Of a DNA stretch of 64,000 bases, positions 1 through 64,000 are shown piece by piece. The stretch is taken from the NCBI GenBank assembly GCA_013416485.1, contig JACCEO010000002.1, positions 1-64,000 of the forward strand. The letters run 5' to 3'. Below the pieces are notes generated by a model, which saw nothing but the letters and a program-made list of their open reading frames with translations, had not been told where the DNA came from and searched no databases. Made by a program: the position numbers and the translations under genes. Source of the stretch: Alcaligenaceae bacterium (lineage in GTDB: Bacteria > Pseudomonadota > Gammaproteobacteria > Burkholderiales > Burkholderiaceae_B). Numbering within the stretch: the stretch's first letter is position 1; every line of letters begins with the position of its first letter.

Positions 1-157
1 TATGCAACATATTGGCGTTGATGCCGTGGGCCAGTGCCACGCCAGCGATCGACGCGCCCGGGCTCAAGGATTCCTGTACCACCTGGCGTTTGTATTCAAG
101 GGGATAACGCCGCCGCGGGACCCGGGCAGCCGGAACGACAGAAAGAGAAGTGCTCAT
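1..157 (-). CDS. tnpA: IS66 accessory transposition protein TnpA, N-terminal 52 residues (cut by window edge)
   Basis: Reading inward from the ATG at 157, the frame is open to the window edge and gives 52 residues. They include RRRYPLEYKRQVVQ followed by PGASIAGVALAHGINANML, which is the helix-turn-helix start of IS66 TnpA (the small OrfA-like protein, partner of TnpB and the DDE transposase TnpC). The protein binds DNA and is needed for transposition, though its exact role in the family is not settled. Only the N-terminal half is present in the window, so whether the element is intact is unknown. Confidence 0.85.
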   Translation of the reverse strand, partial: MSTSLSVVPAARVPRRRYPLEYKRQVVQESLSPGASIAGVALAHGINANMLH

Positions 158-248
158 TAACGTTGCATGTCCATTTCATTTAATAGGTGGACACGTAGTT
201 TGCGCGAATCTCAGTGAGATCTCCAGACGGTATTGGGCGGGCGCTTAC
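1..248 (-). mobile_element. IS66-family insertion sequence, one end (partial)
   Basis: The terminal end of an IS66-family element lies at 248: read on the minus strand it begins GTAAGCGCCCGCCCAATACC, the GTAA-starting terminal inverted repeat usual for this family. About 90 bp inside it is the start of the accessory transposition gene tnpA. The rest of the element is beyond the left edge of the window. IS66 elements normally duplicate 8 bp of target, so 249-256 (gaagacaa) should be the duplicated target; the second copy cannot be seen here. Confidence 0.85.
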
Positions 249-481
249 GAAGACAAGGATTGCCAAACTCAATGAAAATCGACAAAAGTTCTAAGCACGG
301 TCGGTGCTGTGCCTGACAGTCGTCATCCACCGAAATTGGCAAACTGATGTCGAGTGTCACTGAGTGTGGAACTTGCGACTATGGTAAATCAATGACTTGC
401 CGAAGCCTTGCGTTTTGAGTTTGAAACCTGTTCGACGTTCAGTTTGGAACTTTCATGAATAATGTCTGAGTACGATGTCAG
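249..481. other. Intergenic stretch between IS66 end and the RT gene
   Basis: No gene is apparent. It contains two near-identical words, ATTGCCAAACTCA at about 259 and ATTGGCAAACTGA at about 335, and a GGTCG...TGCCTGACAG sequence (299-319) that resembles other intergenic pieces of this accessory region (4098-4116 and 7678-7697). It may hold the transcription end of the RT operon, a non-coding RNA for the RT, or remnants of an older insertion sequence. I cannot decide between these from sequence alone. Confidence 0.4.
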
Positions 482-1852
482 CTACGACAGCCTTACTAGA
501 TCCGCCTCGAGTTCCTTAACGGCATGTCGGATTCGCATATTGAACAGTTGCTCCACACGCTTTTCTGACAAAGAGGAAGCCCTCCTATCGCCGACAAACA
601 GCGCTAGGATATCTCTCTTCTCGCTTACATCCATAACATCGAAGTTCGGGATGTACCTATGTGAAATCTTGTCCGTTCGCCGGCTTTCGTAAAATGCCTT
701 CAAGAAACTTTTGGGTCGAATCACACTAACCGCCCCAAAGCGTTCTAATAAGCTCACAACGGTGTATTGGAGGGCCCGAAGGCGTGTGGTTTCGTCGATC
801 TGTGAGAAGTAGAAGACCCATCCGCGCCTGACGCCTTCGAAGATGCAGCCAGTAATTTTAAGATTGAGACGCCAGTTGGTGAGCTTTATGATGGCATCCC
901 TTTCCCCGTGTGTGCGCGCATTCGTCATTCGGTATCGATGATTAGTCAGGACCGCCGCAAGCGCAGACTCCAGCTTGTGAATACTTTCGGGACGAACAGA
1001 GAGCTTGCCGTTATCAATCTGGTAGCCAAGGAAGCTGAACGGTTCACTAAATTTGCCTATGCGTGATTTCGAATTTGGAACTTTCGGGTCATGAGGCTCA
1101 AAGTCGTGCAATTTCAATAGGGCCATCGCTTCGATCGCCACCGCCTCTGCCTGGTCTGCGGCAACTAGGATCAAGATGTCATCGACATACCGAAAGTATG
1201 CAATATCCGCTTTCTTGTTAAAAATGTTGTCAACGTGCCTGATCGTGATTTCGGCTAGTTGATTCGATATTGATAATCCTTGCGGTATGCCTATCAAATT
1301 TAGCTCAGCGTCTCCTGATGAGGTACCTTCAGGGATAGTTGGCGTCTGAATCGCTATGTTGACTAGACGTAGAAGCGTCTTCTTCCGGATACGTTTTTTT
1401 ATTTGCTTCTGTAATTGTGCGTGCACAATGCTGCCGTAGAAATTGCGAAGATCAAGCCGTACAAATGCGTTGAATTTTCCGGAGCTAAGAGCCGTCTTGA
1501 CCTCTTGAATGGTTGCCTGCGGAATGCTTGGGATAGCATCTGGATAAACGTCTTGTAGAACCTGACAAAGGGCTCGTAATACTATCCGGTCTCGAGCGGT
1601 CGGGATAGAAAGAACGCGCGGCGCTTGACCTGCCCCTTTGGAGATGAGTTTTTGCTTATATGCGGTGAATTTGTAGGAGCCATCTTCGACTTTCCTTGTG
1701 ATGTTGGAAATCTCCTCATCGAGGGTCTTGTAAAGATTAGCCGGTCTCATTCGATCTAAGCCCGTTGCTCTGGCCTCCCGGATTCTCTCTTTATAGATGG
1801 TTTTCAGGTTTTTGGCGTGGAAGCGCCTTCTAAAGGACTTGCTAGCGCTCAT
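482..1852 (-). CDS. Reverse transcriptase of the defence-associated (UG/DRT) type, partner of a SLATT protein
   Basis: A 456-residue reverse transcriptase. Numbering from the first possible ATG (1858), visible RT blocks are a PTARDRIV...AL segment near residue 86, RLDLRNFYGSI at 134-144 (first catalytic Asp), GIPQG at 190-194, YVDD at 224-227 (catalytic Asp pair) and FLGYQI at 276-281, followed by about 170 mostly helical residues. No maturase, HNH endonuclease or retron VTG motif is seen, so a group II intron or retron RT is unlikely. The upstream SLATT gene stops at TGA overlapping the ATG at 1852 (ATGA), which implies one mRNA and coupled translation; ATG 1858 is an alternative start. RTs of the UG/Abi class next to SLATT membrane proteins are known or predicted anti-phage systems that often use a nearby non-coding RNA template. 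The defence role here is inference. Confidence 0.85.
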   Translation of the reverse strand: MSASKSFRRRFHAKNLKTIYKERIREARATGLDRMRPANLYKTLDEEISNITRKVEDGSYKFTAYKQKLISKGAGQAPRVLSIPTARDRIVLRALCQVLQDVYPDAIPSIPQATIQEVKTALSSGKFNAFVRLDLRNFYGSIVHAQLQKQIKKRIRKKTLLRLVNIAIQTPTIPEGTSSGDAELNLIGIPQGLSISNQLAEITIRHVDNIFNKKADIAYFRYVDDILILVAADQAEAVAIEAMALLKLHDFEPHDPKVPNSKSRIGKFSEPFSFLGYQIDNGKLSVRPESIHKLESALAAVLTNHRYRMTNARTHGERDAIIKLTNWRLNLKITGCIFEGVRRGWVFYFSQIDETTRLRALQYTVVSLLERFGAVSVIRPKSFLKAFYESRRTDKISHRYIPNFDVMDVSEKRDILALFVGDRRASSLSEKRVEQLFNMRIRHAVKELEADLVRLS

Positions 1853-2379
1853 ATGCATGCGGCAAGGAGCAAGCTAAATGGAGCGGTATACAACAGTACA
1901 AGCATCACTCCGCGAAACGCCCTATTCATAAATACGGTGAACACCTCGTAACGTGTAGGTGGACGCGTTAGGTCTCCTTGATATGTCACTCGGAATCTTC
2001 TGTAATCTAGTGATGTGTGGTTCTCTACTGCGGCAAGAAGTTCGTTGTACTTTGCTTTTTCTAATGTTGTTGGATCATCTTGGGACATGTCACGGTGTAA
2101 TGCTTGCAGAGCAATGTAGTTGGATCGCATAGAAATCGATCGACCACGAAAATCTTGACTGGTAACAAACATTGACAATACCAATAAGCCAACGCTAAAC
2201 ACTGCGGCGATAAGTGGTATGTCGAACTCTAATGTGTCGTACCGTAAAGTGACAATAGCCAACGTAGCGCTCAAAAATGCATACCAAACCAACAGCACCT
2301 GGGAGTGGAAGTCATTACTCGATAGACGCTGCGCAGCTTGTATCCGGGCCTTATAGGTGAGCCATACGTTATTTTTCAT
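1849..2379 (-). CDS. SLATT-domain membrane protein (predicted effector paired with the RT)
   Basis: A 176-residue protein starting at MKNNVWLTYKARIQ. It has two membrane helices near residues 27-45 and 53-73, a cytosolic helical segment with the Y-x2-LL-x3-ENH-x3-DY pattern (111-126), and a third hydrophobic helix at 157-174. This matches the SLATT family (two-TM effectors of nucleotide-, SLOG- and RT-linked defence systems, thought to form membrane pores), most like the SLATT_5 type. The frame is open further upstream to 2511, but that extension is a G/C-tract-coded, non-conserved-looking stretch and SLATT proteins normally begin close to this W-x-TY motif, so I chose ATG 2379. The ribosome site is weak (GACGAGAAA). 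It overlaps the RT gene by ATGA. Function as an abortive-infection effector is inferred. Confidence 0.8.
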   Translation of the reverse strand: MKNNVWLTYKARIQAAQRLSSNDFHSQVLLVWYAFLSATLAIVTLRYDTLEFDIPLIAAVFSVGLLVLSMFVTSQDFRGRSISMRSNYIALQALHRDMSQDDPTTLEKAKYNELLAAVENHTSLDYRRFRVTYQGDLTRPPTRYEVFTVFMNRAFRGVMLVLLYTAPFSLLLAACI

Positions 2380-2890
2380 CGTTTTCTCGTCGATGGATAT
2401 TCGGGAGGGGGGGAGGGGGTGAGAAGATATGAAACAGGAAAACATTCCTCGCGGAATCAGGCGCGCCCATGAGGCGTCGCAACGGCCGAGGCCATTTTTT
2501 ATTAGAGCCACCCTTGCTTTAACAAGAGGAAAAACCCACCCCCGCTAATCAGTATATCGCAGAAATTTTAATGTTTATATACTTCTGATTACACTGGAGA
2601 GGGCAGTGTTTGCTAACTGTAAGGTCACGAGGTTTGTCACACCGACACTAGGTACTCATATTCAACATGCTGGGTTTATCGAGAAGTGATGAGCGTGTAT
2701 GTCTACTTGCGGCCAAAAGCAGCCGCTTGCGCCTCATAAATTTATAGGTTGCTCATGCGCTAAACAATCGCAAATATTGTCCCTGAAGCCTGAAGCTCGC
2801 AGCCAGCATAACGCTACCAAAGTACATTTTTAGGTACAGTACAAGTACATACATCAGCTTTCGCCGCCTTTACGTGCCAAGGACAAAAAC
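2380..2890. other. 511-bp non-coding leader region upstream of the SLATT-RT operon; candidate site of promoter and non-coding RNA
   Basis: No convincing gene. Features seen: a purine tract G3-A-G7-A-G5 at 2403-2419 (C-rich on the operon's RNA strand); small stems ATTCC/GGAAT at 2444-2457 and CTTG/CAAG at 2514-2527; an imperfect inverted repeat AATCAG...CTGATT spanning 2547-2590 within AT-rich DNA; a GCGGC/GCCGC stem at 2709-2726; and clustered GTAC words at about 2822-2850 just before phzF. Many small anti-phage RT systems carry their template RNA beside the operon, so this is a natural place to look. No RNA family is recognised by eye. Confidence 0.45.
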
Positions 2891-3721
2891 ATGGATGTTC
2901 TAAGAATTGCAGCATTCTCCGATGGGGACTCTGGAGGGAATCCAGCAGGAGTAGTCATTTCGGATAATTTACCCAACGACATAGAAATGCAACGGATTGC
3001 AGCCGAGCTTGGGTACTCTGAGACAGCCTTTGCAACGCCATCGGGAACGAGTTGGCGTGTCCGCTATTTCTCACCGGAATCTGAAGTACCGTTTTGCGGT
3101 CATGCAACGATTGCCTTAGGTGCGGCTCTCGCCCTTCAGTATGGCAACGGCGTGTTCTCTTTAAGCCTTAATCAGGCCGACATTACCGTCGAAGGCCGTC
3201 AGGACGGCACGACCATCGCGGCCGCTTTGCAATCACCACCCACGCGCAGCTTGCCTGCGCCCACTGAAATCGTGACGGCTGTACTTGCCTTGTTTGGCTA
3301 CGGTCATGGCGATCTTGACCCTCGAATTCCTCCGGCACGTATCCACGCCGGAGCAGAGCACTTTCTACTGTGCCTTAAAACCCGCAAAGCGCTTGCTTCT
3401 ATGAAGTACGACTTAAACGCGGGCCGCGATTTAATGAGACGAGAAAACCTGGCTACCATTACCCTCGCCTATGCTGAAACGCCGCAATTATTCCACACGC
3501 GCAATCCGTTTGCCTCTGGCGGCGTTTACGAAGACCCGGCGACTGGCGCTGCAACAGCAGCTTTTGCTGGGTATCTGCGTGACATCGGATGGCCTCACAA
3601 GGGAAATATCAATGTTGTACAAGGTGAAGACATGGGCATGCGCAGCTGTCTTCGAGCAGAAATTCAGCCAGCAATCGGCAGTTCAATCCGGGTCTCAGGC
3701 ACTGCCCGCATCATGAGTTGA
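2891..3721 (+). CDS. PhzF-family isomerase/epimerase
   Basis: A full-length (276 aa) PhzF-like protein of the diaminopimelate-epimerase fold. Seen are GGNPAGVV near residue 16, the SETAF segment holding the family's catalytic Glu (about 44), the FCGHATIA motif (about 68-75) and EDPATGAA in the C-terminal half (about 214-221). Family members include phenazine-pathway PhzF and YddE-like enzymes of unknown substrate. No phenazine genes are nearby, so the substrate is unknown. The gene stands alone in the accessory block, preceded by a cluster of GTAC words (about 2822-2850) that may be part of its promoter. Confidence 0.9.
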   Translation: MDVLRIAAFSDGDSGGNPAGVVISDNLPNDIEMQRIAAELGYSETAFATPSGTSWRVRYFSPESEVPFCGHATIALGAALALQYGNGVFSLSLNQADITVEGRQDGTTIAAALQSPPTRSLPAPTEIVTAVLALFGYGHGDLDPRIPPARIHAGAEHFLLCLKTRKALASMKYDLNAGRDLMRRENLATITLAYAETPQLFHTRNPFASGGVYEDPATGAATAAFAGYLRDIGWPHKGNINVVQGEDMGMRSCLRAEIQPAIGSSIRVSGTARIMS

Positions 3722-4160
3722 ACTCGGGCATTATTATTCAATTTTTCTCAACCGGCATTACATTTCGGGACGTACCGTGCCCGCGAACCTGGGTACAAGC
3801 AGGGATAATGGAGCCACCACCGAGACCGGATACGTCTTAAGCAGCGAGTTCCATATCTAGTAGGCGAACAGCGTATTAGAATAGAGCTGAAAGAGAATCG
3901 ACAGGACGGCGATCACATCAATCTGGGTGACTAGTGCGGTCTAGCAAGCGGTGGGCGAGATGGATCAAGCACACGGTTCAAGCAATTTTTTGCAGAAGTA
4001 CCAAGCGTTCATCACCTCTGCGGCTAACCACATGACTGTACTGGCTCCAATTATCCCAGCAATAACGGAGCTTCTCGCCTAGCGACTGTCTGCATAGGGT
4101 CGAACTGCGCCTGACTCAATCCGACGAGCTATCGGATTTTCGTAATTATCAGCAAACTGA
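3722..4160. other. Gene-free stretch, probably decayed mobile DNA
   Basis: Translations in all frames are interrupted and nothing is recognised. A perfect 7-bp stem (AATCCGA 4118-4124 with TCGGATT 4132-4138) lies near its right end, and just before it is a GGTCG...GCGCCTGACT sequence (4098-4116) resembling those at 299-319 and 7678-7697. Interpretation as remnant DNA between inserted genes is inference. Confidence 0.4.
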
Positions 4161-4186
4161 AACTCCTTTTCCTACAAAAAGGAGTT
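4161..4186 (+). promoter_or_regulatory. Perfect 10-bp hairpin that pairs the Shine-Dalgarno sequence of the recombinase gene
   Basis: AACTCCTTTT (4161-4170) and AAAAGGAGTT (4177-4186) are exact reverse complements with a 6-base loop. The right arm contains AAGGAG, the ribosome binding site placed four bases before the ATG at 4191. Folding of the mRNA would hide the site, so translation of the recombinase is likely low or conditional. This is direct from sequence; the regulatory role is inferred. Confidence 0.7.
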
Positions 4187-4190
4187 CATC

Positions 4191-4817
4191 ATGAACCCGA
4201 ATACCCACGCTACTTTAACGCATGAGCCTTGGAACAAAGGTAAGCTCGTTGGACAAAAAGCACCATTGAAGCTCAAAGACATCTGGGCTATACGCGTCCG
4301 ATTACAACTGTCGAATGATATCCGTAACCTTGCTCTTTTCAATCTGGCGATTGACAGCAAGCTTCGTGCGTGCGATTTGGTTAAGCTACGAGTCCGGGAT
4401 ATCGCACACGGGGAGCACGTGGCAACTCGTGCAATTGTTATGCAGCAGAAAACCCAACGTCCTGTGCAATTTGAAATCACTGAACAAACACGCGACGCGT
4501 TGGTGACTTGGATGCGCTACAAACAATTGCGCAACGATGATTTCATTTTTTCAAGCAGGATTCGCGCATCTTCGCATTTATCGACTAGGCAGTACGCTCG
4601 GATAGTCGATGCCTGGGTGACCGCCATTGGTTTAGACCCAACAGCATACGGAACACACACAATGCGAAGAACAAAAGCTTCATTGATTTACCGACGCACA
4701 AAAAACCTGAGAGCAGTTCAGTTGCTCCTCGGTCATACCAAGCTCGAAAGTACGGTGCGATACCTTGGTATCGAAGTCGATGATGCCCTGGAAATGGCAG
4801 AGCAGACAGAGGTGTGA
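4191..4817 (+). CDS. Small tyrosine recombinase/integrase (catalytic domain only)
   Basis: A 208-residue protein consisting almost entirely of the tyrosine recombinase catalytic fold. Catalytic elements are visible in order: Arg in SKLRACDLVKL (about residue 63), Lys in the QQKTQRP turn (about 90), H-x2-R in HTMRRTKA (about 160), and LLGHTKLESTVRYLG (about 183) with the His and nucleophilic Tyr. There is no N-terminal arm-binding domain, so it is much shorter than phage integrases (350-400 aa) but the catalytic set is complete. Its ribosome site is sequestered in a perfect hairpin at 4161-4186. No cognate att site is recognised; a pair of GCGGACGTT repeats follows the gene. Confidence 0.85.
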   Translation: MNPNTHATLTHEPWNKGKLVGQKAPLKLKDIWAIRVRLQLSNDIRNLALFNLAIDSKLRACDLVKLRVRDIAHGEHVATRAIVMQQKTQRPVQFEITEQTRDALVTWMRYKQLRNDDFIFSSRIRASSHLSTRQYARIVDAWVTAIGLDPTAYGTHTMRRTKASLIYRRTKNLRAVQLLLGHTKLESTVRYLGIEVDDALEMAEQTEV

Positions 4818-4860
4818 TATCTGCTTACAATCGAACAGGACAGCAGTCGAGATGGTCGCT

Positions 4861-4926
4861 GTCCGGCCAATAGCGGACGTTGCATTGAAGTCATATTAGC
4901 CGAAGAGCGACAACGCTGCGGACGTT
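4861..4926. repeat. Direct repeat GCGGACGTT (two copies) with an adjoining inverted repeat
   Basis: GCGGACGTT occurs at 4873-4881 and 4918-4926, 45 bp apart start to start. The first copy overlaps an inverted repeat GTCCG (4861-4865) / CGGAC (4874-4878). The position between the small recombinase gene and the end of the stress protein gene makes a recombination or remnant-element role possible, but this is speculative. Confidence 0.5.
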
Positions 4927-4961
4927 AAAGTGCATTCACTGCACACCTACACTCGCGCCGC

Positions 4962-5816
4962 TTAGCGTATGAGAAGTATTGATTTGGTAACCATCCGAAT
5001 CAGTGATGTTGTAGTGCTACCCACAATAAGATTGCGCAGCGGCGAGTGTCCATATGCCCCCATGATCAACATCGTGTCGTCGGTGGAGTCCATGAGCTCG
5101 GCGATGACCGGCTCTGGGGACCCATGAAGGATACTCGTGGTTAACGAACGTCCAGACTCGCTAATATGCTGGTGCGCGTTCGCAAGCATGACGCGATGCC
5201 GCTCATTATCCTCACCCACAAAAACCGCATGAAGTTCTAGGTTTTCAAATAATGGTGATGAAGCCATCAGGTCGAGCGCTCTTTTGGCTGACGTGCCACC
5301 GTCGTAGGCCAAGATCACTTTTTTGACATCGCCGACCTTGCTCGGTGCAATAAGAATCGGTTTTTTGCTCGTACGCACCACTCTTTCTATTTTTGAACCG
5401 AGATGTGCAATGGCAAACTCCGCCGATGCACCACGGTTGCCCATGACAAGCAGATCGCAAACCTCTTCGCGCTCAAGAATTGTCTCTACAATACCGCCGT
5501 GACGATGCATTAGTGTCAGGTCATGGATGCCTGAAGCGCGTAGCCGCTCTACGGCAGCATCCAAAAGCATATGACCAGCCTCAATAGCCAGCTTCCCTTG
5601 GGCTTCTTCGATGCGGGTCAGTTCTTCTAATAAACCGCTTTTGACGCCTAGACCGATTGCACCAGTATGGTCACGGCGCTCTTGCACAGCACTTTTACGT
5701 TGAATGACATGCAAGACCTCCACGGACGAGGGCAATCGCGTTGCCGCCCATGCGGTCAGGTCACAGACGCTGTTCGCATAAGGTGACGTATCAATACAAG
5801 CAAGTATTTTCGACAT
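4962..5816 (-). CDS. uspA: Universal stress protein with two Usp domains
   Basis: A 284-residue protein with two tandem UspA-type alpha/beta domains. The first (about 1-150) begins KILACIDTS and ends with LLVMGNRGASAEFAIAHLGSKIERV, a G-x2-G-x9-G-like nucleotide loop; the second (about 163-284) begins KKVILAYDGG and ends LIMGAYGHSPLRNLIVGSTTTSLI. Such proteins bind ATP or related nucleotides and act in stress tolerance; the target is unknown. It lies 17 bp downstream of the SulP permease on the same strand, so the two are probably co-transcribed. The same permease plus UspA pairing is known from AbaR-type resistance islands. Confidence 0.9.
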   Translation of the reverse strand: MSKILACIDTSPYANSVCDLTAWAATRLPSSVEVLHVIQRKSAVQERRDHTGAIGLGVKSGLLEELTRIEEAQGKLAIEAGHMLLDAAVERLRASGIHDLTLMHRHGGIVETILEREEVCDLLVMGNRGASAEFAIAHLGSKIERVVRTSKKPILIAPSKVGDVKKVILAYDGGTSAKRALDLMASSPLFENLELHAVFVGEDNERHRVMLANAHQHISESGRSLTTSILHGSPEPVIAELMDSTDDTMLIMGAYGHSPLRNLIVGSTTTSLIRMVTKSILLIR

Positions 5817-5833
5817 ACTCTTTCTCTCCAGTA

Positions 5834-7309
5834 TCAGTGATTCGACGTTTTATCAGAAGCCGTATCGTGCGTGGCGAAGCGCCCGACCATCGCGGCGCTT
5901 TCTTTATTCAGCCCTACTATTTCGACTGACGCACCTTCGCGCCGTAGCTTAATGACTGCGTCATCTAGCACGCCGACAGCAGAAATATCCCAAAAGTGAG
6001 CGTCAGAAACGTCGATCACAACCTTATCAACGACCTCTTTAAAGACTATGGAGTCGGCAAACCGCTCTGCCGATGCGAAAAACACTTGGCCGGAATAAAA
6101 GTATGTCCGCGTCTTACCATCTGTTGATAACTCGGAGTGCACCGTAAAGAGTCGCTTAACCTTACCGGCAAAGAACAGGCCGCTCAGTATCACTCCTGCC
6201 AAAACGCCTTTTGCCAAATCGTGCGTCCACACCACGACGATGACTGTCACGAGCATGACTACGGACGACTGCCATGGGTGCGAATGGAGATTTTTGATGG
6301 AACCCCAACTAAAAGTTCCGATGGACACCATGATCATTACGGCCACTAACGCTGGCATCGGAATACGGGCCACAAGCGGCCCCAGCACAACGATCAGAAA
6401 GAGTAGGAAGGTGCCTGATACAAAGGTGGAAAGGCGCGTGAGTCCGCCAGACTTGACGTTAATGACCGACTGTCCAATCATGGCGCAACCACCCATACCG
6501 CCAAAAAAGCCGGTCACAAAGTTGGCGATGCCCTGTCCTTTACATTCCCGGCGCTTGTCGCTGGGCGAGTCAGTCAGACCATCGACAATCTGCGCTGTCA
6601 TCATGGACTCAAGCAATCCAACTGCGGCCATGGTCAGCGAGAATGGGAGAATAATTTGCAGCGTCTCGAAGGTTAACGGCACGTTCGGAATAAAAAACGA
6701 CGGAATCGTAGACGGTAATTCGCCCATATCTCCAACTGTACGTACGTCAAGATTGCCGTAAATTGCGAAAATAGTCAGTACGATGATGGCGATAAGCGGT
6801 GACGGTATTGCTGTCGTAAGCCGGGGCAACAGATAGATAATGGCAAGCCCCGCAGCCACCATCGCATAGGTTATCCATGTGACATTCGTGAGCTGGGGCA
6901 ACTGGGCCATAAAAATCAAGATCGCCAGTGCATTGACAAAGCCAGTGACCACCGACCGGGATACGTACTGCATAAGAAGATCGAGTCTCAAGAAGCCAGC
7001 CAGAACTTGCAGCAGGCCCATAAGAATCGTTGCAGCAAAAAGATAATCAACGCCATAATCCCGCACCAACGGTACGATCAAAACAGCGATGGCCGCAGTC
7101 GCTGCAGAAATCATGCCGGGGCGACCACCGACAAATGAAATGATGACGGCAATTGAAAACGAGGCGTAGAGTCCTACACGAGGATCTACGCCCGCGATGA
7201 TGGAAAAGCCGATGGCTTCAGGGATGAGTGCAAGTGCAACAAGGATACCCGCAAGGATATCCGCGCGCGGATTGGAAAACCAATCGCGACGAAGGGAAGA
7301 TACAAACAT
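5834..7309 (-). CDS. sup: SulP-family inorganic anion permease with STAS domain
   Basis: A 491-residue permease. The N-terminal part contains the SulP signature region ([23 protein letters not shown], about residues 17-40) and some 10-12 membrane segments; the C-terminal part after about residue 390 is a cytosolic STAS domain ([20 protein letters not shown]). It transports an inorganic anion such as sulfate or bicarbonate across the inner membrane; the exact anion is not shown by sequence. It precedes uspA on the same strand. Proteins of this type coupled with a UspA are carried on several mobile islands, consistent with its position between two recombinase genes. The upstream leader is long and contains two stems (see 7438-7484). 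Confidence 0.9.
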
Positions 7310-7437
7310 TGATGGTTCTGCTAATTAAGATGCAGCAAAACGAAGGCGTCGCACCGCGAACTGAATGCGTAAAAAAGGTCCCGGAGCGAGTTCTTGTTTG
7401 CTTGGAATTGTCCGAGGGATAGGCGCCCGGCCGAGCC

Positions 7438-7484
7438 ACCCAGCAAACTGGGTCCACCTTATTCATTATCGTGAATGACGATAA
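7438..7484 (-). promoter_or_regulatory. Two adjacent stems in the 5' leader of sup-uspA
   Basis: ACCCAG (7438-7443) pairs with CTGGGT (7448-7453) around a 4-base loop, and TTATCGT (7466-7472) pairs with ACGATAA (7478-7484) around 5 bases. The second looks like an operator dyad, the first like an RNA hairpin about 130 bases before the sup start. I do not recognise a riboswitch family. Confidence 0.4.
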
Positions 7485-7721
7485 CCACAGTATCTATTGC
7501 AGATACCATGACTCAAAATTATAGCAGAGTTTTTTGCCGGGTAACATTATGCTGGTGAGGTTGTACTGCTCTCTATTTCTTAGAATCGGGGGTTTGTAAG
7601 CGGAAATGGCACTCGTGCGAATGACGATATAGTCCATATGATCAGCGTGATATTGAGTACAGCGTACGGCTGCTTTGGGTCGTTTTCTGCCTGACAGATC
7701 AGATTTAATACGCTCAAAAAT

Positions 7722-7740
7722 AATAATGATTCTTATTATT
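7722..7740. promoter_or_regulatory. Fur-box-like palindrome without an obvious target gene
   Basis: The 19 bases from 7722 match the classical Fur consensus at 14 of 19 positions, and the wider sequence has perfect 8-bp arms AATAATAA (7719-7726) and TTATTATT (7733-7740). The nearest gene start in either direction is sup, about 410 bp away; on the other side is the 3' end of the integrase. It may be a relic of a lost iron-regulated gene or simply AT-rich DNA. Confidence 0.35.
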
Positions 7741-7775
7741 GTTTTTACCGGATATATGAACAAATTTAATCCAGC

Positions 7776-8984
7776 CTATATAAGCAACGCCAACTTTTTA
7801 GCAAGCAAATCCAGCGCCTCCTTCCTCTCGTTAAAGTAATCATGACGGTTATAGATGCCTTCTACGCCTTTCAGCTTATGATTCAGGCAGCGCTCCGCTA
7901 CATGCCCGGGGACGCCCAGTGCCGCTAACAGGCTTCGACAGGTGCGCCGTAAGTCATGCACCGTAAAGTGCTCAAAATCGCCCATTTTATTTTCAGGCTG
8001 AACGGCTCTACCAGGCTCCCTACCAAACAATTTTGATATCGCTCGATTCAGGGTGTCCTTGCCCATATGGGGCATTTTGCTAGCCCTTCGATTGGGAAAC
8101 ACATAGTCAGATCCAAAGGCACGAACCTTGAGTTCGTTTAGCCATTCAATAGATAAATCTGGCAATGGGATATCAATAGCGACACCTGACTTGCTGCGTT
8201 CGCTAGGTAAGTACCAAACCTTTGCGTTTAGATCGAACTCGCTCCACAGTGCTTCCGTTAGCTCGCTTTTTCTTACTCCTAGCAACACCAAAAGTGCGCA
8301 AGCCAAGTAATTGTCACGGGTGAAGCTATCTGCTTGGTGCCTAAACATCTTAAAAGTAAATGCGAGCTCTTCCATTGTTAGGGCTCGGTCTCTGCTTTTT
8401 TCTACGCCACCAGCATCGTCCACCGAAAACGCACTGGCTGGGTTGCTTGAAATTATATCTAGCTTGACGGCATGGTTAAACAGCTGCTTGCAGTACAGCA
8501 AGGCATCGTTGGCAACGGTTGGTCGATTGCTTTCCGTGATGCTCCGTAAGACCTGTCTTATGTCACGCCCAGTAACTGCCGCTGGTTGCATTTCACCTAT
8601 AACGGGTGCGATGTCTTTGGAGTAAACGCGTAAGGGGATGTGGTGGTGTTTCAGGCGTTTTACATTGCCTTCATGCCAGTCTGCGAAAAGGTCATCTACA
8701 CAGTTAATTGAACCGTACTTAGCTCTTTTCTTTGCGACCAGAGGATCAAGACCCTCCCGGTGCTGCTTCATCTTAAGTGCGGCTTTTATGCGTGCGTCGG
8801 CAAGAGACAGATCATCAACTTTGCCAAGAGTCATTTCTTTACGCTTTGCGTTGGACGTGAAGCGCAGCATCCAATAAGCGCGCCCGACTTTGGGTACTAC
8901 AAGGTAAAGGCCGCCACCATCGGAAAAGCGTCCAGGCTTCCCCCTAACTTTTGCACTAACTGATTTGCTTGTAAGGCTTGCCAT
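7776..8984 (-). CDS. int: P4-type tyrosine integrase
   Basis: A 402-residue integrase with the N-terminal DUF4102 arm-binding domain (SVSAKVRGKPGRFSDGGGLYL, residues about 8-30), a central SAM-like core-binding domain and a C-terminal catalytic domain. Catalytic pieces are LGVRKSELTEALW (Arg), HDLRRTCRSLLAALG (H-x2-R) and CLNHKLKGVEGIYNRHDY (His and Tyr). ATG 8984 is chosen because GGAG precedes it by seven bases; an ATG twelve bases further upstream lacks such a site. P4-like integrases usually sit at the end of the island they mobilise, and this one is next to core gene yicC. No tRNA target is visible. It is intact by sequence. Confidence 0.93.
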   Translation of the reverse strand: MASLTSKSVSAKVRGKPGRFSDGGGLYLVVPKVGRAYWMLRFTSNAKRKEMTLGKVDDLSLADARIKAALKMKQHREGLDPLVAKKRAKYGSINCVDDLFADWHEGNVKRLKHHHIPLRVYSKDIAPVIGEMQPAAVTGRDIRQVLRSITESNRPTVANDALLYCKQLFNHAVKLDIISSNPASAFSVDDAGGVEKSRDRALTMEELAFTFKMFRHQADSFTRDNYLACALLVLLGVRKSELTEALWSEFDLNAKVWYLPSERSKSGVAIDIPLPDLSIEWLNELKVRAFGSDYVFPNRRASKMPHMGKDTLNRAISKLFGREPGRAVQPENKMGDFEHFTVHDLRRTCRSLLAALGVPGHVAERCLNHKLKGVEGIYNRHDYFNERKEALDLLAKKLALLI

Positions 8985-8999
8985 GAGACACTCCAAATG

Positions 9000-9077
9000 T
9001 ACCCACCACTCGTGTAAGTGAGGATACTAACATACCCACCGTTATACCCACCGATTAGTAGTAGATAGTGGTGGGTA
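9000..9077. repeat. Four TACCCACC boxes upstream of the integrase
   Basis: TACCCACC occurs at 9000-9007, 9033-9040 and 9045-9052, and as its reverse complement GGTGGGTA at 9070-9077. Copies two and three are 12 bp apart start to start, about one helical turn. Clustered short repeats beside an integrase gene commonly bind the integrase arm domain, an excisionase or a repressor. Their location between int and the core gene yicC fits an attachment-site region, but the crossover sequence itself cannot be identified. Confidence 0.6.
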
Positions 9078-9159
9078 GTCATGGACTTGTGTTTACTGGA
9101 TAAATCTCGTGAGGCTTGATTTTGTTAGCTTACAAGACATCGGTGGATGCCTGTTGATA

Positions 9160-10092
9160 TCATTCTATATTCTGCGCCTGCTCTCGCATTTGTTCGATAA
9201 GTAGCTTTAAATCAATTGCTGCTCGCGTCATATCCAAATTACCCGCCTTAGATCCTAGCGTATTTGCCTCGCGATTCATTTCTTGAAACAGGAAATCCAA
9301 GCGTTTGCCGGTGCTACCTTTACGGCTTTTGCCACCAGCAGCAGGATCATTATTTTCCCCTTCGCTTAACAAGTGGTTCAACTCTGCCATATGGGAGCGT
9401 AAACGCGACAGCTCTTCGGCCACGTCTATACGCAAGGAAAACAAGGAAGCTTCTTGAGCAATCCGGGCAGATAGCTCTTGACCTCCGATCTGGGCAAAAC
9501 CTTCTGGGCTGACGGCCAGCAGCGCATCGTGTAAACGTGTGTTGATCTTTTCTTGGTGGGCAGCTAGTAGGGCAGGCAGATCGGCTTCAACCAGATCGAC
9601 GATTTCTGCCATAGCGTGCGAGCACTCCAGCATCATGGCAGCCAAGCGCTGGCCTTCGCGCAGTCTAGCCGCTTGTAGCTGCTCTAGTGCTTGAGCACTA
9701 GCTTGTTGGCACATGGCAGTCCAGACTTCCACATCAAACTCTGTGCTACCTGCGCCATCACTAAGTACATCTGATAAGCGTGGGGCGGCCAAATCTGGAA
9801 TAAGGCGGCGGGCTTCTTGTAATTGCTGGACCGTATAGGCTAATAGCGTCTGATCTACCGTTTTAGTGGTGCTATTAATTGCCCGCGTGTAATTCAAACG
9901 TATATCCACCTTGCCTCGGCTAACTGCGCGACCTAACTGCTCCCTGACTAAGCCTTCAACCATGCGCAAATCGTCAGGCAAACGAAAGTTCACATCTAAG
10001 AAACGGCTATTTACTGTCCGAAACTCTATGCTTAGGCTACCGTGTTCGGATTCTGTGCGGGCGCTACCAAAAGCGGTCATACTGCGTATCAT
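9160..10092 (-). CDS. yicC: YicC-family endoribonuclease
   Basis: A 310-residue YicC protein, starting MIRSMTAFG as in E. coli and ending MREQAQNIE, so both ends are intact. YicC proteins have an N-terminal YicC domain and a C-terminal DUF1732 region and are reported to be endoribonucleases acting on RNA turnover. The C-terminal segment LDFLFQEMNREANTLGSK is conserved. I use ATG 10092; the open frame extends further upstream, but the added residues are not family-like. It is divergent from rph, another RNA-processing enzyme, with a shared promoter region of about 110 bp. Confidence 0.93.
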   Translation of the reverse strand: MIRSMTAFGSARTESEHGSLSIEFRTVNSRFLDVNFRLPDDLRMVEGLVREQLGRAVSRGKVDIRLNYTRAINSTTKTVDQTLLAYTVQQLQEARRLIPDLAAPRLSDVLSDGAGSTEFDVEVWTAMCQQASAQALEQLQAARLREGQRLAAMMLECSHAMAEIVDLVEADLPALLAAHQEKINTRLHDALLAVSPEGFAQIGGQELSARIAQEASLFSLRIDVAEELSRLRSHMAELNHLLSEGENNDPAAGGKSRKGSTGKRLDFLFQEMNREANTLGSKAGNLDMTRAAIDLKLLIEQMREQAQNIE

Positions 10093-10199
10093 GAGGAAAC
10101 TATTCCTGTCTGGTTCAAGGCCAATATTGTACTGATGTTCATTCCTAGCTCTGCACATGCGACAATTCCGTATTAAGGATTATTTTTCTGGAGCTTTAC

Positions 10200-10964
10200 T
10201 TGCCTGCCACCCCGACTTCCACATCCAACACCATCAGCCGTCCTTCAGGCCGTAACCGTGATCAATTGCGATCTTTGGCTCTTGAGGTGGGTTATACCCG
10301 CCATGCCGAAGGCTCGGTCTTAATCAAAGCAGGGGACACACACGTACTGTGCAATGCCAGCGTCTTAGAGAAAGTACCTCCTTTCTTGAAAGGCAAGGGC
10401 CAAGGCTGGGTAACTGCAGAATATGGCATGCTCCCGCGTTCTACACACACACGCTCTGACCGTGAAGCGGCCAGGGGTAAGCAAAGTGGGCGTACACAGG
10501 AAATTCAGCGTTTAATTGGCCGTAGTCTACGTGCTGTGTTTGACTTAAACGCATTAGGTGAACGTACCTTGCAATTGGACTGTGACGTATTGCAAGCAGA
10601 CGGCGGTACGCGTTGCGCCAGCATCACTGGCGCCTGGCTAGCCGCTGCCTTAGCCGTTCAAGGACTGATAGACAAGGGTGTTCTTACACAAAACCCCATA
10701 CGGGATCATGTAGCAGCGGTATCTGTCGGCTTGGTCAACGGTCAGGCTGTACTGGACTTGGACTACATTGAAGACTCAGGCTGTGGCGCTGATATGAATA
10801 TCGTCATGACAGGCAGCGGCGAATTTATCGAAGTCCAGGGCACGGCCGAAGGTCAAACCTTTGATCGTCAACGACTAGATGCATTGCTGGACTTGGCGCA
10901 TGGCGGTATTAATGAACTGCTGTCTGCCCAAAAGCACGCTCTTGCTGCAGCACGCGTCGCCTAG
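10200..10964 (+). CDS. rph: Ribonuclease PH
   Basis: A 254-residue RNase PH, the phosphate-dependent 3'-5' exoribonuclease that trims tRNA precursor ends. Seen are [11 protein letters not shown] near the start, the family motif [18 protein letters not shown] and [11 protein letters not shown], and the acidic cluster [12 protein letters not shown]. Translation appears to start at TTG 10200, preceded at eight bases by GGAG; no ATG occurs in a suitable place before the conserved RPSGR. It is followed after nine bases by rdgB, so the two are co-transcribed. Confidence 0.96.
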
Positions 10965-10973
10965 GGGTAATGG

Positions 10974-11582
10974 ATGTCTTTATCAAAAGTTGTACTGGCC
11001 TCCAATAACGCAGGTAAATTAAAAGAGTTCTCTGCCATCTTGGGCGCTGCAAGTATAGAAATGCTTGCCCAGAATACACTGGGTGTATCTGAAGCCGATG
11101 AACCTCATTTAACGTTTGTCGAAAACGCCTTAGCCAAAGCCAGGCATGCTAGTCGTGTTACTGGCCTTCCTGCCTTGGCCGATGACTCTGGCTTATGCGT
11201 ACCGGCGCTAAATAATGCTCCTGGGGTGTTTTCAGCGCGCTATGCTGCCATGCATGGCGGTGAAAAATCAGATGCGGCAAATAACCGCCATCTGCTATCC
11301 GAATTAGCAGGTCATAGCAATCGTTCGGCTTACTATGTAGCGGTACTTGTGTACTTACGTTTTGCTGATGATCCATGTCCCGTCATTGTTCAGGGACGGT
11401 GGCATGGTGAAATTACTACCCAACCGGCAGGTGAGTATGGCTTTGGCTACGATCCTTATTTTTACCTGCCTGACTTAGGTCAGACAGCGGCCCAACTTAG
11501 CCCGGAACAGAAAAATGCATGTAGCCACCGGGGCAGGGCACTAAAAACCTTGTTGGAAACCTTGCAGTCTGAAGCTAACTGA
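10974..11582 (+). CDS. rdgB: dITP/XTP pyrophosphatase (RdgB/HAM1)
   Basis: A 202-residue nucleoside triphosphate pyrophosphatase that removes dITP, ITP and XTP to keep deaminated purines out of DNA and RNA. The substrate-binding start VLASNNAGKLKEF, the active-site segment ALADDSGLCVPAL and the region GEYGFGYDPYFYLP are all present, and length is usual. It starts nine bases after rph, in the order rph-rdgB-hemW typical of betaproteobacteria. Confidence 0.96.
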   Translation: MSLSKVVLASNNAGKLKEFSAILGAASIEMLAQNTLGVSEADEPHLTFVENALAKARHASRVTGLPALADDSGLCVPALNNAPGVFSARYAAMHGGEKSDAANNRHLLSELAGHSNRSAYYVAVLVYLRFADDPCPVIVQGRWHGEITTQPAGEYGFGYDPYFYLPDLGQTAAQLSPEQKNACSHRGRALKTLLETLQSEAN

Positions 11583-11651
11583 TAGCATAAGCTTACAACC
11601 CCGATCTTATTTCAAGCGCACTATTTTGCATTATTTACACCTTATTTTGTT

Positions 11652-12857
11652 ATGCCGGTAAGCCAGTCTAGAAAGCCGGGGGTCATTCCCCGAGATACCG
11701 GACAAACCGGGTTGACCAGTTTGCCGCCGTTGTCACTTTATGTGCACGTACCTTGGTGTGTGCGTAAGTGCCCCTATTGTGATTTCAACTCCCATGAGCT
11801 GAAATCCGAGCTGCCTGAAGCTGACTATCTGGCCGCCTTACGCGCTGACCTAGAACAGGCCCTGCCTTTGATCTGGGGGCGTCAAGTAATTTCTATTTTT
11901 ATAGGTGGTGGCACACCCAGTTTATTATCTGCTCATGCGATGGACCAGATGCTGGCCATGTTCCGCGCTTATTTAAACTTACTGCCTGATGCCGAAATAA
12001 CTATGGAAGCCAATCCAGGTACTGTAGAAGCGGCCCGTTTCGCTGATTATGCAGCTAGTGGAATTAACCGAATTTCATTGGGAATACAAAGTTTCGACAA
12101 TACGGCCTTGCTTGCCTTGGGTCGTATACATGACGGCCAACAGGCTAGGGCGGCAATAGAAATTGCCCAGCGGTCGGTCGATCGCGTTAATTTGGATCTG
12201 ATGTTTGCACTACCGCAACAAAGCCTGGCTGCTTGCAAAAGCGACTTGGAACTAGCGATGGCATTTGGTACTGGTCATCTGTCTTTGTATAACTTGACGT
12301 TGGAACCGAATACGGTTTTTGCCAAATACCCGCCTGCCATTCCGGATGACGACACTGCTGCGGCCATGCAGGACATGATTGCAGATATGACAGCCGAACG
12401 CGGTTGGGAGCGCTATGAAGTATCTGCTTATGCCCAGCCAGGCCAACGTAGTCTCCATAATCAAAACTACTGGGAATTTGGCGACTACCTGGGTATAGGC
12501 CCTGGCGCTCACGGAAAGTTGTCTTTTCACGACAAAATAATACGTCAGTCCAAGCTTAAAAACCCAGCATCCTGGATGGAAAAGTCTCAACTTCGTAATG
12601 GTAGCCACTTGGCTGATGAACATGTTATACAGCCATCGTCCTTGCCCTTCGAGTTCATGTTAAATGCCTTACGCTTAAAAAATGGCGTAACACGCAGCAG
12701 TTTTCGTGAACATACTGGTTTATCGGTTATGTCTATGGCCGCAGCCATTACTAGCGCAACTGCGAAAGGCCTATTGGACCCAGACCCTATGGTATTTAAG
12801 GCCACAGAACTGGGTTGGCGTTTTTTGAATGATTTACAAAGCGAATTTCTTGTTTAA
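11652..12857 (+). CDS. hemW: Radical SAM heme chaperone HemW
   Basis: A 401-residue HemW protein. The radical SAM cluster motif C-x3-C-x2-C is at residues 36, 40 and 43 (CVRKCPYC), followed by FIGGGTPSLL (SAM binding) and ISLGIQSF. HemW family members bind heme and an iron-sulfur cluster and deliver heme to target proteins; they were formerly annotated as oxygen-independent coproporphyrinogen oxidases, but lack that enzyme's full Cys pattern. The ribosome site before ATG 11652 is poor. It follows rdgB by 69 bp. Confidence 0.94.
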   Translation: MPVSQSRKPGVIPRDTGQTGLTSLPPLSLYVHVPWCVRKCPYCDFNSHELKSELPEADYLAALRADLEQALPLIWGRQVISIFIGGGTPSLLSAHAMDQMLAMFRAYLNLLPDAEITMEANPGTVEAARFADYAASGINRISLGIQSFDNTALLALGRIHDGQQARAAIEIAQRSVDRVNLDLMFALPQQSLAACKSDLELAMAFGTGHLSLYNLTLEPNTVFAKYPPAIPDDDTAAAMQDMIADMTAERGWERYEVSAYAQPGQRSLHNQNYWEFGDYLGIGPGAHGKLSFHDKIIRQSKLKNPASWMEKSQLRNGSHLADEHVIQPSSLPFEFMLNALRLKNGVTRSSFREHTGLSVMSMAAAITSATAKGLLDPDPMVFKATELGWRFLNDLQSEFLV

Positions 12858-12929
12858 CAATACATAGCGCCTTGGTATCCATTACAATTTCTCTTTGTAC
12901 AGATCGGATTTCACTGGCAGGAGCCTTAC

Positions 12930-14342
12930 ATGTCCACCCCCGAAGAAGTAGTCAAACTAATCAACGAACGTGATGTTGCCTTTGTTGATTTCCGTTTCAC
13001 CGACACCCTGGGTAGCGAACACCACTTGACCGTCCCCGCCCACAGCGTAGACGAAGACAGGATAGAAACCGGCGTTGCCTTTGATGGGTCATCCATTGCT
13101 GGCTGGAAAGGCATAGAAGCCTCGGACATGTTCCTGATTCCTGACACTACCACCGCCAGAATGGACCCTTTTCGCGAAGAGCCCACACTGATCCTGACCT
13201 GCGATGTCGTAGAACCATCTGATCTTAAAGGCTATGACCGCGACCCCAGGTCCTTAGCGCGCCGTGCTGAAGCCTATTTAAAGTCCAGTGGTCTGGGCGA
13301 TACTGCCTACTTTGGTCCTGAACCCGAGTTTCATGTCTTTGATGGCATTAGCTGGAATGACGACATGTCGGGTTCCTTTGTGAAAATTCAATCAGACTAT
13401 GCCCCTTGGTCGCGTGGTCTAGACATGAATGGCAATAACTTAGGCCATAGGCCTGGTGTTAAGGGCGGCTATATGCCGGTGCCTCCAATCGATGCCTACC
13501 ACGACATGCGCTCTGAAATGTGTCTATTACTAGAACAGCAAGGCGTACCTGTCGAAATCCATCACCACGAAGTCGGTGGTGCGGGTCAATTGGAAATTGG
13601 CACACGTTTTAGCACCCTAGTCGAACGCGCCGACTGGAACCAAATCATGAAGTACACCATACAAAATGTAGCGCATGTGTATGGAAAAACCGCCACCTTC
13701 ATGCCCAAACCCATTATGGGTGATGCTGGCTCAGGCATGCATGTGCATCAATCCATCTGGAAAGATGGTCAAAACCTATTTGCAGGTAATGGCTATGCGG
13801 GCTTGTCGGAATTCGCCTTGTATTACATAGGTGGTCTCATCAAGCACGCCAGGGCTTTGAATGCCATTACTAATCCTTCAACCAACTCCTACAAACGTTT
13901 GGTTCCTCACTTTGAGGCCCCTGTCAAACTGGCATATTCGGCCCGTAACCGCTCAGCTTCCATACGTATCCCTTATGTAGGTAGCCCCAAGGCACGCCGC
14001 GTAGAAGCCCGCTTTCCCGATCCTTTGGCCAACCCTTACTTGGCTTTCTCGGCTCTAATGATGGCAGGCCTGGACGGCGTACAAAACAAAATCCACCCTG
14101 GCGATGCAGCCGACAAAAACCTGTACGACCTGCCTCCCGAAGAGGACGCGCAAATTCCTACTGTGTGTACCAGTCTGGAACAAGCAGTGGATGCACTAGA
14201 TGCCGACCGCGAGTTCCTAACCCGTGGCGGTGTATTCAGCAACGATATGCTGGATGCCTATCTGGATTTGAAACGGGCAGAGATCACGCGTTTGCGTATG
14301 ACACCTCATCCAGTTGAATTTGATATGTACTACAGCCTGTAA
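12930..14342 (+). CDS. glnA: Type I glutamine synthetase
   Basis: A 470-residue GSI-beta glutamine synthetase that makes glutamine from glutamate, ammonia and ATP. Present are DGSSI near residue 50, EPEFHVFDG (metal-binding Glu), the [10 protein letters not shown] and [19 protein letters not shown] blocks, and NLYDLPPEE around residue 400 with the Tyr that is adenylylated by GlnE in this subtype. GGAG precedes the ATG by seven bases. A strong terminator follows directly, so the gene is probably transcribed alone. No ntrBC genes are next to it in this window. Confidence 0.97.
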
Positions 14343-14344
14343 TG

Positions 14345-14380
14345 AAAAAGGCCGTCGCATTAAGCTGACGGCCTTTTTTT
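14345..14380 (+). terminator. Rho-independent terminator of glnA
   Basis: AAGGCCGTC (14348-14356) pairs exactly with GACGGCCTT (14367-14375), followed by a T run to 14380. An A run on the left side makes it able to work in the other direction too, for the fbp operon arriving from the right. Confidence 0.92.
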
Positions 14381-14428
14381 ATTGGGTACTGTGAGCGGCG
14401 CCTTGTAAGAGCGTAGGTTTACCCGCAT

Positions 14429-15211
14429 TTAACTAGCCTCACCCCGCAAATAGGCCTGTGCACGCTGTGCCATTAAGGCTTCACGTTTGATGAAGTCGGC
14501 CACAAACGCACTGCTGGGATTATGGTGCAAACCATAAGGTGTGTCCCATTGCGCTATCTTGCCTTTCTCCATTACGCCTATTCTATCGGCAATAGCAAAG
14601 GCTTCAGCCTGGTTATGCGTAACCAAAATCGCGGTGTGTCCTGTTTTTTTCAGGATATCGCGCACCTCAAATGCTAAGCGTTCGCGGGTATCCACATCCA
14701 GGTTGGAAAAGGGCTCGTCCAATAGCAATAGTTCGGGTTCTGGTGCCAGAGCACGAGCCAAGGCGATACGTTGTTGTTGCCCACCAGATAATTCATGCGG
14801 GTATCTATGGCCCGAACCTTCTAAACCCGCTAGGGTTAACAGTTCTTCGACCCGATGTTTGCGCCTTTGCTTCTCCCAGCGACGCAATCCAAAAGCAATG
14901 TTTTTTTCTACATTCAGGTGAGGGAATAAGGCATAGTCCTGAAACATCATGCCTACGTGCCTGTCTTGGGGTTCCACCTGAGCGTTGGTGGTCGACAATA
15001 GCGTGTCACCTAAGGAAATTGTGCCTGTGCGCAGTGGTTCAAAACCAGCAATGGCGCGCAATACCGTGGTTTTTCCGCAGCCTGAGGCACCCAGCAAACA
15101 ACCTATGTTACCTTTTTCAAGGCACAAATTAAGATTCTGCACCACAGGAACCAAGCCTTGTTCGGTATCGTAGGCTAGGGTGATGTTGTCCAGTTTCAGT
15201 AAATCGACCAT
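14429..15211 (-). CDS. fbpC: Ferric iron ABC transporter, ATP-binding protein
   Basis: A 260-residue ABC ATPase beginning MVDLLKLDNI. Walker A is GASGCGKTT, the signature is LSGGQQQR and Walker B LLLLDEPFSNLD; the H-loop is LVTHNQAEAF. It energises the ferric iron importer whose permease and binding protein are encoded just upstream. The ATG at 15211 lies one base after the permease stop codon, giving coupled translation; a longer open frame exists but its extra residues only translate the permease gene's end in another frame. FbpC is usually about 350 aa, so this one lacks the C-terminal regulatory extension. Confidence 0.88.
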   Translation of the reverse strand: MVDLLKLDNITLAYDTEQGLVPVVQNLNLCLEKGNIGCLLGASGCGKTTVLRAIAGFEPLRTGTISLGDTLLSTTNAQVEPQDRHVGMMFQDYALFPHLNVEKNIAFGLRRWEKQRRKHRVEELLTLAGLEGSGHRYPHELSGGQQQRIALARALAPEPELLLLDEPFSNLDVDTRERLAFEVRDILKKTGHTAILVTHNQAEAFAIADRIGVMEKGKIAQWDTPYGLHHNPSSAFVADFIKREALMAQRAQAYLRGEAS

Positions 15212-15212
15212 A

Positions 15213-16970
15213 TTAATGCGTTGCTTTAAATTGTGTGCGGGCCAGTAAAATAACTGGCAATAGGCCAGCCAATACAATGGCTAGCGCCGCCACCGAGCCT
15301 TCTTCGTAGGTGCCGCGGGCAGCTTCTGCATAAAGCCAGGTAGCCAGGGTATCGAAGTTGACAGGGCGTAGCAATAAGGTGGCAGGCAGTTCTTTCATGG
15401 TGTCCACGAACACCAGTAAGGCCGCAGCGCTGATTGCAGGGCGTAATAAAGGAAAATGGATACGACGTAGCGCGCCCGTAGAGGTTTCACCTAACAAGCG
15501 CGCCGCTTGTTCCATTGATGGCGGAATACGATCTAATCCAGCTTCTATGCTACCTATAGATATCGCTAAAAACCGTATCACATAGGCAGCAACCAGCACG
15601 GTGCTTGTACCTATAAGTAATAGGCCAGGCGGTGGATTACCCACTAGCGTCCATAGCCAAGAAGCCGCGCCGTCCATTAGCATTACCGGTGTTAGCAGAC
15701 CAATTGCCAACACCGTACCCGGTACGGCATAACCGGTAGTTGAGACACGGGCACACAAGGTAGCTAGGCTGACAGAACCACTACGGCGCATAGTGCGGGC
15801 CGCCCAGGCCACAATCAGGCCACAACTTAAGGTAGCAAAGGTCGCTATCAAGGAGATTTTTACCGTGTTGTAAGCACTTGCCAATAGCTGATCTGATACC
15901 GCTCCTGTTGCGTGTAAATGCTTTAGTGTTTCACTGATCAAGTACAACGCAGGAGCAACAAACCCTATTATGACGGGCGTCCAGCCCAAGATAAAAGCAA
16001 GGCCTGCCGTACTACCTTTAAGTCTGTAGGGTTGTATCGAACGCGCTCTTTGGGTGCTGGAATACCGTTGATGACGCCTGCCGTGACGTTCAATTAATAT
16101 CAAGCCTGCCACAATAATCAACATAGCCAGTGCAATCTGGGCGGCACCGGCCAAGTCCGAGCGCGTGACCCAGGTGGTATATACCGATACCGTCAGGGTT
16201 TGTACACCTAGAAATTCAGATGCACCTATGTCATTTAGAGTTTCCAGCAAGGCCAAACTGACACCTACGGCAATCGCTGGACGAGCCAGTGGCAGGGCGA
16301 CCCGGAAAAATGTGCTGCGCCCCGTTTCACCCAAGATACGTGCAGCCTCCAGTAAGCTGGCCGCCTGCGAGGCAAACATAATGCGGGTGCTTAGGTATAC
16401 ATAAGGGTATAAAACGAAACCCAGCAGAAAGATAGCACCAGGTAAGGTGCGTAAGTCAGGTAAGCGAAAGTCTCGGGGGTTGGTATAGCCCAATAGGTCT
16501 CGTAATAAGGTTTGCACCGGCCCTATGGGATGTAGAATATCCAGATAGGCAAACGCCACAATATAGGTGGGGACGGCTAAGGGCAGCAATAATGCCCACG
16601 ATAATATACGTCTAGTAGGGAAGTCATAAGCCACAATTAGCCAAGCACTACCTACGCCCAAACAGCTGACCAAAACACCTACACCTAGCAATAACAGTAA
16701 GGTATTTTGCAAGGCTGTAGGCAATACAAAAGATAATAAATGTGCCCAATGCCCAGTTGAGCCTTGTGCTGCCAGCCAAACTAAAGTAACCACAGGCGCC
16801 AGAACACCCAGTGCAATTAATAATGCACCTATGCGCCAGCCCAGACCGGACTCTAGTTTAAAAAAACGGCGTAACGGCAACAGCGTACCTATTTGCAAAA
16901 ACCGAAAAAGCGCCAACCTGGATGGTGGCGCTTTTCCGGAGAGTTCCAGACGATTAGTTGTCGAATCCAA
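15213..16970 (-). CDS. fbpB: Ferric iron ABC transporter, fused double permease
   Basis: Up to 585 residues with about 12 membrane segments in two repeated BPD-type permease domains. The EAA loops are EAARILGETGRSTFFRVALP (about 210) and EQAARLLGETSTGALRRIHFP (about 490). It moves ferric iron across the inner membrane. The start is uncertain: the open frame begins at 16970, overlapping the end of fbpA, but a strong hairpin (16906-16935) falls inside that N-terminal part, so a non-ATG start after the hairpin, such as TTG near 16900, is possible. Ends one base before the fbpC start. Confidence 0.87.
   Translation of the reverse strand: MDSTTNRLELSGKAPPSRLALFRFLQIGTLLPLRRFFKLESGLGWRIGALLIALGVLAPVVTLVWLAAQGSTGHWAHLLSFVLPTALQNTLLLLLGVGVLVSCLGVGSAWLIVAYDFPTRRILSWALLLPLAVPTYIVAFAYLDILHPIGPVQTLLRDLLGYTNPRDFRLPDLRTLPGAIFLLGFVLYPYVYLSTRIMFASQAASLLEAARILGETGRSTFFRVALPLARPAIAVGVSLALLETLNDIGASEFLGVQTLTVSVYTTWVTRSDLAGAAQIALAMLIIVAGLILIERHGRRHQRYSSTQRARSIQPYRLKGSTAGLAFILGWTPVIIGFVAPALYLISETLKHLHATGAVSDQLLASAYNTVKISLIATFATLSCGLIVAWAARTMRRSGSVSLATLCARVSTTGYAVPGTVLAIGLLTPVMLMDGAASWLWTLVGNPPPGLLLIGTSTVLVAAYVIRFLAISIGSIEAGLDRIPPSMEQAARLLGETSTGALRRIHFPLLRPAISAAALLVFVDTMKELPATLLLRPVNFDTLATWLYAEAARGTYEEGSVAALAIVLAGLLPVILLARTQFKATH
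16906..16935 (-). promoter_or_regulatory. Hairpin at the fbpA-fbpB junction, likely partial terminator
   Basis: AAAAGCGCCA (16906-16915) is the exact reverse complement of TGGCGCTTTT (16926-16935). On the operon strand the stem ends in a T run, as in an attenuating terminator that keeps the binding protein more abundant than the permease. It lies 19 bases after the fbpA stop. Confidence 0.7.
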
Positions 16971-18003
16971 CTTTATCTACCAATTCACTGGCCTGTTTGC
17001 GATGTTTAGCAATTTCAACCAGAGGAAGGGGGTCAATGACGAGCTCACCAAAGCTGGCTACGACCGGATCAAGTTTTACACCTTTTCTGACCGGATATTC
17101 ATAGTTGGCATTGGCGTACAGTGACTGAGCTTTTTCCGACACGAGATATTCCAACAGCTTTAGCGCATTTTCCTTATTAGGAGCATATTTAGCGACCGAA
17201 GCGCCGGAAATATTAACATGAGTACCACGACTTTTATCGTTGGCAAAGACGGGTCTAACAACCTTGATGGCATCACCCCATTTGCGTGAGTCTGTGCCAG
17301 GCTCGGCGTTTTTCATGCGCCCCACATAATATGCATTTGCAATACCCACATCGCAAATCCCACCTAGGATATCGCGTGCCACATCGCGGTCACCACCAGC
17401 AGCTTTACGCGCTAGGTTGTTTTTTACGCCAGTAAGCCATTTTTCTGCTGCAGCTTCACCATCGTGAGCAATCATGGCGGCAATCAAAGCCGTATTGTAA
17501 GGATGCTGCCCAGAGCGTATGCAGACTTTATTTTTCCACTTGGGATCTGCAAGCTCTTCGTAGCTAATTGCTTTGACATCTAAGTCATTAGCCACATAGG
17601 CGACTCGGTCACGCAATGACAGGGTGTACCACTGATGATCTGCGCCGCGCAGGTTGGCTGGTATGACCTCATCCAGAACGGTTGATTCTACGGGTTGAGT
17701 AATGCCAGCTTCGACCAGATCCAGTAGATTACCGATATCTACTGTCATCAGGACATCAGCGGGAGATTTTTCGCCTTCGGCTTTAACACGCTCAATCAGA
17801 CCGTCTTTCACGAAGACAGTATTTACCTTAACTCCAGTGTCTTTGGTGAACTCATCCAGCAAAGGCTGTATCAGCTTGGGTTCCCTGGTGGTGTACAAGC
17901 TTACGTCATCCGCCCATGCGTGGGCAGATGCAACTGACATGGCGGCAACACCTGCCAGCATTAATGATTTCAACAAAGGCCGTAAAGTTACGGATGTAGG
18001 CAT
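16954..18003 (-). CDS. fbpA: Periplasmic ferric iron-binding protein
   Basis: A 349-residue class-III-like ferric binding protein with signal peptide (MPTSVTLRPLL... ending SAHAWA). The mature part begins DDVSLYTTREPKLIQPLLDEF, and ANAYYVGRM contains the Tyr pair that binds Fe(III) in FbpA/FutA proteins. It captures ferric iron in the periplasm for FbpBC. I chose ATG 18003 because GGAGAA precedes it; the open frame extends 15 codons further but overlaps the Fur box. A Fur-box-like dyad lies at 18027-18047, so iron repression is likely. Confidence 0.92.
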   Translation of the reverse strand: MPTSVTLRPLLKSLMLAGVAAMSVASAHAWADDVSLYTTREPKLIQPLLDEFTKDTGVKVNTVFVKDGLIERVKAEGEKSPADVLMTVDIGNLLDLVEAGITQPVESTVLDEVIPANLRGADHQWYTLSLRDRVAYVANDLDVKAISYEELADPKWKNKVCIRSGQHPYNTALIAAMIAHDGEAAAEKWLTGVKNNLARKAAGGDRDVARDILGGICDVGIANAYYVGRMKNAEPGTDSRKWGDAIKVVRPVFANDKSRGTHVNISGASVAKYAPNKENALKLLEYLVSEKAQSLYANANYEYPVRKGVKLDPVVASFGELVIDPLPLVEIAKHRKQASELVDKVGFDN

Positions 18004-18026
18004 GCTGTTCTCCGAGGATGATGGAT

Positions 18027-18047
18027 TGAGAATGCAAATGATTCTCA
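18027..18047 (-). promoter_or_regulatory. Fur-box-like operator of fbpABC
   Basis: Perfect 7-bp arms TGAGAAT (18027-18033) and ATTCTCA (18041-18047). The inner 19 bases (18028-18046) match the classical Fur consensus at 14 of 19 positions. It lies 24-44 bases upstream of the fbpA start, where bound Fur would block transcription. The pairing with an iron importer strongly supports the call. Confidence 0.75.
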
Positions 18048-18252
18048 TGTGACAAACAGAAAGATAGCAGAGTCTGTCGTGCCTCGCAACATAAAATAGC
18101 CTATTTCATTAAAGAATCAGCAAATATCTTTACAATGATTGATTCGGAGTAAGAAAACCCCAATTGAAGTAGGCTGATTACTAGCAACTAAGGGTTTGTA
18201 CCGTACTATCATTACCGCATCTTGGTATCTCTTTATTATTCTTTATAGAAAC

Positions 18253-19029
18253 ATGGCAGCCTTTAATACCGAACAGGTTCTTAGCGTTCACCATTGGAAC
18301 GACACGTTATTTTCTTTCACCACCACTCGTGACGCAGCACTGCGTTTCCATAACGGGCATTTCGTAATGATAGGTTTGGAAATCAACGGTAAGCCTTTAA
18401 TGCGCGCCTACAGCATAGTCAGTGCAAACTACGAAGAAAATCTTGAGTTTCTAAGCATCAAAGTACCCGATGGCCCCTTAACCTCACAATTGCAACACCT
18501 TAAAGTTGGCGACAGCATACTGGTCAGCAGAAAGCCAGTAGGCACACTGATCATTGATGACTTGCTACCAGGTAAAAATCTGTATATGTTTGCTACGGGT
18601 ACTGGCTTGGCACCATTCATGAGCATCATTAAAGACCCCGACGTCTACGAGCGTTTTGACAAAGTTGTCTTGGTGCATGGGGTACGTTATGTCAGTGAAG
18701 TGGCTTACGCCGACTTCATACAACATCATTTGCCAGATAATGAATACTTTGGCGATAGCGTGCGTGAAAAGCTGATCTACTACCCCACAGTGACTCGCGA
18801 ACCGTTCCGTAACCAAGGTCGTATTACCGAACTGGTCGAAAGCGGGCAGCTATTTACCGACATAGGCTTACCCCCCCTGAATCCAGCGGTAGACCGTGCC
18901 ATGATATGCGGTAGCCCCCAAATGTTGAAAGACATCAGCAGCATGCTGGATCATCGTGGTTTCAAAGTATCGGATGGGGTAGGGCAAGCTGGCGACTACG
19001 TCATTGAACGGGCGTTCGTTGAAAAATAA
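18253..19029 (+). CDS. fpr: Ferredoxin-NADP(+) reductase
   Basis: A 258-residue FAD enzyme starting MAAFNTEQVLSVHHWNDTLFSF, which is the usual start in Alcaligenaceae relatives. RAYSIVS is the FAD-binding R-x-Y-S motif, GTGLAPF the NADP-binding loop, and the C-terminus ends in FVEK. It shuttles electrons between NADPH and ferredoxin or flavodoxin, for Fe-S repair and oxidative stress defence. The open frame begins 19 codons earlier (18196) but that part is hydrophobic and not family-like. It is divergent from fbpA with the Fur box between. Confidence 0.94.
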   Translation: MAAFNTEQVLSVHHWNDTLFSFTTTRDAALRFHNGHFVMIGLEINGKPLMRAYSIVSANYEENLEFLSIKVPDGPLTSQLQHLKVGDSILVSRKPVGTLIIDDLLPGKNLYMFATGTGLAPFMSIIKDPDVYERFDKVVLVHGVRYVSEVAYADFIQHHLPDNEYFGDSVREKLIYYPTVTREPFRNQGRITELVESGQLFTDIGLPPLNPAVDRAMICGSPQMLKDISSMLDHRGFKVSDGVGQAGDYVIERAFVEK

Positions 19030-19105
19030 AGCAGGGCTTTTAATTTAAGCTATAGATGAGTAAACTCTGATAGTTGTTTTTATGACTTTCACCCTAAGAG
19101 TATTT

Positions 19106-19492
19106 ATGGCCAAACAAATTATTCATACAGATTCCGCCCCCACTGCTGTTGGACCGTACTCTCAAGCTGTGGCTTGCGGTCCTGGAAAAATGGTTTTCTT
19201 ATCCGGTCAGATTGGTCTGGAACCCGCCACTGGCGAAATGGTTTCTGAAAACTTCGAAGGCCAGGTCAGACAATCATTTGCCAACATGCAAGCAGTTATT
19301 GAAGCAGCGGGTGGCACACTGAACGATATCGTCAAGTTGACCCTATACCTGACCGACCTTAGCAAATTCGCCAGTGCCAACGCTATCATGGCCGACATCA
19401 TTCCCCAACCCTACCCAGCGCGCTCTACTATAGGGATTTCCAGTCTGCCCAAAGGTGCACAATTCGAAGTTGAAGCCATTATCGTTATCTAA
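19106..19492 (+). CDS. ridA: RidA-family reactive intermediate deaminase
   Basis: A 128-residue YjgF/YER057c/UK114 protein. It hydrolyses reactive enamine/imine intermediates formed by PLP enzymes. Seen are the start IIHTDSAPTAVGPYSQAV, GQIG near residue 40, and the end YPARSTIGISSLPKGAQFEVEAI with the conserved catalytic Arg. ATG 19106 is preferred, with AAGAG seven bases upstream, over the upstream ATG at 19082. recG follows after 21 bases. Confidence 0.95.
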   Translation: MAKQIIHTDSAPTAVGPYSQAVACGPGKMVFLSGQIGLEPATGEMVSENFEGQVRQSFANMQAVIEAAGGTLNDIVKLTLYLTDLSKFASANAIMADIIPQPYPARSTIGISSLPKGAQFEVEAIIVI

Positions 19493-19513
19493 TCCAGATC
19501 AGGCGGTTAGATT

Positions 19514-21610
19514 TTGGCTGTATCCAAGCCTCGGGCGGCAGATGCTCGCCCGGTAGGCAGCACCGCCCAAGAGGCCACGTCGTTGCTACAGCGCAGGCTG
19601 CAGCGTCTGGGCTTGCACACCCCTTCTGACTTTATCGTTCATCTGCCTATACGCTACGAAGATGAAACCCAGGTGCGTGACATATCATCATTGCATACGG
19701 GGCAAATGGCACAAGTCGAAGGCGATATCGTTGCTTGCGATGTCCAGCTGCGCCCACGGCGTCAGTTGCATGCGCAACTACGTGACGACACCGGGCAGCT
19801 AAGCCTGCGATGGCTGCACTTTTACCCTAGTCAGAAAAAACAACTGGAATCTGGGCGACGTTTACGCGTGCGCGGGGAAATTCGTCATAGTTACGGCACA
19901 GGTGGCTATGAAATAGTCCACCCTAAAATTAGCCTGGCTGGCAGTAGTCTGCCCACGGCGCTTACGCCGGTGTACCCCACCACTGAAGGTCTTACCCAGA
20001 TTAGCTTGCGTAAAGCCATAGACCAAGCTCTGGCTGTCGCAGATCTGCGCGATACGCTACCCACGGACATCATCGAACAATACGCCCTGATCCCATTTCA
20101 AGACGCGATACAAACGTTGCATCACCCACCTGCTAGCGTGTCTTACATGGATCTTCTGGAGCGTGGGCATCCTGCTTGGCATAGGATCAAATTTGATGAA
20201 TTGCTAGCGCAACAGCTATCCTTGGCAGCGGCCAGAGCTGCGCGGCGTCAACAGCGCGCTACCGTGTTAGACGGTGGGGATCAGTCACTTATTAAAGCGC
20301 TACGTCAGCAATTGCCCTTTGCTCTGACCGGGGCACAGGAAAGGGTGATTACTGAAATCACCTCTGACTTAGGGCAAGGTTTTCCCATGCATCGCTTGTT
20401 ACAAGGTGACGTAGGCAGCGGGAAAACTATCGTTGCCGCATTTGCGGCCATTACTGCTATAAGTAGTGGCTGTCAGGTGGCCATAATGGCTCCTACTGAA
20501 ATACTGGCTGAACAACACTATCAAAAGCTTGCTGCTTGGTTGCAGCCGTTAGGTATACACGTAAGCTGGCTAACAGGTAGTTTGCGAACCAAAGAACGAA
20601 AATTGACTATGAGTGACATTGCCAGTGGAGCCGCGCAACTGGTGGTGGGTACCCAAGCCCTGATTCAAGACAAGGTTAGCTTTGCGCGTTTGGGCTTAGT
20701 CATACTTGACGAACAACACCGTTTTGGAGTGGGACAACGATTACAGTTAAGTCGCAAAGGCGATAGCTCCACAGATGGGGTGGCATTAATACCTCACCAG
20801 CTAAACATGAGCGCTACACCCATACCGCGTACCTTGGCTATGACATTTTTTGCCGACCTGGATGTTTCTGCCATTGACGAACTACCACCAGGGCGCAGCC
20901 CCGTCATCACTAAACTCATCGATGATGCACGGCGTGAACAAGTCTTGGCGCATGTAGTTACTGAAGTCAAACAAGGTCGCCAAGCCTACTGGGTATGCCC
21001 GTTGGTTGAAGAAAGCGAGGCACTACAGCTACAAACCGCTGTAGACACCCATCAGCAACTGCAACAAGCCTTGCCCGGTGTACAGGTGGGCCTAGTTCAT
21101 GGCCGTATGGCAACTGAAGAAAAGCAACATGTCATGGAGCAGTTTCGAACTGGGACCATAGAGTTGTTAGTAGCCACTACCGTGATCGAAGTGGGTGTAG
21201 ACGTCCCCAATGCGTCATTGATGATCATAGAGCACGCCGAACGCTTCGGCCTAGCGCAACTACACCAATTACGTGGCCGGGTAGGGCGGGGTAGTGCTCA
21301 ATCAGTTTGCGTATTGCTGTACCAAAAACCCTTATCCGCAATTGCACGACAACGCTTACGGGTAATGTATAGCAGCAATGATGGTTTTGAAATTGCCCGA
21401 CATGACCTAGAACTGCGTGGGCCAGGGGAGTTTTTAGGGGTACGCCAGTCAGGCCAGGAACTATTGCGCTTTGCGGATCTGGATACTGATGTTGACCTAG
21501 TTACCCAGGCCCAAGAAGTAGCAAAACTGATGCGCAAACGGTATCCACAACATGCACAAGCTCATTTACAACGTTGGATGCGCGGGCGCGAAGACCTGTT
21601 ACGCAGCTAA
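19514..21610 (+). CDS. recG: ATP-dependent DNA helicase RecG
   Basis: A 698-residue RecG, which regresses stalled replication forks and Holliday junctions. The N-terminal wedge/OB-fold part covers about residues 1-260, then helicase motifs follow: Walker A GDVGSGKTI, DEQH (motif II), MSATPIPRT (motif III), and the C-terminal RIGRVGRG-like block LRGRVGRG (motif VI). The start is TTG 19514, preceded by AGGCGG. Length is usual. oxyR starts 31 bases after it. Confidence 0.97.
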   Translation: MAVSKPRAADARPVGSTAQEATSLLQRRLQRLGLHTPSDFIVHLPIRYEDETQVRDISSLHTGQMAQVEGDIVACDVQLRPRRQLHAQLRDDTGQLSLRWLHFYPSQKKQLESGRRLRVRGEIRHSYGTGGYEIVHPKISLAGSSLPTALTPVYPTTEGLTQISLRKAIDQALAVADLRDTLPTDIIEQYALIPFQDAIQTLHHPPASVSYMDLLERGHPAWHRIKFDELLAQQLSLAAARAARRQQRATVLDGGDQSLIKALRQQLPFALTGAQERVITEITSDLGQGFPMHRLLQGDVGSGKTIVAAFAAITAISSGCQVAIMAPTEILAEQHYQKLAAWLQPLGIHVSWLTGSLRTKERKLTMSDIASGAAQLVVGTQALIQDKVSFARLGLVILDEQHRFGVGQRLQLSRKGDSSTDGVALIPHQLNMSATPIPRTLAMTFFADLDVSAIDELPPGRSPVITKLIDDARREQVLAHVVTEVKQGRQAYWVCPLVEESEALQLQTAVDTHQQLQQALPGVQVGLVHGRMATEEKQHVMEQFRTGTIELLVATTVIEVGVDVPNASLMIIEHAERFGLAQLHQLRGRVGRGSAQSVCVLLYQKPLSAIARQRLRVMYSSNDGFEIARHDLELRGPGEFLGVRQSGQELLRFADLDTDVDLVTQAQEVAKLMRKRYPQHAQAHLQRWMRGREDLLRS

Positions 21611-21641
21611 TCACAGTTTTTAATTATTTTAGGCGATCACC

Positions 21642-22601
21642 ATGACCTTGACTGAACTGAAATACATCGTGGCCGTTGCCCGTGAGCGGCACTTTGGCCG
21701 CGCGGCTGAAGCCTGTTTTGTCAGTCAGCCTACGCTGTCTGTGGCAATACGAAAACTCGAAGATGAACTAGGCGTAATCCTGTTCGAAAGGGGCGGCGCC
21801 GAGATAGGTATTACACCCATAGGTTTACAGGTAGTTACCCAAGCCCAGCGGGTTCTAGAGGAAAGCAACAACTTGCGCGAAATTGCCAGGCAAGGCAACG
21901 ACCCTTTGGTAGGGCCTTTACGTGTGGGTGTAATTTACACGATAGGGCCATATTTACTGCCTAGGTTGGTGCCTACGCAAATCGCACAGACACCACAAAT
22001 GCCTTTACTGCTACAGGAAAATTACACTGTGCGTTTGCTAGAACTACTACGCCAGGGTGAAATCGATTGTGCAATAGTAGCCCTGCCTTTGCCTGACACC
22101 GGTTTGATGACATTGACGCTTTATGATGAACCCTTTGTGGTCGCAGTACCCATAACCCACCCTTGGGCTGATTTAAAAGAAATCAATGCCAATATGCTGA
22201 AAGAAGAAACCATGCTGCTTCTAGGGGCTGGGCACTGTTTTCGCGATCAGGTACTAGAAGTCTGCCCTGAATTATCACGCTACTCAGCCACTAGCGAAGG
22301 TATACAGCGCACGTTTGAAGGTTCATCGTTAGAAACGATACGTCATATGGTGGCTGCAGGGATAGGCGTTACCGTATTACCGACCAGCTCATTAAGTATG
22401 CCAGGTTTGGAGAACAACCTATTACGCTACATTCCATTTCGTAAACCTGTCCCGGATAGACGCGTGGTGCTGGCATGGCGTAAAAGCTTCCCACGCCCTA
22501 GTGCCATCGACAGCCTGGCACATGCCATAAAAGCCTGTGAACTGCCCGGAGTCAGCTATGCCGATCCTTTACCTGCCTTGGAAATCATGACAACCAGTTA
22601 A
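21642..22601 (+). CDS. oxyR: Hydrogen peroxide-sensing LysR regulator OxyR
   Basis: A 319-residue LysR protein with N-terminal winged helix (RHFGRAAEACFVSQPTLSVA, about 17-36). The redox cysteines of OxyR are present at residues 199 (GHCFRDQ) and 208 (LEVCPE), the same numbers as in E. coli. Peroxide forms a disulfide between them and the protein then activates defence genes. It lies after recG, and dps follows about 100 bp downstream, a known OxyR target in other bacteria. Confidence 0.95.
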   Translation: MTLTELKYIVAVARERHFGRAAEACFVSQPTLSVAIRKLEDELGVILFERGGAEIGITPIGLQVVTQAQRVLEESNNLREIARQGNDPLVGPLRVGVIYTIGPYLLPRLVPTQIAQTPQMPLLLQENYTVRLLELLRQGEIDCAIVALPLPDTGLMTLTLYDEPFVVAVPITHPWADLKEINANMLKEETMLLLGAGHCFRDQVLEVCPELSRYSATSEGIQRTFEGSSLETIRHMVAAGIGVTVLPTSSLSMPGLENNLLRYIPFRKPVPDRRVVLAWRKSFPRPSAIDSLAHAIKACELPGVSYADPLPALEIMTTS

Positions 22602-22700
22602 TGAATGAAATGGCCTGTTATTTACGGCATATAAAGTAAACAACAGTACCTTGCATGGTATCCTGATCATGAGCTTAATGTAACAACGAACGGAGGTTTT

Positions 22701-23201
22701 ATGGCTAAAACAAGCAAAACAGCAAGCAGAGGCATGCCGATCGATATCGGCATTTCCGACACGGATCGCGCTGCTGTCGCAAAAGAGCTTTCACACACAC
22801 TGGCAGACTCCTACACTTTGTACCTCATGACCCATAACTTTCATTGGAACGTAACGGGTCCCATGTTCAACACACTGCACGTGATGTTCATGGATCAGTA
22901 CACTGAAGAATGGCAAGCATTGGACGCGATCGCCGAACGCATACGCGCCCTAGGCCATTACGCGCCTGGTACCTACGCCGAATACGCCAAGCTATCATCC
23001 ATCGCCGAACCCACTTCGGTACCTAACGCTGAACAAATGATAGAAATGCTGGTCAAAGGTAATGAGTCTGTTGCTCGTACAGCTCGCGCAGCACTTAAGT
23101 GTGCCGATAATGCCGATGACCAACCCACTGCTGACCTACTCACACAACGTCTGGATGTCCATGAGAAGAACGCCTGGATGCTGCGTAGCTTGTTGCAGTA
23201 A
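22701..23201 (+). CDS. dps: Dps-type DNA-protecting mini-ferritin
   Basis: A 166-residue Dps protein. The ferroxidase residues are in MTHNFHWNVTGP (His pair) and MDQYTEEWQALDAIAERIRALG (Asp/Glu). Such dodecamers oxidise and store iron using peroxide and bind DNA. The basic N-terminus (KTSKTASR) suits DNA binding. GGAGG precedes the ATG. Between oxyR and dps is a near-palindrome TACCTTGCATGGTA (22647-22660), a possible operator; OxyR control is inferred from position. Confidence 0.94.
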   Translation: MAKTSKTASRGMPIDIGISDTDRAAVAKELSHTLADSYTLYLMTHNFHWNVTGPMFNTLHVMFMDQYTEEWQALDAIAERIRALGHYAPGTYAEYAKLSSIAEPTSVPNAEQMIEMLVKGNESVARTARAALKCADNADDQPTADLLTQRLDVHEKNAWMLRSLLQ

Positions 23202-23262
23202 GCCGTGGTGTCTTTACCCCTAGTCAAAGCTTATTTGGTATAAAGCCTTATCGAATACATGA

Positions 23263-23285
23263 CGGCGATGCTTCTTGCATCGTCG
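23263..23285 (+). promoter_or_regulatory. Hairpin in the leader of the first livK
   Basis: CGGCGATGC (23263-23271) pairs with GCATCGTCG (23277-23285) around TTCTT, one G-T pair included. It is 45 bases upstream of the livK start and has no T run directly after it. Possibly an RNA-stability or attenuation element. Confidence 0.4.
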
Positions 23286-23330
23286 GGGTATTTTCGGTTT
23301 TTGCTATTGCGTATATCTGGAGACACATCA

Positions 23331-24452
23331 ATGAAAACTCGTTTTACTCCCTTGGCAGCTGCACTAGGATTCGCTGCAGGCATGCTAGTTTCCGGCATTG
23401 CCAGCGCCGACACTATTAAAATTGCTGTTGCAGGCCCCTTTACTGGCGCCCTGACACAATACGGCACTATGGTCAAAGAAGGCGTAGATACCGCCATCGA
23501 ACAAATCAATGCCGCAGGTGGCGTACTAGGTAAGCAATTGGAAGCCGTCACCATAGACGATGGCTGCGAACCTAAACAAGGCCCCGTCGTAGCTAACCGC
23601 GTTGTTAACGATAAAATCCATTACGTAGTTGGGCACGTATGTTCAGGCGCGACTATTGCTGCCACTAGCATCTATGATAGTGAAGGCGTCATGATGGTAA
23701 CCCCATCAGCAACAGCTCCGGCAGTTACTGAGGGCAAAAACTTTGACATGATCTTTCGCACCATAGGCCGCGATGACCAACAAGGTCCTGCCGCTGCGAA
23801 GTTTATTATCGAACAGATCAAACCCAAGAAAGTTGCTGTACTCCACGACAAACAATCTTATGGCCAAGGCATTGCCGCCGCCGTAAAAGCCGATCTGGAT
23901 AAAGCCGGTGTCGAAATATCCATGTTTGAAGGGATTAACGCCGGTGACAGCGATTACTCAGCCGTCATCACCAAGCTAAAAAGCTCAGGCTCAGATTTTG
24001 TGTATTACGGTGGCTACCACCCCGAAATGGGTTTGTTGCTACGACAGGGTGCTGAACAAGGCTTGGATATCAAATTCATGGGTCCTGAAGGTGTAGGTAA
24101 CCCAGATATCAATGCAATAGGTGGCGCTTCGGTCGAAGGTATGTTGGTTACCTTACCCGCCGACTTTACTCAAGACCCTTCTAACGCGGCCATTGTCAAA
24201 GCGTTTACCGATAACAAACGTGATCCTAGCGGCGCTTTTCAGCTAACCGCTTATTCCGCCACTGTTGCTATTGCTGACAGCATCAAGGGTGTAGGCGCCG
24301 ATGATCCTGTCAAAGCTGCTGCTTGGTTGCATAGCAATACCGTAGCAACGCCTATAGGTGTGCTATCTTGGAACGAACAGGGTGACTTGAACGATTTCAA
24401 ATTTGACATCTTTACTTGGCACAAAGATGGCAGTAAATCGGTCTATAAATAA
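23331..24452 (+). CDS. livK: Branched-chain amino acid ABC transporter, substrate-binding protein (stand-alone copy)
   Basis: A 373-residue periplasmic binding protein of the Leu/Ile/Val type. The signal peptide ends GIASA, and the mature start is DTIKIAVAGPFTGALTQYG. TIGRDDQQGPAAAKFI and GINAGDSDYSAVITKLK are family blocks. It closely resembles the LivK encoded at 30587 but has no permease genes beside it and probably shares LivHMGF, with a different substrate range. ATG 23331 has GGAG upstream; the frame is open earlier but those residues are outside the signal peptide. A terminator follows at 24498. Confidence 0.92.
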   Translation: MKTRFTPLAAALGFAAGMLVSGIASADTIKIAVAGPFTGALTQYGTMVKEGVDTAIEQINAAGGVLGKQLEAVTIDDGCEPKQGPVVANRVVNDKIHYVVGHVCSGATIAATSIYDSEGVMMVTPSATAPAVTEGKNFDMIFRTIGRDDQQGPAAAKFIIEQIKPKKVAVLHDKQSYGQGIAAAVKADLDKAGVEISMFEGINAGDSDYSAVITKLKSSGSDFVYYGGYHPEMGLLLRQGAEQGLDIKFMGPEGVGNPDINAIGGASVEGMLVTLPADFTQDPSNAAIVKAFTDNKRDPSGAFQLTAYSATVAIADSIKGVGADDPVKAAAWLHSNTVATPIGVLSWNEQGDLNDFKFDIFTWHKDGSKSVYK

Positions 24453-24497
24453 CTCCAAATTTGGCTCTGATTAACCTAGAGCCAAACCATGACATAT

Positions 24498-24526
24498 AAA
24501 AACCGGGCTAAATAGGCCCGGTTTTT
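24498..24526. terminator. Bidirectional terminator between livK and ugpC
   Basis: AAAAACCGGGC (24498-24508) is the exact reverse complement of GCCCGGTTTTT (24516-24526), an 11-bp stem with A and T runs at its feet. It separates two converging transcription units. Confidence 0.93.
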
Positions 24527-24539
24527 ATTTCTGAAAATG

Positions 24540-25631
24540 CTATCGTGTAGTGTCTATACGCTTGCCGGTTTGCTTATCAAACCAGTGTAATGGGTGTATG
24601 CCGTCAGCACCTACTTGTATCGTCTCCCCAAGTTCTAGGGGATAGCTTTTAGTCAGGTCTATAGGACAGCGCAGCACAATGGGAGTATCCGCATGGCGAC
24701 CATGTACTAACTGCTCAGAACCTAACACCTCGACCATTTCTATGAAAATAGGGACGCCATCAGCGTGTAGACGCATGTGTTCTGGGCGCATACCCATATA
24801 TACAGAACGGTTCGCCAGACCAGTAGGGACCAATTCTGGTGCTATCTGTAAAGCTAGGCCGTTTTCATCTAAGACCTGACGCTGCTCGTTGATTTGGACG
24901 GGTAGCAAATTCATAGGCGGCGAACCGATGAAACTGGCGACAAATATAGATGCTGGCCTGTCAAAGACCTCCATAGGTGTGCCGACTTGTTCGGCGATTC
25001 CTTTGTTCATTACGACCATGCGCTGTGCCAGTGTCATGGCTTCGACCTGGTCATGAGTAACATACAAACTGGTAGTTTTTAGACGTTGGTGCAGACGCTG
25101 TATTTCCAGGCGCATTTGCACGCGTAGCTTGGCATCCAGATTGGAAAGAGGTTCATCAAACAGAAATACCTTGGGGTCGCGCACAATAGCACGGCCCATA
25201 GCTACGCGTTGACGTTGTCCCCCAGATAACTGACGGGGCCTACGGTCCAGAAGATGAGACAGCTCCAGGATGATGGCTGCATTCGCGACGCGCTGCTTAA
25301 TTTCAGCTTTACTGAACTTACGAATTTTCAAGCCATATGCCATATTGTCATAAACTGACATATGTGGGTAAAGGGCGTAATTCTGAAACACCATAGCAAT
25401 GTCACGTTCAGCGGGCTCTAAGGCATTTACTACGATGCCATCAATACAAATTTCACCGCCAGTGACACTTTCCAGACCCGCCACCATACGCATTAAGGTG
25501 GATTTCCCACACCCTGATGGGCCCACTATGACAATAAATTCGCCATCGACCACTTCAAGATCTATGCCATGGATGACGTCAATTTCACCGGCATAGGTTT
25601 TCTTGACGTTCTTTAGGGTAAGGGTTGCCAT
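24540..25631 (-). CDS. ugpC: sn-Glycerol-3-phosphate ABC transporter, ATPase
   Basis: A 363-residue ABC ATPase of the UgpC/MalK class. Walker A is GPSGCGKST, signature LSGGQRQR, Walker [14 protein letters not shown]-loop [10 protein letters not shown]. The last 120 residues form the OB-fold regulatory domain typical of MalK-like ATPases ([21 protein letters not shown]). It powers uptake of glycerol-3-phosphate and diesters. Last gene of ugpBAEC, 26 bases after ugpE. Confidence 0.94.
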
Positions 25632-25657
25632 CTACTAGATTCCAAAACTTAAAAGCA

Positions 25658-26500
25658 TTACTTCTCTGCGTCTACCAGGCCTTTAACGAACCATTTTTGC
25701 ATAAAAATAACAACGGCGGCAGGCGGTATCATGGCAAGTAGCGCAGTGGCCATCACCAGATTCCATTCGGTCACGCTATCACCACCGGCAATCATGCGCT
25801 TAATCCCGATAACGATAGGGTACATGTTTTCCTGAGTAGTAATAATCAGAGGCCATAAATACTGATTCCAGCCATAAATAAACTGTATGACAAATAAGGC
25901 CGCTATGGTGGTGCGCGATAAAGGAAACAAGATATCTTTGAAGAAACGCAAAGGGCCAGCACCATCGATACGCGCCGCCTCTATAAGTTCGTCAGGTACC
26001 GTCAAGAAAAACTGCCTGAATAAAAAGGTAGCCGTTGCCGATGCAATCAAGGGCAGCGTCAAGCCTGCATAGCTATTTAACATACCCAGGTCTGCAACGA
26101 CTTTGTAGGTAGGTCCTATGCGAACTTCTACTGGCAACATCAGGGTGACAAATATCATCCAGAAGAAAAACATGCGGAAGCGAAAGCGAAAGTAGACCAC
26201 GGCAAAAGCCGACAGCATGGAAATAGAAATTTTTCCTATAGCAATTACTAATGCCATGACTGTGCTGACCCACATCATACGAGCAACGGCTGGGGTATTG
26301 GTCGCCCCACCGAAAAGCACAGTGGTGTAGTTTTCAATGAAATGGCTACCGGGCAGCAAAGACATAGGTGCCTGGGCTACCTCTTGGGCTGTCTGGGTAG
26401 ACGCCACGATGCTGATATATAAAGGAAAGGCGATAACCACCACGCCTAGCAGCAGGACCACATGTGACACGATATCTAAAAAAGGGCGACGTTCTATCAT
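25658..26500 (-). CDS. ugpE: sn-Glycerol-3-phosphate ABC transporter, permease UgpE
   Basis: A 280-residue inner-membrane permease with six predicted helices. The EAA loop is [25 protein letters not shown] (about 190-214), where the ATPase docks. It starts [19 protein letters not shown], as UgpE does. It pairs with UgpA (encoded 29 bases upstream) to form the channel. Confidence 0.94.
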
Positions 26501-26529
26501 GGCAGTAGTATTTATAAGTGATACTGATG

Positions 26530-27411
26530 TCAGTAATTGACTTTGCGGTCTATATAACGGAACTGAACCACAGTAAGTACGATGACGATAGCCATCAATA
26601 TGACAGACTGCGCAGCAGCAGACCCCTGATCCAACCCAGTGAAGCCGGTGTTATAGACTTTGTAGACCAATATGGACGTGCTATTGCCTGGTCCACCCTG
26701 GGTCATAATATCGATAATCGCAAAGGTATCAAAAAAAGCGTAAATTACATTTACAACCAGCAAAAAGAACGTCGTAGGCGACAGCAAAGGGAACACTATG
26801 GTCCAGAAACGGCGCGATGGGCCAGCACCATCAATAGCGGCAGCCTCTAGCAAGGATTTGGGTATTGCTTGCAGTCCTGCCAAGAAAAATAAAAAGTTAT
26901 AGGAAATCTGTTTCCACACTGAGCTTAGTACCACTAGCAACATCGCATCGCCGCCGTCTAAACGGGGATTCCATGCTATGCCCATTTTTTGCATATACAC
27001 AGCCAATACACCCAGCGATGGCGAAAACATAAACAAAAACAAGACGCCAGCTACAGCAGTAGCAACGGCATATGGCCATATCAGCAAGGTTCGGTAAAAG
27101 CGAGCGCCCTTAATGACGCGGTCAGCCATTACAGCCAGTAGCAAGGAAATTCCTAAGCCCAATACGGCAACCAGCAAAGAAAACACTGCTGTGACCTGAA
27201 AGGAATCTATGTAGTCAGTATTGGAAAGCAACTCGATAAAGTTGCTGAACCCGACAAAGCTCGACGAGAGCCCGAACGGGTCTTCAAGTCGAAATGATTG
27301 CCACATAGCTTGGCCAGCGGGCAAAAAGAAAAACACTACCGTAACAATTAACTGTGGTGCTAGCAGCAGATAAGGTAGGATTTTATGATTGAAAACAACA
27401 CGTTTTTCCAT
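26530..27411 (-). CDS. ugpA: sn-Glycerol-3-phosphate ABC transporter, permease UgpA
   Basis: A 293-residue permease with six helices and the EAA loop [26 protein letters not shown] (about 187-212). The start [21 protein letters not shown] is typical of UgpA. It is the second gene of the ugpBAEC operon. The 108 bases between ugpB and ugpA hold no obvious strong terminator. Confidence 0.94.
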
Positions 27412-27519
27412 GAGTATGGGAGTGAGTTTTGAGCTTAAAAGATGCTATTGTCGCACACGTAAAATCGCAATAGCCCCAATTGAAAGGGGCCTATTACGAA
27501 CACCAGATGAATACAGACG

Positions 27520-28830
27520 TTATTGAACGCTTTTCTGGAAACGACTTAAAAGCTCGTTGCCGCGTTTGACCATATTTTCCAAACCGGCTTCGGGGGAGGT
27601 CTTACCACTGAAGATCATTTCCATTTCCGCATCTTCGATGTCACGAATTTGTGGCAAATACCCTAGGCGTATACCACGCGAATTTTCCGTAGTGGTGGCA
27701 TCTAGTTGTTTAACTGCGATATCAGCCCCTGTGTTTTGAGCATAAAAACCAGATTCTTGAGTCAGCATATATCCCGCCTTGGTAACAGGTACATAACCGG
27801 TTTCCTGATGCCATTGAGCCGATTTTTCAGGACTAGATAGGAATTTAAAAAACTTAGTGATGCCCAGGTAGACTTCAGGCGATTTTTTAGCAAATACCCA
27901 CAATGACGCGCCACCAATAATGGTGTTTTGTGGAGCACCTTGTATATCGTCATGATACGGCAGGCTAGAGGTACCGAATTCAAACTGACCAGTTTTGATA
28001 ATGTTAGCGCGGTTACCACTAGAGCCTGTGAACATGCCGCACTTACCACCAGTAAATAAACCATTGGGCGCATCGCCTCGACCGCCGTAGGTAAAGGTGC
28101 CGTCTTTGCTCATGCTGGCCAAGAAGGTCAAATGTTTGATGAAATCAGGTTTGTTGATTTCCAAACGGGCATCCAGGCCACCAAAACCATTATCCAAAGA
28201 CGCGTAGGGAATATTATGCCAAGCGCCGAAAGTTTCCAGCTGTATCCAGGCTGGCCACGATGTTGTATAACCGCACTCTAGGCCGGCTTCACGTAACTTC
28301 TTGCCAGCAGCGGCTACTTCATTCCAGGTTTTTGGTGGTACTTCTGGGTCCATACCTGCTTTTTTAAACGCATCTTTGTTGTAATACAGAACAGGTGTGG
28401 AACTGTTAAATGGCATGGATACTAATTTGCCGTCGGCAGATGAGTAATAACTGGCAACTGCGCCCAGGAAATCGGCAGGGTTAATAGGATCACCAGCCTT
28501 TTCAGACATTTCCTGTATGGGTTGTATTGCACCCTTAGCGTACATCATGGTAGCTGTGCCAACTTCAAATACTTGTAGTATGTCGGGTGCATTGCCAGCA
28601 CGAAACGCGGCAATACCAGCATTCATGGACTCCCCATAAGTCCCTTTATAGATTGCAGTAACCACGTAATCAGATTGAGTTTGATTGAATTCGCTGACTA
28701 ACGTATTAACACGTTCGCCTAGTGCGCCTTCCATGGAATGCCAGAATTGGATGTCGGTTGCGGCATGAGAGGTAGCTCCCATGCTGGCAATGATTCCTGT
28801 CAACGATAAAGCACATAATCTGGCTCGCAT
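27520..28830 (-). CDS. ugpB: sn-Glycerol-3-phosphate-binding periplasmic protein
   Basis: A 436-residue binding protein with signal peptide ending SHAAT. FWHSMEGALGERV, AFRAGNAPDILQVFEVGTATMM, PFNSSTPVLYYNKDAFKKAG and NAIIGGASLW-like NTIIGGASLWVF all match UgpB of E. coli closely. It captures glycerol-3-phosphate and glycerophosphodiesters for UgpAEC. In enterics this operon is phosphate-controlled; no clear Pho box is seen here, but a dyad (28932-28957) lies upstream. Confidence 0.95.
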   Translation of the reverse strand: MRARLCALSLTGIIASMGATSHAATDIQFWHSMEGALGERVNTLVSEFNQTQSDYVVTAIYKGTYGESMNAGIAAFRAGNAPDILQVFEVGTATMMYAKGAIQPIQEMSEKAGDPINPADFLGAVASYYSSADGKLVSMPFNSSTPVLYYNKDAFKKAGMDPEVPPKTWNEVAAAGKKLREAGLECGYTTSWPAWIQLETFGAWHNIPYASLDNGFGGLDARLEINKPDFIKHLTFLASMSKDGTFTYGGRGDAPNGLFTGGKCGMFTGSSGNRANIIKTGQFEFGTSSLPYHDDIQGAPQNTIIGGASLWVFAKKSPEVYLGITKFFKFLSSPEKSAQWHQETGYVPVTKAGYMLTQESGFYAQNTGADIAVKQLDATTTENSRGIRLGYLPQIRDIEDAEMEMIFSGKTSPEAGLENMVKRGNELLSRFQKSVQ

Positions 28831-28931
28831 AATGTGGTGGTCTCCTAGGTGAAAGGTTCTGACTTAAGACAGCCAGCAGGGTGGTTACAAAAACATTAAA
28901 CGTTAGTGTAGGACCTGTTTATGAATGCCAT

Positions 28932-28957
28932 ATGACTGTAACGAGATTTCCAGTCAT
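28932..28957. promoter_or_regulatory. Inverted repeat ATGACTG/CAGTCAT between ugpB and proC
   Basis: ATGACTG (28932-28938) and CAGTCAT (28951-28957) are exact complements 12 bp apart, followed by a TGAC/GTCA pair at 28965-28978. It lies about 100 bp upstream of ugpB and 50 bp upstream of proC, so it could be an operator for either. The protein that would bind is unknown. Confidence 0.4.
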
Positions 28958-29003
28958 GGGTCAATGACAATATCGTCATAGAAAATCGTACAATAGTCGA
29001 CTT

Positions 29004-29837
29004 ATGGCTAAAGAACTTACTATCGCATTCATAGGCGGGGGCAATATGGCGTCCGCATTGGCCTCTGGCCTAATAGGACGGCATTGCTCGGCAGACAATG
29101 TTCACGTTATCGACCCCGGTGCACCAGCCCTGGAGCATTGGCAACAGCAGGGTACTAGTGTCGCCCAGCACGCTGATGCCACATTGACAAAGCACAGGGT
29201 ATGGATATTTGCGGTAAAGCCGCAACACCTTAAACAGGCTGTCGCACAGTGCCTGCCTTATTTGCAGCCTGATACCTTGGTAATTAGCGTAGCAGCCGGT
29301 ATCTCGGCGGCTACCTTATCTGACTGGCTTAGTACGCCTGACCACCACTTTACTCGTTTAGTTAGGTGCATGCCAAATACTCCCGCCCTGATAGGCGCTG
29401 GTGCTAGCGGCTTAATGGCCTTGGACGGCGTTAATCCAGATGACCGCAAACTGGCGACCGAACTATTAGAGTCGGTAGGGCAGGTGGTCTGGGTCAATAG
29501 CGATTATGAAATTGATGTGGTCACGTCCTTGTCAGGCAGCGGTCCAGCTTATGTTTTCCTTTTCTTGGAAGCACTGATTGCTAGCGCCACACAACAAGGT
29601 TTAAGCGTACAGCAATCACGTCAGTTAGCCTTGGCTACATTAACAGGTGCTACTCAGTTGGCAACGCAGTCTCCTGACAGCATAGCTACACTGCGCGAAC
29701 GCGTAACGTCCAAAGGGGGTACTACTGCTGCTGCCCTAGATGTCTTCCAACAGCGCGATTTCACCTCGACCATAGACATGGCCATGAAAGCGGCCACGAA
29801 TCGCGCTGCACAACTTTCCCTAGAGTTTTCAAAATGA
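29004..29837 (+). CDS. proC: Pyrroline-5-carboxylate reductase
   Basis: A 277-residue ProC, which reduces pyrroline-5-carboxylate to proline with NAD(P)H. Seen are the Rossmann start FIGGGNMASALASGLI, RCMPNTPALIGAGASG (about 115-130) and the family signature LSGSGPAYVFLFLEAL with TSKGGTTAAALDVF near the end. Its stop overlaps the start of the next gene by four bases (ATGA). Confidence 0.96.
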   Translation: MAKELTIAFIGGGNMASALASGLIGRHCSADNVHVIDPGAPALEHWQQQGTSVAQHADATLTKHRVWIFAVKPQHLKQAVAQCLPYLQPDTLVISVAAGISAATLSDWLSTPDHHFTRLVRCMPNTPALIGAGASGLMALDGVNPDDRKLATELLESVGQVVWVNSDYEIDVVTSLSGSGPAYVFLFLEALIASATQQGLSVQQSRQLALATLTGATQLATQSPDSIATLRERVTSKGGTTAAALDVFQQRDFTSTIDMAMKAATNRAAQLSLEFSK

Positions 29838-30418
29838 CACAGCAGCAAAATCACGCTGGGAAAACCATTACACGTTTTGTTCCCATGACGGCAATGCAAT
29901 TTTCGCTGGCCGTACTGTTAATGGCCGCCATAGTAGTTGCCTCGAATATTTTGGTGCAATACCCCATCAACCGCTGGCTGACCTGGGGTGCTATTTCCTA
30001 TCCCATCGCTTTTTTGGTGGCTGACTTGCTGAATCGCCGATTCGGCCCTAGCGCAGCACGCAAAGTCGCTTATGTTGGTTTTGTATCTGCCCTGATCGTT
30101 TCTGTCTGGGTGGCTACGCCACGTATTGCGATTGCATCTGGCTTGGCTTTTTTAACAGCTCAACTTGTTGATATTTATGTATTTGACCGTTTACGCAATC
30201 AATCTTGGTGGCGGGCGCCGCTATTAGGCGGCGTAGCGGGTGCCACATTAGATACCTTTGTTTTCTTTAGTGTGGCCTTTGTCGGTACTGGTGTGTTGTG
30301 GCCTGCATTATTAGTCGGCGACCTTGCAGTGAAACTGGTTGTTAATACTACAATGTTGGCTCCGTTTCGCGCTTTGATGTGGAACTTAGGTAAACCCACA
30401 AATACAATAAAAACGTAA
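29834..30418 (+). CDS. yhhQ: Queuosine precursor transporter (YhhQ/VUT family)
   Basis: A 194-residue membrane protein with about six helices. AISYPIAFLVADLLNRRFG and FLTAQLVDIYVFDRLRNQSWWRAPLLG match the VUT/YhhQ family, which imports queuosine precursors (preQ0/preQ1) for tRNA modification. It is translationally coupled to proC by a four-base overlap; there is no known functional link between the two. Confidence 0.9.
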   Translation: MTQQQNHAGKTITRFVPMTAMQFSLAVLLMAAIVVASNILVQYPINRWLTWGAISYPIAFLVADLLNRRFGPSAARKVAYVGFVSALIVSVWVATPRIAIASGLAFLTAQLVDIYVFDRLRNQSWWRAPLLGGVAGATLDTFVFFSVAFVGTGVLWPALLVGDLAVKLVVNTTMLAPFRALMWNLGKPTNTIKT

Positions 30419-30512
30419 AAAATAACCGGATGTAAGGGCTTATCCGTAGTGACATCTGGGCTGGCAATTGTCAGAATACGTTTGCCGTTCAAGGCGGAAG
30501 CCCAACATCATG

Positions 30513-30566
30513 GCTTGCCGTAAATTTCACAAGGTGAACCCAATCCGGGTCCCCTTCACGGCAAGC
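30513..30566 (+). promoter_or_regulatory. Three-way-junction leader RNA of livK (second copy)
   Basis: An outer 9-bp stem GCTTGCCGT (30513-30521) / ACGGCAAGC (30558-30566) encloses two small stems: TTCAC (30526-30530) / GTGAA (30534-30538) and CCC (30539-30541) / GGG (30547-30549). It ends 20 bases before the livK start, just ahead of its ribosome site. The compact junction looks like a structured regulatory RNA. I recall a livK RNA motif described in other bacteria but cannot say that this is the same. Confidence 0.5.
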
Positions 30567-30586
30567 TCTACCGGAGACAAACCAGC

Positions 30587-31711
30587 ATGACTTTTATAAA
30601 ACGTGCAACACCACTGGCTTTAGCATTAGGTGCTATGGCTATCGCCAGCAGCGTTTACGCAGCTGACACCATAAAAATCGGTATACCCCAGCCCATGACG
30701 GGTCCTGCTACTCAATATGGCGATCAAATACAGGCAGGTGCCTTGACTGCGATAGACGCCATCAACGCTGCCGGCGGGATCAACGGTAAAAAATTAGAAC
30801 CACTACTTATTGATGATGGCTGTGAGCCTAAGCAGGCTGTTCCTGCAGCTAACCGCGTCATTAACTCTGGTGCTAAATTTGCTGTTGCACACGCATGTTC
30901 AGGCACTACTGTGCCTGCGGTTAACGTCTACGAACAGGAAGGCATAGTCGCTATTACTCCGGGTGCTACATCGCCACTGGTCACTGACACCATCAAACCC
31001 CATTACTTCTTCCGCACCATAGGTCGCGATGACCAACAAGGTCCTTTTGCCGCCGACTACATCATTAAGCAACTCAAGCCTAAAACCGTCGCCATTTTGC
31101 ACGATAAGCAAACCTACGGCAGTGGCGTGGCATCTCAGGTACGCGATAGCCTGGCAAAAGACGATACGCTAAAGATCTCTTTGTTTGAAGGGATTAACGT
31201 TGGCGACAGCGATTACTCTGCAGTAATCACTAAGCTCAAGGGCTTGAATGCTGATCTGATCTATTTTGGTGGTTATCACGCGGAATTGGGCCTGTTACTG
31301 CGTCAAGCACGTGAACAAGGCTTGACCACCCAGTTTATGGGTCCTGAAGGCGTTGCCAACCAAGACCTGGTAGCTATTGCTGGTCCTGCTATTGAAGGTT
31401 TGCTAGTTACTTTGCCTGCTGACTTCACCAAAGTACCTGCCAACAAAGGCATACTTGAAGAGTTCACTAAGTACAAACGCAGCCCTGATGGCGCGTTTAC
31501 CTTCCCTGCATACTCAGCTGTGCAAATCCTGACAGACAGTATCAAAGCAGTAGGCGAAGATCCCGCCAAAGTTGCTGATTACATGCACAACAATGCATTT
31601 GATACCGGTATCGGTAAAGTCGAATACGATGCCAAAGGTGACTTGAAAGCTTTCGAGTTCGCTGTTTTCAAATGGGACAAAGCCGGCGCTATGGAACAAC
31701 TTAAGTTCTAG
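30587..31711 (+). CDS. livK: Branched-chain amino acid ABC transporter, substrate-binding protein
   Basis: A 374-residue periplasmic binding protein. Signal peptide ends SSVYA; the mature protein begins ADTIKIGIPQPMTGPATQYG. Blocks RTIGRDDQQGPFAADYI and GINVGDSDYSAVITKLKG are shared with the copy at 23331. It binds leucine, isoleucine, valine or a related amino acid and feeds LivHMGF encoded next. CCGGAGA precedes the ATG. A terminator-like hairpin after it probably lowers expression of the membrane genes. Confidence 0.94.
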   Translation: MTFIKRATPLALALGAMAIASSVYAADTIKIGIPQPMTGPATQYGDQIQAGALTAIDAINAAGGINGKKLEPLLIDDGCEPKQAVPAANRVINSGAKFAVAHACSGTTVPAVNVYEQEGIVAITPGATSPLVTDTIKPHYFFRTIGRDDQQGPFAADYIIKQLKPKTVAILHDKQTYGSGVASQVRDSLAKDDTLKISLFEGINVGDSDYSAVITKLKGLNADLIYFGGYHAELGLLLRQAREQGLTTQFMGPEGVANQDLVAIAGPAIEGLLVTLPADFTKVPANKGILEEFTKYKRSPDGAFTFPAYSAVQILTDSIKAVGEDPAKVADYMHNNAFDTGIGKVEYDAKGDLKAFEFAVFKWDKAGAMEQLKF

Positions 31712-31725
31712 GCTCCCTGCGTCCT

Positions 31726-31760
31726 GACTCCAGTTCCTGCGGGAACTGGGGTCTTTCTTT
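31726..31760 (+). terminator. Terminator-like hairpin between livK and livH
   Basis: GACTCCAGTTCC (31726-31737) pairs with GGAACTGGGGTC (31742-31753), one T-G pair, followed by a T-rich run. Because livH starts 60 bases later in the same direction, this probably acts as a partial terminator. Confidence 0.75.
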
Positions 31761-31818
31761 CTTTCCCGGTCGGTAAGTTGTCTAAAAACCAGGCCGACCT
31801 AACGGAATATCCGGTTTT

Positions 31819-32745
31819 ATGTCTGAGCTAATCCCTGAACTTACGCAACAGCTGTTTAATGGCTTGTCGCTTGGCGCCATTTATGCGCTTATTGCTATAG
31901 GCTATACCATGGTGTATGGCATTATTGGCATGATTAACTTCGCCCACGGCGAAATTTACATGATAGGGGCCTATGTTGGCCTAGTGACTTTGTCTGCAAT
32001 AGGCGTCAATAGCGGCTTACCTTTGCCCGTCATTATCCTTATCATGCTGATCGTTGCCGTTCTGGTCACGGGTGTTTATGGTTATGCCATAGAAAAAGTT
32101 GCTTACTCCCCCTTGCGTGGCGGACCACGTCTGGTTCCCCTGATATCTGCAATTGGTATGTCTATTTTCCTGCAGAACTGGGTTGCTATCGGGCAAGGTG
32201 CACGCGATATGGCGGTACCTGCACTGGTGACGGGCTCGGTAAAGTTTCAGCTAGGATCTGACTTCGTGGTTACTGCGCCGTATTCACGCATCATGATCAT
32301 CTTAGTCACTGTCGTTCTCATGATAGGGCTATCACTATTTATTAAATATTCCCGTATAGGCCGCGCATCGCGAGCTTGCTCGCAAGACTTGCGCATGGCC
32401 AATCTGCTGGGCATAGATACCAATAAAATCATTTCCTTTACGTTCATTATCGGCGCTATGCTGGCTGCAGTTGGCGGTGTATTGATCGCTTTGGCCATAG
32501 GTAAGCTCAATCCTTTTATAGGCTTTATTGCAGGTATCAAAGCCTTTACTGCCGCTGTTTTAGGCGGCATAGGTAGCATTCCTGGCGCCATGTTAGGTGG
32601 TGTACTGCTTGGCTTGGCTGAAACGTTTGCAGCGGCTTATATTTCGTCTCAATACAAAGACATTGTGGCGTTTGGACTACTGGTATTTATTTTACTGTTC
32701 CGCCCAACCGGCCTGCTGGGTAAACCCGAAGTGGAAAAAGTGTAA
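31819..32745 (+). CDS. livH: Branched-chain amino acid ABC transporter, permease LivH
   Basis: A 308-residue permease with about eight helices. [23 protein letters not shown] (about residues 22-44) and [20 protein letters not shown] are typical of LivH. With LivM it forms the channel. Its stop codon and the livM ATG share one base (TAATG). Confidence 0.95.
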
Positions 32746-33974
32746 TGGGTAACAATATCAAAAACGCCTTTATGGCGGCCATTATGGCCGGCGTCATTAT
32801 TGCGCCCATCTTTGGCTTACAGATCGTTCGCGTGGGCATGGTAACCACCTTGCGACCCGAATGGGACATGATTATTTACGGCATGGGCATAGTCTTTGTC
32901 TTTCAACTGATCATTCGCCCGTTTGTCAGCCAGCTACTTACCAAACAAACTAAAAAAGTTAGCCTGCCCACCTTGAATGACAAGTCCAGGAAAGGCCTAA
33001 TCTTTTTATTGATTGCTATTGCACTAATTTTTCCTTTCTTTACTGGCAGGGCGCAAGTGGATATCGCCACCCTGGTATTGATTTACGTCATGCTGGGACT
33101 GGGGCTAAATATTGTTGTCGGTTTTGCCGGCTTGCTGGATCTGGGCTTTGTCGGTTTCTATGCCGTTGGCGCCTACACCTATGCTTTGCTGTATCACTGG
33201 GCAGGCTGGGGGTTTTGGGAGTCATTGCCACTGGCCGGTGGTGTTGCCGCTTTATTTGGTTATTTACTGGGTTTCCCCGTGTTGCGACTCCGTGGCGATT
33301 ACCTAGCCATCGTAACGCTAGGTTTTGGTGAAATCATACGTTTATTGCTTATTAATCTATATGATTTTACTGGTGGCCCCGATGGTATTTCCGGTATTCC
33401 CAAACCTACCGTGTTTGGCTACCCCTTGATGCGTCGCGCCCCTGAAGGTCAAACCACCTTCCATGAACTCATGGGCTGGCAGTTTGCCAATCAAGACGTC
33501 ATTATTTACTTGTACTTAATGGCCTTGGTTCTCGCTTTATTAACCTTATATGTTTCGTCACGTGTAATACGCATGCCTATAGGACGTGCTTGGGAAGCTT
33601 TACGCGAAGACGAAATCGCTTGCCGTTCGTTGGGTTTGAACCCTACGAATATCAAACTCTCTGCTTTCACTATGGGTGCTATGTTTGCCGGTTTTGGTGG
33701 AGCATTTTTTGCAGCACGTCAAGGCTTAGTCAACCCGGAATCATTCACCTTTATGGAGTCAGCACTTATTCTGGCTATCGTGGTGCTAGGTGGCATGGGG
33801 TCCCAGGTAGGGGTCATACTTGCAGCCATAGTGCTTACAGTCGTACCTGAAATTGCACGTCAGTTTGCCGAATATCGCATGCTGATTTTCGGTCTGGTCA
33901 TGGTACTAATGATGATGTGGCGTCCTCAAGGGCTGCTGCCGGTTAAACGTCCACAGGTGGAGTTAAAAGCATGA
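32745..33974 (+). CDS. livM: Branched-chain amino acid ABC transporter, permease LivM
   Basis: A 409-residue permease, longer than LivH because of an N-terminal extension with extra helices, as usual in proteobacterial Liv[27 protein letters not shown] and [20 protein letters not shown] are family blocks. Overlaps livH by one base and livG by four. Confidence 0.95.
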
Positions 33975-34738
33975 GCGACGTTTTATTACAGGTAACAGGC
34001 CTTACCATGCGTTTTGGTGGTTTACTGGCTGTCGATGAAGTTACATTCGATGTAAAAAAAGATGAAGTCTTTGCCATCATTGGCCCCAATGGGGCAGGTA
34101 AAACTACGGTATTTAACTGTGTAGGTGGGTTTTATAAACCGGCATCCGGGGTCATCACTATGGACGGCCAACCTATACACGGTTTGCCCAGTCATAAGGT
34201 TGCCCGTCATGGTTTAGTGCGTACATTTCAAAACGTGCGCCTGTTCAAAAGCCTAACTGTGCTTGAAAACCTGCTAGTAGCACAACACACGCATATCCAA
34301 ACAGGTTTGCTCCAGGGCTTACTAAAAACCCCATCCTATCGTAGATCTGAGCAGCAAGCTCAGGAAACAGCAGCACAATGGCTGGATTTCATGGACATAC
34401 GCCAGTATGCCAATCGCGAAGCCGGTAACCTGGCTTATGGCCACCAGCGTCGTCTGGAAATTGCGCGCTGCATGATCACAAAACCACGTTTGCTTATGCT
34501 GGACGAACCTGCGGCAGGTTTGAACCCTCAAGAAAAGCACGAGCTGCAACTGCTTATTGACCAGTTACGCCGGGAGTTCGATGTGGCTGTACTTCTTATC
34601 GAACATGACATGAGCCTGGTCATGGGGGTATCGGATCGCATCATGGTTATGGAACATGGTAAACCTATTACCACAGGCTTACCCGAAGAGGTCCGGAATG
34701 ATCCTCGTGTAATCAAAGCCTATCTGGGGGAAGAATAA
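33971..34738 (+). CDS. livG: Branched-chain amino acid ABC transporter, ATPase LivG
   Basis: A 255-residue ABC ATPase with Walker [23 protein letters not shown] signature region and Walker [13 protein letters not shown]. The C-terminal extension after the H-loop ([14 protein letters not shown]) is typical of LivG. Overlaps livM by ATGA. Confidence 0.95.
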
Positions 34739-35440
34739 GTGCTTAAGCTTCAAAATGTGCACACCTATTACGGTGCAATCCAGGCACTTAACGATGTTAC
34801 TGTCGAGGTCAACGAGGGTGAAATCGTCACCTTGATAGGGGCCAATGGTGCAGGTAAAACCACCTTGCTAATGACCGTGTGTGGCTCACCACGTGCCGCC
34901 CAAGGCGATATCATTTTTCAAGATGAAAATATTACCCATGCCAGCACTCATAGCATTATGCGACGAGGTATCGCTATTTCACCCGAAGGGCGACGGGTTT
35001 TTCCTGATCTAACCGTTTCTGAAAACCTGAAAATGGGTGGTTTTTTCTTGAAATCTCAAGAAATTGATGCCGGTTTAGAACACATCTATCAGCTATTTCC
35101 CAGGCTTAAAGAACGCTCTAATCAGCGTGCAGGCACGATGTCGGGCGGCGAGCAACAAATGCTGGCTATAGGCCGAGCATTAATGACACGTCCTAAATTA
35201 CTGCTGCTTGATGAACCCACTCTAGGCTTAGCACCGTTAATTATTGCGCAAATCTTCGATATTATTCGCACCATACGCGACGAAGGCGTAACGGTATTTC
35301 TTGTTGAGCAAAACGCAAACAAGGCACTACAAGTTGCCGACCGTGGTTATGTCTTGGAAACCGGTAAAGTGGTATTAGCAGATACCGGCGCCAACTTGTT
35401 GGTCAATGACGAAGTGCGCAAAGCCTATTTAGGGGCCTAA
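34739..35440 (+). CDS. livF: Branched-chain amino acid ABC transporter, ATPase LivF
   Basis: A 233-residue ABC ATPase starting at GTG 34739 immediately after the livG stop. Walker A GANGAGKTT, signature MSGGEQQMLAIGR, Walker B LLLLDEPTLGL, and VFLVEQNANKAL at the H-loop. End of the liv operon; a long stem (35470-35510) follows. Confidence 0.95.
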   Translation: MLKLQNVHTYYGAIQALNDVTVEVNEGEIVTLIGANGAGKTTLLMTVCGSPRAAQGDIIFQDENITHASTHSIMRRGIAISPEGRRVFPDLTVSENLKMGGFFLKSQEIDAGLEHIYQLFPRLKERSNQRAGTMSGGEQQMLAIGRALMTRPKLLLLDEPTLGLAPLIIAQIFDIIRTIRDEGVTVFLVEQNANKALQVADRGYVLETGKVVLADTGANLLVNDEVRKAYLGA

Positions 35441-35469
35441 ACCAGCATACCTGCTACATAAAGCCATAT

Positions 35470-35510
35470 ACCTTGGTTTTAACGATAATTCCGGCGTATA
35501 AAACCAAGGT
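35470..35510. terminator. 12-bp stem between converging livF and GST genes
   Basis: ACCTTGGTTTTA (35470-35481) is the exact reverse complement of TAAAACCAAGGT (35499-35510), with a 17-base loop. The T/A runs are inside the stem rather than after it, so termination is likely but not textbook. Confidence 0.6.
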
Positions 35511-35532
35511 GCACTTATTTACTAAGTGGCAG

Positions 35533-36144
35533 CTACACCGATAATCCTTCTTCTTTCAATGCTGCTTGCACACCACTATCGGCTTCGATACGAGCATAAA
35601 AAGACTGTAGGTTTTCCATCGCAGACAAGTCTATGTCTTTGGCTCTGGCCCAACGCAACAATGTGTACAAATACGGGTCAACCAGGCTACGGGTACCTGC
35701 TACCCAGCGCTTGCCTTCAAGCTGAGTATTAACCACATTAAACAGTGTTAATAAACGAGCGGTTATCGCATCAATAAGCTGTTGCTGGCCATCTGGGTTT
35801 TGAACATACCCTTGAACACCAAAGATCAAGGCAAAATTACGATGCAAATCGGCATTGCAAAAGGCTAACCAGCGACGAACGTCGGCGCGTTGCTGTACGT
35901 TTTGGGGCAGCAAGTCTGCTTCAGGATTAAGATCAGCTAGGTATTCTAGGATTGCGGAACTTTGAGTAAGAACAAAGTCACCATCTACTAATACTGGCAC
36001 CGACCCTATCGGGTTAAGGGCTAAGAAATCGGGGTTTTTTAATTGCTCGCGTGCCATTTTATGAAGTTCATAAGGCTTGCCTATCCATTCAAGGACGATG
36101 TGCGTAGCAAGCGGGCATGCACCAGGAAGATAATATAATTTCAT
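35533..36144 (-). CDS. Beta-class glutathione S-transferase
   Basis: A 203-residue GST. The N-terminal thioredoxin-like domain begins MKLYYLPGAC, with Cys at residue 10, the hallmark of bacterial beta-class enzymes that bind glutathione through it. NPIGSVPVLVDG (cis-Pro) and LTQSSAILEYLADL complete the glutathione site; the helical C-terminal domain follows from about residue 85. It conjugates glutathione to electrophiles; the substrate is unknown. Confidence 0.92.
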   Translation of the reverse strand: MKLYYLPGACPLATHIVLEWIGKPYELHKMAREQLKNPDFLALNPIGSVPVLVDGDFVLTQSSAILEYLADLNPEADLLPQNVQQRADVRRWLAFCNADLHRNFALIFGVQGYVQNPDGQQQLIDAITARLLTLFNVVNTQLEGKRWVAGTRSLVDPYLYTLLRWARAKDIDLSAMENLQSFYARIEADSGVQAALKEEGLSV

Positions 36145-36238
36145 ATGGCCTCTGTAAGTTAACTACTAAGACTACATCTGTTATTGTATTTTAATTACCT
36201 ATTAACCAGCAGTCATTTTTTGCTACATATACGGTGCC

Positions 36239-37021
36239 ATGTCTACATTATTAACGACTCCCAATTTTTCATTAGCAGGCAAACTGGCTTTGATCACTGG
36301 TTCTACTCAGGGCTTGGGTCGGGAAATTGCTCAGGCTTATGCTGCCAGCGGTGCCAGCGTCATTATCAATGGCCGGGATCAGGCTAGGGTAGACAACGTT
36401 GTGCAGTACATACGAGAACAAGGTGGTCAAGCTTATTCCTGGGTTAATGACATCAGTCAGTTAGTTGAAACAGAAACGGCATTTGTCGCGCTATGTGAAC
36501 AACTGGGGGCTCCCGATATCTTGGTCAATAATGTCGGTATACGCATACGCAAGTCCCTATCAGAGGCCAGTTTGAACGACATCCTGGAACTCATTAATGT
36601 GGATTTAATGGCCAGCGTACAGTTGTCACGCTTAGCGGCCAATGCAATGGTCTATAAAGCCCAACCTGGGCGCATCCTGACCATGACGTCAATTGCTGGT
36701 GGACTGGCTAGGGCAGGGGATGCTATTTACCCTATTGCTAAACAAGGGCTGGCAGGTATGATCAGGGCACTTGCCGTTGAGTACGGCCCATATGGCATAA
36801 CCAGTAATGGCATAGCGCCTGGCACATTTGCTACTGAAACCAACCTGGAACTGTCACTAGACCCAATCAAAGGTCCTGTAGTCGTTGGGCGCAATCCCAT
36901 GTCGCGCTGGGGACAACCCCATGAAATTACTGGTGCAGCGGTTTTCCTGGCATCGTCCAGCGCTGCGTATGTGAACGGCCATATACTAGTTGTAGATGGC
37001 GGTTTTTCCATCACCTTTTAA
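36239..37021 (+). CDS. Short-chain dehydrogenase/reductase
   Basis: A 260-residue classical SDR. NAD(P)-binding TGSTQGLG (about 20-27), NNVG (about 97), catalytic Ser in MTSIAG, and Y-x3-K in YPIAK (about 163). The middle TGGR-like INGRD after strand two favours NADP. Closest by look to gluconate 5-dehydrogenase/FabG-like enzymes, but the substrate cannot be set. It precedes the Epd/GAPDH-like gene by 27 bp and is likely co-transcribed. Confidence 0.85.
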   Translation: MSTLLTTPNFSLAGKLALITGSTQGLGREIAQAYAASGASVIINGRDQARVDNVVQYIREQGGQAYSWVNDISQLVETETAFVALCEQLGAPDILVNNVGIRIRKSLSEASLNDILELINVDLMASVQLSRLAANAMVYKAQPGRILTMTSIAGGLARAGDAIYPIAKQGLAGMIRALAVEYGPYGITSNGIAPGTFATETNLELSLDPIKGPVVVGRNPMSRWGQPHEITGAAVFLASSSAAYVNGHILVVDGGFSITF

Positions 37022-37048
37022 CTCTTATTTATCAACCTAGGTATTTGC

Positions 37049-38086
37049 ATGAACCGTCCCATCCGTATTGGTATTAATGGCTATGGCCGTATAGGCCGTT
37101 GTCTAGTGCGGGCGCTTTATGAATCCCCCCTAAAAGATCGTTTTCAACTAGTAGGTATCAACGAGCCCTCTGATTTGTCGACTATGGCGTATTTGACTAA
37201 GTTCGACTCAACTCATGGAATCTTTCCCGGCGATGTCCAAGAGGGTGAGAACTGCCTGATCATTAATGGTGAAACCGTGCATGTGGATCACACCACAGAC
37301 CCCGAAGAAATCGATTGGGATCACTGGCAGCTAGACATGCTATTAGAATGTTCTGGAAAATACAGCCATCGTCATGAACTTGAGCGTTTTACGGCACAAG
37401 CTTGCCCTAAGGTATTGGTATCTCATCCGGCCAGCAGCGCCCAAGATGTTGACCGCACCATAGTCTATGGCATCAATCAGGACGAACTGACTGGTCAGGA
37501 AATTTTAGTTTCCAATGCCTCATGCACCACCAATGCTGTGGTGCCAATATTGGCGTTACTAAATCAAGAATACGGCATAGAACATGCTTTTTTAACCACT
37601 TTGCATTCGGTGATGAACGACCAGCCCCTAATCGATGGTTACCACCATTCAGATCTTAGGCGTACACGTTCGGCGATGCAATCTATCGTCCCAGTAGCCA
37701 CTGGCTTAGCCCAGGGCATAGAACGCTTGCTACCCGAACTTACCCGCAAGGTACAGGCTAAAGCCATACGTGTACCCATAGTAAATGTATCGGCTATAGA
37801 TCTGATGCTAACCTTAAAACAAGACGTAGACACCAAGGGACTGAATACCTTTTTAAGACTAGCCGCTAGCCAGCGACCAGGTTTACTGGCGTATTCAGAC
37901 AACCCTCATGCGTCCATCGACTTCAACCATAACTCGCATTCGGCCATCATAGATGGCAGCCAGACCCACACAAATAGTGGCGGTTTTGTGAATGTTTTTA
38001 TTTGGTTTGATAATGAATGGGGATTTGCCAACCGGATGTTAGATGTCGCCGCTGCCTGGGGCGAAAAGTTCCTATCTGACCAGTAG
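37049..38086 (+). CDS. epd: Erythrose-4-phosphate / glyceraldehyde-3-phosphate dehydrogenase
   Basis: A 345-residue GAPDH-fold enzyme. NAD-binding INGYGRIGR at the start, catalytic Cys in SNASCTTN, and downstream HSVMNDQ, DLRRTRSAMQSIVPV and WFDNEWGFANRMLD. The MNDQ and DLRRTR blocks are more like E. coli Epd (making 4-phosphoerythronate for vitamin B6) than glycolytic GapA, but separating the two by eye is unsafe and activity on both substrates is possible. Confidence 0.8.
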   Translation: MNRPIRIGINGYGRIGRCLVRALYESPLKDRFQLVGINEPSDLSTMAYLTKFDSTHGIFPGDVQEGENCLIINGETVHVDHTTDPEEIDWDHWQLDMLLECSGKYSHRHELERFTAQACPKVLVSHPASSAQDVDRTIVYGINQDELTGQEILVSNASCTTNAVVPILALLNQEYGIEHAFLTTLHSVMNDQPLIDGYHHSDLRRTRSAMQSIVPVATGLAQGIERLLPELTRKVQAKAIRVPIVNVSAIDLMLTLKQDVDTKGLNTFLRLAASQRPGLLAYSDNPHASIDFNHNSHSAIIDGSQTHTNSGGFVNVFIWFDNEWGFANRMLDVAAAWGEKFLSDQ

Positions 38087-38180
38087 TTTCACTTAGGCCC
38101 TAACAGGCATGTGGGTGTACTTGCATGCCTTAGCTGTACGCGTATAGTGTAAATAACAGCTTTTACACTAAGGAACTCCT

Positions 38181-39575
38181 GTGACTGCGATGCGTACTGA
38201 AACCGACTCTATGGGTGAAGTGGCTGTACCTGAGGACTGCTACTGGGGTGCACAAACCGAACGTTCCATACACAACTTTCCCATAGGGGTCAGCCGTTAT
38301 ACTTGGCAACCCCCCATGATCAGCGCTTTAGGCATACTAAAAAAAGCGGCGGCTTTAGCTAACCAAGAATTGGGTGAAATTAGTCCTGATATTGCCAAAC
38401 TAATCACACAGGCTGCTGACGAAGTCATCATCGGTACGCTTAACAGCCAGTTTCCGCTAGTGGTTTTCCAGACTGGATCAGGCACGCAATCCAATATGAA
38501 TGCCAATGAAGTCATTTCTAACCGTGCCATCGAACTGGCAGGGGGCATTAAAGGCAGTAAAACTCCTGTACATCCCAACGATCACGTCAACCGAGGTCAG
38601 TCATCCAACGATACTTTCCCCACCGCCATGCACATCGCCGTGGCCATAGAGCTACATTCTCGCTTGTTTCCTGCCGTCGAGAAGCTTAGGAATACGCTGG
38701 CAGATAAGTCCCTAGAGTTTAGTGACATCGTCAAAACTGGGCGTACCCACCTTCAAGACGCAACTCCTATTACCTTAGGCCAGGAAATCAGTGCTTGGGT
38801 CGCTCAAATAGACTTCGCCATAAAAGGGCTAGAACATAGTATGGCTGGACTTTATGAACTTGCCATAGGTGGCACGGCTGTAGGTACAGGCTTGAATGCA
38901 CACCCCAAGTTTGGGGCTCTCGCTGCCCAGCATATCGCCAGCATTACCGGTTTGCCATTTAAGACGGCCCCAAACAAATTTTTTGCGTTGTCGGCCCATG
39001 ATGCTTTGGTGAATGTATCAGCCGCATTACGTACTTTGGCGGGTGGTTTAATGAAAATGGCCAATGATGTGCGTTGGTTGGCCAGTGGGCCACGTTGCGG
39101 AATAGGGGAGCTCACCATACCCGACAATGAACCAGGATCGTCCATTATGCCGGGTAAGGTGAATCCTACACAATGCGAAGCCCTGACTATGGTGTGCGTA
39201 CAAGTCTACGGTAACGATGCCGCAACCGCCTTTGCCGGCAGTCAAGGAAATTTCCAGTTAAACGTTTATAAACCGGTGATGGTACATAACGTCATGGAAA
39301 GCATCAGCCTGCTTAGCGATGCCTGTTTGGCATTTAATGATCATTGTGCAGTAGGACTAGAACCTAACTTAGAAAAAATCGCTGCTAATCTAGAAAAAAA
39401 CCTAATGCTAGTTACTGCATTGAATCGCCATATAGGCTATGACAAATCGGCCATCATTGCGAAAAAAGCTGAAAAAGAAAATACTAGCCTACGAGTCGCG
39501 GCACTGGCTTTAGGGTATTTGACTGAACAAGACTATGACCGCTGGATAATCCCGCTGGACATGACCCATTCGTAG
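38181..39575 (+). CDS. fumC: Class II fumarate hydratase
   Basis: A 464-residue FumC, the iron-free fumarase of the citric acid cycle. The signature [11 protein letters not shown] is near residue 320, with [16 protein letters not shown] and [12 protein letters not shown] before it. Start at GTG 38181 is chosen because AAGGA is six bases upstream; the ATG nine bases later is too far from it. A stem overlaps the stop codon (39561-39583). FumC often backs up the iron enzymes under stress. Confidence 0.95.
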
Positions 39576-39583
39576 TGGGTCAT
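39561..39583 (+). terminator. Stem spanning the fumC stop codon
   Basis: ATGACCCA (39561-39568) pairs exactly with TGGGTCAT (39576-39583); the stop codon lies in the loop. It sits between fumC and the converging usp gene and may end transcription of both, though no T run follows directly. Confidence 0.5.
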
Positions 39584-39600
39584 GCCTACATATAGTGAAG

Positions 39601-40029
39601 TTATTTGATCACAGTCACTGGTGAGTCAACCATGCTTAATACTTTTGTTGTGACCGAACCCAACACCATACCACTCACAGAGCCTAGGCCACGAGTTCCC
39701 ATAGCAATGTGGTCACAGCCATTTTCCTTGGCGTAGTCAATAATGGTTGGTGCAATGCTACCAACAGCAACATGATGGGTAAAAGCTACGCCAGCGTCGG
39801 CTAGTAGTGTTAGTGACGAATGCAGCGCATTTTGCCCTTCATCGTTATAGTAATCTTCTAAAGCCTGGGCAGAAAAGAAACGCGTTACATTTCCTGATAC
39901 TATCGGAGGTTGCACAGCAAGCAAATGCAATTCAGGTTTGTTATTTCTATCCTGTATTTCTTGCATTGCCCATTTCACGGCACGCAACGAGGAATCAGAT
40001 CCGTCAACGGGAACAAGTATGGATTTCAT
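39601..40029 (-). CDS. Universal stress protein, single domain
   Basis: A 142-residue UspA-family protein. It begins KSILVPVDGSDSS and ends with MGTRGLGSVSGMVLGSVTTKVL, a G-x2-G-x9-G-S/T nucleotide-binding loop, so ATP binding is likely. Its length is that of a single Usp domain, unlike the tandem protein at 4962. Confidence 0.93.
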   Translation of the reverse strand: MKSILVPVDGSDSSLRAVKWAMQEIQDRNNKPELHLLAVQPPIVSGNVTRFFSAQALEDYYNDEGQNALHSSLTLLADAGVAFTHHVAVGSIAPTIIDYAKENGCDHIAMGTRGLGSVSGMVLGSVTTKVLSMVDSPVTVIK

Positions 40030-40173
40030 AAGAGCCTTAATAGTAAGTAAGTGAAATGGTTATATAAGGTTAACGCAGGCATATACTATGCTAACGAGAG
40101 CTTAATCGTAATTTCTACATGTAGTGGTCTATTTTTGACCACCAACATAAACATAAGTAAAGGTGATTACCCG

Positions 40174-40506
40174 ATGAATATTTGGAAAATTGTAGCCTGT
40201 CTTCCCCTAGTGGTTGGCAGCAGTTTGGCACAAGCAGCCCCTACACTAGCAGATGTACAGCCTATACTCGCCAAAAACATGTGCTTGGCTTGTCACGCCG
40301 TTGATAAAAAGCTAGTTGGTCCTGCCTATCAGGATGTTGCCACCAAATACAAAGATGACAGCAATGCAGCCACTTTGTTGGCAACACACATAAAAAACGG
40401 TAGCAAAGATATATGGGGTCCTATTCCTATGCCACCTAACCCAGGTATTTCTGCCGACGATACCACTCTGGTTGTCGAGTGGATACTCAGCGGCTCTCCT
40501 GAATAA
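40174..40506 (+). CDS. Small class I cytochrome c (c551/c552 type)
   Basis: A 110-residue secreted cytochrome. The signal peptide MNIWKIVACLPLVVGSSLAQAA is followed by an 88-residue heme domain with C-x2-CH (CLACH) and an axial Met candidate in IPMPPNPG. It carries electrons in the periplasm between respiratory complexes. The ATG at 40174 is preceded by AGGTGA; the frame is open earlier but those residues are not signal-like. A clear terminator follows. Confidence 0.9.
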   Translation: MNIWKIVACLPLVVGSSLAQAAPTLADVQPILAKNMCLACHAVDKKLVGPAYQDVATKYKDDSNAATLLATHIKNGSKDIWGPIPMPPNPGISADDTTLVVEWILSGSPE

Positions 40507-40539
40507 TATCAGCATGAGGTCGCCAGCTATCGAAGTACC

Positions 40540-40560
40540 AGGGCCTGGCGGCCCTTTTTT
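40540..40560 (+). terminator. Rho-independent terminator of the cytochrome c gene
   Basis: AGGGCC (40540-40545), loop TGGC, GGCCCT (40550-40555), followed by a run of T to 40560. Confidence 0.9.
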
Positions 40561-40652
40561 ACGTCTACTGCCAGTCTGCCGCTAGTGCTAACACTAACCG
40601 CTACAATCGTAGATAGCTGGCGTCATCCCAATAACGCCTCAGGAAACTATAG

Positions 40653-41492
<840 letters not shown>

Positions 41493-41565
41493 ATTGGCCC
41501 ATAGGAAATTATGGTATTTGGGTTTTACCTATTGTGAAACCTACTTTTGAAGTGTACGAATAGCT

Positions 41566-42072
41566 ATGACAAAACGGGTTTTAGGTGTAGTGGGGCGCTC
41601 GGGTAATGGTAAAACCACCTTGTTGGAATACTTATTGCCACATTTAGTTGCTCAAGGGCTGCGCGTCAATATCATCAAGCACAGTCACCATGACATACAG
41701 CTTGAACCAGCTCACAAAGATAGCGCCCGTTTACGTACTGCTGGTGCGGCCGAAGTTCTGGTGGCCTCACCCTATAGGGTATCGCTGGTACAGGAGTTAC
41801 GTGATCAAGCCGAACCCAGCTTAAGCGAACAATTAGCCCGTTTATCGCCAGCTGACCTGACGCTAGTTGAAGGGTACAAGCAAATAGCCATGCCCAAAAT
41901 AGAGGTTTACCGCCCTGAAGTAGGTAAGCAACCCCTATATCCCCACGATGAACACATACTGGCAGTTGCATCCGATGCCAGTGCGCCGCCTATGGATAGG
42001 TCACTGGACTGGCTAGATCTTAGACAACCCCAACAGATCTTGAACTGGATAATGGCTTACGCCACTAAATAA
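41566..42072 (+). CDS. mobB: Molybdopterin-guanine dinucleotide biosynthesis adapter MobB
   Basis: A 168-residue GTP-binding protein with Walker [15 protein letters not shown] at residues about 10-23, then IIKHSHHDI and DLTLVEGYK. MobB helps MobA attach GMP to molybdopterin, forming the cofactor used by enzymes such as the TtrA-like reductase at 53739. It overlaps the 3' end of the converging hydrolase gene by eight bases. Confidence 0.93.
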
Positions 42073-42901
42073 TTAGCTGTCGCTGACTACCTAATATGCC
42101 ACCATCCAAGGTGACGACATCGCCATGTTGTAGGAATTGTGGCGGTTGCATACCCATACCTACACCTTCTGGCGTGCCAGTAATAATGACATCGCCAGGT
42201 AATAGTGTCATGAACTGGCTAAGATAAGACACGGTATGTGCTATTGAAAAAATCATGTCGGCTGTTGAGCTGTTTTGCATGACCTGGCCATTAACGCTTA
42301 GCTTCAAGTCTATATTCTGGGGATCAGCTACTTCATCACTGGTCACCAACCAAGGTCCTAAGGGGCCAAACCCATCAAAGCTTTTACCTTTATTCCATTG
42401 GCCGTTGCGTTTTAATTGCCAATCTCTTTCTGAGACATCGTGTGCCAAGACATAACCGGCCACATGCGATAGAGCATCTTCAATAGACACTTGCTTAGCC
42501 TGGGTACCTATAACTAGACCCAGTTCAATTTCCCAATCGGTCGCTTGCGAATCCACAGGCAAATAGATAGTGTCATCAGGACCTGCGATACAGCTAACCG
42601 CTTTGCTGAATACTATAGGCTCTGTCGGTATTTCCATGCCAGACTCTATGGCGTGTTGACGATAATTCAAACCCAAAGCAACAAATTGACGAGTACCCGT
42701 CAAGGGTGGCCCTAAACGAGTACCAGCCGCCACCAATGGCATGCGCGACAAGTCGATAGCAGCCAAGGCGCTTAGCTTTTCAGGCGCCATCCATTCAGGG
42801 GTAATGTCGGGTATCAATAAAGACAGATCGCGGACTTGGCCTTGGGCATCTAAGGCACCAGGTTTTTCTTGACCGGGCAGGCCGTGACGTAATAATTTCA
42901 T
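42065..42901 (-). CDS. Fumarylacetoacetate hydrolase-family protein
   Basis: A 278-residue FAH-family protein. [42 protein letters not shown] (metal-binding Glu pair) and [15 protein letters not shown] are the characteristic blocks. Members hydrolyse or isomerise ring-cleavage products (acylpyruvases, HpcE-like enzymes); the substrate here is unknown. Convergent with mobB, overlapping by eight bases. Confidence 0.9.
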
Positions 42902-43159
42902 AATGCGTAATCCTGAATAGAAAAACTGGCAATACTGGTTTGCAATCCAGACAAGCTGCCATAGGCCTATAGAGCAAATGAGCTTACAGCGAGCGGTTAG
43001 AACACGTCAACAAGACCAAGGCCTTAATCCAGGGCTTTATAGGCTTAAGCAGTGAAGTAGGGCACTATTGAAATTAATATTTCCCTAATAATACAAAGGG
43101 ATAACTACCATACGTATAAGAAGCCCTTAAAATAGTATGACCTCCATAGGAGTATCATC
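42902..43159. other. 258-bp intergenic region
   Basis: Between the divergent FAH-family gene and the phasin-like gene. AT-rich before the phasin start, with GGAG as its ribosome site. I see no RNA gene or repeat family in it. Confidence 0.5.
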
Positions 43160-43510
43160 ATGAAAAATCAGATAGACAACACAGGTAATGTGTATCAACA
43201 ACAAGTGGCAAGTACACAAGAAATTTGCCACATACTTATTGAAAGCCTAAGTCGGATAGAAAATATCTGGCTGACACAAACCAGCAAAGCACTGGAACAA
43301 CAGGCCAAGCTTTTGCATGCGATAACAGAAACGCAAGATCCTCAGGGCTTAAGTATCTTACCTTTCAGCGTTTTATCTCGTACGCCCGAAGATCTGATCA
43401 GTGCCCAACGCGAAATGCTGGAAGTCGTTACACAGACGCAGGCCAAAATCACCGAAGCCTTGGGAAAGCATGCTGAAGCACTTAAGCCTAGCAAACAGCC
43501 CAAAGCGTAA
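43160..43510 (+). CDS. Phasin-like protein
   Basis: A 116-residue, nearly all-helical, Gln-rich protein without signal or membrane segments. The pattern ALEQQAKLLHAITETQDPQGL followed by DLISAQREMLEVVTQTQAKITE resembles phasins, the amphipathic proteins that coat polyhydroxyalkanoate granules. No PHA synthesis gene is adjacent, so the call is moderate. GGAG precedes the ATG at a usual distance. Confidence 0.6.
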   Translation: MKNQIDNTGNVYQQQVASTQEICHILIESLSRIENIWLTQTSKALEQQAKLLHAITETQDPQGLSILPFSVLSRTPEDLISAQREMLEVVTQTQAKITEALGKHAEALKPSKQPKA

Positions 43511-43612
43511 ATAATTGGCTAACTTTAAGAACAGTGTGCTAAGTACAGATATAAACCTAGGCACAAGATTAACTAATGAATATGTGACTTTACATAATAT
43601 ACATTATGCGTG

Positions 43613-44671
43613 TTAATCTTTGACCAAGCGTCGTCCAATAACCTTGGTCTTTATTGTCTTAGCAACTTGGCTTTTCTTGACGCGTCCCAGCCTTGCTTCC
43701 CACTGGCGTCTTACGTCTTGTGCCTGCTCACGGTATAAGCCAACTTGAGAAACCGCAGCATTCAATTGATCTTGAATGTGTTTGATTTCACGGTTAGCAC
43801 TATCTAGGCTTGCTGTTGCAGCTTGCAAACTACCTTCTAGGTGACCATTCCTTTGTCTGGCATCGCCCAAGAGCTCCTGTAAGGTATTTAGCTCTTGCTT
43901 GTGTTCAAAAGCCGCATCAGTAAGCGTTGTCTTCAAGGATTCAGTTTCTTTTTGAAGCTTGGACAATGCCGTACGTTCACGATCTACTTCCACCAACATA
44001 CGTTTTTCGGTGGAACGTGAGCGTTCCTCGGCCAGTTGCGATGTGGCACGTAACTTATCCAATTCAGCAGTAAATTCACGGCGCGCTGCTTCTAATTGGC
44101 TCAGCACGACAACAGTGTCATTCTTAGCCTCTTGAAATCTGACTAACAAGGATGAATTAGCCTGCTTTTCAGCTGCAAGATCTTCACGCAGCATATTTAA
44201 CTGATGAGTTACGGCCTCTAGTTGCCCGTTAACCCGTTGCAGCGCAAGTTCCTGAGTATTTCTGTCGGTTATAGCAGCATCAGCGATGGCCTTCGCTTGT
44301 CGGACTGTTTCCTGAGATTCAGCACGAAAGCTAATCAACGAGTCCTGAGCTGCAGTTTGCGCATCCGTCCAAAGCGTGGCGATCAGTTCTCCTGCCTGGT
44401 TTTTTAGGTGCTCTGGTAAATCAGGGTGCTCTACGCGTGTCCGACTTTTATCACGTAAGTCCTCCCAAAATTTTCTTAAGGCTTCAGTTGGTGCGCTCAT
44501 GCTGCCTTTACGAACCAACTGGTATAGCCGGTTTGCGGTAGGCGTAACTCCATACCGAAAGAACAATAACGCACAAACCTCACGATAAAGCTCTTGGGTT
44601 TGGGTGAAACGTTCGCGCAGTGCATCTATATCTTGTAAAAGTGCTGCATCAGCAGATAAATCACTAGTCAT
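43613..44671 (-). CDS. KfrA-like DNA-binding protein with long coiled coil
   Basis: A 352-residue protein. The first about 115 residues match the KfrA N-terminal DNA-binding domain (YGVTPTANRLYQLVRKGSMSAPTEALRKFWEDLR), and about residues 120-325 form a continuous heptad-rich coiled coil, ending in a very basic tail (RVKKSQVAKTIKTKVIGRRL). KfrA of IncP plasmids is an autoregulator that aids partition. Here it is divergent from a tyrosine recombinase gene across a perfect inverted repeat (44742-44769), which is a natural operator. Confidence 0.8.
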   Translation of the reverse strand: MTSDLSADAALLQDIDALRERFTQTQELYREVCALLFFRYGVTPTANRLYQLVRKGSMSAPTEALRKFWEDLRDKSRTRVEHPDLPEHLKNQAGELIATLWTDAQTAAQDSLISFRAESQETVRQAKAIADAAITDRNTQELALQRVNGQLEAVTHQLNMLREDLAAEKQANSSLLVRFQEAKNDTVVVLSQLEAARREFTAELDKLRATSQLAEERSRSTEKRMLVEVDRERTALSKLQKETESLKTTLTDAAFEHKQELNTLQELLGDARQRNGHLEGSLQAATASLDSANREIKHIQDQLNAAVSQVGLYREQAQDVRRQWEARLGRVKKSQVAKTIKTKVIGRRLVKD

Positions 44672-44741
44672 AGTATTACTCTATCAAATTTTATTAATAT
44701 TACTACGTAATACGTTAAGAATTTAACTATATTTATTTATC

Positions 44742-44769
44742 TTTTGACATTATTCCTATAATGTCAAAA
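44742..44769. promoter_or_regulatory. Perfect 12-bp inverted repeat between kfrA-like and integrase genes
   Basis: TTTTGACATTAT (44742-44753) is the exact reverse complement of ATAATGTCAAAA (44758-44769), spacer TCCT. Each arm contains a TTGACA-like hexamer, so it may combine promoter elements with an operator. It lies 41 bases before the integrase start and about 70 before the kfrA-like start. Confidence 0.7.
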
Positions 44770-44809
44770 AAATGAGATACTAGTGACTTCAAAATACGCT
44801 TAATTCTTT

Positions 44810-46012
44810 ATGGTCTTTACTCCTGATTTTTCCGCTGCTCTTACTGAAAGTGAAAACGAGCCTTTCCAAGCCATACTCACTGCGCCAGAATTAGATGGAA
44901 GCACTGGGCTTAACCGCGCTCATGGGAATCAGTCACAAATCGCAGCAAATACCGATATCGATGCCATCATCGCTTGGTTAACACGGTTTACAGACTCGCC
45001 CAACACCTTAGCCAATTACCGGAAAGAGGCCGAGCGTCTATTACTATGGTCAACGGGCACAATGCAAAAACCAGTGTCTTCGCTTACCCATGAAGACTTG
45101 TTGGCTTATCAGCGTTTCCTTAGCGACCCCCAACCAGCAAGCCAGTGGATAATGGGTCGTGGTCGAAAGCTCTCAAGAACACATAACGATTGGCGCCCCT
45201 TTGTAGGTCCCCTATCCCCATCTAGCCGCCGCCAAGCCACGGTTATTTTGAATGGGATGTTCTCTTGGTTGGTGGCAGCGGGTTACTTAGCCGGCAATCC
45301 CCTATCACTTTCGCGTCAACGTGCTCGTAAAGCGCAAGCCCGCGTTACACGCTATCTTGATGAAGATACTTGGAGTGAAGTTAAGCAGACTATAGATGCC
45401 TTACCACGCGACACCAAACGAAATCAGGAACATTATTTGCGCTTGCGCTGGTTATTATCTTTACTGTATTTATGTGGTCTACGAATTTCAGAGGTCACTC
45501 AAAATACAATGGGGGGATTTTTTTGTCGCCGCACTGCAGATGGACAAATCAGCTGGTGGTTAGAAGTTACCGGCAAAGGTGAAAAAATCCGGACCATCCC
45601 AGCCACACACGAACTGATGATTGAACTGGCCAATTACCGACGTGAAAAAGGGTACCCACCCTACCCTGCACCCGACGAAACTACCCCATTACTATTGCCC
45701 ATCGGGACCCAAGTCCGTCCATTAACCCGAGCTGCTGTTCATACAGTGCTGAAGCAGGTTTTCAAAAGTACTGCCGAACGCATACGCACTGGCGGTGTAA
45801 GCTTTGAATTTCAAGCACAGCATGTTGAACAAGCCTCAGCCCACTGGTTGCGGCATACTGCTGGTACTCATATGGCCAACAAACAGGTAGATCTACGCCA
45901 TGTACGAGATAATCTAGGGCACGAGTCCATCAGCACAACAAATATTTACCTACATTCCTCTGATGATGCACGGCATCGCGAAACCGAAGAGCATCACAAA
46001 ATCGACTGGTAA
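44810..46012 (+). CDS. Tyrosine recombinase/integrase
   Basis: A 400-residue tyrosine recombinase. An N-terminal SAM-like core-binding domain (FTDSPNTLANYRKEAERLLLW) is followed by the catalytic domain with CGLRISEVTQ (Arg), WLRHTAGT (H-x2-R region) and LGHESISTTNIYLH (His and Tyr). It starts with ATG 44810 without a good ribosome site. No phage genes surround it. Paired divergently with the KfrA-like gene, and followed after 36 bp by arsB on the same strand. Confidence 0.9.
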   Translation: MVFTPDFSAALTESENEPFQAILTAPELDGSTGLNRAHGNQSQIAANTDIDAIIAWLTRFTDSPNTLANYRKEAERLLLWSTGTMQKPVSSLTHEDLLAYQRFLSDPQPASQWIMGRGRKLSRTHNDWRPFVGPLSPSSRRQATVILNGMFSWLVAAGYLAGNPLSLSRQRARKAQARVTRYLDEDTWSEVKQTIDALPRDTKRNQEHYLRLRWLLSLLYLCGLRISEVTQNTMGGFFCRRTADGQISWWLEVTGKGEKIRTIPATHELMIELANYRREKGYPPYPAPDETTPLLLPIGTQVRPLTRAAVHTVLKQVFKSTAERIRTGGVSFEFQAQHVEQASAHWLRHTAGTHMANKQVDLRHVRDNLGHESISTTNIYLHSSDDARHRETEEHHKIDW

Positions 46013-46048
46013 TTTTGTTTACAACAAATCAATAAGAATTCAACATTT

Positions 46049-47335
46049 ATGTTTACTGCGTTATTCATTTTTATTATCACTATTACTTTAGTTATTTGGC
46101 AGCCGCGCGGCCTGAGTATTGGTTGGAGCGCATCCCTAGGCGCTGCCCTGGCATTGTTGACGGGTGTAGTCAGCTTCAGTGACATTCCTATTGTCTGGCA
46201 AATCGTTTGGAATGCAACCGCTACCTTCGTCGCCATTATCATCATCAGCCTATTATTGGATGAAGCTGGTTTCTTTGAGTGGACGGCCCTGCACGTAGCC
46301 AGGTGGGGTGGCGGTTATGGTCGTAGACTATTCGCCTTGATCATATTGCTAGGCGCTGTCGTTTCGGCCTTCTTTGCAAATGATGGTGCTGCTTTGATAC
46401 TAACGCCTATCGTTATGGCCATGTTACTGGCATTAGGCTTCACACCTTCAGCAACTCTGGCTTTTGTAATGGCGGCTGGGTTTATCGCCGACACCGCCAG
46501 TTTGCCACTGATAGTCTCTAATCTGGTGAATATTGTTTCTGCCGATTTCTTTAACATCAGCTTTGCCGGATATGCTTCTGTCATGATACCCGTTAACATG
46601 GTGTCAGTGGCAGCAACACTTCTTGTTTTACTGCTGTATTTTCGACATAACATACCGGTCCAGTACGACGATAGCCAACTAAAGCAACCCAAGGAAGTCA
46701 TACGCGATTTGGCGACTTTCAGGGCTGGTTGGGTAGTACTAGGATTGCTGTTAATAGGTTTTTTCACATTGGAAGGACTAGGGATACCTGTTAGTGTTAC
46801 TGCCTCTTTAGGCGCCCTAGTCTTATTGTTCGTTGCTGCCCAGGGGCATGTCATTAGTACGCGTAAAGTGATACGTGAAGCCCCTTGGGCCATTGTGATT
46901 TTTTCTCTAGGTATGTATCTGGTGGTCTACGGTCTTCGTAATGCTGGGCTGACCGAAATGATTGCAAGCTTGCTGGACTATTTCGCAGATCATGGCCTGT
47001 GGGCAGCAACGTTGGGGACAGGCCTACTTACCGCCCTGCTTTCGTCCATCATGAACAATTTACCAACTGTCCTGGTAGGCGCACTTTCCATTGAAGCCAG
47101 CCAGGCCACTGGCGTCATCAAAGAAGCCATGATTTACGCCAATGTGATTGGTAGCGACCTTGGGCCAAAAATCACCCCTATCGGCAGCTTGGCTACCCTG
47201 CTGTGGTTACACGTCCTTGCTCGCAAGGGGATGACGATTACTTGGGGATATTACTTTCGAGTCGGTATAGTGCTAACCTTGCCGGTTTTGCTTTTTACCC
47301 TTGCGGCACTCGTGCTGCGATTAAGTGCAATATAA
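46049..47335 (+). CDS. arsB: Arsenite efflux permease ArsB
   Basis: A 428-residue permease with about 12 helices, very close to E. coli Ars[18 protein letters not shown] near the start, [24 protein letters not shown], and [30 protein letters not shown]. It exports arsenite and antimonite. Unusually, no arsR or arsC gene is beside it; the neighbours are an integrase upstream and a secreted orphan downstream. Confidence 0.94.
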
Positions 47336-47411
47336 GTAAAGATAAGTATTTTATCGTATGGAAGCAAACGCTCGTGTCACTAAAAAAGCAATTAAATAGT
47401 AAAGGTAAACA

Positions 47412-47852
47412 ATGATGAAAACAGCACGTAAAGCCTTGGTCATTGCTGCAATGGCTTTTCTTTTGTCTCAACCTAGCTTCGCACAAACTGCACCTGGGCC
47501 TATAGAAATAGATGGTCGTAAGGTACTTACTTTGGTAAGCAATGATCCACCCGGCTTACGTTGCAATAACAACATTCAAGTCGCTGCCGAATTAGCCAAT
47601 GCCTATAAAGTACCTATCCTGGTCTATCCAGTCTCATTCATGCCAGCGGGAACCAAGGCACCAATGGTGTGGTTCGGAGGTGAGAACATTGCACAAAGTG
47701 GAGGCAAACTAAATGGCATGATTTCCTACACCGAACTTTCCGATCTGTTTGAGCTTGAGGATGTTGAAAAACAGGGCAAGACAGGACTGTTGTTGGCCCC
47801 TAAGGTCAACAGCAGCTTCCAAGCATTAAAGCAAAGCATTAAAGGCGACTAA
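47412..47852 (+). CDS. Secreted protein of unknown function
   Basis: A 146-residue protein not recognised. A clear signal peptide (MMKTARKALVIAAMAFLLSQPSFA, cut near residue 24) points to the periplasm. The mature part has one Cys (residue 51, in GLRCNNNIQ) and segments (KVPILVYPVSF, KAPMVWFGG) that read like alternating strands and helices of a thioredoxin-like fold, but no C-x2-C is present. It lies between arsB and a secreted peroxiredoxin on the same strand, so a redox or metal-stress role is a guess. Confidence 0.75.
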   Translation: MMKTARKALVIAAMAFLLSQPSFAQTAPGPIEIDGRKVLTLVSNDPPGLRCNNNIQVAAELANAYKVPILVYPVSFMPAGTKAPMVWFGGENIAQSGGKLNGMISYTELSDLFELEDVEKQGKTGLLLAPKVNSSFQALKQSIKGD

Positions 47853-47910
47853 AGCCACATCAACATAGTGACCCATATTTTCCTGGGTCCCAGTCCTTTG
47901 GTGAGTGATT

Positions 47911-48450
47911 ATGTACAAACTTTTGAAATCTTTGTTATACGGGCTGTGTCTAACACTGGCCGCAATGCCATCTCATGCCCTTAATGTAGGCGATTTAGCG
48001 CCCGACTTTACCCTGCCAGGATCCGATGGTATCAACCACCAGTTGGCCGATTATCGGGGCAAGCAGGCTGTAGTTATTGCCTGGTTTCCGAAAGCGTATA
48101 CGTCTGACTGCACCATAGAGTGCAAATCATTAGCGGAAAATGGTGACAAAATTCGCGAGTTCGATGTGGCTTACTTTATGGCTAGTGTTGACCCCTTAGA
48201 AGCCAATAAAGGGTTTGCCATAGAAACTGGTGCCGACTTTCCCCTGCTAAGCGACGAAGACAAATCCGTCGCTAAAGCCTATAACGTATTGCACATACTA
48301 GGCTTTGCCAAACGGCATACCATTTACATCGGTAAAGACGGTCGGATTCTAAAGGTAGACACAGACATAACCCCGGAAACCTCTGCCGAGGACATGATAA
48401 GCAACCTAGCAAGTTTAGGTATAACACGCCGTACTGCTGGTGGTAACTAA
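47911..48450 (+). CDS. Secreted AhpC/TSA-family peroxiredoxin
   Basis: A 179-residue protein with signal peptide (ending MPSHA) and a peroxiredoxin domain. AWFPKAYTSDCTIECKSL places the peroxidatic Cys at 67 with a second Cys at 71, a BCP/PrxQ-like arrangement. It would remove peroxides in the periplasm. ATG 47911 is preferred, with GGTGAG upstream; GTG 47905 is also possible. Its stop overlaps the converging MFS gene by four bases. Confidence 0.85.
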   Translation: MYKLLKSLLYGLCLTLAAMPSHALNVGDLAPDFTLPGSDGINHQLADYRGKQAVVIAWFPKAYTSDCTIECKSLAENGDKIREFDVAYFMASVDPLEANKGFAIETGADFPLLSDEDKSVAKAYNVLHILGFAKRHTIYIGKDGRILKVDTDITPETSAEDMISNLASLGITRRTAGGN

Positions 48451-49709
48451 TGCTTGCTTGCGGCTAGGCTAGTCCAGGCAGCCAACCAAAAGCATACGGC
48501 AAACCCTGTGGCGCCTGCTACTATGGCCCAAACCACTATGTTATAGGACATGGTGCTGGCCCATAACCATGCTACTGCTGCTGGGGCCAAGGCCCTGGCT
48601 AAAGTGCTAGGAAAAATCAATAAACCATTAATTGCTCCGTAAGCCCGTTGGCTAAGCATTTCTGGAACGACCAAGCCACGTACTATAGTAAGTATGCCGT
48701 TGCAGGCTCCATAGATGATACACGTCGTGATAACCACCCATACTGTTGATGGCCTTAGTGCCATCACTATAAACACCAAAGGCAATATAGCGACCATAAA
48801 ACTGCCTATGCGCCGCATAGATAGATTTGCACCAAATACACTGATTAAAATTCGCCCAGCCACCTGAGCTGGGCCTATAGCAGCAATCGCCAAAACCACA
48901 TCGGTGCTAGATAAACCGTTCTCAAGTAGCAACGGGTACATATGAAAGGTAAACGCAGTAAAGGTGCCTGTATACGCCATTAAGGCCAGCATTAACAACC
49001 AAAACACCGGGTTATGTAAGGCCGCCCTAACCTCTTGCTTATCTGTAGTCGCTGTATTTGAAGAATCTACAGTACTAAAATTAACAGCATCGTTTTTAGA
49101 GACAATAAAGCCAAAATATGCCACAGTACAAACTACACCGTTAATTAACGCCAAGACCAATAAGGCGTCTCGCCAGCCCCAGTGATTCAGCAAAAGCTGC
49201 ACCAATGGAATAAATACCGTACTGGCAAATCCACCCCATAAGGTGATTGCGGTAATACCAGCCCTGGCCTTAGCAGGCCCGACACGGCGTGCCATCACGG
49301 CAAATGCGGGTTCATATAAAGTCGCTGCTTGAATAGCGCCTATACCAGCAATTAGTAGATAAAACCCAGATAGACTTTGAACTTGCGACCAAAGCGCTAG
49401 CAAGACCGTCGCCATTAACGACGCGCCACCCATTAGTACCCTGCCGTAACCTTTGTCAATTGCCACACCAACGGGATAGACCAAAAAACCTGCTAGCACC
49501 AGCCCCAAGGTTGCTGCGCCATAGACATCCGTTTTGGACCACATCAATTCAGCCATCATGGCTTCGGCAAGTAAAGGAAAGCTGTAATACAGCGAACCCC
49601 ACGAGCATATTTGCCCTATACCCAAGGCTATCGTAAGCGCCCGCGGATTACGTTCTATATCTGCCAAGCAAAGCGATGCTTGTTGCGTATTTCCCTGCGC
49701 GTTTAACAT
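48447..49709 (-). CDS. Major facilitator superfamily transporter
   Basis: An about 420-residue MFS protein with 12 predicted helices in two halves separated by a loop (FIVSKNDAVNF... about 215-240). KGYGRVLMGG in the loop between helices 2 and 3 is the MFS motif A region. It looks like the monocarboxylate/oxalate-formate subgroup rather than a drug pump. Substrate unknown. The start is uncertain: ATG 49709 or TTG 49724. Confidence 0.8.
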   Translation of the reverse strand: MLNAQGNTQQASLCLADIERNPRALTIALGIGQICSWGSLYYSFPLLAEAMMAELMWSKTDVYGAATLGLVLAGFLVYPVGVAIDKGYGRVLMGGASLMATVLLALWSQVQSLSGFYLLIAGIGAIQAATLYEPAFAVMARRVGPAKARAGITAITLWGGFASTVFIPLVQLLLNHWGWRDALLVLALINGVVCTVAYFGFIVSKNDAVNFSTVDSSNTATTDKQEVRAALHNPVFWLLMLALMAYTGTFTAFTFHMYPLLLENGLSSTDVVLAIAAIGPAQVAGRILISVFGANLSMRRIGSFMVAILPLVFIVMALRPSTVWVVITTCIIYGACNGILTIVRGLVVPEMLSQRAYGAINGLLIFPSTLARALAPAAVAWLWASTMSYNIVVWAIVAGATGFAVCFWLAAWTSLAASKH

Positions 49710-49917
49710 AATCACATCTATCAACTTGAGTAAGCAGTCTAGACTTTACTTAGCACAATCACCTATGGCAACGATTAAATATACTGCGGCGACATTGATA
49801 ATTCTAAAGATTTTCTTCCTGTTGCCGTTACTATTCACATTTACCTAGTATTGCTTACCCCTTGATAATTAAATAAGCGTTTAATTACAAGGTCTATCAT
49901 TGTGCGGAGAGATGTTA

Positions 49918-51669
49918 ATGCATTGGTTAAACACCATAAAAGTACGTACCAAACTCATAGGCGGCTTCTTAATTGTTGCTGGTATTGCCGCCCTCATAGG
50001 CTTGCTAGGCGTACGCTCGGCGTCAGAGCTTCACGATATCACCGAGACCATGTATGACCGTGATATCGTAGGCTTACGCTTGGCAGCCAATACCAATATA
50101 CAGCTGTTATCAGCAGAACGCGCCATGCGCAATGCAATGCTAGCTCCTACTATGGCTATTCGCCAGCAGCACATGAAGGCTATGCCTGAATACATGGCCA
50201 ATTCACGTAACGATCTGGCTCAACTTGACCCCTCTTTTACGACCAACGAAGGCCGTACACTACTGCAAGATGCCAGAAATGCTTTCGAGGAATACGAAAA
50301 ATCATTGAGCAGGGTCGCAGCTGTAGTCGCCATCGAAGCCCTAGGCGACACAGAACGTTCTATGAGCATGCTAATCGGAGAAGTCAGGCCCATCGCCAAT
50401 AAAGTTAGCGACCTGATCAACACCCTGTTACAGCTTAAATTAGATGCCGCACATGAATTGGACACTCATGCTGATGCCGAATATAAAAACATACGACTTC
50501 TCCTGATCATCTTAACTATAGCTGGTGCCGTTCTGGCCATAATCATAGGCGCACTCATCACACGGATACTTACCCGCCAGCTGGGCGGTGAACCCCTGGA
50601 AGTTGCTAATATTGCTCACTCTATTGCAGATGGCAACCTAAATACTAAAATTGATGCTGCTCGCGCGCCCAAAGGCAGTGTGGTCGATGCCATGAGCCAA
50701 ATGCAGGTTGCTTTACGTCAAGTGGTAGCAGCAGTACGCTCTAGCAGCGACAGCATAGCCACAGGCTCCAACCAAATTGCCATCGGTAACGCTGATTTGT
50801 CTCAGCGTACCGAAGAACAAGCTGCCAACATCACTGAAACCGCAGCGGCCATGGAAGAGCTATCCAGCACAGTGAAAAGCAATGCCGAAGTGGCACGCCA
50901 AGCTGCACAATTGTCATCCAGCGCTAGCTCGGCTGCCGTTGAAGGTGGCGAAGTCGTCGGCAAGGTAGTCACCACTATGGACGAAATGAACGAATCGTCC
51001 AAGAAAATCGTTGAAATTATTGACGTTATTGATGGCATAGCATTCCAGACCAATATCTTGGCCTTGAACGCGGCCGTAGAAGCCGCCCGTGCAGGCGAAC
51101 AAGGCCGTGGGTTTGCAGTAGTAGCCAGTGAAGTTCGTAGCCTGGCCCAACGCAGCGCCTCGGCAGCACGCGACATTAAGAACCTGATCGACGATAGTGT
51201 GAATAAAGTCGAAAACGGTACCAAAATGGTGTATGCCGCAGGGGAATCCATGCGTGGCATAGTCACACAGGTCAAGCACGTAACCGACCTAATCAATGAC
51301 ATTAGTGCTGCCACCACGGAACAAACCACAGGTTTGTCGCAAATTAGTGATGCCGTTGTGCAGTTAAGTGACGTAACACAGCAAAACGCCGCTTTGGTCG
51401 AAGAGTCCGCCACAGCAGCTGAAAGCCTAAGCGAGCAAGCACAACACTTAGTCGATGTGGTTAGAGTTTTCCAAATTGGTACAGAGGTGCAACAAGCAGC
51501 ACCAACGCGCACTGCACGCGCTACTAAGCCTATGCGCACCTTCACGCCAAAAGCACCCGCACCTGTTGCTGCCTCTCCTGCGAAAAGCCGTTTGCCCTTA
51601 GCGTCTGCTGCAACCAGCACAAAAACGCCTGCATCAAATAATGTCAATGATGACTGGGAAGAGTTCTAA
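49918..51669 (+). CDS. Methyl-accepting chemotaxis protein
   Basis: A 583-residue chemoreceptor. TM1 about 12-32; a periplasmic four-helix-bundle domain (LHDITETMYDRDIVGLRLAANTN); TM2 about 190-212; HAMP about 215-265; then the cytoplasmic signalling rod with the hairpin tip EIIDVIDGIAFQTNILALNAAVEAARAG-type block. The C-terminus is DDWEEF, a CheR/CheB-docking pentapeptide like NWETF. ATG 49918 is chosen because GGAGAG precedes it. The ligand is unknown. No other chemotaxis genes are adjacent. Confidence 0.92.
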   Translation: MHWLNTIKVRTKLIGGFLIVAGIAALIGLLGVRSASELHDITETMYDRDIVGLRLAANTNIQLLSAERAMRNAMLAPTMAIRQQHMKAMPEYMANSRNDLAQLDPSFTTNEGRTLLQDARNAFEEYEKSLSRVAAVVAIEALGDTERSMSMLIGEVRPIANKVSDLINTLLQLKLDAAHELDTHADAEYKNIRLLLIILTIAGAVLAIIIGALITRILTRQLGGEPLEVANIAHSIADGNLNTKIDAARAPKGSVVDAMSQMQVALRQVVAAVRSSSDSIATGSNQIAIGNADLSQRTEEQAANITETAAAMEELSSTVKSNAEVARQAAQLSSSASSAAVEGGEVVGKVVTTMDEMNESSKKIVEIIDVIDGIAFQTNILALNAAVEAARAGEQGRGFAVVASEVRSLAQRSASAARDIKNLIDDSVNKVENGTKMVYAAGESMRGIVTQVKHVTDLINDISAATTEQTTGLSQISDAVVQLSDVTQQNAALVEESATAAESLSEQAQHLVDVVRVFQIGTEVQQAAPTRTARATKPMRTFTPKAPAPVAASPAKSRLPLASAATSTKTPASNNVNDDWEEF

Positions 51670-51690
51670 ACCTTGCCCATTGTTCCAAAT

Positions 51691-51728
51691 CTAGGACTCT
51701 GATGGCTTAATTAGCCATCTAGTCCTAG
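51691..51728 (+). terminator. Long stem-loop after the chemoreceptor gene
   Basis: CTAGGACT (51691-51698) / AGTCCTAG (51721-51728) and, inside it, GATGGCT (51701-51707) / AGCCATC (51713-51719) form a 15-bp interrupted stem. No T run follows, so it could be a transcript-stabilising or Rho-independent-like element. Confidence 0.65.
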
Positions 51729-51791
51729 CATTCGTCTAAAAGTAAACTAGCTTCATCGTATGGCAAACGCCGTTATTTTTGGAGCTAGTAC

Positions 51792-52646
51792 ATGAAAAAA
51801 GTTCTAGGTGTCTACAGCGGACCACGTCCTCATTGGGTAGGCGACGGTTTCCCTGTCCGCTCTATGTTTTCTTACCAAACCCACGGCAAGTTGCTTAGTC
51901 CTTTTCTTTTACTGGATTATGCGGGACCTGCTGAATTCACACCAACCACACACAGACGTGGCGTAGGACAGCACCCTCATCGTGGCTTTGAGACCGTCAC
52001 CATCGTCTATAAAGGCGAGGTTTCCCATAAAGACTCTACGGGTAAAGGTGGCACTATAGGCCCAGGCGATGTTCAATGGATGACTGCCGGATCTGGAATC
52101 TTGCACGAGGAATACCATTCGGATGCCTTTGCAAGATCCGGAGGCTTATTTACTATGGTGCAATTGTGGGTGAACCTGCCGGCCGCCGATAAAATGGCTG
52201 CTCCGGGTTATCAGGCGATAGTTGATGCCGACATTCCAGTAATCCAATTACCAAATAATGGTGGTAAAGCCAGGATAATTGCTGGTGACTTTGCTGGTAA
52301 AGTAGGCCCTGCACATACATTTACACCTATGCATGTGTGGGATTTACACCTTAAACAAGGGAGTCTAAATGAATTTACCCTGCCCCAAGGCTGGAGCACA
52401 GCGTTAATCGTATTACAAGGGACTATACAAGTAAATGGCAATGCCATTGCACGGGAATCGCAAATGGTTGTATTGGATCAAGCTGGAGAACAGCTGGCAA
52501 TTGAAGCCAACGGCGATGCTATTGTGCTGCTGATTAGTGGCCAGCCTATTGATGAACCTATTGTGGGTTACGGTCCATTTGTGATGAACACAGAGCAGGA
52601 AATCGCGCAAGCGATGCAGGACTTTAACAGCGGTCTGTTTAACTAA
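51792..52646 (+). CDS. Pirin-family protein
   Basis: A 284-residue two-cupin pirin. The metal-binding site is in [24 protein letters not shown] (three His) and GILHEEYH (Glu). Bacterial pirins include quercetin 2,3-dioxygenases and redox-linked regulators of metabolic enzymes; the role here is unknown. It converges with ynfA, overlapping by four bases. Confidence 0.93.
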
Positions 52647-52966
52647 TGTTCCCAGCCTGCCACCAGTATAGCCATACCTGTTAATACCACGGCAGCGCCT
52701 AACCAGTCTATAAAGGTTAGGCGTATGCCGTCTACTACCCTTAACCAAATCAAGGCAGTAACCACATATACGCCACCATAGGCTGCATACACTCGTCCAC
52801 TGGCTGCTGGATGTAAAGTAAGTAACCACACAAATAACGCCAGACTGGCAATAGCGGGTAACAACAGCCAAATGGGTCCGCCTTTACGTAGCCATACATA
52901 GGGCAAAAAACACCCTACAATTTCTGCTAAGGCGGTCACAGAAAACAGCAGACCTGTTTTTAGCAT
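52643..52966 (-). CDS. ynfA: YnfA-family small membrane protein (UPF0060)
   Basis: A 107-residue protein with four predicted helices. [16 protein letters not shown] and [17 protein letters not shown] are the hallmark YnfA blocks. The family is related to small multidrug resistance transporters; some members are reported to export antiseptics, but the role is not settled. Confidence 0.92.
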
Positions 52967-52989
52967 GGCGTATCGCCCCAGTCTATTTT

Positions 52990-53286
52990 TTAGATTTGTT
53001 CAAACCGATCATAACGACGTTCGGTTTGTATATCTTGATTTACCACATTATCGACACGGGCTGTGGGCGGCCCTATCAATAACCAGGACAGCATGCGATC
53101 TATAGGGTCGTGTTCGCCTTGCAACAAGGCTTCGACACGGTGGTCGTCGGTATTACGAACCCAGCCCCCTAAACCCAAGGCGTGCGCTTGCCTGACCGTA
53201 GCCGCGCGAAACCCTACGCCTTGAACATGTCCAGAAATAAGCACACTGACGGTTTCCAGTCCGTGAGGATGATGTAGTTTTTGCAT
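52990..53286 (-). CDS. acyP: Acylphosphatase
   Basis: A 98-residue enzyme with the catalytic pattern [14 protein letters not shown] (Arg) and GWVRNTDD (Asn). It hydrolyses carboxyl-phosphate bonds such as acetyl phosphate. Cytosolic. It follows the DUF411 gene on the same strand by 15 bp, at the end of the ttr-like gene block. Confidence 0.93.
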
Positions 53287-53301
53287 GCAGGCAAGTGTAC
53301 C

Positions 53302-53718
53302 CTAGTCACGAGAAAATTCTTTACCTGCGAAATCCAGTGTGACCAAATTACCGTCCATTTTCCCCATACCAGGTGAGTTCACCGGCATGCCAGGAGCAGT
53401 CAGACCTTTTACATCGGGCTGAGCCAACATTTTTTGTACCGCATTGGCAGGGACATGGCCTTCAATAACTTGCCCAGTCGCATCCACAACTGCTGTGTGA
53501 CAGGACTCCATGCCACGCGGCACACCTAGTTTGTCTTTGATGGCACCCATATTGCTGGTTTTAATTTGGCGTACATCGAAACCAGACTCGAGCATGTGTT
53601 CTGCCCAGCCGGTACAACACCCACAATTAGGGTCTTGATACACCGTAACTTCCGGTTTAGCGGCATACGCCATACTTGAAGCCCCCATCAGGGCTGCAGC
53701 AATAATCAATGATTTCAT
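53302..53718 (-). CDS. DUF411 metal-binding periplasmic protein
   Basis: A 138-residue protein with signal peptide ending SMAYA and the DUF411 motif DPNCGCCTGWAEHM, two cysteines and then HTAVVDATGQVIEGHVPA. DUF411 proteins are often linked to copper and other metal resistance. It lies 20 bp downstream of ttrA on the same strand, so it may be co-transcribed with the reductase, and the copper module (cueR-copZ-copA) is only 5 kb away. Confidence 0.9.
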   Translation of the reverse strand: MKSLIIAAALMGASSMAYAAKPEVTVYQDPNCGCCTGWAEHMLESGFDVRQIKTSNMGAIKDKLGVPRGMESCHTAVVDATGQVIEGHVPANAVQKMLAQPDVKGLTAPGMPVNSPGMGKMDGNLVTLDFAGKEFSRD

Positions 53719-53738
53719 ACGTACTTCCTTAATTTTTA

Positions 53739-56700
53739 CTACACTTTTTCGATGCGTGCAGGCAAACCCTGACGTACAGTAGCGCCCGATACCCAGTCTA
53801 TCCAGACATTAGGTTGAGCACTACGTGTCGTATCTGCAAAGCCAAGATCATTCAGGTTAACACCTGCCGCCAAGGCAGGGTTAGCTGGCACAGCTTGACC
53901 ATCAATATCATGACTGCGTGCACCCAGTTCCGTATGTCCGTAACCGTATTCTATGGCTAATGCTCCCGGCATAATGCCGTCACGCACGATAGCAACAGCC
54001 ATAATTTGACCGCCTGGTGTGCTAATACGTATGGTATCGCCATTACTTACACCCATGCGCTTTGCATCGGCTCGATTCAAAGAAACGGGGTTATGCGGGT
54101 GAACTTGGCGTAAGCGATCGGCACCTATAGACATAGAACTCATCAGATTAGATTTGTACGATGTCATTAAAAATGGCCACTGATCTTCGGTGTACAAATC
54201 ACGCATCGCCCTACCGTCTGCCATACGTGTGGGATACCAAGTCGGGCAACCTTTCAGATGCTCACCTGTCATGGCATGACGTATAACAGCAATATCTTCA
54301 CTCCATATTTGCAAGCCTGCTGGCCACGCTTTGCGTATATGTTTACCTTTCCACGCTTGCTCCAAGCGGTCAAAGCGGCCGCCCCGTGTCATTAACATGG
54401 CTGCTTTACGCCATTCTTCAGGCTTAAGCTTGCTTTGCAATGCACCTAAATAAGGACTAACCCCAGTGATTTCTATATCATCATCACTGGCATCCGCTAC
54501 CGGATTACCACCCGCATAGGCGATGTTGGCCATAGCCCGTAAGTAAAAATCCTCAGCGCTGTTCAGGTCGTGTTTACCACCAGCGGTATCCGCCAAGGCC
54601 TGATCACCAAACCCAGGCATATCTAAACGCTTGGCCACAGCAATTAAAAATGCCTCGAAGCTGATGCTTTGTCCATCTGCGGTTGTTGCCACTGAAGGTT
54701 TTAATGTGGGCCATCTGACAGTGGACGACTTGGCGATAACGTCAGCCCAAGGCGCCGATACCCCCCAGCTTTCGTAGGTAACCGTATCAGGCACGATATA
54801 GTCAGCTAGCGCACTGGTTTCATTGATAAACGGATTGACCGAAATTGACAATGGCAACGCTTTCGGATCTTTCAATTTATCGAGCATGGCATTTTTTAGC
54901 CCAGGAATGGCATAGACTGGATTGCTCATGTGGTTAATCCAGACTTTGACCTTATAAGGGTAACCATTCATGCCTGATACCAGCATTTCGCTACTTAGGC
55001 CGCCTACCGCTGGGTACCAAGGTGCTTGTGCCGGATACGGTGAAACACCCGCTGCCTGCTTGCGCTTGAACTCGCTACTTTTTTCGTAATGAAAACGATT
55101 GCGAGACAAACTTAACCCCTTGGGCTGCACTTTGCCTTCAAAATTAGCAAAGTTGTAACGTGGGCCAGGACCAAAGGGACCAAAAGGACCGGCATCCAGC
55201 ACCAAGCCACCTTCCACGTTAAGGTTGCCCACCAAGGTGTTCAACATGGCAATCGCATACGCCGTGTAAAACCCAGAACCATTCATGGTGCCGCCATGCG
55301 CATCAGCAACCGCATGTTTTCCGTGCGAAGTGAACTCGTCAGCTAAAGCGACGATATCAGCGGCTGGTACACCACACAGTTCTGCGTACTCATTCAGTGT
55401 TTTAGTGTGTGCTTCTTGACGCAACATAAACAAAGAACTGCTAACTTCTACGTCTGTAGCACCGTCCGCAAAACCTGTGGTCTTGACCGTTTCACGTACA
55501 AACAACTGTGCAGGCTCTAGCGAGGTATGTGGCACCAGCTCGTTGTTTTGATTCATTACTACATAGACATCAGGGGTGTTAGCATCCCCCTCGCGGGTCC
55601 AGCCCAGGTCAGCACCACGTAAGAAGGTACCGTATCTAGGATGTTTAACGTCCGAGATCAATAAGTGCGTAGCATTGGACCAAGACGCTTCCCCTGCCTG
55701 CTCCATTGCAGCAGGACCAGGCTGCTGCAAAGATACGGCGTCATAACGCTGGTTATCGAGTATCCAACGAATCAAGCCCATAACCAAAGCCAGGTCACTA
55801 CCCGGTGTAACCGGTTGCCAGCGGTTCCCTGAACCAGCAGCCAAACTGGACGAGGTTGGTAAAATAGGAGACACAACAACATACTGAAAGGTATTTACCT
55901 TACGTGCACGTGCCTCAGCTAGCTCGCGTCCCTGTCGTTGGAAGGGATTACCAGCCTGTGCAGGAGCCGCTCCTATGAACAAGCCAAAGCTGGCATTGCT
56001 CCAGTCGGGTTTGCCATGTGGCATACCTGCGATATCACCCAAGGCAGCGCCTGCTCCGACACGGAAGCTTTGGCCGCAATAGGATCCATGATTACTGAAG
56101 TTCACCGTACCAAAGGATTGCTGAGCAAAGCGTCGTAATAATGGCGTACGGCCTTCGTTACCGGCGTCTGTTGCCAATAGCTGATTGGATAAAGGACCAT
56201 ATTCGGGGTTTTCTGGATCAATCAGGGTTTTCGTGTCATATATGGACCGTAGGCCATCGACATGACCTTCACCAAATAAGTCACCGCCCTCGCAGACCTC
56301 TTCGATTAACTGCTCGAAGGAAATCGTTTCCCATTTACCTTCGCCACGCGCTCCTACACGCTTTAGTGGTTTAAGCACACGATATGGACTGCTTTGCTGC
56401 TCTTGCATGGCAGCACCACGAGCACAGGCCGTAGCTCGGCCCTCTAGACCATGTTCACCACCCAGCATGGCATAAACCTCGCGCACAGGCAGTTCCATAG
56501 CGGCAGGCTTGGTTGTTGCGAGTGGGTGATATGGATTACCCGCCACCCTAAGAATTTTATTGTTTGCTGTGTCGATACGAACACGAACGCCACACTGTGT
56601 CCAACAGCCCAAACAGCTAGAAGGGCTAACTACCTGACCTTCTTGTGTACTTAATACACCGCTAACAGGATCAATACGAAATTCTGGGGTTAATGAATTA

Positions 56701-56873
56701 CCCCTCATGGCATGCGCTGGACGTTCGCCTGCCGTACCGGTAGCCAGTCCTTTAACTGCTTTGGTCAGTGTTTCGCCATACCCTGCAACAAATGCGGTAA
56801 GCCCGCCTGCTGCCACACCACCACGCACAAACAACTTACGTCGATCACTATTGATTTGTTCTTTCTTGCTCAT
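53739..56873 (-). CDS. ttrA: Tetrathionate reductase-like molybdopterin subunit A
   Basis: A 1044-residue molybdoenzyme. A Tat signal has twin Arg at residues 11-12 (SDRRKLFVRGG). The N-terminal [4Fe-4S] site uses Cys 87, 90, 94 and 150. NHGSYCGQS holds the probable Mo-ligand Cys. Length and companion genes (ttrB, ttrC in the order B-C-A as in Salmonella) fit the TtrA/SrdA/ArrA clade. It would reduce tetrathionate, or a related oxyanion such as selenate or arsenate, in the periplasm. No ttrRS two-component genes are next to it. The substrate is not proven. Confidence 0.82.
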   Translation of the reverse strand: MSKKEQINSDRRKLFVRGGVAAGGLTAFVAGYGETLTKAVKGLATGTAGERPAHAMRGNSLTPEFRIDPVSGVLSTQEGQVVSPSSCLGCWTQCGVRVRIDTANNKILRVAGNPYHPLATTKPAAMELPVREVYAMLGGEHGLEGRATACARGAAMQEQQSSPYRVLKPLKRVGARGEGKWETISFEQLIEEVCEGGDLFGEGHVDGLRSIYDTKTLIDPENPEYGPLSNQLLATDAGNEGRTPLLRRFAQQSFGTVNFSNHGSYCGQSFRVGAGAALGDIAGMPHGKPDWSNASFGLFIGAAPAQAGNPFQRQGRELAEARARKVNTFQYVVVSPILPTSSSLAAGSGNRWQPVTPGSDLALVMGLIRWILDNQRYDAVSLQQPGPAAMEQAGEASWSNATHLLISDVKHPRYGTFLRGADLGWTREGDANTPDVYVVMNQNNELVPHTSLEPAQLFVRETVKTTGFADGATDVEVSSSLFMLRQEAHTKTLNEYAELCGVPAADIVALADEFTSHGKHAVADAHGGTMNGSGFYTAYAIAMLNTLVGNLNVEGGLVLDAGPFGPFGPGPRYNFANFEGKVQPKGLSLSRNRFHYEKSSEFKRKQAAGVSPYPAQAPWYPAVGGLSSEMLVSGMNGYPYKVKVWINHMSNPVYAIPGLKNAMLDKLKDPKALPLSISVNPFINETSALADYIVPDTVTYESWGVSAPWADVIAKSSTVRWPTLKPSVATTADGQSISFEAFLIAVAKRLDMPGFGDQALADTAGGKHDLNSAEDFYLRAMANIAYAGGNPVADASDDDIEITGVSPYLGALQSKLKPEEWRKAAMLMTRGGRFDRLEQAWKGKHIRKAWPAGLQIWSEDIAVIRHAMTGEHLKGCPTWYPTRMADGRAMRDLYTEDQWPFLMTSYKSNLMSSMSIGADRLRQVHPHNPVSLNRADAKRMGVSNGDTIRISTPGGQIMAVAIVRDGIMPGALAIEYGYGHTELGARSHDIDGQAVPANPALAAGVNLNDLGFADTTRSAQPNVWIDWVSGATVRQGLPARIEKV

Positions 56874-56885
56874 AAGGTACTCTGT

Positions 56886-57938
56886 TTAAATCGTGGCGGT
56901 TGACGTTAAGGAATAGCAGTTATTTTTACCTGGCAATATTCCCAATACATAGGTAATTACAGCAATCAAAGCAATGCATAGGCCAAACACACCTGCTATG
57001 CCCAGCAAGCCGCTAGCTCCTAAAGGCATGTGATAGATATACAACCCAGCACCATATTTAGGTACGCCTTGCACGCTCATGAAAATAATCCATCGGAATA
57101 TCCAGGCGGCCGACAACATTACAGCAGCCACAATGAATGAGTACCAGACACCTGCCAACGCCTGATGCGAGCGTAGCAACAACACAACCACCAAGAGCCC
57201 GGCAGCAAGCGACCCCATCAAACTTAAGCGCCATACAGGGAACAATTCAAACAAACGCTGCGCCGCTATAAACGATGCTTCAAGACCCATGAGCCCAGCA
57301 ATCACCCATGCGATAGCGCACAGCCCCAGCAGGCTCACTGCAACCATGCCCAAACGGCGTAACAAAGCGGTAGGCAATGCAGCTACACCGCCCGGCAGCC
57401 AGCGCGCCACCAATAAAATGGCACCTAAGGTGCTTAACCAGCCCGTCAACGCAAAGTTCAAAGGCAAAAATATGGTATTCCACAATGGTCTGGAACGCAG
57501 TACCATGACCTCGGCACCGGTATAAACCAAAATAGAAACTGCTGATAAAGCTAACAAGACAGCGGTTACACGCAACAAACCTGTACGACCCAGCCACCAG
57601 AGCAATACAAATGCCAAGGATAAAATGACAAATACAGGTAGTAAATACGCCCCTAGCGACATCCATGACCACGGTGTGAACTGGGCATAAAAATGCCAGA
57701 ATCGCGCGGGCTGATGCAGGTCAGCCAGCAAAGACACAGGTGCGGCAATAACTGTAGTCAATAACACGGTGACTAACGCAGGCAGCAATTGACGTGCAGA
57801 AGATTGTGGACCACCAAAAACACAGGCAGCCCCCATTAAAGCGGCTGTGGCACTAATGCCCACTAGAAAAAAATACTGGACTGCCCAAGGTAGCCAAGCG
57901 ACCTCGTAAGCTGGCGTCAGCAATTCAATGATTTCCAT
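56886..57938 (-). CDS. ttrC: NrfD/TtrC-type membrane quinol-oxidising subunit
   Basis: A 350-residue integral membrane protein with about nine helices, NrfD/PsrC family. It begins MEIIELLTPAYEVAWLPWAVQYFFLVG, as TtrC does. It would take electrons from quinol and pass them through TtrB to TtrA, anchoring the complex to the inner membrane. It lies between ttrB (18 bp upstream) and ttrA (12 bp downstream). Confidence 0.85.
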   Translation of the reverse strand: MEIIELLTPAYEVAWLPWAVQYFFLVGISATAALMGAACVFGGPQSSARQLLPALVTVLLTTVIAAPVSLLADLHQPARFWHFYAQFTPWSWMSLGAYLLPVFVILSLAFVLLWWLGRTGLLRVTAVLLALSAVSILVYTGAEVMVLRSRPLWNTIFLPLNFALTGWLSTLGAILLVARWLPGGVAALPTALLRRLGMVAVSLLGLCAIAWVIAGLMGLEASFIAAQRLFELFPVWRLSLMGSLAAGLLVVVLLLRSHQALAGVWYSFIVAAVMLSAAWIFRWIIFMSVQGVPKYGAGLYIYHMPLGASGLLGIAGVFGLCIALIAVITYVLGILPGKNNCYSLTSTATI

Positions 57939-57956
57939 TACTTATCCTTGGCGAAA

Positions 57957-58721
57957 TTAAATATCCGAGACCAGACGAACGCTAGCTTGGCCATCGATTT
58001 CATTGACGAACTCGTCTGGTAAACCGATATAAAACACATGTGGAGCCGTCCCTTGACCCGGCTTAAGCACCTTAATGTCAGCGCGGTTTTCATCCATTAT
58101 TTGTGAAATACTGCTGCTAGGATCATTTAAGTCGCCTATGACACGGGCACCACCAACACAACTTTCCACACATGCAGGTAGCAAGCCAACTTCTAGCCTA
58201 TGTTCACAGAATGTGCACTTATCAGCAGTTTGGGTTTCTTCGTTGATGAAACGCGCATCGTAAGGACAGGCTTGTACGCAATAACCACAACCTACGCATT
58301 GGTCGCTATCGACCAAAACGATGCCATCTTCTCGCTGAAAGGTCGCTTGTACGGGACATACAGGAACACAGGGTGGGTTATCACAGTGGTTGCACAAACG
58401 CGGCAAACTTAACATGGCAGGCGCGTCGTCATTAGGCATGTCTATTTCGTACTGCAGCACTGTAGTACGAAACTGCCCTATGGGAGGTGCATTTTCTATT
58501 GAACAACTGACGGTACATGCTTGACAGCCTATGCACTTACGCAGGTCTACCACCATGCCATAGCGTTTGCCCTTTTCCCCTGGGCGCCTAGGCGGCTGCG
58601 ACCCCATCGCCTGTACCGGCATAATAGGGATGACAGTGGCTGCGGCCGTAAGACCTAGCATTTCTTTAAGAAAGCCTCGTTTGCTAGGAAGTGGCAGGTT
58701 GTCTGCTGAAGTCTTGGACAT
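57957..58721 (-). CDS. ttrB: Four-cluster iron-sulfur subunit TtrB
   Basis: A 254-residue ferredoxin-like protein with four Cys groups (CIGCQACTVSC, CNHCDNPPCVPVCP, CVGCGYCVQACPY, CTFCEHR plus CVESC), for four [4Fe-4S] clusters. Its Tat signal has Lys-Arg rather than Arg-Arg (SKRGFLKEMLG); Salmonella TtrB is the known natural example of a working KR Tat signal, which supports the name. It carries electrons from TtrC to TtrA. First gene of the operon; ATG 58721 is preferred over an upstream frame extension. Confidence 0.87.
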   Translation of the reverse strand: MSKTSADNLPLPSKRGFLKEMLGLTAAATVIPIMPVQAMGSQPPRRPGEKGKRYGMVVDLRKCIGCQACTVSCSIENAPPIGQFRTTVLQYEIDMPNDDAPAMLSLPRLCNHCDNPPCVPVCPVQATFQREDGIVLVDSDQCVGCGYCVQACPYDARFINEETQTADKCTFCEHRLEVGLLPACVESCVGGARVIGDLNDPSSSISQIMDENRADIKVLKPGQGTAPHVFYIGLPDEFVNEIDGQASVRLVSDI

Positions 58722-58852
58722 ACGGATCTCGTGTTGTTGATCGTGATGGCTAGGCTGCCGCGACCACACAAGCTACGCTAGCCAACCATACTAACTATAA
58801 GGTTAATCCTAAAAGTAATATAGATTCTTGACTTTGATCAAGCACCTCTTGA

Positions 58853-59239
58853 TCAGCTAGCTAAATCTGACAAAATAGGGCAATCCGGTCGATTATCGCC
58901 ATGGCAACCTTCTGCCAAAACACGTAATTGCTCACGTATAGAAATTAACTTAGCAATATCGTCATCTAATTCGTGCATATATTGCTGGGCCAGCTGTTTG
59001 ACATCACCACTTTTACGCGTAGTGTCTTGCCATAGTCCGATCAGGGTGCGTATACGATCTAAAGAGAACCCCAAGTCACGCGAGCGACGAATAAACCGTA
59101 GTAGTTGGACTTCAGTTACCGTATATTGTCGATATCCCGCAACGTTACGAGCCACGGAAGGTAGTAAGCCTATAGTTTCGTAATAACGTATCATTTTCGA
59201 GCTGATACCCGATGCCTTAGCCGCCTGACCTATATTCAT
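58853..59239 (-). CDS. cueR: Copper-responsive MerR-family activator CueR
   Basis: A 128-residue MerR protein. The N-terminal helix-turn-helix begins MNIGQAAKASGISSKMIRYYE; the C-terminal metal loop is CHGDNRPDCPIL, with the two Cys in the CueR spacing (C-x7-C), which binds Cu(I). It activates copA and probably copZ. ATG 59239 is chosen as the family start; the frame is open further. It is divergent from copZ by 52 bp. Confidence 0.93.
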   Translation of the reverse strand: MNIGQAAKASGISSKMIRYYETIGLLPSVARNVAGYRQYTVTEVQLLRFIRRSRDLGFSLDRIRTLIGLWQDTTRKSGDVKQLAQQYMHELDDDIAKLISIREQLRVLAEGCHGDNRPDCPILSDLAS

Positions 59240-59291
59240 ACACACCCCATTTACATCCGCTTTTTCAAGCATACACTCGGAGAAATCAATC

Positions 59292-59492
59292 ATGCTAAAC
59301 CTACATATCAGTGACATGACCTGCGGCCATTGCGTTAACGCCATTACGCAGGCCGTTCAAGCGGTAGCTCCTGGGGCTACCTTGGCATTTGATTTACCAA
59401 CGCATCATCTACAGGTAAATGGTGCGACAGATCATAATGTTATTGAAGCTGCAATACGTGACGCAGGCTACAAGCCCATCCGACAAAATTAA
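59292..59492 (+). CDS. copZ: Copper chaperone (heavy-metal-associated domain)
   Basis: A 66-residue single HMA domain protein with the metal-binding DMTCGHC motif at residues 8-14. It would carry Cu(I) to CopA in the cytosol. GGAG precedes the ATG. Its stop overlaps the converging copA gene by four bases. Small, but the motif and context make the call firm. Confidence 0.92.
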
Positions 59493-61963
59493 GTAGCCAC
59501 TTGAAAGCGCTTCAGGCGCAAAGCGTTAGTTACCACAAACACGCTAGATAAGGCCATAGCACCGGCAGCAAATACAGGTGACAACAATATCCCATACGCT
59601 GGATACAGCACACCTGCTGCCACCGGTATCAAGGCAGCGTTATACGCAAATGCCCAAAATAAATTCTGCCTGATATTGGCAATGGTCGCCTTGGATACCG
59701 CTATGGCATTGGCCACACCGCTAAGCTCGCCAGACATCAAAACCACATCAGCAGCTTCTATGGCGATATCTGTGCCTGTGCCTATTGCAATACCAATATC
59801 GGCCTCGGCCAAGGCCGGGGCATCATTAATACCATCACCCACATAGGCTAAACGCCCATACTGCTGCTTCAGGCTACGTACGGCCTCTACCTTACCTGCT
59901 GGCATGACTTCTGCCACAACATCATCAATGCCCAACTGCTTAGCGATAGCTAAAGCCGTACGCCGGTTATCACCGGTAATCATGACAACTTTCAAACCTT
60001 GTTTATGTAAGGCCACAATTGCCGGTGCAGTACTGTCTTTTAAAGGGTCTGCCACAGCAATCATTGCGGCCAACTGACCATTAATTGCCGCATACAAAGG
60101 GGTCTTGCCTTGGTCACCCAAGACACTGGCCTGTTCCGCAAAGATGCTAGGGTCCAAACCCAATGACGTCATATAACGGTCTGCACCGATTTGGACAGGC
60201 ACGCCGTTGACACTTGCATAGACCCCGTGCCCCGTAATGGAATTAAACCCTTCAGGTTCGGGCAGGATTACGCCCTCCTGCTGTGCCGCTTGTACTATGG
60301 CACGCGCTATGGGATGCTCAGACTTGTTTTCCACAGCCGCAACAGCAGCCAATACCGGTTCGCGTTGAAAACCCGGTGCCAAGAAAAAGTCAGTCAATTG
60401 TGGCCTGCCCAGAGTCAAGGTACCGGTTTTATCTACCGCTACCACACTGGCGTCTTTCAATAGTTGTAACGCTTCGCCTTTGCGAAACAATATACCCAGT
60501 TGGCTGGCACGCCCTGTACCTACCATTATCGATGTTGGGGTCGCCAAACCCATAGCACAAGGGCAAGCAATAATCAGAACGGCCACCGCATTGACTAAGG
60601 CCAAGGTAAGTGCTGGCGCTGGTCCAAACACCAACCATACAATGAAAGTAAGCATGGCAGCAGCAATTACTGCCGGTACAAACCACATGGTAATTCGGTC
60701 TACCATTGCCTGTATGGGTAACTTAGCCCCTTGGGCTTGCTCTACCATACGTATGATTTGAGCCAATACGGTATCGCTACCTATCCTGGTCGCTTGCAAC
60801 ACCAAAGCCCCCTCTTGATTCACCGTCGCACCGGTGACTTCGTCCCCTACCGATTTCTGTACAGGAATCGGTTCACCACTGATCATGGATTCATCAACAA
60901 AGCTGCTGCCTTGGCTAACCTGACCATCTACAGGTATTTGTTCACCTGGACGAACATGAATCAAATCACCAATACGAACATCAGCAATGGCCACTTCTGA
61001 CACCACACCGTCACGATCAACTCGTGCAGTTTTAACCTGCAAACTAATCAGACGACGTATGGCCTGAGAGGTTTGACCTTTGGCACGGGCTTCAAGGTAG
61101 CGCCCTAATAAAATTAAAGTGACTATCACTGCGGCGGCTTCGTAATACACATGCACCGACCCTACGGGTAAGACACTTGGTATAAAAGTTGCCACCATGG
61201 AAAACGCGAAAGCTGCGCTAGTACCCACCACAACTAAAGAGTTCATATCGGGCGCACCACGCAATAAAGCGGGTATACCAGCCTTGAAAAATCGTAGCCC
61301 TGGTCCGAATAACACCAAACTGGTCAAGACAAACTGTATATGCCAATTAAGAGTACTCCCAACCGATTCCGCTAAAAAATGATGTATGGCTGGCACAAAA
61401 TGCGAGCCCATTTCCATAAGAAAGACCGGTAAAGTAAAGATGATGGCGAACCATAATGAACGACCTAAAGCGTTCATTTCCTGAGCTTGACGCAACGCTA
61501 GAGTATCTTCAGTCGCACTATCCAAACCAATTTCCTTAGCCTCATAGCCAGCCTTTTTAATCGCAGCTTGCAATAATCTGGTGTCTACCCCTTGTAATAC
61601 CGTGGCCTGGGCACGTTGACTTGCCAGATTAACGTTGGCTGTTACCACCCCAGGAACGGCAGCTAAAGCCCGCTCTACCCGACCTACACAAGATGCGCAG
61701 CTCATTCCCTCTATGACTAAATCCACCTGATGCTCAACCGGGTGATACCCAGATTTTTCTATTGCTACCCGCACTGCTTCTATGTCAGGTACACCAGAAA
61801 ATGTTAAGTCTGCCTTTTCTGTAGCTAGGTTCACATGGGCTTTAACCACACCCGGCACGGCCTCTATAGCCCGTTGCACACGGCCTACACAAGACGCACA
61901 GCTCATGCCTTCTATGTATAAGCTGACGGTAGACTCGATGGATGGGGAAGGTGAACTGCTCAT
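59489..61963 (-). CDS. copA: Cu(+)-exporting P-type ATPase
   Basis: An 824-residue P1B-type ATPase. Two N-terminal metal domains have Cys pairs 22/25 and 89/92 (MSCASC). The transmembrane metal site is CPC at 467-469 (ACPCAMG). SGEP at about 362 is the actuator loop, DKTGT at 511-515 holds the phosphorylated Asp, and GDGIND follows near 708. It pumps Cu(I) out of the cytosol. A MerR-type promoter (62020-62050) lies 57 bases upstream, so control by CueR is very likely. Confidence 0.96.
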
Positions 61964-62019
61964 GGATGTTCCTTGAAACTAACAAAAGATGGCGGCATAA
62001 TTTACGCCACATAATGATC

Positions 62020-62050
62020 ACTATAAAGCTTACAACGATGTCAAGGTCAA
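62020..62050 (-). promoter_or_regulatory. CueR-type promoter of copA with 19-bp spacer
   Basis: On the minus strand, -35 TTGACC (62050-62045) and -10 TATAGT (62025-62020) are separated by exactly 19 bases, longer than the usual 17. The spacer holds the near-dyad CTTGACA...TGTAAG. Long spacers with a central dyad are diagnostic of MerR-family activation by DNA distortion. It lies 57 bases upstream of the copA start. Confidence 0.85.
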
Positions 62051-62100
62051 GCGTGGTGGTAAAGTAGCAACGATGTTATTAAGGCCGCAAAAGGATCTCT

Positions 62101-62904
62101 ATGATTAACCAACGCAAACCTAGCTTCAAACTTGCCGCGATTGCGGTTTTAAGCCCATTATTAGTGGCCTGCGCTAACACGCCCAGCGGCGATATTTCCT
62201 TGATTCCGACCCAGATCGATCAAGAAACTAGCAAAGACGGTTTATTTACCCAAGCACTTAAGTGGAAACACAGCAAACCAGGTTGCAAAGGGGAATGTCC
62301 CAACATTAGCCTTGATAGTGTGATTTTTCCTGGTATACCTCGCCTGACCGAACTCGTGGATCATGCCTTGTCAGTCATGACAGGTATCGATGATGGCAGC
62401 GCCCAACCCTACTCTAGCGTACAGGGTTATGAAGACTACTTCTGGCAAACGGCTGCACCACGCGACTCAACAGTGTTATCGGCAAAAACCCGCTACCGCA
62501 ATCGCCACCTTACAGTGGTGGAGTTGAATTCTTATCAGTATTTCACAGGAGCGGCCCACGGGATTACAGCCACTCAGTTTTTAAACTGGAACAATGACCA
62601 GCAGAAAGTTTTGGGACTGGACCAAATACTGCTAACAGGCCAACACACGGCGTACGTTGAAGCCTTAAAACAAGCCCATACACTATGGTTGGCTAGCAAC
62701 CCGGATGCAACTCAGGATCCTGTTGCCTATGCCCGTATGTGGCCATTTCAACCCAGCGACAACTTTGGCTTTACAGACCAAGGGCTAGTGGTGAAATACG
62801 ATTCCTACCAAATAGCTCCTTATTCATCTGGCCAGCCCGAGTTACTACTACCGTATAGCGCACTACAAGGCATAGTCAGACCAGAATACTTGCCTACAAG
62901 CTGA
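62101..62904 (+). CDS. DUF3298/RsiV-like lipoprotein
   Basis: A 267-residue lipoprotein: the lipobox LLVAC is near residue 23, so it is anchored in a membrane from the periplasm. The region TVVELNSYQYFTGAAHGITATQFLNWN is typical of DUF3298/DUF4163 domain proteins, seen in RsiV and in peptidoglycan-linked proteins. Its function is unknown. It diverges from copA and converges with the ankyrin gene. Confidence 0.8.
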   Translation: MINQRKPSFKLAAIAVLSPLLVACANTPSGDISLIPTQIDQETSKDGLFTQALKWKHSKPGCKGECPNISLDSVIFPGIPRLTELVDHALSVMTGIDDGSAQPYSSVQGYEDYFWQTAAPRDSTVLSAKTRYRNRHLTVVELNSYQYFTGAAHGITATQFLNWNNDQQKVLGLDQILLTGQHTAYVEALKQAHTLWLASNPDATQDPVAYARMWPFQPSDNFGFTDQGLVVKYDSYQIAPYSSGQPELLLPYSALQGIVRPEYLPTS

Positions 62905-62912
62905 ACAACACC

Positions 62913-63749
62913 TTATTTGAACCTATCCAGATCAAAATATCGCGACGTTGAACTGGCATCTTGCGTAGATTTGGAAGTTGATGATTCAGCCGTTTTTCTG
63001 CTTTGTTCCAAACTTAATTTTTCGCTACCCACGGGTGGCATCGATGTACCTGCTTGGTGAATGGCAGCACGTTGGGCTTGTACTTTTTGGCTCAAGGCAT
63101 CCAACTTGGCCCCCAGCTTGTTGTGTTTTTTCAGCCTGGCCCAATCTGCTGCATTTTGATGTTGTAAATTCAGCGTGGTGACATCGGCCCCCGCATCAAG
63201 GAGCAATTGCACCATAGCGGCACTACCTGAATAGGCAGCCATCATTAATGGGGTGGTGCCATCAGGTCCAGGAGCATTAATAATGGCCTGCTTAGAAATT
63301 AGGAGTTTAGCCATATCCATCTGGCCCCTAGACGCCGCATAGTGCAAAGGCGTCCAGCCTAGTCGATTCACCTGAGCACCACGCTGTATTAAATCTTTGG
63401 CCCTGGTGGTTTCACCTACTACAGCCAAATACATCAATGGTGTTTCGTCGTTCACATTCACGCCATTCAAGGCGATTTTCTTATTTTTCACTAATAAGTC
63501 GTAAACCTGCCAAGCACCGTCACGTATCGCTTGCATAATGGCAGGCTGGCCATCTTTGCTAAATTCGTTAGGATCTACGCCGCTGGTCAGCATCTGTTGG
63601 ACTTGGCTGGCCCTGTCATTGGCAATATTTACCCACCAATCAGAGGGCACCGCAGCGCTTACCGTTGTGCTGAATGCCAATGCGGCCAAACCGGCTAAAA
63701 AGCGCCTGCAAAGCGCAACAACGCCAGCGTATGGTAACGAATTAAGCAT
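62913..63749 (-). CDS. Secreted ankyrin-repeat protein
   Basis: A 278-residue protein with signal peptide (ending STTVSA) and about four to five ankyrin repeats between residues 45 and 205 (for example GWTPLHYAASRGQMDMAKLLIS and GTTPLMMAAYSGSAAMVQLLLDAGAD), then a low-complexity Ser/Thr tail. Such periplasmic ankyrin proteins act in protein binding; some protect catalases or peroxide enzymes. It is next to tatD, an arrangement recurring in related betaproteobacteria. Confidence 0.9.
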   Translation of the reverse strand: MLNSLPYAGVVALCRRFLAGLAALAFSTTVSAAVPSDWWVNIANDRASQVQQMLTSGVDPNEFSKDGQPAIMQAIRDGAWQVYDLLVKNKKIALNGVNVNDETPLMYLAVVGETTRAKDLIQRGAQVNRLGWTPLHYAASRGQMDMAKLLISKQAIINAPGPDGTTPLMMAAYSGSAAMVQLLLDAGADVTTLNLQHQNAADWARLKKHNKLGAKLDALSQKVQAQRAAIHQAGTSMPPVGSEKLSLEQSRKTAESSTSKSTQDASSTSRYFDLDRFK

Positions 63750-63773
63750 AAAAATTCCTAGAATTCACTTTAA

Positions 63774-64000
63774 CTAGTTTACTTTAATATCTCTATCTAT
63801 CTTGTTGAATAGATTGAAGAAATTGTCTGTAGTGGCTTGTGCAATTTCAGCAACAGCCACCCCTTTTAGATCAGCAATTTTCTCGGCCACATGAATTACC
63901 TTAGAGGGATCGTTGGTTTTTCCTCGGTAAGGTACAGGAGCTAAAAAAGGCGAATCGGTTTCTATCAGCAACCTGTCTAAAGGCATTTTTACCGCCAACT
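63774..64000 (-). CDS. tatD: TatD-family metal-dependent DNase, C-terminal part (cut by window edge)
   Basis: The frame runs to the window edge. The visible 75 residues include [26 protein letters not shown] and [11 protein letters not shown], the metal-binding end of TatD hydrolases, and the stop at 63774 gives a normal C-terminus. TatD enzymes are 3'-5' exonucleases and DNA repair or RNA quality-control nucleases. The N-terminal two-thirds are outside the window. Confidence 0.92.

Follow-up and report, generated by a model that had tools for sequence, protein, structure and literature searches.

A KfrA-family gene, an Xer-like tyrosine recombinase gene and a putative recombination core as a candidate multimer-resolution module, often found beside dif in Betaproteobacteria

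The window analysed here, a stretch of 64,000 nucleotides at the start of contig JACCEO010000002.1 of an Alcaligenaceae bacterium (assembly GCA_013416485.1), contains a pair of divergent genes whose start codons are 138 bp apart. On the minus strand (43613-44671) lies a gene for a 352-residue coiled-coil DNA-binding protein with a KfrA_N domain (Pfam, E=5.2e-15, above the gathering score), for which we propose a role as accessory factor and regulator; its coiled coil is predicted solely from weak matches to SMC/Rad50-type families and from composition. The plus strand carries a gene for a 400-residue Xer-like tyrosine recombinase (44810-46012) that matches the Phage_integrase family (E=2.8e-21), again above the gathering score. 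The gap between the two start codons holds TTTTGACATTATTCCTATAATGTCAAAA, a perfect 12-bp inverted repeat (44742-44753 and 44758-44769, 100% complementary, with a 4-bp gap), and none of 200 shuffles of the region 44690-44800, treated as single-stranded DNA, folds as well as the region itself (z=-3.91). The preliminary description had reported a divergent KfrA-like gene and a full-length recombinase gene around a perfect 12-bp palindrome, and both open reading frames, their Pfam matches and the repeat itself bear this out. The 28-bp sequence is present as a single copy in the 2.78-Mb assembly with up to three mismatches allowed. Two features lie beyond that description, namely a XerCD dif site in contact with the stop codon of KfrA and another conserved box, at 44699-44716.

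On the other side, 36 bp separate the recombinase stop codon from the start of a gene for an ArsB arsenite pump (46049-47335, plus strand; Pfam), a neighbour that is possibly cargo. No phage or plasmid genes were seen near the module, where the profile-scanned neighbours are of metabolic, phasin and ArsB type and the translations between 36 and 54 kb were otherwise read by eye. The earlier remark that plasmid genes are missing is true for the neighbours examined in this genome, but relatives of the gene pair do occur on plasmids.

The closest curated models for the recombinase are XerC and XerD, yet it reaches only 103 and 99 bits against their NCBIfam equivalog cut-offs of 335 and 330. Solved structures related to it by sequence include XerD, XerA, XerH and the integron integrase IntI4, and the residues that we take to be its catalytic set (R225, K256, H345, R348, H371 and Y380) are unchanged across nine aligned relatives. 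Sequence comparison indicates that the recombinase is under purifying selection: dN/dS, which is a rough measure here because many dS values lie near or above 1, was 0.03-0.11 in 23 of the 24 listed close pairs (34 close pairs in all) and undefined in one, with none of the listed pairs including the genes of the window itself. For KfrA, the equally rough values were 0.10-0.26 where defined, with an exception of 0.90 for the near-identical L071 and L072 and several undefined. This analysis and the comparison of distances given below cover 48 of the 55 loci with KfrA, three truncated genes and four without a clean reading frame having been left out.

For the comparison of the intergenic region we used 79 loci, drawn from the 80 best among 486 confirmed stretches, which therefore lean to close relatives and several of which end at contig ends. 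All nine divergent pairs first compared contain TTTGACATTA-N6-TAATGTCAAA, with no more than a single mismatch in the arms. Their centres are of eight kinds, L005 and L006 having the same one. With up to 4 mismatches allowed in 20 arm positions, the core was found in 67 of 80 loci (the 79 genome loci and the window). Across these 67, the two arms (GACATTA/TAATGTC) show little or no variation: no locus departs from GACAT and the final A on the left or from TA and TGT on the right, the remaining positions differ in 1 to 10 loci, and the outer three bases vary more. The 6-bp centre occurs in 40 forms, and the sequence flanking the core carries little information. Some constraint on the centre remains, T being favoured at its fifth position (59 of 67) and A at its sixth (49 of 67). 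Among the more distant members, the outer bases of the two arms change in step (CAC/GTG in G285 and TTA/TAA in G067), which is what one would expect of a single protein reading both arms.

The core reads as 11-6-11. In the window it occupies 44742-44769, with the arms TTTTGACATTA and TAATGTCAAAA around a central TTCCTA (44753-44758), and the right arm agrees with the common XerD arm TTATGTTAAAT at 8 of 11 positions. Because the arms are fixed and the 6-bp centre is variable, the palindrome is best read as the putative core site of the tyrosine recombinase. A second core is rare within the locus set. At 2 mismatches the core pattern was found in 7 of 399 Burkholderiales genomes, compared to 2 of 399 for the reversed control, and three of the seven (G000, G067 and G213) carry the module.

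Alignment of the KfrA side in 66 of the 67 core-bearing loci gave a further element, an 18-bp box with the consensus AATACAACGTAATACGTT that contains the palindrome AACGTAWTACGTT. In the window the box is ATTACTACGTAATACGTT (44699-44716, plus strand), which has one mismatch to AATACWACGTAWTACGTT and the same inner palindrome, and the box of plasmid pA81 has no mismatch. The spacing is nearly fixed, the box lying 25-27 bp from the core in 60 of 66 loci (26 bp in 45, 27 bp in 13 and 25 bp in 2). With the motif fitted on the same loci as were scored, median scores were 21.9 on the KfrA side, 2.1 for the reversed sequence, -2.5 for shuffled sequence and -7.0 on the recombinase side, and 60 of the 66 box scores exceed the second-best shuffled value. 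Core and box are both present in all 55 loci with an adjacent KfrA gene; among the 24 loci without a detected KfrA, which include L078, the core is present in 11 and the box in four. The preliminary description had offered the palindrome as the site bound by the KfrA-like protein. Fixed arms and a variable 6-bp centre fit a recombinase core instead, and the element that follows KfrA is another box 26 bp away, which we propose, from this comparison of loci, as the candidate binding site of the KfrA-family protein. We also considered whether KfrA might organise the whole terminus through many boxes and rejected this, as at no more than 3 mismatches 64 boxes lie near a core and four elsewhere in the 79 loci (reversed control, 2). 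In 160 kb of the contig that holds the window there were five box matches at no more than 4 mismatches, compared to six in the control.

In the comparison of loci, the two genes are inherited together. A stand-alone recombination unit had been suggested at the outset, and the survey of relatives agrees with it: the KfrA-like gene is divergent from the recombinase in 55 of the 79 loci (56 when the more divergent KfrA_N protein of L078 is counted), so their co-occurrence is not rare. When KfrA was sought in 17 genomes it was found in six, exactly those with the closest recombinases, and over 48 loci KfrA and recombinase distances correlate (r=0.65, with 0 of 500 permutations as high). The distribution of the family is patchy, with the recombinase in at least 16 of 399 Burkholderiales genomes at E≤1e-90 (up to four candidates scored per genome) and in 12 of 61 relatives at E≤1e-30. 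A phage origin was rejected since only 6 of 50,697 phage records match, all at less than 60% identity. In IMG/VR, five contigs encode a relative, one of which (L112) has KfrA, core and recombinase.

A search for the canonical dif core, for which we took an E. coli-type core as the comparison sequence, matched the window at 43587-43610 with 2 mismatches over the 24 bp. The whole 28-bp XerCD dif of the host chromosome (43587-43614, minus strand) overlaps the KfrA stop codon by 2 bp, and is the sole match without mismatch to a degenerate dif pattern in its assembly, two others with 2 mismatches lying on another contig. The same genome encodes XerC and XerD that pass their NCBIfam cut-offs, XerC narrowly (335.7 against 335.15) and XerD with 377.1 against 329.6. 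With XerC, XerD and dif all present in this genome, the need for a second system is not obvious.

Using arms from the dif sites given in the accessible text of PMC2731167, we searched up to 10 kb on each side of every locus and found a dif-like site in 23 of 79, one per locus, of which 22 lie on the KfrA side and one on the recombinase side; similar amounts of sequence were available for the two sides (604 kb and 638 kb). Two sites came up in the reversed control, so chance may account for some two of the 23. Under a looser rule (4 of 18 mismatches), 13 of the 50 loci with enough sequence beyond KfrA had a match no more than 700 bp from the KfrA end, and over 1.33 Mb there were 32 matches, compared to 21 for the reversed control. 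The 34 genomes scanned with the degenerate dif pattern were picked partly for a dif seen near the module, and the 79-locus count is the less biased of the two. Both orientations of dif relative to the module occur (10 and 9 of 19). In seven plasmid stretches no dif was found beside KfrA, with one weak match elsewhere in L029. On a tree of 99 recombinases the dif label needs only 3 changes, compared to a shuffled mean of 8.2. The dif-linked loci therefore represent, for the most part, a single inherited trait and not independent cases. A clade of 60 rows, whose bootstrap support is not fully settled, holds 23 of the 27 dif-labelled rows and by reading of the tree largely follows host families; a separate clade of 30 rows, with the same reservation, holds four of six plasmid rows and four dif rows.

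In four chromosome-sized contigs the module lies roughly opposite dnaA, at a fraction of 0.48 (G002), 0.49 (G005), 0.50 (G127) and 0.59 (G213) of the contig from that gene. The distance to dif is 14 kb in G002 and 1.4 kb in G213; in G127 a dif with one mismatch to the published Rhodoferax type lies 17 kb off on the recombinase side, and once it was found the statement that G127 has no dif was withdrawn. GC skew changes sign around the 20-kb bin of the module in G005 and G127. On the contig of the window, which begins at window base 1, skew is near zero to the left of the module and falls to about -0.08 on its right, with values of roughly -0.06 to -0.11, and its sign does not change. Other genomes depart from this position. 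The full module of G429 lies 2.1 Mb from a canonical dif, the recombinase of G428 (L042, without KfrA and core) lies about 1 Mb from dif, the copy in G315 is 159 kb from the dif-like site of the same contig, and in G446 none of the dif-pattern sites found adjoins the module. Chromosome dimer handling, one of the roles first put forward for this gene pair, becomes more credible because the module is positioned at dif, although the role itself is a proposal.

The most likely reading is a multimer-resolution module akin to the TnpS/TnpT/rst system of Tn4651, from another branch of recombinases and without a transposase. In its fuller form, which we favour with modest confidence, this is a self-contained three-part module that resolves multimers or cointegrates and that works on betaproteobacterial chromosomes in parallel to XerCD/dif, as a second dimer-resolution locus. 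What the loci show when compared is the three-part layout, the joint inheritance, the signature of the core, the nearly fixed spacing, the frequent place at dif or the terminus and the purifying selection. We infer further that the Xer-like recombinase alone would bind both arms of the symmetric 11-6-11 core between the two genes, and that two such core sites would pair and exchange strands across the 6-bp centre. The KfrA-family protein, on its box 26 bp from the core, would repress both genes and shape the synapse, and a synapse so shaped may favour resolution over the reverse reaction. The outcome would be the conversion of multimers or cointegrates of the module's replicon to monomers, that is, multimer resolution on plasmids and, on chromosomes, a reaction at the terminus, often beside dif, in parallel to XerCD/dif. 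FtsK brings sister termini together. The terminus position could thus be explained because a simple core on a chromosome would be tolerable, and useful, mainly where FtsK unites the sister termini.

Several systems with a single recombinase offer a comparison. In the accessible parts of the papers describing them, XerS/difSL, XerH/difH and XerL/dif each consist of one recombinase and a dif-like site; the genes for XerS and XerH adjoin their sites at the terminus, and XerL has perfectly palindromic arms and plasmid-borne relatives (PMC2731167, PMC5357621, PMC9765430). The module is like these systems in that its recombinase gene adjoins a dif-like, palindromic site of 28-30 bp, and like XerL, compared by description, in that its sites are palindromic. 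The terminus location that marks such systems was found through dif in the genome of the window and through dif, dnaA or skew in others, with the exceptions given above. The module differs from them in that it coexists with XerC, XerD and dif in its own genome, so that it is no stand-in for XerCD, and in having a dedicated KfrA-family partner with an accessory box at a near-fixed distance. With XerCD/dif itself it has in common the 11-6-11 site, the XerD-like right arm (8 of 11) and XerC and XerD as the nearest models, whereas its recombinase falls below the equivalog cut-offs, its arms are symmetric and it has a partner of its own. The likeness to the KfrA proteins of plasmids lies in the KfrA_N domain and in a long coiled coil, as predicted from weak matches and composition.

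A plasmid or an IMEX, an element that exploits the XerCD of its host, might instead have inserted at dif and left behind a multimer-resolution kit of its own, with no role in chromosome dimers, an explanation that we regard as a serious but improbable one. It would account for the relatives on plasmids, for the patchy distribution, for the genes of metal or defence type that lie close to the recombinase end, on several plasmids as well as elsewhere, and for a remnant recombinase that adjoins dif in G029. It fits poorly with the two orientations of dif, which are unlike a fixed attP, with the single dif-like site per locus in place of two flanking copies in the stretches examined, with the strong purifying selection on the recombinase, and with a clade of 60 rows, 23 of them dif-linked, that largely tracks host families. 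IMEX elements such as GGI, TLCphi and LME-1 are located at dif, according to the accessible text of PMC5357621 and PMC9765430, and so is the module, but the module has its own recombinase and site. With one dif per locus in the stretches examined, where degenerate or distant copies could be missed, and with both orientations, an IMEX is not supported as it stands.

Somewhat less probable again, and in our view unlikely, is a more far-reaching form of the dimer-resolution reading, in which the module is a second, self-encoded dif/Xer system beside dif in Betaproteobacteria that moves between plasmid and chromosome via its own core and is able to take over dimer resolution. Such a takeover is possible in G005. 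There the module marks the flip in GC skew, and a search of the surrounding 380 kb gave no dif that outscored the reversed control; two sites with 2 arm mismatches, scored without a control, lie elsewhere in the 1.62 Mb examined. No XerC or XerD orthologue was found in these 1.62 of 2.71 Mb (60% of the chromosome), the best matches having 29% identity over 217-244 residues and higher identity only over about 45. The marker neighbours of the two genes are also absent from the part examined, so the remaining part of G005 may hold xerC and xerD.

The core could also serve as an attachment site through which circular elements that share its 6-bp centre integrate, or exchange their sides, at the terminus. 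We think this improbable, although some modules do look like mosaics broken at the core when their sequences are compared. Seven same-spacer pairs in three groups (CGACTA, TGACTC and TGACGA) have a common recombinase side and a different KfrA side, with at least 75% identity in the 30 bp right of the core and at most 55% in the 26 bp left of it. Among the other pairs, which like these seven are not independent, one with different spacers behaves likewise, both sides agree in 13 same-spacer pairs and both have low identity in 24, one shows the opposite pattern and the rest fall between. Among L065, L066 and L069, and when L074 is compared with L079 and L080, identity drops abruptly at the core and the synonymous divergence of KfrA far exceeds that of the recombinase; between L079 and L080, KfrA is the closer half. 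Exchange or entry would further fit an inverted double module around dif in Methylotenera mobilis 13 (L067), the centres of which are reverse-complementary, and the displaced KfrA of L040 and L054, which starts downstream of where the recombinase gene begins, at a distance of 7.6 kb in L040 and 2.4 kb in L054. The break between L071 and L072 falls off the core, about 400 bp to the right of where the core begins, so ordinary recombination or chimeric assembly also occurs. Against an attachment site, the core lies inside the module and not at the end of an element, the genome of the window has one core and a second is rare in the other loci, and an unsystematic look noticed no excisionase or paired att sites.

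A remnant of a Tn3-family transposon of the Tn4651 type, with its TnpS/TnpT/rst cointegrate resolvase, is very improbable. In Tn4651, as described in the accessible text of PMC7157771, a tyrosine recombinase and a divergent helper flank a site that consists of a core plus accessory repeats. The module has this layout, and the pWW0 gene that we take as TnpT by its place and layout is, like the helper of the module, a KfrA_N protein (E=2.6e-26). However, the module recombinase has no significant match to the corresponding, TnpS-equivalent recombinase of pWW0 in a BLASTP comparison (best E=0.55). The Tn3 transposase (PF01526) is absent from the genome of the window and from 11 of 12 genomes searched, and in the twelfth (G017) it lies on a different contig from the module. 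We dismissed a Tn3 remnant on this dissimilarity and on the missing transposase; chromosomal copies at dif and a different core sequence further set the module apart from Tn4651. Equally improbable is a palindrome that is merely the operator of a regulator or promoter pair without recombination, as its place in a common intergenic region with promoter-like hexamers (a scan of that region gave nothing above chance, with one match where 1.6 were expected) is outweighed by the fixed arms around a 6-bp centre with 40 forms, on which we dismissed it, by the separate box that follows KfrA and by mosaics that seem to break at the core.

Chromosome dimer resolution is usually thought to be the work of one system, be it XerCD/dif or a replacement with a single recombinase. 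If a recombination module that is conserved and under selection touches dif, one terminus would house two dif-type systems. The place of the module beside dif suggests a possible second, overlooked system that keeps chromosomes and plasmids single. The module would be a natural setting for asking how resolution systems get replaced and how plasmid resolvases turn chromosomal, and it also offers a way to ask what KfrA-family proteins do. In the titles and opening lines of abstracts of the open-access literature, KfrA was not found together with a dif site, nor KfrA, a tyrosine recombinase, plasmid and resolution together, and none of the matches listed names the module; one plasmid paper joins KfrA with a tyrosine recombinase, and its accessible text does not describe a unit of KfrA, recombinase and core. 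TnpT has been described, in the accessible text of PMC7157771, as having no apparent homology to other proteins; the match of the pWW0 gene, taken as TnpT by place, links this helper of Tn4651 to the KfrA family.

The pWW0 gene that lies at the place of tnpT in Tn4651 (29463-30461 of the pWW0 stretch L030) matches the Pfam domain KfrA_N with an E-value of 2.6e-26. This match stands against the description of TnpT as a protein without apparent homology, as it is worded in a passage of a paper on the Tn3 family (PMC7157771).

In Methylotenera mobilis 13 (L067, 6121-11128), dif is flanked by two complete modules that are inverted relative to each other, and the core centres of the two are reverse complements. 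Recombination between these modules would invert dif. In genome G029 (L170, 10429-11288, and L171, 673-1109), a broken recombinase gene adjoins dif and a kfrA fragment lies 10 kb further on. An intact module is found 95 kb away from these remnants, which seem to be an older copy of the module that decayed at dif.

We also found further sites resembling dif or the core. In addition to the canonical dif, which lies 2.1 Mb from its module, genome G429 carries a dif-like site with a different centre at a distance of 43 kb from the module (contig C17, 407211), and this second site is possibly that of a former plasmid. On a 116-kb contig of another genome (G090, C2), two core-like sites were seen, one at 2406 (L118) beside a distant KfrA relative and the other at 98152 (L124) beside a distant recombinase relative.

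In two loci, KfrA starts downstream of the point where the recombinase begins. The distance is 7.6 kb in L040 (10001-18706), where the core is kept with KfrA, and 2.4 kb in L054 (9821-13428), where it is kept with the recombinase. At five loci with a recombinase relative (L086, L087, L090, L092 and L099), KfrA was not detected and a recurring gene set lies downstream, with one gene present in all five and the remaining genes in four. We read this set as Tn7-like transposition genes; in L087, its domain matches are AAA (E = 3e-12) and a weak rve_3 only.

An IMG/VR contig filed as viral (L112) holds, at 3887-6125, KfrA, a core with the centre TTACTC and the recombinase, and this contig may be bacterial DNA. 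Metal-resistance or anti-phage genes occur near the module in the window, in L067 and in loci L125, L127, L128 and L129. Such neighbours are arsB in the window (46049-47335), genes in M. mobilis 13 that we took to be of mercury type, cadR and a heavy-metal ATPase on plasmid pA81, IteA/IteS on p1-T1, dmeF on pBN2 and ars genes on pOLGA1.
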